Origin: Chloroflexota bacterium
Lineage (GTDB): Bacteria > Chloroflexota > Anaerolineae > UBA3071
Direction of reading: 5' to 3'
Length of the DNA stretch: 20,688 bases
Assembly: GCA_014383605.1 (NCBI GenBank)
Contig: JACNHM010000251.1
Location: 1 to 20,688, forward strand
A program made the position numbers and the translations under genes. Under the pieces are notes generated by a model, which did not search any database, was not told the DNA's origin, and saw nothing but the letters and a program-made list of their open reading frames with translations. Numbering within the stretch: position 1 is the stretch's first letter; every line of letters starts with the position of its first letter. Shown here in pieces: positions 1 to 20,688 of this stretch.

Positions 1-22
1 GCCAGCACGGCAATCCTGGCTC

Positions 23-51
23 ATTATACCCCAAGCTGCGCAAAGTGAAAA
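23..51 (-). promoter_or_regulatory. Possible leftward promoter for a gene beyond the window edge
   Basis: On the minus strand there is a perfect TATAAT (23-28) with a weak TTTTCA (46-51) 17 bases upstream. It would start transcription near position 16 and read out of the window to the left, divergent from the TPR gene. The -35 match is only 4 of 6, so this is tentative. Confidence 0.3.
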
Positions 52-109
52 GCGCGTACCGTGCAGCGTTATCAACCAGCACAGAGGGCAAGATGCTCCC
101 TCTCCTGCT

Positions 110-138
110 TCGACAGATTCGCCAAATGATGCTATAAT
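110..138 (+). promoter_or_regulatory. Sigma-70-type promoter of the TPR gene
   Basis: TCGACA (110-115, 5 of 6 to TTGACA) is followed after exactly 17 bases by TATAAT (133-138). Transcription should begin near 145, leaving a leader of about 45 bases before the start codon at 191. Just upstream, AGAGGG (83-88) and CCCTCT (98-103) form a 6-bp inverted repeat that could be an operator or the terminator of an upstream unit; nothing in the sequence decides between these. Confidence 0.7.
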
Positions 139-190
139 CTCGGCAGATGCGCGGAGAAATCCTCAAGGAGAAACACCAGGAGAGCAAACC

Positions 191-2653
191 ATGGCCAAAC
201 GCAGCCGCAGACAACGTTCCCGAAGCAGGCACAGCCCACGGCCAGTGCTCAGGCCACCAGAGAGCCTGACAACCCTGCTGGCTCAAGCGGAAGAGATGAT
301 CCAACAGGAACAGATGGAAGAGGTCATCAATCTGCTGAGGCCCCAATTGCCACGTTACGGACAGTTCTCTCGCATTCACGCACTGTTGTCCATAGCTCAC
401 AGCTTTCTGGGCCAACACGAAGAGGCCATCGCCCACGCGCAAACCAGTGCAGACGTTGATCCCAGCGACGAACAGGGCCATCTGAACCTGTCCATGGCCT
501 ACATGGGTGCAGGCTACTACAGTTTCGCCGCCCGCCATCGGGAACGATGGTTGAGCGCTGTGCCTCGCGACCATCCAGCCTATGCCGGCGTACAGCAACT
601 GCAGGAAGAATACGAAGCCAGCAGCCAACAACTGAAAGATCAGTACCATCTGCCTGACCGACAGACCGCTGCCGAGGCCGGGTATCGCCTTGACGAAGGG
701 CGGTGGGTCCTTGCGGAGGGGAAATGGGAAAACGCCCTGAAACACTCGCGGGCAGCGGCCAGGCTGATACCCGGTTGGCCGCCGCCCCTGAACAACGCCG
801 CCGCCGCGTATTTCTATCTTGGTCGCTATGAGAATGCGCTGGCTCTGGCCACCCAAGTGCTGCAGGAGTGCGACCCCGACAACATCCACGCGCTGAGCAA
901 CGCCATACGCTACAGCCTGACCTTGGGCGATGAGCAGCGCGCTCGTGCCTACGGCGAACGATTGCGCTCTCTGCTGCCAGACAACGCAGACCATGCATTC
1001 AAGCAAGTGGAGGGCTTGAGCCTGCTCGGCTATGATGAGGACATCTACCGCCTCCTGAAACGGGCGGAAAGGGCCTATGGCCCTCTGCCCGCGCTGGCCT
1101 ATTTCCACTGGGGCGTGGCAGCGGCCAACCTGAGGCGTTGGACAGAAGCGGGACGACATCTGCAACGGGCGCAATCATCGGGCCTGGATCATCCCCTCCT
1201 GGAAGAGAGCATCGAGGCGGCGCGCCGAAGGCAGCCTGGTCTGCACATCGCCGATCGCTATCCTTACTTACATTACTCTGATCTGGTACCGCGAGAGGTT
1301 ATCGAGAAGATAGCGCAATTGATGATACGCGATGAGAAGCGCGAGCGGCGACATGACAAAGCCTGGGACCGGCTGCTGCAGCGTTATCCTCTGTTGTCCA
1401 CCGTTGCATGCAAGATGCTCTACGAAGACGCTACCGCCACAAAGCCAGCCATCTTTCTTCTCGCCGCCATGCGTACCGACGAGGCCCTGGAAACCCTACG
1501 CCAGTTCGGCCAGGGACGACGGGGCAACATGGAAGATCGCATGTTGGCCCTGAAGAGTCTGATAGATGCCGGTGGGGCTCCGAGCGATACGAGCTTCGAG
1601 GTGTGGGTGGACGAAGAGCAACGCCCAGTGCAATTTGTCCATCAGGAGATTTCCGACGAGTTCGTGCCAGATTATGCGCAGGAAGTCTGGGATGCCTACG
1701 GGGAAGCGCTGACGGCCCAACGCGCGGGAGATCACGACACGGCGGAGCAAGCCTATCGGCGCATGCTGGCCCTTGAGCCGCGGGCCAAGGAGGCATACCA
1801 GAACCTGGCCGTCATATACGCTCGCCGGGGCGACATGGACAGGGCCAACGAATACATGGACACAGCCCTGGCGATTGACCCCCTGTACGCCTTTCCTCGC
1901 ACCTCCCGCGCCGTTCAAACATTGAGGAAAGACGACATCAAAGGGGCCAAGGAGTGGCTGGAGCCGCTGCATACCGTCAGCCGCTGGCATCCCCTGGCCT
2001 TCGTGGCCTATCAAAAAGCCATGGCCCAGATCGCCATCGCCGAGGAGGATTATGAGGCTGCCCGCCGCAGCCTGGAGCTGGCGCAGGAGATCAACCCCGA
2101 TGACGAAATCATAGATGACCTGCTGGACCGCTTGCGGCTACTCGAGCGCATCGCCGACTTTCCCAAATGGTGGCGAGGGAGAGCGAATGAATATCGCGAG
2201 CGACGTCAGAAGAAGGCGCTGTCACCTGATCCCACCCTTGCCGACTGTTTTGACCTGCTGACCAAAGGGGACATGGTCGGCATCCGCCACGTGCTGAACA
2301 TCTCCGGCATTTCGACGCTGAAGAAGGCAGAATTGGCGAACTACCTGATGGGGTGGATCTCCGATCCGTATCACCTGGAGCAGGTGGTCTCCAGACTGAG
2401 CGGAGAAGAGAAAGAGGCCCTGCGGGACGTGTTGGCTCACGGCGGAGTCATGGAGTGGCAGGCCTTCGCCGACAGGCACGGACACGATCTAGAGGAATCG
2501 CCCTACCTGGAGTATCACGCGGAGCGTACGAAGACGGCCATGGGGCGGCTGCGAGCACGGGCGCTGCTCTTCGAGGGCACTGCCGAAGACGAGCTCATCA
2601 TCGCCGTTCCGCGTGAGCTGCGGCCTATGCTGCAAACCCCGCTGGCCCCGTAG
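191..2653 (+). CDS. Large TPR-repeat protein with Rho-N/SAP-like and winged-helix-like C-terminus
   Basis: 820 aa, no signal peptide or membrane segment, so probably cytoplasmic. TPR-like helical pairs are recognisable around residues 40-125, 170-260 and 495-640 (for example the 'GDHDTAEQAYRRMLALEP' and 'GDMDRANEYMDTALAIDP' units). Residues 701-722 (LNISGISTLKKAELANYL) resemble the helix-extended-helix of Rho N-terminal/SAP domains, and the last ~90 residues look like a winged-helix fold. TPRs usually scaffold protein contacts, and the C-terminal part could touch nucleic acid; the exact role is unknown. The start is supported by GGAGAG a few bases upstream and by the strong promoter at 110-138. 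It is monocistronic and converges on the AEC operon. Confidence 0.85.
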   Translation: MAKRSRRQRSRSRHSPRPVLRPPESLTTLLAQAEEMIQQEQMEEVINLLRPQLPRYGQFSRIHALLSIAHSFLGQHEEAIAHAQTSADVDPSDEQGHLNLSMAYMGAGYYSFAARHRERWLSAVPRDHPAYAGVQQLQEEYEASSQQLKDQYHLPDRQTAAEAGYRLDEGRWVLAEGKWENALKHSRAAARLIPGWPPPLNNAAAAYFYLGRYENALALATQVLQECDPDNIHALSNAIRYSLTLGDEQRARAYGERLRSLLPDNADHAFKQVEGLSLLGYDEDIYRLLKRAERAYGPLPALAYFHWGVAAANLRRWTEAGRHLQRAQSSGLDHPLLEESIEAARRRQPGLHIADRYPYLHYSDLVPREVIEKIAQLMIRDEKRERRHDKAWDRLLQRYPLLSTVACKMLYEDATATKPAIFLLAAMRTDEALETLRQFGQGRRGNMEDRMLALKSLIDAGGAPSDTSFEVWVDEEQRPVQFVHQEISDEFVPDYAQEVWDAYGEALTAQRAGDHDTAEQAYRRMLALEPRAKEAYQNLAVIYARRGDMDRANEYMDTALAIDPLYAFPRTSRAVQTLRKDDIKGAKEWLEPLHTVSRWHPLAFVAYQKAMAQIAIAEEDYEAARRSLELAQEINPDDEIIDDLLDRLRLLERIADFPKWWRGRANEYRERRQKKALSPDPTLADCFDLLTKGDMVGIRHVLNISGISTLKKAELANYLMGWISDPYHLEQVVSRLSGEEKEALRDVLAHGGVMEWQAFADRHGHDLEESPYLEYHAERTKTAMGRLRARALLFEGTAEDELIIAVPRELRPMLQTPLAP

Positions 2654-2664
2654 TGGGCACTCGC

Positions 2665-2689
2665 AGGTGCGGGAACAGTCCCCGCACCT
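2665..2689. terminator. Shared hairpin between convergent transcription units
   Basis: AGGTGCGGG (2665-2673) and CCCGCACCT (2681-2689) form a perfect 9-bp stem with a 7-base loop. It fills almost the whole 37-bp gap between the stop codons of the TPR gene (+) and the AEC permease gene (-). Neither strand has a clear U-run after the stem, so its strength as an intrinsic terminator is uncertain, though symmetry and position fit a bidirectional terminator. Confidence 0.65.
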
Positions 2690-2690
2690 C

Positions 2691-3611
2691 TCACATCAGC
2701 CAGCCCAGTAACAGCGTCAGGCTGACCAGGCTGAGCAGAGTAGAGACAAAGACCACGCCAGCGGCGAACCGCGGCGCAGTATCGAACTCCGTGGCCAAGA
2801 TGGTCGCCGTCACCGCTGTGGGCATGCTGGCCTCCATGATGCCCACCTGGCGCGCTAATCCTTGCATTCCCAAGATCGCTGCCAGGCCTATGGCCAGCAA
2901 CGGGGCCACAGCCAGCTTCAGAGTCGTGGCCACGGCAATGGCTCGCCGGCTTTCGTTGAGCGAGATGCGCGCCAACTGCATCCCCAGGATGAGGAGCATC
3001 ACCGGCACCGCGCCTTGACCTGCAAGTTCCACAGCCTTTGCGACCGGTTCTGGCAGGGCCAGTCCGCAGAGATTGACCAGGAAGCCCGCCAGCCCCGCCC
3101 ACAGCAGCGGCGTTCGCAGCACGTTGAGCAACGCCTTCCGCACCCCGGCTCGCCCCCTGGAAGCGATGTACACACCGACGCTGTTGACCAGCAGGGCGTT
3201 CACCACGAAGAACACCAACGCCCTATCCATGCCGGCCTGGCCAAAAGCGAAGAGGTTGAGCGGCAATCCAAAGTTGCCGCAATTGGTGAACATAGCCACC
3301 AGCAAAAAGCTGTTGCTCAGTGGCGGCTGCAACCGCAGTGCTCGGGCCACCAGCCATGCCAACACACCTTGCACTGTCATGCTCAACAGTGCAAAAACGA
3401 CCATCTGTTGCGCGCCGGCGCCCTGCCATTCCAAACGGCTGAGGGAGTTGAAGACCAGTGAGGGAATCAATACGTAGAAGGCCAGGCGGGAGATGGGCTG
3501 AATCTGTGCCCGCGTGCGCCAGCCGAACAAATAACCAGCCCCAGCGATGAGGATCACTGGGGCGACCACCTGCAGGAGTATCGAGACAAGCACGTTTGGG
3601 ACCATGGTCAT
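2691..3611 (-). CDS. AEC-family (auxin efflux carrier-like) permease
   Basis: 306 aa, almost entirely hydrophobic, with about ten predicted membrane helices in two five-helix halves, the usual AEC size and arrangement. The characteristic helix-break motif 'NCGNFGLPLN' lies near residues 110-119. AEC proteins are secondary transporters in the inner membrane for organic anions or amino acids (malate, malonate and auxin-like substrates); the substrate here cannot be read from sequence. It is the last gene of the rseP operon, 27 bp after the HEAT-repeat gene. Two ATG codons (3611 and 3605) are possible starts, and neither has a strong ribosome binding site. Confidence 0.88.
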   Translation of the reverse strand: MTMVPNVLVSILLQVVAPVILIAGAGYLFGWRTRAQIQPISRLAFYVLIPSLVFNSLSRLEWQGAGAQQMVVFALLSMTVQGVLAWLVARALRLQPPLSNSFLLVAMFTNCGNFGLPLNLFAFGQAGMDRALVFFVVNALLVNSVGVYIASRGRAGVRKALLNVLRTPLLWAGLAGFLVNLCGLALPEPVAKAVELAGQGAVPVMLLILGMQLARISLNESRRAIAVATTLKLAVAPLLAIGLAAILGMQGLARQVGIMEASMPTAVTATILATEFDTAPRFAAGVVFVSTLLSLVSLTLLLGWLM

Positions 3612-3638
3612 CCTACACTGGACAGCGCTTTCCCCCGC

Positions 3639-4604
3639 CTACCAGGGCTCGGCCAGACTCCAATCGTCAAGGACTTCCAGCTCCTCATCGCCAAGCCAGG
3701 AGGCCTGTAGCAATGCTTCCTCGACCACTGCCTGCAAAACATCATCGCCACGAACCCAGCATTCGCCCAATATGCGGCGCGCCCCTGCTCCTCCGATCTT
3801 CCCCAAAGCCTCGATGGCCATGTCCCGCACTTCAACATCCTCAACGTCAATAAGACGGGCCAGCGCGGGAACCGCGTCCCGCAATTCCAGTTCACCACAG
3901 GCTTGCGCCGCCTCGTAGCGCATGGCCGGCGAGGGGTTGTCCAATTCCTGGATGAGAAGGGGCCGCCAGCGCCGGTCGGCGCTGCGCCCCATGGCCAAGA
4001 GAGCACTGAGGCACATCTCCTCCTCGCCTTCGTGGTATGCGTCGTCAATGAGATCGCTCACGCCGGCCTCGCTGGAATAGGCCACTGCCTCCAACGCTCG
4101 TCGCCGCACCTCCAGCGCTTCTTCGAAGGTGAAATAGGCTTCCAGCAGCGCCTGCTCGGCCCTGGCGCCCACGGCAGCGTTGATCTGGCCCAATTCTCCC
4201 AGGAGCACAAACCGCCCCAGCGAAGCGGCGGCCGCAGCCCGTACGGCGGGCTGGTCATCGTCCTTCAACAAGCGCAGCAAGGAGCCCACCAGCCCGACAT
4301 CCTCATCCTCCCACAAGCCCTCGATGGCCAAAAGGCGCACTTCGGCATCTTCGTCGCCCAGCCACCAGCGGAACAGGGCAGTGAAATCGGCGTCTATCAT
4401 GATCTCAGTCAGTTCCACCAGGGCGCGCAGCACGGCCCGCGTGCGATCGGTCGAGGCCCGTTTCCACGCCGTTTGCACTTCCGCCAACTGGTCTGGTCCC
4501 AGGCCAGACAAGGCATAGAGCATGGACGGCCGCAGCGGCCGGCCTTCGTCCACCAGAGATAGCAACACGCGACCAAGCTCCTCAGTCACAGGCCTTGTCC
4601 TCAC
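3639..4604 (-). CDS. HEAT-repeat protein
   Basis: 321 aa, acidic, no signal or TM segment. HEAT/PBS-lyase-like helical repeats run through most of it: 'AEVRLLAIEGLWEDED' (88-102), 'AVRAAAAASLGRFV' (120-133), 'EVRRRALEAVA' (166-176), 'AMRYEAAQACGELE' (227-240) and 'EVRDMAIEALGKIG' (258-271). These form right-handed solenoids that bind proteins; no catalytic motif is seen. The frame starts at a GTG (4604) directly after the TGA of the LysM gene, so translation is likely coupled to it; a second GTG at codon 6 is an alternative start. Its place between an extracytoplasmic LysM protein and a transporter suggests an accessory or assembly role, which is inference only. Confidence 0.85.
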   Translation of the reverse strand: MRTRPVTEELGRVLLSLVDEGRPLRPSMLYALSGLGPDQLAEVQTAWKRASTDRTRAVLRALVELTEIMIDADFTALFRWWLGDEDAEVRLLAIEGLWEDEDVGLVGSLLRLLKDDDQPAVRAAAAASLGRFVLLGELGQINAAVGARAEQALLEAYFTFEEALEVRRRALEAVAYSSEAGVSDLIDDAYHEGEEEMCLSALLAMGRSADRRWRPLLIQELDNPSPAMRYEAAQACGELELRDAVPALARLIDVEDVEVRDMAIEALGKIGGAGARRILGECWVRGDDVLQAVVEEALLQASWLGDEELEVLDDWSLAEPW

Positions 4605-6053
4605 TCAATGCCAGATGAACGTGAGGCGCTCGCTCTCGGGGCTGACAGGCTGGCCAACAATCTTCCCATCGTCATCTCGAAGGACGTCCCCCGCCGCGTC
4701 TCTGCTCACCTGCACGACCTGCACGTACCAGCGATAGCGCCGGGACTCCTGCGGCGCCCGGCTATGCAGCCACGCTTCCACGCGCCAGGCCGTTTCCTGC
4801 ACAAACTGATCGTGAACCCATTCCGTCTGCTCGTCAGCGACCACGTAGCCCACATGGATGACGTATCCTTCATCCGGAGCCATCGCTCCTACACTGTTCC
4901 ACTCCAGCCAGATGACCGATGTATCCGAATAGGGCGTTCCATCGCTGGGACTGGTCAATTCAGGAGCCGGGAAACGTATCACCACTGTCGGCGTGGCCGT
5001 GGGCTGCGGCGTGGGCGTGGCCGGTCGCGGGGTTGGCGTGGGCAAAGGCGGCGGTGTGGCCCCGGCCGGAGGAATCACCAACTCCTGGCCCACGCGCAGC
5101 CGGGTCGGATCGCTGATGCCGTTGGCCGCCATCAGCGCCTGGGCAGTGATGCCGAAACGACGAGCGATGCTGTCGGGCGAATCCCCCGACTGGACGGTGT
5201 AGGTACGCGCTTCTGTTGCCGCCGCCACAGGTTGGGCCGTAGGCGTGGCGGTAGGCGCGAGGGTAGCCGTGGGTGCCGCCACCAGGACCGCCGCGGGGGT
5301 GGCTGTGCTCCTGGCCGTGGCCGTAGGTGTGGGCTGCGAGGCGGCCGTGGGCGTGATCGCAGGGCTTGGCTCAGGCGTGGCCGTGGGCAAGGACGTAGGG
5401 GTGAGCGTAGCCGTCGCCGTCGGCGGATGGGGGATGATAAGCTCCTGTCCCACCTGCAAGGCGCTGGGGTTGGTGATGCCGTTGGCCGCCATCAGCTCTT
5501 CGGCGGTGATGCCAAATTGGCTGGCGATGTAGGCCGGTGTGTCTCCGCGCTGCACCTTGTACGTGCGGTACAGGGGCGTTGGAGGGAGGCTGGGCGACGG
5601 CGTCGGCGTCGGTGAGGGTATGGGCGTGTCAGTGACTAGGGGCGTGTCCGTCGGCGTGGCTGTTGGTGTGGGGGATGGCGTCGGGGTCGGCGTCGGCGGC
5701 AAGATGACGGTAGGCAACACAACGCCTGGCGCTTCTGCCAGCCACGAAGCAGCGACACGCAGGCGATCGGCCGAGCGCTGCCGCAAAGCGACCAAGTCAA
5801 ACCTCAGGCGGCCGCTGAAGATCAGTGCCAGGCTGGCGACCAGTACAAGCCCCAGGGCCAACCATCCCCACCCCCGCAGGCGCGCCGGCTTTAACTCACG
5901 GCCACAGGCAGAACAGACGACGAGTTGTGAAGAGACTTTCTTGCCGCAATGGCGACACCGTACCTGCTTGGGGCGACGCCGTTGGCGGGCTCCACACTCC
6001 GAGCAGATGGCGAGGCCCGTTTCCAGTTCAGCCCCGCAGCGCTTGCATTCCAT
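4605..6053 (-). CDS. Zinc-ribbon, single-TM protein with two extracytoplasmic LysM domains
   Basis: 482 aa from the ATG at 6053; the frame stays open further upstream but would run into rseP. Order: two zinc ribbons with CxxC pairs at C3/C6, C17/C20, C33/C36 and C47/C50; a TM helix at 61-81; a Pro/Thr linker (111-160); LysM 1 (165-208, YKVQRGDTPAYIASQFGIT...); a second linker (209-281); LysM 2 (285-328); a third linker; and a C-terminal domain (361-482) rich in Trp/Tyr, probably a beta-sandwich. LysM binds N-acetylglucosamine-containing glycans. The predicted topology puts the zinc ribbons inside and LysM outside. It lies 31 bp after rseP. The repetitive linker codons give strong GGCGTG-type repeats in the DNA. 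Confidence 0.88.
   Translation of the reverse strand: MECKRCGAELETGLAICSECGARQRRRPKQVRCRHCGKKVSSQLVVCSACGRELKPARLRGWGWLALGLVLVASLALIFSGRLRFDLVALRQRSADRLRVAASWLAEAPGVVLPTVILPPTPTPTPSPTPTATPTDTPLVTDTPIPSPTPTPSPSLPPTPLYRTYKVQRGDTPAYIASQFGITAEELMAANGITNPSALQVGQELIIPHPPTATATLTPTSLPTATPEPSPAITPTAASQPTPTATARSTATPAAVLVAAPTATLAPTATPTAQPVAAATEARTYTVQSGDSPDSIARRFGITAQALMAANGISDPTRLRVGQELVIPPAGATPPPLPTPTPRPATPTPQPTATPTVVIRFPAPELTSPSDGTPYSDTSVIWLEWNSVGAMAPDEGYVIHVGYVVADEQTEWVHDQFVQETAWRVEAWLHSRAPQESRRYRWYVQVVQVSRDAAGDVLRDDDGKIVGQPVSPESERLTFIWH
4980..5723 (-). repeat. Low-complexity Pro/Thr/Ala codon repeats in the LysM gene
   Basis: Three degenerate blocks (about 4980-5069, 5211-5429 and 5574-5723) encode the Pro/Thr/Ala linkers between the TM helix, the LysM domains and the C-terminal domain. 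On the plus strand they read as GGCGTGG/GTCGGCGTG-like runs. They are coding and could vary in length by slippage. Confidence 0.7.
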
Positions 6054-6084
6054 AGGCTTCACCCGTTGTACCAGTGCACCGACT

Positions 6085-7167
6085 TCACAGCCCCAGCTGA
6101 GACCAATCCAATACAGGGACTCCGACCACAATATCCTGAATGGTGATGAAAATGGCCAGGAGAACGAGGAGCACCATGCCGATGAAGTGAATAGCTCCTT
6201 CGCGCTCCGGAGCCACCCGCTCTCCGCGTATAGCCTCGGCGATGATGAAGAGCAAGCGGCCACCGTCGAGTCCCGGCAATGGCAGCAGGTTGGTCAACGC
6301 TACCGCCGCGTTCAGTATGCCCCCTAATTGAAAGATGACAAACCACCGGCCACTGGCCATAACGTACTGCGCCGCGCTGCTGGCCAGTTGGATGATGCCC
6401 ACAGGCCCCACCGGCCGCGCCTCTTCCAGGGACACAACGCCCCGTAGCAGCAGTAGCGGTAATGACAGAGTAAGCAACAAGAACTGGCCAGTCAGCTTCA
6501 GACCCTGCAGGAAAGCCTGATGCAAGGGGAAACGACGGATGTCTAGCACAGGCTTCAGTCCCACTCCCAGGTGCCCCACCCCCTCCTTCACCTGCGGTTG
6601 GGCCTCGATAAAGACGAGATCTTCCTGCCGGCGCACCACCAATTCGATGACCTCGTTGGGATGGGCTTTCACGTAGGAACTCAAATCATCCATGCCATAC
6701 AAGATCTGGTCATCAATCTGTGTGACGATGTCACCAGCCTGCAGGCCAGCCTCGGCAGCAGCCGTGCCTTCAAACACGTCGGTGATGCGCGCGCCATGCT
6801 GGAGCACAGGGTATCCCACCGTGAAGGCCGCCGTGAACATGACGACGGCCAGCAGGAGATTCATCCCCGCACCGGCCAACAGCACAGCCACGCGCACTCG
6901 CTTGGGGGCAGTAACGAAACTCCCCGCTCCCTCAGGATCATCTTCCCCTTTCAGCCGTACAAGGCCACCCAAGGGGATGGCGTTGATGGTGTATTCCGTT
7001 CCACCCCGGCGAAACAGGGTCGCCAGACGCGGCGGATAACCGAAGCCGAACTCTTCAACGACAACACCACTGCGCTTCGCCACCACGAAATGCCCCAGCT
7101 CGTGGACGAGAAGCATGAGACTCAACAAGATGAAAGCACCAATAGCACCCACAACCGTAGTGATCAT
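6085..7167 (-). CDS. rseP: RseP-like site-2 zinc metalloprotease (M50B)
   Basis: 360 aa, an integral membrane protease that cuts transmembrane substrates, classically anti-sigma factors. The zinc motif HELGH is at 22-26 in the first helix, one PDZ domain spans about 118-190, and the second active-site motif 'NLLPLPGLDGGRLLF' is at 293-307 with D301 as the third zinc ligand. The single PDZ resembles the Gram-positive RasP type rather than the two-PDZ E. coli RseP. The start at 7167 is chosen because GAGAGG lies 6 bases upstream and the first helix begins right after it; the frame extends 32 codons further without such support. It heads the operon with the LysM, HEAT and AEC genes. Its target is not in the window. 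Confidence 0.93.
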   Translation of the reverse strand: MITTVVGAIGAFILLSLMLLVHELGHFVVAKRSGVVVEEFGFGYPPRLATLFRRGGTEYTINAIPLGGLVRLKGEDDPEGAGSFVTAPKRVRVAVLLAGAGMNLLLAVVMFTAAFTVGYPVLQHGARITDVFEGTAAAEAGLQAGDIVTQIDDQILYGMDDLSSYVKAHPNEVIELVVRRQEDLVFIEAQPQVKEGVGHLGVGLKPVLDIRRFPLHQAFLQGLKLTGQFLLLTLSLPLLLLRGVVSLEEARPVGPVGIIQLASSAAQYVMASGRWFVIFQLGGILNAAVALTNLLPLPGLDGGRLLFIIAEAIRGERVAPEREGAIHFIGMVLLVLLAIFITIQDIVVGVPVLDWSQLGL

Positions 7168-7173
7168 GAACAA

Positions 7174-7179
7174 CCTCTC
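7174..7179 (-). promoter_or_regulatory. Ribosome binding site fixing the rseP start
   Basis: GAGAGG, 6 bases before the ATG at 7167. It favours this start over the upstream ATG at 7263, which lies at the -35 box of the likely promoter. Confidence 0.6.
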
Positions 7180-7234
7180 ATATCGTATCCATCCATTGTC
7201 TTTCAACGACGCTCTGACCGTCGGAAGCGCATCT

Positions 7235-7263
7235 ATTATAGTCCCTTCGGTAGGATATGGCAA
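7235..7263 (-). promoter_or_regulatory. Sigma-70-type promoter of the rseP operon
   Basis: TTGCCA (7258-7263, 5 of 6) and a perfect TATAAT (7235-7240) are separated by 17 bases, in the 122-bp gap after the IPK fusion gene. The predicted start near 7228 gives a leader of about 60 bases. It separates the rseP operon from the selA operon. Confidence 0.7.
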
Positions 7264-7289
7264 GTATCCAAAGCCTGCTCACCGCGCCA

Positions 7290-8582
7290 TCAGACCGCAC
7301 CAGATCGGATGACGGTGCCCACTTCCAGGCTGGCATCGCACAGCACGCGGGTCAACAACCCTGCCACCTGACCCGAAATCAAGCGCACCTGCAGATCAGG
7401 CAACTCCTCCAGCAGTGCGCACATCGTCCGCACCTTCGCCAGCATGCCGCCCGTCACGTCCGTGCCATGGGAGCCGCCCAAGATGGCTTCCAGTCCCACC
7501 AGTTGCTGCGGAGTGATCTCGGCAACCACCTGAGCCTCGCCAGCCTGGTCGGTGTCAGAGCGCATCACGCCCGGCACGGCGCCGATCAGCACGAGGCGAT
7601 GGGGCTTCAGCCGGCGCGCCAGCCAGGCGAAGATCTCCTCGGTGGAGATGATGGTGCCGCCGCGTACCTCGTCCAAGGCCACGTCGCCGTAGACCAGGGG
7701 TACCAGGCCACGCTGCAACGCTTCAGCCATAGGACGCCAGTCCAGGGCCACCAGTTCCCCATCGCGGCAGCGGGCCGTGGCGGAAGGCTGTATGCTCCAC
7801 ACGGGCACGCCGGCCTGCCAGAAGGCCGCGGTGACCAAGCCGTCGAGACGTTGGGCGGCCGCCGCCGTCGCGGCAAAGCCCCGCCAATCCGCAGCATCGC
7901 GCACACCGCGGCGTGTGCCGTAGCGCTCCCCGGCCACGTGCCCAAAGGACCCGCTGCCATGTCCCAGAACCAGCCGCAAGGCGGGGCGAGCAGCCAGCGC
8001 CTCCGCCACCTCCTCCGCCAGCCGGCTGATTGCCTCCGGCAGCGCTGTCTCCTCGCGGGTCTTGTCGGTGATCAGCGACCCGCCCAGCTTCAGGAAAAGC
8101 AACTCCTCCTTTGGAGGTTGGAAGTTGGAGGGTGGAGGGTAGAGAGTGGAAGGTGGAGTTCGGCTGACTTGCACTTGTTCGCCGTCCACCGTCACCCAAT
8201 CGCCGGAACGAATCTTCGTTATGTCAATGTTGTCTACCATCGGGATGTCGGCCAGGATGGCGCCCACAGCTACGATGGCCTCGCTCTGGGCATTGATCAT
8301 CGCCGCCGGCGCATGGCCGCTGCGGGCCAGACGCAGGATGGTGTACGATCCCACCGTGCTGCCCTTGCCGCCAGGAAAGACCAGGACGCGTCCGGCGATG
8401 CACTGCCCCTCCAATGGATGCCCAGGTTCGATCACCATTCCCGTCTCCGGGTCCACGCCGCCCAGGAAGCCGATGGGCTGCGGCGAAACCAGGGCTTCCC
8501 CCGCCGCCTGCCCTGCCCGAATCACCCGGCCCACCAGATGGATTGGAGGTTGGAAGTCGGAGGTTGGAGGTTGGAGAGTCAT
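7290..8582 (-). CDS. Aconitase-X swivel (DUF126, phosphomevalonate dehydratase small subunit-like) fused to isopentenyl phosphate kinase
   Basis: 430 aa. Residues 16-137 match the AcnX swivel/DUF126 domain, with 'GRVLVFPGGKGSTVGSY' (64-80) and 'AEAIVAVGAILADIP'-like sequence near 100-114. Residues 161-430 are an amino-acid-kinase-fold isopentenyl phosphate kinase: 'LKLGGSLITDK' (164-174), 'GHGSGSFGH' (207-215, including the His typical of IPK), 'ISTEEIFAWLA' (312-322) and 'TDVTGGMLAKV' (374-384). In the archaeal-type mevalonate pathway the swivel subunit, with a large iron-sulfur subunit, dehydrates mevalonate 5-phosphate, and IPK phosphorylates isopentenyl phosphate to IPP. Swivel homologues also serve hydroxyproline dehydratases, but the attached IPK favours the isoprenoid role. 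The ATG overlaps the selA stop (ATGA), so translation is coupled. Repeat-encoded Pro-rich peptides precede each domain. The large subunit is not in the window. Confidence 0.9.
   Translation of the reverse strand: MTLQPPTSDFQPPIHLVGRVIRAGQAAGEALVSPQPIGFLGGVDPETGMVIEPGHPLEGQCIAGRVLVFPGGKGSTVGSYTILRLARSGHAPAAMINAQSEAIVAVGAILADIPMVDNIDITKIRSGDWVTVDGEQVQVSRTPPSTLYPPPSNFQPPKEELLFLKLGGSLITDKTREETALPEAISRLAEEVAEALAARPALRLVLGHGSGSFGHVAGERYGTRRGVRDAADWRGFAATAAAAQRLDGLVTAAFWQAGVPVWSIQPSATARCRDGELVALDWRPMAEALQRGLVPLVYGDVALDEVRGGTIISTEEIFAWLARRLKPHRLVLIGAVPGVMRSDTDQAGEAQVVAEITPQQLVGLEAILGGSHGTDVTGGMLAKVRTMCALLEELPDLQVRLISGQVAGLLTRVLCDASLEVGTVIRSGAV
8105..8112 (-). promoter_or_regulatory. Perfect Shine-Dalgarno-like motif inside the fusion linker
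   Basis: AAAGGAGG lies on the coding strand just before the IPK domain. In-frame TTG (8102) and CTG (8093) codons follow at 2 and 11 bases. It could allow a separate IPK polypeptide to be started internally, but the spacing to either codon is poor. Confidence 0.3.
8111..8147. repeat. Direct repeat copy A, in the swivel-IPK linker
   Basis: A 37-bp stretch beginning TTGGAGGTTGGAAGT, matching copy B at 8543-8579 in 33 of 37 positions. On the minus strand it encodes 'TLYPPPSNFQPP', the linker between the swivel and IPK domains. Similar G/T/A-rich repetition continues to about 8158. Confidence 0.85.
8543..8579. repeat. Direct repeat copy B, at the start of the fusion gene
   Basis: The second copy of the 37-bp repeat, 432 bp (144 codons) from copy A and in the same orientation and frame. 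It encodes 'TLQPPTSDFQPP' directly after the initiator Met, ahead of the swivel domain, and touches the selA stop codon. Confidence 0.85.
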
Positions 8583-9955
8583 GGCGTTTCCGGCCAGGCT
8601 CTTTGCACGGCGGCCAGCAGCGTGGTGTCTTCCTGCGGCAGCACAGTGCGGGGATCGAGCAGCAGGCGGTTCGCTTCGATGCGGGCGATGACGGGTGGCT
8701 CCTGCGCCCGCAGGCGCGCCGCCAGCGCATCGGGGGAAGCCGGCTCCAGAGCCACGACGGCGGTGGGCAGCATTTGGCCAGGCAGCGAGCCGCCGCCCAC
8801 GGTGGAGTGCGCCACTCGTGTCGTCGCCGGAATACCCACCGCCTGCAGTTGGGCCGCCCAGGCCTCAGCGCGGCCGCGAATGGCCTCCAGCGGAGCGGCG
8901 ATCATCTGCCACACGGGGATTTCCGCCACCGCTTCCTGGCGCAGGTAATGCAGCAGCGTGGCCTGCAACCCCGCCAGCGTGGTCTTATCCACCCGCAGCG
9001 CCCGCGTCAGCGGGTGGCGCCGCAGCCGTTCCAGCAGCGCTTTCTGGCCGACGATGATGCCGGCCTGGGGGCCGCCCAGCAGCTTGTCGCCGCTGAAGGT
9101 AGTCAGCGACGCGCCGGCGGCCACGCTCTGCTGCACGGTGGGCTCGGCGGCCAGACCAAAGGCCGAGGTGTCCAGCAGCGTGCCGCTGCCCAGATCGTTC
9201 ACCACGGGCAGGCCGTGCTCGCGCCCCAGGGCCACCAGTTCGTCCAGCGTCACGTCCTCGGTGAAGCCGCTGATCTGGAAGTTGGAGTGGTGCGCCACCA
9301 GCAGCAGCGCCGTGGCCGGGCCAATGGCGGCTGCAAAGTCTCGCCCGTAGGTGCGATTGGTGCTGCCCACCTCCACCAGCCGGGCGCCGCTCTGGGCCAT
9401 CACCTCCGGGATGCGGAAGCCGCCGCCGATTTCGATGAGCTGGCCACGGGAGATGATGACCTCCCTCCCCTTGGCCAGGGCGGTCAGGGACAACAACACC
9501 GCCCCAGCGTTGTTGTTGACCACCAGTGCCGCCTCGGCCCCGGTCAGGCGGCAGAGCAGGTCTTCGGCGTGGCTGTAGCGGGAGCCGCGATGTCCCGCCG
9601 CCAGGTCGTATTCCAGGTTGCTGTAGCCCGTGCCCGCCTCCACCATGGCCTGGCGGGTCGCCTGGCTCAGGGGCGCCCGGCCCAGGTTGGTGTGAATGAT
9701 GACACCGGTGGCATTGATGACGGGACGCAGCGTGGCGCGGGCCAGGCTTGTCAACCGCGCCCGGGCCCCGGCGGCCAGAGCGTCCGCCGCAGGGCAGGGT
9801 TGGCCGCCGGCCAAGATAGCCTCTCTGGCCTCGTCCAGGGTCTCGCGGATGGCCGTGATCGTCAGCGTGTGACCATACCCGGCCAGGGCCTCAGCCATCT
9901 CAGGCTGTTGCAGCAGGCGGTCCACACCGGGCAGCTTGCGCAGTTCTTCTGGCAT
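8579..9955 (-). CDS. selA: L-seryl-tRNA(Sec) selenium transferase
   Basis: 458 aa, full length for SelA. This PLP enzyme converts seryl-tRNA(Sec) to selenocysteyl-tRNA(Sec) using selenophosphate. Family signatures are all present: 'VINATGVIIHTNLGRA' (79-94), 'VVNNNAGAVLLSL' (145-157), 'SRGQLIEIGGGFRIPEVM' (169-186), 'EVGSTNRTY' (195-203), 'NDLGSGTLLD' (253-262) and the PLP lysine K291 in 'FSGDKLLGGPQAG'. GAGG lies 5 bases before the ATG. Its TGA overlaps the next gene's ATG. The partners SelB, SelD and tRNA-Sec are not in this window, so the pathway must be completed elsewhere or be incomplete. Confidence 0.95.
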   Translation of the reverse strand: MPEELRKLPGVDRLLQQPEMAEALAGYGHTLTITAIRETLDEAREAILAGGQPCPAADALAAGARARLTSLARATLRPVINATGVIIHTNLGRAPLSQATRQAMVEAGTGYSNLEYDLAAGHRGSRYSHAEDLLCRLTGAEAALVVNNNAGAVLLSLTALAKGREVIISRGQLIEIGGGFRIPEVMAQSGARLVEVGSTNRTYGRDFAAAIGPATALLLVAHHSNFQISGFTEDVTLDELVALGREHGLPVVNDLGSGTLLDTSAFGLAAEPTVQQSVAAGASLTTFSGDKLLGGPQAGIIVGQKALLERLRRHPLTRALRVDKTTLAGLQATLLHYLRQEAVAEIPVWQMIAAPLEAIRGRAEAWAAQLQAVGIPATTRVAHSTVGGGSLPGQMLPTAVVALEPASPDALAARLRAQEPPVIARIEANRLLLDPRTVLPQEDTTLLAAVQRAWPETP

Positions 9956-9989
9956 CTGAACCTCACCTGATCAAACCTGGATAACAGCG

Positions 9990-10010
9990 AGCCCCCAACT
10001 TCTGGGGGCT
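9990..10010 (-). terminator. Hairpin downstream of tRNA-Val
   Basis: AGCCCCC (9990-9996) and GGGGGCT (10004-10010) form a 7-bp stem with a 7-base loop, 24 bases past the tRNA 3' end and 35 bases before selA. It probably ends the tRNA transcript, although no U-run follows, so read-through into selA is possible. Confidence 0.55.
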
Positions 10011-10033
10011 TCGATAGTTGCGAATAGAGTAGG

Positions 10034-10107
10034 TGGGCGAAACAGGACTCGAACCTGTGGCCTCTTCCTTGTAAGGGAAGCGCTCTAACCAACTGAGCTA
10101 TTCGCCC
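10034..10107 (-). tRNA. tRNA-Val (anticodon UAC)
   Basis: The minus strand folds as a complete cloverleaf: a 7-bp acceptor stem (GGGCGAA/TTCGCCC), D arm AGCTCAGTTGGTTAGAGC, anticodon arm CTTCC-CTTACAA-GGAAG with anticodon TAC, T arm ACAGG-TTCGAGT-CCTGT, and discriminator A at 10034. The 3' CCA is not encoded (the next bases are CCT). Anticodon UAC reads valine GUA/GUG codons. Confidence 0.97.
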
Positions 10108-10116
10108 TCTGCACTC

Positions 10117-10145
10117 ATTATAGCGGGAGACCCACACCAGCGCAA
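10117..10145 (-). promoter_or_regulatory. Promoter of tRNA-Val
   Basis: A perfect TATAAT (10117-10122) lies 9 bases before the mature tRNA 5' end, with TTGCGC (10140-10145, 3 of 6) 17 bases upstream. The start would be almost at the tRNA's first base. The -35 region is 3 bp from the target duplication of the neighbouring mobile element. Confidence 0.55.
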
Positions 10146-10148
10146 ATG

Positions 10149-10157
10149 CGAACTCTG
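10149..10157. repeat. Left copy of 9-bp target site duplication
   Basis: CGAACTCTG, repeated exactly and in the same orientation at 10385-10393, immediately outside the terminal inverted repeats. Confidence 0.75.
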
Positions 10158-10158
10158 G

Positions 10159-10181
10159 GAGCGTATCATGTTTGGGACAAG
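10159..10181. repeat. Left terminal inverted repeat of the MITE-like element
   Basis: A 23-bp arm that starts GAGCGTATCA and ends GGGACAAG. It pairs with 10361-10383, with mismatches only at arm positions 11 and 15. Confidence 0.8.
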
Positions 10182-10360
10182 CGGAAAACGGCATGATTTC
10201 GCAGGACTATTCTCTACCCCCTACATATTGCGCTTCAGCCGTCGAAAAACCCTATATGTAGGAACCCGATTCCAACAGCAAAGTGGTGTCTGATTATAAT
10301 ACCGCTTGGTGGTCGTCAGAGACCAAATAACGAACGTAGAAGCCCATTCTCCCGCCTATT

Positions 10361-10383
10361 CTTGTCCCCAACGTGATACGCTC
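10361..10383. repeat. Right terminal inverted repeat of the MITE-like element
   Basis: The complementary arm, reading CTTGTCCC at its inner end and TGATACGCTC at its outer end on the plus strand. 21 of 23 positions match the left arm. Confidence 0.8.
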
Positions 10384-10384
10384 A

Positions 10385-10393
10385 CGAACTCTG
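10385..10393. repeat. Right copy of 9-bp target site duplication
   Basis: CGAACTCTG, identical to 10149-10157. One base (A, 10384) separates it from the inverted repeat, mirroring the single G (10158) on the left. Confidence 0.75.
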
Positions 10394-10424
10394 CTCATCG
10401 CCGCGGCCTGGGGACACCGCAACA

Positions 10425-11009
10425 CTACCTGGCGTAGGTCCCCATCAGCTCCGCCTGGGCCAGGACGTGCCCCTCCATCGCCTTGAGAAGCTGTTTCTTG
10501 TCCACTCCAGCAGCCAAGTCAGGCATCGTGTCCAGGGCGTAAAGCTTGAAGAAGTAACGATGGGTGCCGCGGGGCGGACAGGGGCCACCGTAGCCCAGCC
10601 GCCGCCAACTGTTCCGCCCGTGCCGGCTGCCATCGGCCAGCTCCGCGTCCGAGGGGACGGCCTCCGGCAGGCCGCGGCTGCTGGCCGGCAGGTTGTAAAG
10701 CACCCAATGGACCCACACGCCCACCGGCGCGTCGGGGTCATCGGCGATGAGGGCCAGACTCTGGGTGGCCGACGGCGGGTCGCTCCACTGCAGCGGCGGC
10801 GAGATGTCCTGGCCATCGCAGGTGTACTTGCGGGGGATCGGCTCCCCCTGGGTAAAGGCCGTGCTCGTCAGTTCAAAAGCCATCGCTTGCTCTCCTTTCT
10901 CCGGCAACGCCGCAGCCGGAACCGCCGTGGATGGCGCACCGCCCTTGCAACCACCCGCCGCCAACATCAGCCAACTCAGCAAGAGCAACAACAAGACGAA
11001 GCGCCTCAT
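10425..11009 (-). CDS. PEBP-family (YbhB/YbcL, Raf kinase inhibitor-like) lipoprotein
   Basis: 194 aa from the ATG at 11009; the frame is open upstream but there it overlaps the preceding gene. An N-terminal hydrophobic stretch ends in 'LMLAAGGC' with Cys21 as the likely lipidated residue, so the protein should be anchored outside the membrane. Residues 43-194 are a PEBP domain with the ligand-pocket motifs 'DDPDAPVGVWVHWVLYNLP' (90-108) and 'GYGGPCPPRGTHRYFF' (139-154). Bacterial PEBPs bind small anionic or phosphorylated ligands and their physiological role is mostly unknown. The TGA of the upstream membrane protein overlaps the ATG by one base (TGATG), so translation is coupled. Last gene of its operon. 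Confidence 0.9.
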   Translation of the reverse strand: MRRFVLLLLLLSWLMLAAGGCKGGAPSTAVPAAALPEKGEQAMAFELTSTAFTQGEPIPRKYTCDGQDISPPLQWSDPPSATQSLALIADDPDAPVGVWVHWVLYNLPASSRGLPEAVPSDAELADGSRHGRNSWRRLGYGGPCPPRGTHRYFFKLYALDTMPDLAAGVDKKQLLKAMEGHVLAQAELMGTYAR

Positions 11010-11413
11010 CACTGCTGCCCTGTACCATCCGGGGGAAACACTGTGCCAGAAGCTCTTACCAGCACACCGGCTAGCCAGGCGCCCAGTCCACCCAGCAAGC
11101 CTGAGAGGGGCACAACGACAGCCAGCCACCAGCGGGGCCCGAGGATGTAGGCGGAGGCCACGAGCCCCAGCACCAGCCCCACAATCAGCCCATGAAACAG
11201 TCTGCCCCGCCCGGCCAGCAACCCGCTCACGCCGCCGCCGGCAACGAGGGACACGGCCGCGGCCAACAGAAAGGTCGCCGTCTTGTAGTTCGCCTGTTCA
11301 GCGAAGGGCAATAGCCAGGCCAGCCCCAGCAGCAAGCCGAACACGATCAGAGCCGCCAGAGCGCCCAGGCAGACAGCAAGCACACTTCTGCCCACCCGCT
11401 TCAGACCGGTCAT
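11009..11413 (-). CDS. Small four-helix membrane protein of unknown function
   Basis: 134 aa with about four predicted membrane helices (near 12-36, 45-64, 72-91 and 95-117), separated by short, Arg-containing loops and Gly-rich turns. I recognise no enzymatic motif; the Gly/Ala-rich helices resemble small uncharacterised membrane families. It starts 1 base after the ftsK stop codon and its own stop overlaps the PEBP start, so it is clearly part of this operon. Confidence 0.8.
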   Translation of the reverse strand: MTGLKRVGRSVLAVCLGALAALIVFGLLLGLAWLLPFAEQANYKTATFLLAAAVSLVAGGGVSGLLAGRGRLFHGLIVGLVLGLVASAYILGPRWWLAVVVPLSGLLGGLGAWLAGVLVRASGTVFPPDGTGQQ

Positions 11414-11414
11414 G

Positions 11415-13598
11415 CTACCATTCCTCTTCGTCTGCAGACTGCTCTCCCAGGAGCACTTCCCGCCCGCGGCCGCCGCCTTCGTCGGGGCCGACGATGCCTT
11501 CCTCCTCCAGCATTTCCATCAACCGCGCCGCGCGCGGGAAGCCGATACGCAACTTGCGCTGCAGGAAGGACGTGGAGACCCGATCGTAGTCCTGGACGAG
11601 CTCGACGGCATCGTCAAACAGGTCATCGCCCCGCGCTGCCGACTCCAGAAGCTCCACCCAGGGATAGGCTCCCTCGTCCGAGGGCATGGGGCCGCCCTGT
11701 TGGCGCCAGAAGCTGACCAGGGCATTGGTCTCCCGACCGGAGACGAAACAGCCCTGCGCCCGCACCAGGCCGCTGGCCTCGGGCGACATAAAGAGCATAT
11801 CGCCACGGCCCAGCAACTGCTCCGCGCCCGCCTGATCCAGGATCACCCGGCTGTCCACCTGTGAGGTGACGGTGAAGGCAATGCGGGCGGGGAAATTGGC
11901 CTTGATCAAGCCGGTGACCACGTTCACGCTGGGCCGCTGCGTGGCGATGACCAGGTGAATCCCGGTGGCGCGGGCCATCTGCGCCAGCCGGCAGACGCTG
12001 CGCTCCACTTCGTCGGGGGCGACCATCATCATGTCCGCCAGCTCGTCTATGACCAAGACGATGTTGGGCAGCGGCTCCAGGTTCTTGCGCCGCCTGGCCA
12101 GGCGGTTGTAGTCGTCAATGCTGCGCGCCTGCACGGCGTGAAATCGGCGGTAGCGCTCGTCCATCTGCAAGGTGAGCCAGGTCAGCGCCCCGATGGCATG
12201 CTCCAACTCCACCACCACGGGGGCCAACAGATGGGGGATGCCGTTGTACACGGGCAGCTCCACCATCTTGGGGTCCATCAGCAGCAGCCGCATCGTCTCC
12301 GGCGTGTTGTTGAGCAGCAGACAGGTAACGACGGCGTTAATGCACACCGATTTGCCCGACCCCGTGGCGCCGGCGATGAGCAGGTGGGGCATGGCCGCCA
12401 GATCGGCCACCACCGGCTCGCCAGAGACGTTGCGGCCCAGACCGATGGCCAGGTTCGACTTGGCCACCTGGCGGCGAAACTCCGGCGATTCCAGCACGCC
12501 CCGCAGGGCAACCAGCGCGATCTTGTCGTTGGGCACCTCGATGCCCACGTAGGGGTAGCCGGGCACCGGGGCCTCGATGCGGATGGGCGAGGCGGCCAGG
12601 GCCAAGGCCAGGTCATTCGACAAACTCAGGATGCGCCGCACCGACACCTTACGCTCGTACACGGTGCCATCGGCCCGGCGGCGGGGAACCGTCAGCGGCT
12701 GCACGGCGAACTGCGTCACCGTGGGCCCCTGTTTCACGTCCACCACCCGCACGGGCACGCCGAACTCGCTGAGCGTCTGCTCGATGATCTCCGACTTGTA
12801 ATCGGCGTTGGCATCGCCAAAGTCCACGCTGCGATCAACGTGCAGCAGATCCAGCGGCGGCAGACGATCATCGCGGGGACGCTCCGGCCCTGGACGCGGG
12901 CGCTCAGCTTTGGCCCGCGGTGATTTCTTCTTCCTGACGGGACGACGGGGCGAGGCCGGCGGTGCGGCAGACGGCTCCTCCTCCGCAGGCTCTTCCTCCG
13001 CAAGGGAAACCGCCGCTCTGTCAGCGGTCCGCAGCCGCCCCAACCCGGCGGCCACGAGCGTCCGTATCCCTTCCCGCCAGCCCAAGGGCACCCAGCGGCA
13101 CATCATCCACAGGCCCAGGGCGACGAACACGAGCAGCAGCAAGCGCCCCAGGAGCGGGCCCAGCCACTGCCCCAGGAACGTGCTGGTGACCCAACCCACC
13201 AGGCCGCCACCGCGCCCCTGTTCGGCCCAAGCGAGGGCCTCATCGCCGCCGCCCCAGCGGTGCGTCAGTCCCAGCAGGGCAACGAGGAGTATCTCCAGCC
13301 CGACCAACGCTTCCCAGCGCCCATCGAAACGCAGCCGCTCGCCGGCCAGCACGACGGCGGCGGCGGCCAACAGCAGCAGCGCCAGGGGGTAAGCTCCCCA
13401 ACCCAACAGACGCCGGGAAAGGGGCACCCAGGAAGCGTCGGCGACGAACAGGTCAAGGACCAGCAGTGCGCCGAGCAGCAGGAGAAGCCAGCCCCACTCC
13501 CGGCCCTGCGCCCATGCCAGCCATGCCGGGGGCCTGGCCGCGCGTGCAGGCTTGCGTTTCGGTTTTCTGCTGCCTTTTCGACCGCGCTGTGCGCTCAT
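11415..13598 (-). CDS. ftsK: FtsK/SpoIIIE-type DNA translocase
   Basis: 727 aa. Four TM helices lie at about 34-54, 68-86, 95-113 and 146-167, followed by a short charged linker rich in Glu, Pro and Lys/Arg (about 195-245). The RecA-like motor has Walker A 'AGATGSGKS' (409-417) and Walker B 'IVLVIDELAD' (513-522), and a C-terminal winged-helix gamma domain (about 655-710) reads KOPS/SRS-like DNA signals. It is a membrane-anchored hexameric ATPase that pumps chromosome termini through the closing septum. The short linker is SpoIIIE-like rather than the very long E. coli FtsK linker. GGAG lies a few bases before the ATG at 13598, which is 21 bp after the S1-domain gene. Confidence 0.95.
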   Translation of the reverse strand: MSAQRGRKGSRKPKRKPARAARPPAWLAWAQGREWGWLLLLLGALLVLDLFVADASWVPLSRRLLGWGAYPLALLLLAAAAVVLAGERLRFDGRWEALVGLEILLVALLGLTHRWGGGDEALAWAEQGRGGGLVGWVTSTFLGQWLGPLLGRLLLLVFVALGLWMMCRWVPLGWREGIRTLVAAGLGRLRTADRAAVSLAEEEPAEEEPSAAPPASPRRPVRKKKSPRAKAERPRPGPERPRDDRLPPLDLLHVDRSVDFGDANADYKSEIIEQTLSEFGVPVRVVDVKQGPTVTQFAVQPLTVPRRRADGTVYERKVSVRRILSLSNDLALALAASPIRIEAPVPGYPYVGIEVPNDKIALVALRGVLESPEFRRQVAKSNLAIGLGRNVSGEPVVADLAAMPHLLIAGATGSGKSVCINAVVTCLLLNNTPETMRLLLMDPKMVELPVYNGIPHLLAPVVVELEHAIGALTWLTLQMDERYRRFHAVQARSIDDYNRLARRRKNLEPLPNIVLVIDELADMMMVAPDEVERSVCRLAQMARATGIHLVIATQRPSVNVVTGLIKANFPARIAFTVTSQVDSRVILDQAGAEQLLGRGDMLFMSPEASGLVRAQGCFVSGRETNALVSFWRQQGGPMPSDEGAYPWVELLESAARGDDLFDDAVELVQDYDRVSTSFLQRKLRIGFPRAARLMEMLEEEGIVGPDEGGGRGREVLLGEQSADEEEW

Positions 13599-13619
13599 CT
13601 CTCTCCACGTGATCGGGAA

Positions 13620-14675
13620 TCAGGGAGCGGGTACCCTCTGATTACCGCTACCCGACACCTGAGTATTGTTGCGATACGCCTGACGCAAGCTCAGCGCCAG
13701 GCGGCGGTTGGCGCTGTCAATGTCCAGAATGCGTGCCGTGACTTCGTGGCCTTCCTGCACCACCATGCGCGGATGCATGAAGTCGCCATTGGCCAATTCG
13801 GAGACGTGAATGAGGCCCTCCACCCCTTCTTCCAACTGCATGAAGGCACCAAAACTCACCACGTTGGTGATCACACCGCGCACGAGCTGCCCGACCACAT
13901 ACCGCTCATCCACCAGGCTCCAGGGGTCCGGCGTCAATCGCTTCAGGCTGAGCGCGACCTTGCGTTCGGCCTGGTTGACGCCGATGACGTACACCTTCAG
14001 CTCATCCCCCTGCCGGAGCATCTCCGAGGGGTGCGCCACCCATCCCCAGGAAAGCTCCGAGATATGGATCAGCCCTTCCACCCCGCCCAGGTCAACGAAG
14101 GTGCCAAAGGAATGCACGCGCGTCACCCGGCCCGTGCAGGTATCGCCCGGACACAGGCGAGCCAACAGATCGCCAGCCCGTGCTTCTCCGCAAGCCGCCC
14201 GCTCGGAAAGGATCAGACGTCGCAGGTCACGGTCCACTTCGATCACCTGCAATCGGAGGGTCTGTCCTACCCGATCCTCCAGAGCCTGCATGCGCCCGTC
14301 GCTGCTGGCGAAGTGGGGCATGCCGGAAAGCTGAGAATAGGGCACGAATCCGCACAGCCCGCCCAACGAGACCAGCAATCCCCCGCGATTGCAGCCGTCG
14401 GCGAGCAACTCCAGCACGGCACCCGACTCCAAGGCTTCCTCTGCCGCCTGCCAATCTTGCTCCAGGCTGGTGGCCGGCTCCGCAGACTCATCCCCTTCTG
14501 CCGCTGAAGTCCCGCCCTCCTCAGCGGAGGGCGAACCGCCTCCCCCCTCTCCATCCGCCCCCTCCCGCAGTGCTGGCTCAACCGGCGGGAACATGGCGTC
14601 TCCCTCACGCAGCAAGGCGTCCCAGTACGCCTCGTCGTTCTCGTCACTCCGTCTGGCCGTCTGATCCCAAACCAT
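13620..14675 (-). CDS. Three-S1-domain RNA-binding protein (ribosomal protein S1-like)
   Basis: 351 aa. An acidic, low-complexity N-terminus (about 20-80) is followed by three S1 OB-folds at about 83-157, 176-246 and 262-332. The latter two are typical ('GRVTRVHSFGTFVDLGGVEG' at 182-201 and 'GVITNVVSFGAFMQLEEGVEG' from 267), while the first is divergent. Such proteins bind mRNA at the small ribosomal subunit. With three repeats it is shorter than the six-domain proteobacterial RpsA but similar to forms in other phyla. The start at 14675 is chosen because GGAGGGA lies 7 bases upstream; the frame extends 29 codons into the preceding gene without support. Confidence 0.9.
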   Translation of the reverse strand: MVWDQTARRSDENDEAYWDALLREGDAMFPPVEPALREGADGEGGGGSPSAEEGGTSAAEGDESAEPATSLEQDWQAAEEALESGAVLELLADGCNRGGLLVSLGGLCGFVPYSQLSGMPHFASSDGRMQALEDRVGQTLRLQVIEVDRDLRRLILSERAACGEARAGDLLARLCPGDTCTGRVTRVHSFGTFVDLGGVEGLIHISELSWGWVAHPSEMLRQGDELKVYVIGVNQAERKVALSLKRLTPDPWSLVDERYVVGQLVRGVITNVVSFGAFMQLEEGVEGLIHVSELANGDFMHPRMVVQEGHEVTARILDIDSANRRLALSLRQAYRNNTQVSGSGNQRVPAP

Positions 14676-14679
14676 CTTG

Positions 14680-16629
14680 TTATCCCTCCGTCCGTTGTGA
14701 ACCGTTAGCCTGTAAAACCTCCGACACTTCCATGTCCGCCAACACCCTGGCCACCTCCTCAATGGCCAACCGCTGCTTGCGATACAGATCCGACTCGCTC
14801 ATGGCCAGATTGCGGGCGATCTCCCGCACCTGCTTGCGCTGAATGAAGCGCAACTCCAAGATGTTGTAGAGCAGCCATTCGGGAGCCGTCATGCGCCGCT
14901 CGCCAGCGGGGCGCAGATGCTCGATGGCCTGCCGCAGCACCGCCCGCAGGGCGCGGATGGGATTGCCCTCATGCTCCTGCAAGGCCCGGACGACGATCCG
15001 TAAACCCAACAGGGGACTGCGGACGAGCTTGGGGCCGCCCCAGTAGTGACGCAGCGCATCGCGCACCCACTGGCGGAAATCAGGCTGCGCCGCCAGCTCC
15101 CCTTCGGGAAGAATGGCCAAGAAGGCAGGAGAGCCCACATAGCGGATGTCCCCCCGCCACTGCTGGATGCGCTCGATCTCGGGGATGATCCTCTGCAAAG
15201 CCACGAACACACCCTGCTGCAAGTGGCGGTCCTCCAACGCGGCCTCGGCCTGGCTCAGCAGGGTGCGCACGATCTTCTCTTGCTCTGGCGAGCAAGCCGC
15301 GGTTTCACGCGTGGCCACGCCCAGGAGGCCCAGAGTCTGCTCTCCGCCCTGAGTGCGCAAGCGCCACACCCGATAGCCATCCAGTTGGATGTAGCCGCTC
15401 GCCCCGCGGCCCTCCGACTCGGCAGGCAGCGGCGCAATGAGCAGGCGCGCCAACTGCCCGCTGCGGAGGAAAGGCTCGATCTCCTCCCGCGGGCCGCAAC
15501 TGGCCTCCAGTTGTACGCCCTCGCCCGAAGGCACGGCGATGAACCCGGCTTTCACCCGCAGCAGATCACACAGGGCAATGAGCACGTTTTGCAGGAACTG
15601 CGCCAGGTCACTGCTGGTCAGCAGCCGCTTATCCAGTTCCTGAATCCAGGCGATCTCCTCCCGATCCTGGCGGTAAATGACGCGGTCAATCCAGGGCTTG
15701 GCCAGGTTGATGAGCAGTTGCAGGAGGACGATCGTGCCCACGACGGCAAAGATGAGCACCGTGTCACGAGGCAACCCCAGGATTTCCTCCACACGGGGGA
15801 TGACGAGCATGACGACGATGACCCAGATGCCGACGAAGGGACCCCGCAGCAGGTAGTGGATGAAGCTGTGCTTCACCACCCGGTCGGGCGTGAGCACGCC
15901 GTAGTAGGCCACGCTGTAGGACATGATCACCAGCATGGCCCCAACGCCCAGGTTGCCCGCCAGGGTGAGGAAGAGCACCACCTCGGAAGGAATCTGCCCG
16001 GCCATGCGGGCAGCGATGAGGTAGGGAAAGACGCCCAGGCCAGGGCCGGCAAAGGAGATGGCCAGATAGGCCATGCGCCGTCGCGAGGCGGCCGTGAGGC
16101 AGCGGCGCCAGGCTCGATAGAGGTTCCAGGCGCTGTACAGCGCTGTCAGGGCGAAGTAGAGGGTGAAAAGCCAGAACAAGGGGCCAGCCGCCAGATGGCT
16201 GACGGGGGGCGCAAACTGACCATCGTAGACCAGCAGGTCGGTGGAGGCGGCCAGGCCAAACAGCAAGGCACTCAGGACGTAGCTGATCACCACCAGGCGG
16301 CGGCGGCGCGGGGAGCGGGCGTTGGTGGTGCGCAATAGCGCGTCGGAGAAGTCAAAGTAGGCCGCGGGCACGAAGGCGATGCCCAGCCACTGGACACGCA
16401 GCCACACGTTGGCTGCACTGGCCGTGCTCACCCGGGGAATGATGATGTCGCCACCATAGACCACCAGCACGCAGGCCAGCAGCGCGCAGAAGCCCCGCAC
16501 CACCTCGCTGCGCAGATTGTGGGTCAGCATGTAGATCAGTTCAGAGAAGGCGAGGATGACGATCGCCGAGGAAAGTATGAGGTTGCCAAAGGTGAGGAAA
16601 TCAGCCCAACTCAAAGTAGAAGGTGTCAT
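14680..16629 (-). CDS. Multi-TM regulator with GAF-like and C-terminal helix-turn-helix domains, no kinase
   Basis: 649 aa. About nine TM helices fill residues 12-310; the first seven resemble the 7TM sensor region found in front of some histidine kinases. A GAF-like region (about 335-470) follows. Residues 475-575 form a helical part, and 583-635 form a sigma-region-4-like helix-turn-helix ('KQVREIARNLAMSESDLYRK'). No H-box, ATPase, GGDEF or EAL motif is visible, so this looks like a one-component membrane regulator; DNA binding is inference. The ATG at 16629 is preferred over the adjacent GTG at 16632 because GGGA is better spaced to it. It is first in the operon with S1, ftsK, the small membrane protein and PEBP. 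The 139 bp upstream show no convincing promoter. Confidence 0.8.
   Translation of the reverse strand: MTPSTLSWADFLTFGNLILSSAIVILAFSELIYMLTHNLRSEVVRGFCALLACVLVVYGGDIIIPRVSTASAANVWLRVQWLGIAFVPAAYFDFSDALLRTTNARSPRRRRLVVISYVLSALLFGLAASTDLLVYDGQFAPPVSHLAAGPLFWLFTLYFALTALYSAWNLYRAWRRCLTAASRRRMAYLAISFAGPGLGVFPYLIAARMAGQIPSEVVLFLTLAGNLGVGAMLVIMSYSVAYYGVLTPDRVVKHSFIHYLLRGPFVGIWVIVVMLVIPRVEEILGLPRDTVLIFAVVGTIVLLQLLINLAKPWIDRVIYRQDREEIAWIQELDKRLLTSSDLAQFLQNVLIALCDLLRVKAGFIAVPSGEGVQLEASCGPREEIEPFLRSGQLARLLIAPLPAESEGRGASGYIQLDGYRVWRLRTQGGEQTLGLLGVATRETAACSPEQEKIVRTLLSQAEAALEDRHLQQGVFVALQRIIPEIERIQQWRGDIRYVGSPAFLAILPEGELAAQPDFRQWVRDALRHYWGGPKLVRSPLLGLRIVVRALQEHEGNPIRALRAVLRQAIEHLRPAGERRMTAPEWLLYNILELRFIQRKQVREIARNLAMSESDLYRKQRLAIEEVARVLADMEVSEVLQANGSQRTEG
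14683..14689 (-). promoter_or_regulatory. Ribosome binding site deciding the S1-protein start
   Basis: GGAGGGA sits inside the last codons of the upstream regulator gene, 7 bases before the ATG at 14675. It implies coupled translation and rules against the upstream in-frame ATG at 14762. Confidence 0.7.
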
Positions 16630-16771
16630 CACGTCCCAAGGCCTATGTAATCAACCACAAGAAACTGCACCAAAGCGGCTGAGGGCGCTGATGGTTCCCC
16701 ACCCTGGTGAGGAGACAAGGTCTCATCAGATCCATCAGTTTCCTCAGCAACTCCTCCGGATCCCTCATCAA

Positions 16772-17302
16772 CTACGACACACCACACACGAAAAAAAGCG
16801 CGATATCGCGATTGGCGAAATAGCGATCGTTGAAGCCGCAGAAGCGACAACCGAGTTGTTGGCAGAAACGGATCGCCGGATCGTTCTTGCTCTGGACAGC
16901 AAACATCATCCGCCGCACGGTTCGTTGCCGTCCCCAATGCATGGCCTCGCGCAGCAATGCCGTTCCCAGGCCGCGTCGGCGACAGGAGCGATCCACCACC
17001 AAGTTGTGCACCCACGCCAGCCGCTGGTCGCGCTGCACGCCCACGTCAACATAGCCGCACACCTGGCCATCCAGTTCAGCGACCAGGATGCACCCGCCCT
17101 GGTCCCAGCGGTTCAGCAGCTCTCCGCCCGGGGAAGGATAGGAGGCCGGCATCGGCCGGGGCAGGTGCACCTTGCGCAAGGCCACGGAAATGCCAACCTC
17201 GTCCTCTCGCTGTTCCAGTTGCCAGACGCAAGCAGTTTCGTAGGAGCTATCCAGGTTGAAGCAATCGTGAAGATCATGCAGAACAGCGGAGCGTATGAAC
17301 AT
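16772..17302 (-). CDS. GNAT-family N-acetyltransferase
   Basis: 176 aa. The acetyl-CoA-binding motif A is clear: 'LVVDRSCRRRGLGTALLREA' (101-120), preceded by the beta strand 'QVCGYVDVGV' (80-89) and followed by a motif-B-like 'NDPAIRFCQQLGCRF' (140-154). This arrangement is RimI-like, but the substrate cannot be told from sequence. The start at 17302 is supported by AAGGGGA just upstream, overlapping the stop codon of the phosphoribosyltransferase gene 8 bp away. The two genes form an operon. Residues before 17302 in the same frame lie inside the previous gene and are unlikely to be translated. Confidence 0.88.
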   Translation of the reverse strand: MFIRSAVLHDLHDCFNLDSSYETACVWQLEQREDEVGISVALRKVHLPRPMPASYPSPGGELLNRWDQGGCILVAELDGQVCGYVDVGVQRDQRLAWVHNLVVDRSCRRRGLGTALLREAMHWGRQRTVRRMMFAVQSKNDPAIRFCQQLGCRFCGFNDRYFANRDIALFFVCGVS

Positions 17303-17310
17303 CAATCCCC

Positions 17311-17865
17311 TTAGTCCAGGAACACGGGCAGGTTCCCCAAAGCGATGATGCCCTGCCACTGCTCAGGGTCGTTGCCTTCCGTGAATACGGCCGCTTCGGC
17401 CACCACGGCGCCACCGGCCCTCTGCACCAGGCGGCGCATCCCTTCCAGCGTGCTGCCGGTGCTGACCACGTCGTCCACAATGACGACCCGCTTGCCCTTG
17501 AGCAAGGCCAGGTCCTTCTCGTCCAGCCACAGCGTCTGCAGCTTGCCGGTGGTGATGGAGAGCACCTCTTCGCTCAGGGCCTCGCCCATGTAGGGCTTGC
17601 GGCTCTTGCGGGCGATGACGTAGGGCAGGCCGGTGTCCACCGCAAGCTGGTAGGCCAGGGGGATGCTCTTCACCTCGGCGGTGATCAAGACGTCGGCATC
17701 CTGCGGAAGCCGCTCGGCCAGCGCCCTGGACGTGGCCTGCACGATCTCGGTGTCGCCCAGGATGTTGAAGATGGCAATGCGCACGCCGGGCGCGACTTCG
17801 AACAAGGGCAAATCACGGGACAGTCCGCAGAGCTCAACGGTGTAGGTCTCTCGATGACCAGTCAT
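17311..17865 (-). CDS. Purine-type phosphoribosyltransferase (Apt-like)
   Basis: 184 aa, a type I PRTase. The PRPP-binding signature 'VVIVDDVVSTGSTLEGM' is at 127-143, and a flexible-loop-like 'ARKSRKPYMGEALSEE' at 85-100 fits adenine/xanthine-type enzymes. It probably joins a purine base to PRPP to give the nucleotide (salvage), in the cytoplasm; base specificity is not certain. The nearest SD-like AAGGAG is 11 bases upstream of the ATG, rather far, and partly within a small inverted repeat. It is read from the strong promoter at 17955-17983 with an ~85-base leader and is followed by the GNAT gene. Confidence 0.88.
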   Translation of the reverse strand: MTGHRETYTVELCGLSRDLPLFEVAPGVRIAIFNILGDTEIVQATSRALAERLPQDADVLITAEVKSIPLAYQLAVDTGLPYVIARKSRKPYMGEALSEEVLSITTGKLQTLWLDEKDLALLKGKRVVIVDDVVSTGSTLEGMRRLVQRAGGAVVAEAAVFTEGNDPEQWQGIIALGNLPVFLD

Positions 17866-17880
17866 TGTGGATGCGTCTCC

Positions 17881-17896
17881 TTGACAGATTCGTCAA
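17881..17896 (-). promoter_or_regulatory. Small inverted repeat over the phosphoribosyltransferase RBS
   Basis: TTGAC (17881-17885) and GTCAA (17892-17896) can form a 5-bp hairpin in the leader. It includes the first two bases of the AAGGAG motif (17877-17882). It could modulate translation, but a 5-bp stem may be chance. Confidence 0.3.
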
Positions 17897-17954
17897 CTTG
17901 GGTTAAGGTAGGCACGCCAGACAGGGGTGTCCCCCACCCACAGATAACGACCGG

Positions 17955-17983
17955 ATTGTAGCAGAACTGCTCATTCATGTCAA
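17955..17983 (-). promoter_or_regulatory. Strong sigma-70-type promoter of the PRTase-GNAT operon
   Basis: A perfect TTGACA (17978-17983) is followed, on the minus strand, after exactly 17 bases by TACAAT (17955-17960). It lies in the 137-bp divergent region between the PRTase and peptidase genes and predicts a start near 17948. Confidence 0.8.
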
Positions 17984-18002
17984 ACCCTGGAGGAAACCGC
18001 CC

Positions 18003-19721
18003 ATGATGCAAAAGCATAGGGGAAAAAGCCGCACGCGGAGCAGCCTTTCCAGGCTGATCGGCAGGCTCGAAAGCCTGCCTCACCTGCTCCTGCTGACCGC
18101 GGTGCTGGCGCTGAGCCTCGCCGGCAGCGCCCGCGGCCAGGAGTGGCACGAGCCGGAACAGTTCTACACCGTGCACATCAGCGCTGCGACGCGCGAGCAG
18201 CGGGCGGCCATCGCCGGTCTGGGCCTGGCCATTGATGCCGTCGGCCGCGAGGCGGTGACCGTCACCGTCAATCAGGACGAGCTGGAGCGGCTGCAACGGC
18301 AAGGGTTCAACCTGCTCAGCGTCCAGCCGCTGCAATTCCCCATTGACGACGAGGCGTATCACACCTACGCCGAGATGCTGGCCGAGATCACCCAGGCCGC
18401 CGCCGATCATCCCGAGATCGTGCAGCTTTCCGTCGTCGGGCAGAGCATCGAAGGGCGGGACATCCACGCCGTGAAGATCAGCGATCACGTGGCCAGTGAC
18501 GAGGCGGAGCCGGAGGTACTTCTGTTCGCCCTCACCCACGCCCGCGAGCATCTCACCGTCGAGCAGGCGCTGGATCTCGTCGCCTACTTCACCGACAACT
18601 ACGGCCGGCGCGGCGGCGTCACCAACCTGGTCAACGAGCGGGAGATCTGGATCCTGCCCAACGTCAATCCCGACGGCGACGAATACGACCGTCTGGGCGA
18701 CGGCTGGTACCGCAATTGGCGCAAGAACCGGCGCAACAACGGCGACGGCACCTGGGGCGTGGACCTCAACCGCAACTACGGCTATCGCTGGGGCTACGAC
18801 AACCTGGGCTCCAGTCCCTACACGGGGAGCTCCACCTACCGCGGCCCGGCGCCCTTCTCCGAGCCGGAAACGCAGACCATCCGCGACTTCGCCCTCGCCC
18901 ACCCCGACCTGGTGGCCTCGATCAGCTTCCACACCTACGGCGAGCTGATCCTCTGGCCCTATGGCTACACGTACGACGATGTGCCCGCCGACATGGACCC
19001 GGACGATCACGCCGCTTTCGTGCAGATGGGGCGGGCTATGGCGGCGCTGAACGGCTACACCGCCGAGCAAGCCAGCGATCTCTATCCGACCAACGGCGAC
19101 AGCGACGATTGGCTCTACGGCGAACGAGGCATCTTCGCCTTCACCTTCGAGATCTATCCCCCCACGGCCACCCCGGGCTTTTACCCGGACGACGACGTGA
19201 TCCCTGCCGAAACGGCGCGCAACCGGGGCGCGGTAGGCTACCTCATCGCCCTGGCCGATAACCCACACAAGGTCATCGGCCAGGGCGGGGACGTCACGCC
19301 GCCGGCGGCGGCGCTGCTGTCACCTTCGGCGGGAGAGGAGATCAGCGGCAGCGTGGCGCTGCAGGCCACGGCCGAAGACGACGTGGGCGTCACGCTGGTG
19401 GAATTCGTGGTGGACGGGGTGACCGTCGGTCTGGACGCCACTGCTCCCTACTCCATCGCCTGGGAGAGCGAAGCCGCCCCCGGACAGCACGTGCTCACCG
19501 TGCGTGCCTACGACCACGGCCACAACGTGGGTGCCTCCGCGCCGGTGACCGTCAGCGTGGTCACGTCCGAGCCGACGCCCACGTTCACGGCCACGCCGAC
19601 CAGCACGGCGACGCCGACGTCAACTCCGACTGCCACACCCACAGCCACCGTTACGCCGACGCCGACCAAGCGGTACCGCGTCTTCCTGCCGCTGCTTCTC
19701 GCTGGAGTGACCCGTCACTGA
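18003..19721 (+). CDS. Secreted M14 zinc carboxypeptidase with Ig-like domain and Pro/Thr tail
   Basis: 572 aa. Order: basic N-terminus and hydrophobic signal helix (about 26-43, likely cut after 'SARG'); a prosegment-like region (50-115); an M14 catalytic domain (about 118-420) with zinc ligands H179 and E182 ('THAREH') and H310 ('SFHTYGE'), 'DLNRNYGY' and 'STYRGPAPFSEPET' typical of carboxypeptidase T, and catalytic E383 ('FTFEIYP'); an Ig-like domain (430-520); a Pro/Thr linker (523-556); and a short hydrophobic end 'YRVFLPLLLAGVTRH'. It would remove C-terminal residues from peptides outside the cell. GGAGG is 9 bases before the first of two adjacent ATGs. I see no convincing plus-strand promoter. 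The last 7 bp overlap the convergent TPR gene. Confidence 0.92.
   Translation: MMQKHRGKSRTRSSLSRLIGRLESLPHLLLLTAVLALSLAGSARGQEWHEPEQFYTVHISAATREQRAAIAGLGLAIDAVGREAVTVTVNQDELERLQRQGFNLLSVQPLQFPIDDEAYHTYAEMLAEITQAAADHPEIVQLSVVGQSIEGRDIHAVKISDHVASDEAEPEVLLFALTHAREHLTVEQALDLVAYFTDNYGRRGGVTNLVNEREIWILPNVNPDGDEYDRLGDGWYRNWRKNRRNNGDGTWGVDLNRNYGYRWGYDNLGSSPYTGSSTYRGPAPFSEPETQTIRDFALAHPDLVASISFHTYGELILWPYGYTYDDVPADMDPDDHAAFVQMGRAMAALNGYTAEQASDLYPTNGDSDDWLYGERGIFAFTFEIYPPTATPGFYPDDDVIPAETARNRGAVGYLIALADNPHKVIGQGGDVTPPAAALLSPSAGEEISGSVALQATAEDDVGVTLVEFVVDGVTVGLDATAPYSIAWESEAAPGQHVLTVRAYDHGHNVGASAPVTVSVVTSEPTPTFTATPTSTATPTSTPTATPTATVTPTPTKRYRVFLPLLLAGVTRH
19569..19670 (+). repeat. Pro/Thr/Ala codon repeat in the M14 peptidase tail
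   Basis: A degenerate ACGCCGAC/GCCACG-like coding repeat for the 'TPTSTATPTSTPTATP' linker, which probably spans the cell envelope between the Ig-like domain and the hydrophobic C-terminus. Confidence 0.7.
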
Positions 19722-20677
19722 CCGCCCGACGGGGTGGGCAGCGTGCCCCGTTGCAGCAGGAAGGCCATGCGCACCCTGGCCAGGACCGACAATTCAGACT
19801 GGCCCGTCTCGTCCGCCAGCCTCGAGGCCTGTTCATAGGCGGCCAAGGCTTCCGCCACCCGGCCTTGCAGCTCGTGGGCGTTGCCGAGCAGGTAGTGTCC
19901 GCTGGGGGACTGAGGATCGGCGTCCAGGATGGCCTGTGCCTCGGCCTCGGCCTTCTCGGCTTGTTGCACTCGCAGGTAGATCTGGCCGCGGACGGCGTGA
20001 AAGCTCGCCGTGTCCTCGGACAGGGCACGCGCCGCGGCGAAGGCTGCGACCGCTTCCTCGGCCTGGCCGGTGAGTTCGTACAGCACGCCCCGCCAGAGGT
20101 GTAGCTCGACATCGTCCGGCCAGAGGGTCTGCGCCTCTTCGAACCTGGCCAGCGCAGAGGTGTAGTCTCCCTCATCCAAGAGCAACTCGGCCTCGAACTG
20201 CAACTCCTGCACTTGCACGGTCAGCGGGTCGGGGGCCAGGAAACGTTGGTAGAGCGCCACCGCAGCGGCCAGCAGCGCGGCCAGCACGACCAGGCTCAGC
20301 AGCAGACGGTACAGGCTGCGGCGGCGGGCCGCCCGCACTTCCCCATCCAGATACCACCACCAGAGCGAAGGATCCGGCTGCACAGCCTGCCGCGCCGCGG
20401 CCAGCCCGCCGCTGGCGCGCAGTTCCCGCAACAGGGTCTTGGCCTTGCGGCGGAGTTGGCCTTGCACGGTGCCCAGCCGGGCCCGCTCCGCCCGCAGGTC
20501 CACGCCGCCGGCCTCTAGCAGCGGCAGCAGCTCGGTGATGCGGTCGAGGCCGTGAAGGATGCTCAAAGCCGCCGCGCCGGAGCCGCGCAGCTTTCCCAAA
20601 GCCCGCTCGCACTCGCTGAGCGCGCTGCGCAGCTCGTCGGCGGGTGTGATGTTGTCTTCTCGTAATGCCTTGGCCAT
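19715..20677 (-). CDS. Membrane-anchored TPR protein
   Basis: 320 aa. A helical, charged N-terminal region (1-115) precedes one TM helix (about 121-145) and then four or so TPR-like units (155-310; for example 'GDYTSALARFEEAQTLWPDD' and 'GRVAEALAAYEQASRLA'). With positive residues (RAARRR, 115-120) before the helix, the TPR part should face outside (positive-inside rule). TPRs mediate protein contacts; no enzymatic motif is seen. Only 11 bp of the window lie upstream, so promoter and operon partners are not visible. It converges on the M14 gene with a 7-bp overlap and no terminator hairpin. Confidence 0.85.
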   Translation of the reverse strand: MAKALREDNITPADELRSALSECERALGKLRGSGAAALSILHGLDRITELLPLLEAGGVDLRAERARLGTVQGQLRRKAKTLLRELRASGGLAAARQAVQPDPSLWWWYLDGEVRAARRRSLYRLLLSLVVLAALLAAAVALYQRFLAPDPLTVQVQELQFEAELLLDEGDYTSALARFEEAQTLWPDDVELHLWRGVLYELTGQAEEAVAAFAAARALSEDTASFHAVRGQIYLRVQQAEKAEAEAQAILDADPQSPSGHYLLGNAHELQGRVAEALAAYEQASRLADETGQSELSVLARVRMAFLLQRGTLPTPSGGQ

Positions 20678-20688
20678 CGCATCAGTCC

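Follow-up and report, generated by a model that had tools for sequence, protein, structure and literature searches.

One open reading frame in the 20,688-nucleotide stretch of Chloroflexota DNA analysed here (the window) appears to join the small subunit of phosphomevalonate dehydratase (PMDh) to an isopentenyl phosphate kinase (IPK), so that a single bacterial protein would take part in two steps of the archaeal-type mevalonate pathway that do not follow one another. The locus raises the questions of whether such a fusion is genuine, whether both halves would serve the same pathway, and how their genes came to be joined.

Domain structure and neighbours of the fused gene

The uninterrupted frame of 430 codons that a reading of the sequence alone had placed at positions 7290–8582 was confirmed exactly, and was found to lie on the minus strand, which that sequence-only reading had not given. 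It encodes a swivel domain and a kinase in 430 aa, and the frame itself, the domain profiles and the PDB matches together show that the frame does not exist by chance and identify it as a gene for a PMDh small subunit (DUF126 or AcnX swivel) fused to IPK. All four signature motifs reported earlier were located in the protein (PGGKGSTVGS at residues 70–79, KLGGS at 165–169, GSGSFGH at 209–215 and TDVTGGM at 374–380), and in the domain search both domains matched their profiles. AlphaFold2 (20 sequences) gave two confident domains, with a mean pLDDT of 84.2 and a pTM of 0.64, and values below 50 at residues 1–9, 143–157 and 370–376.

The kinase domain (residues 160–428; positions 7299–8105, minus strand) is delimited by profiles, a PDB match and the AlphaFold2 model. 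It matched Pfam AA_kinase over residues 162–393 with 103.9 bits (cut-off 24.9) and the NCBIfam equivalog NF040647, isopentenyl phosphate kinase, with 152.2 (cut-off 120), and its best PDB match was the isopentenyl phosphate kinase 3LL9 at 111 bits. H208 and H215 of the stretch HGSGSFGH, in which we take the histidine of the HGxGxxGH motif to be the substrate-phosphate histidine of IPK, were invariant in 20 of 20 fused proteins. In the fused protein P0025 the KLGGSxxTDK stretch is scrambled as after a local frameshift, the remainder being conserved. In P0228, a protein of 547 aa, a PF00697 domain stands C-terminal to an archaeal-type IPK; by eye the joint is of low complexity, and a chimera or a frameshift may lie behind this protein.

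Upstream lies selA, encoding L-seryl-tRNA(Sec) selenium transferase (8579–9955, minus strand), a neighbour outside the fusion; its stop and the start of the fused gene share 4 bp, the ATGA with which selA ends. By eye, selA is also found upstream of DUF126-IPK in L001, L004 and L009, and the ATGA overlap is shared by the window and L001. Directly downstream on the same strand is a gene for an rseP-type site-2 protease (6085–7263, minus strand), assigned from its reading frame and domain profiles. In bacteria with the MEP pathway rseP often adjoins dxr; here the rseP-type gene adjoins the gene for the last mevalonate enzyme.

The two domains are normally encoded by separate genes

The usual state of the pair was assessed in 396 genomes from the class of G001, the genome nearest to the window, which also carries the fusion. 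The fused protein was matched in 354 of them, nearly all listed rows through the kinase half, and a DUF126 match was present in 166. A threshold of 107 bits or more defined 116 high-scoring DUF126 matches in 115 genomes; among the matches listed, an IPK lay directly downstream on the same strand of 41 of these and elsewhere in 26, and no place could be given to an IPK for 49. The fusion is rare, and the DUF126-IPK pair is normally two genes, often overlapping. Of the 34 distinct pairs, drawn from the 44 loci with both genes among 93 read in detail, 32 are split; the sequence-only reading had stated for archaea that the two are normally separate proteins. The other two are G001 and G055, the latter counted as fused on a single 373-aa ORF that holds both domains and runs off its contig. 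In 15 of the 32 split pairs no stop has closed the DUF126 frame by the point at which the IPK match starts, which amounts to an out-of-frame overlap.

The gene for the AcnX large subunit lies directly upstream, in the order AcnX-DUF126-IPK, in 15 of the 41 adjacent pairs and elsewhere in 17, including G001, G055 and G002; some of these 17 sit at contig ends (e.g. G012, G017, G022), and there a fragmented assembly may conceal a link. In nine of the 41, AcnX had no place among the matches listed or was not found. In G001 the AcnX gene and the fused gene are on different contigs, both well inside long contigs, and no close split sister of G001 was found in its family (2 genomes). The archaeal MAG G010 carries UbiX-UbiD-AcnX-DUF126-IPK in a single run (contig C23), and the ORF that follows the IPK in this run (L123:5182-6243) is perhaps a type II IPP isomerase, a guess from its first residues.

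Several side observations were made at these loci. A second, lower-scoring class of DUF126 (below 98 bits) occurs in the class of G001, several members lying beside an AcnX large subunit (e.g. G250, G210, G217); these are perhaps of the hydroxyproline type or some type II. The contig end L114:1-1669 (G055:C518) carries a tandem pair of DUF126 copies that share their N-terminus, only one of them joined to IPK; this reflects either a true duplication or an assembly effect. L003, a contig binned as Rhodospirillales, holds a split pair; the IPK tree places it with an Anaerolineae row, and judging from this it is probably a mis-binned Chloroflexota contig.

Recurrence of the fusion

The window's own protein cluster, P0002, is listed at 100% identity, with two residues differing by eye, and comprises 7 member sequences on 5 contigs. 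Both domains were present in 20 of the best 120 of 7590 matches to the window protein; a profile of the fused proteins added P0146, and a search started from P0146 yielded three more, P0200, P0261 and P0285. At least 24 distinct clusters, 23 beyond P0002, thereby carry both domains, a count that is a lower bound drawn from the best 120 of 7590, 7503 and 531 matches. The fusion recurs in other assemblies, with 16 members in P0007 and 15 in P0013. P0014 (L001:8001-9371) is deposited as a protein that begins inside the swivel domain and is annotated as isopentenyl phosphate kinase only, so that gene calling hides the fusion. P0146 and P0200 group among IPKs several of which are named Candidatus Altiarchaeota, and from this placement the fused architecture seems not to be confined to bacteria but to occur in bacteria and archaea alike.

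The fused clusters are spread over several branches of the Chloroflexota-type IPKs. On a tree built from the IPK domains of 101 rows (22 of them fused, 31 split, 12 lacking DUF126 in the locus and 36 unlabelled; P0049, P0060 and P0061 left out), 9 changes of the fused label were required, at least 6 of them forced by well-supported branches. With archaeal rows added and IPK-only rows of unknown context thinned beforehand (105 rows, 25 fused; P0261 and P0255 left out), 10 changes were required, at least 6 of them forced, and a tree of 49 rows (21 fused, 28 split) gave 7 changes, at least 5 forced. These were quick trees, with several unlabelled rows inside the window clade, and their label changes are gains and losses of the fusion taken together, which they do not separate. 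On the 49 rows, from which eight long-branch or archaeal-type rows had been left out (L010, L143, L150, P0025, P0146, P0200, P0261 and P0285), the placing of all fused rows in one clade, a group named after the fusions were known, was rejected at a cost of 332 log-likelihood units (p-AU 9e-63).

The distribution suggests more than one origin of the joint, among bacteria as well as archaea. A single old fusion that was later split many times is possible, though every such split would have required both a stop and a start to arise anew.

Origin and possible benefit of the joint

The linker of the window protein (residues 143–157, pLDDT below 50) is encoded by a tandem array of 6.7 copies of a 7-bp unit, TGGAGGG on the plus strand, at positions 8112–8158 of the minus-strand gene, and the N-terminal tail by 4.9 copies of TTGGAGG on the plus strand, at 8543–8576. 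In the TRF analysis these were the only period-7 tandem arrays in the window. The linker of the sister L001 is formed by a different array, about 18 copies of CAATCCG, and the clade mates P0003 to P0006 have repeats of a similar kind in their translated linkers (by eye, protein only). Arrays of 7 bp were also present in the DUF126-IPK gap of the split pairs L003, L044 and L045, and arrays of period 7 or 14 in 19 of 94 sequences scanned. In 12 kb of G001 (L110:1-12000) nine separate 7-bp arrays with differing units were observed, two of them in the gap between UbiD and mevalonate kinase; the G001 line is a repeat-rich lineage. Among the titles retrieved on 7-bp repeats, none concerned such arrays in Chloroflexota.

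The units CCTCCAA and CAATCCG are free of stops in every frame of the coding strand, as opposed to the unit listed for the split pair L044, which contains one. Since the units are stop-free, an array can bridge two genes if its length keeps the frame, and this suggests that the growth of a 7-bp array made the window's joint. Linker lengths across the fused proteins range from about 11 to 67 residues. Outside the window clade, 12 of 15 fused proteins measured have linkers of 11–20 residues (P0008 has 45, P0009 55 and P0011 26), and no repeat was apparent by eye in any of the 15, so that arrays would explain the window's joint and not all joints.

A joint of this kind may bring no advantage. We give about an even chance to a neutral origin, in which both domains work without benefit from their connection and a frame difference or stop was lost through small indels or 7-bp array growth in the absence of counter-selection; such an origin competes with a useful tether and not with the fusion as such. 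The open DUF126 frame in 15 of the 32 split pairs means that a small indel could fuse them, the linkers vary widely in length, arrays already occupy the gap of three split pairs, the tree shows frequent changes of the fused label, and a linker that is repeat-derived and predicted to be disordered is expected of a neutral joint too. Recurrence in distant lineages, including archaeal-type ones, is less expected if the joint is mildly harmful, though it does not show a benefit. A more ambitious possibility is a recurrently selected scaffold, in bacteria and archaea alike, in which the flexible linker would hold PMDh heterodimers to an IPK dimer, the decarboxylase would act between them, and anhydromevalonate phosphate and isopentenyl phosphate would pass between steps 1 and 3 within one assembly; this we regard as doubtful.

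The linker also bears on whether the gene makes one polypeptide or two. If the kinase were also, or mainly, translated from a start inside the linker, the Shine-Dalgarno-like AAAGGAGG before an in-frame TTG at the kinase start could serve for initiation, and a TTG that directly follows AAAGGAGGAG in the linker might give rise to some separate kinase. The spacing from GGAGG to TTG is, however, 2 bases, and a Shine-Dalgarno spacing of 2 bases is too short for a good start. Moreover, a motif of this kind is absent from the corresponding place in the sister L001, and the position of the split-kinase Met (MSEL in L002) is occupied by Lys once and by Ser five times in six fused proteins of the window clade (the window, P0003-P0006 and L001). 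Internal initiation is consequently judged improbable, and a single two-domain chain is preferred.

A PMDh-type small subunit in a probable archaeal-type mevalonate pathway

The swivel half (residues 14–140; positions 8163–8543, minus strand; delimited by profile, PDB match and AlphaFold2) matched Pfam AcnX_swivel_put (PF01989) over residues 37–116, covering the full profile (1–80 of 80) at 117.6 bits (cut-off 27), and passed the NCBIfam equivalog for DUF126, NF003046, only just (164.9 against a cut-off of 163). Its best PDB match was TK1248, the small subunit of T. kodakarensis AcnX (7CNR/7CNS), at 130 bits, compared with 67 bits to hydroxyproline dehydratase. The small-subunit contacts of mevalonate-5-phosphate (MVA5P) in TkAcnX are Ser62, Thr63, Val64 and Leu27, and in the hydroxyproline enzyme Thr72 and Trp35 stand where TkAcnX has Val64 and Leu27 (PMC8184944, section 12). 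By the offset of the PDB alignment, S75, T76, V77 and L40 of the window protein correspond to these four TkAcnX residues; in an alignment of 20 fused proteins the first three are invariant and L40 nearly so. These comparisons support a swivel half of the PMDh type rather than the hydroxyproline type. The earlier proposal that the fusion ties DUF126 to isoprenoid synthesis, and not to hydroxyproline metabolism, is accordingly favoured by the substrate residues, the higher TkAcnX scores and the IPK neighbourhood.

Pathway content was read in relatives, of which G001, the nearest and likewise fused, is a fragmented MAG of unstated completeness, so that absences there are weak. Ten genomes were searched: G001, G055, G002, G009, G039, G004, G005, G006 and G008 (Chloroflexota records or members of the class of G001) and the archaeal MAG G010. 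HMG-CoA reductase (HMGR), GHMP kinases, UbiD and UbiX were each found in 10 of 10, and matches to UbiD and to GHMP kinases adjoin in six (G001, G055, G004, G005, G009 and G039). DXR and IspH were each found in none of the ten genomes (10 of 14 controls matched in either case), and the DXP pathway was judged on these two enzymes. Diphosphomevalonate decarboxylase (TIGR01240) was found in one of the ten, G004, with 8 of 14 controls matched and 2 over the cut-off. AcnX was present in 9 of 11 genomes searched and was not found in the other two, G003 and G007.

In G001, seven GHMP kinases were typed. One is a mevalonate kinase (MVK; 234 against a cut-off of 163) beside a UbiD (351.4 against 244.85), a decarboxylase whose substrate we infer from the adjacent MVK gene; the other six GHMP kinases matched best to galactokinase or heptose-phosphate kinase models, and no model for phosphomevalonate kinase or decarboxylase matched among the seven at E ≤1e-10. 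The AcnX large subunit of G001 scored 315.7 bits to TkAcnX and 244.6 to the hydroxyproline enzyme. By eye it keeps Gly48, Val49, Ser50, Asn53, Asn79, Glu129, Ser130, Ser131, Lys361 and Tyr365 together with three Cys, the change of Ala47 to Ser being the only one among the listed MVA5P contacts (contacts from PMC8184944). Its only NCBIfam match was the hydroxyproline dehydratase model NF051439, at 325.7 against a cut-off of 700, and no PMDh large-subunit model was among its NCBIfam matches.

Together with an HMGR that comes from the ten-genome search, G001 thus holds the archaeal-type set of HMGR, MVK, both PMDh subunits, a UbiD-type decarboxylase and IPK, and DXR, IspH, diphosphomevalonate decarboxylase and a phosphomevalonate kinase model were not found in it. 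The bacterial route through AcnX, UbiD and IPK that had been predicted from the window, with its absence of DXP and classical enzymes, is therefore supported by G001 and its relatives, including the AcnX large subunit on which the prediction had been made to depend. The gene content of G001, the domain scores and the PMDh-type residues likewise uphold the original description of a PMDh small subunit fused to IPK. In G001 no DUF126 other than that of the fused gene was found (all 12 candidates scored), nor any other IPK (all 10 scored); if the pathway runs, both halves must work. Very probably, then, both do work, and in an archaeal-type mevalonate pathway.

An enzyme of the hydroxyproline dehydratase type in place of PMDh is very improbable. 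NF051439 does match the window protein (90.6 bits) as well as the G001 large subunit, both far below its cut-off, and the lower Pfam-scoring DUF126 class occurs in the same bacterial class. Against this stand the PMDh-type residues, the higher scores to both TkAcnX subunits, the IPK neighbourhood and the distribution of AcnX (E ≤1e-100), which is present in 106 of the 115 genomes with high-scoring DUF126 compared with 44 of the other 281. A sequencing or assembly error that deleted a stop or shifted the frame, a doubt that had been raised about the linker, is scarcely credible, since, for all that the fused copies come from assembled contigs, with a duplicated DUF126 at a contig end of G055 and a scrambled kinase stretch in P0025, the fusion is found in at least 24 distinct clusters from several sources, some of them with many members.

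We therefore hold with good confidence that the gene makes a single two-domain protein, whose swivel half would serve PMDh with a separate AcnX, whose kinase half would make IPP, and whose joint would derive from neighbouring genes. The swivel domain would dock on the separately encoded large subunit to give PMDh, which would convert mevalonate-5-phosphate into trans-anhydromevalonate-5-phosphate; a separate UbiD-type decarboxylase would provide the step in between, and the C-terminal kinase would turn isopentenyl phosphate into IPP. The ancestors would have been two neighbouring, often overlapping genes, which other lineages carry downstream of the large-subunit gene (AcnX-DUF126-IPK); in the window lineage that gene would lie elsewhere, with a stop-free 7-bp array filling the junction in frame. 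Both activities, an uncut and unsplit chain, this order of events and the partner genes in the window's own organism are what we infer from sequence comparison.

Comparison with known systems

The archaeal-type pathway in Chloroflexota is already known, and the sequence-only reading had mentioned reports of such enzymes in the phylum: the archaeal mevalonate pathway of Candidatus Promineifilum breve has been published (Kanno et al. 2024, as cited in PMC13001223). The window differs from this member of the same phylum with the same pathway in that the small subunit for the first of the two steps and the last kinase form one protein. IPK is present and active in Chloroflexi within an alternative mevalonate pathway, and the route described for Roseiflexus castenholzii proceeds by direct decarboxylation of mevalonate phosphate, not via PMDh and UbiD (PMC3857490). 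The window kinase resembles the R. castenholzii IPK and 3LL9 over the full kinase domain and passes the equivalog cut-off; the solved IPKs that it matched are single-domain chains of 249–286 residues, unlike the fused kinase of the window. No mention of a swivel-kinase fusion was found in the accessible portions of the literature, which included PMC10040528, PMC8184944, PMC13001223, PMC3857490, PMC11052028 and PMC11129491, Kanno et al. 2024 being outside that scope. What the window adds, on the comparisons above, is a true and recurrent fusion inside a known pathway, and very probably a bifunctional one.

The swivel half is alike to known small subunits of PMDh (AcnX type IIb), such as TK1248 (PDB 7CNS) and Ape_2089, across the whole swivel domain and in the residues of the MVA5P site, and a large-subunit partner is present in relatives. 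The subunits of type II AcnX are usually encoded in tandem or by neighbouring genes (PMC10040528), whereas the window's small subunit is joined to a kinase and the large subunit of G001 is on another contig. The fusion physically links DUF126 to isoprenoid synthesis in bacteria, and it belongs to a wider pattern, since 106 of the 396 class genomes combine an AcnX large subunit with a high-scoring small subunit even though PMDh has been called archaea-specific (PMC10040528).

In AcnX type I the swivel domain likewise has a C-terminal extension, but there the extension is its own catalytic large subunit (PMC8184944), in contrast to the unrelated kinase of the window protein. The nearest parallel is IspDF, a common natural fusion of non-consecutive steps of the MEP pathway (PMC13001223), with enzymes and a pathway that are unrelated to those considered here. 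The recurrent joining of swivel and kinase offers a natural repeated experiment, comparable to IspDF, on why enzymes of non-consecutive steps become fused, and the fused protein and its split sisters provide ready pairs for asking whether a tether alters flux.
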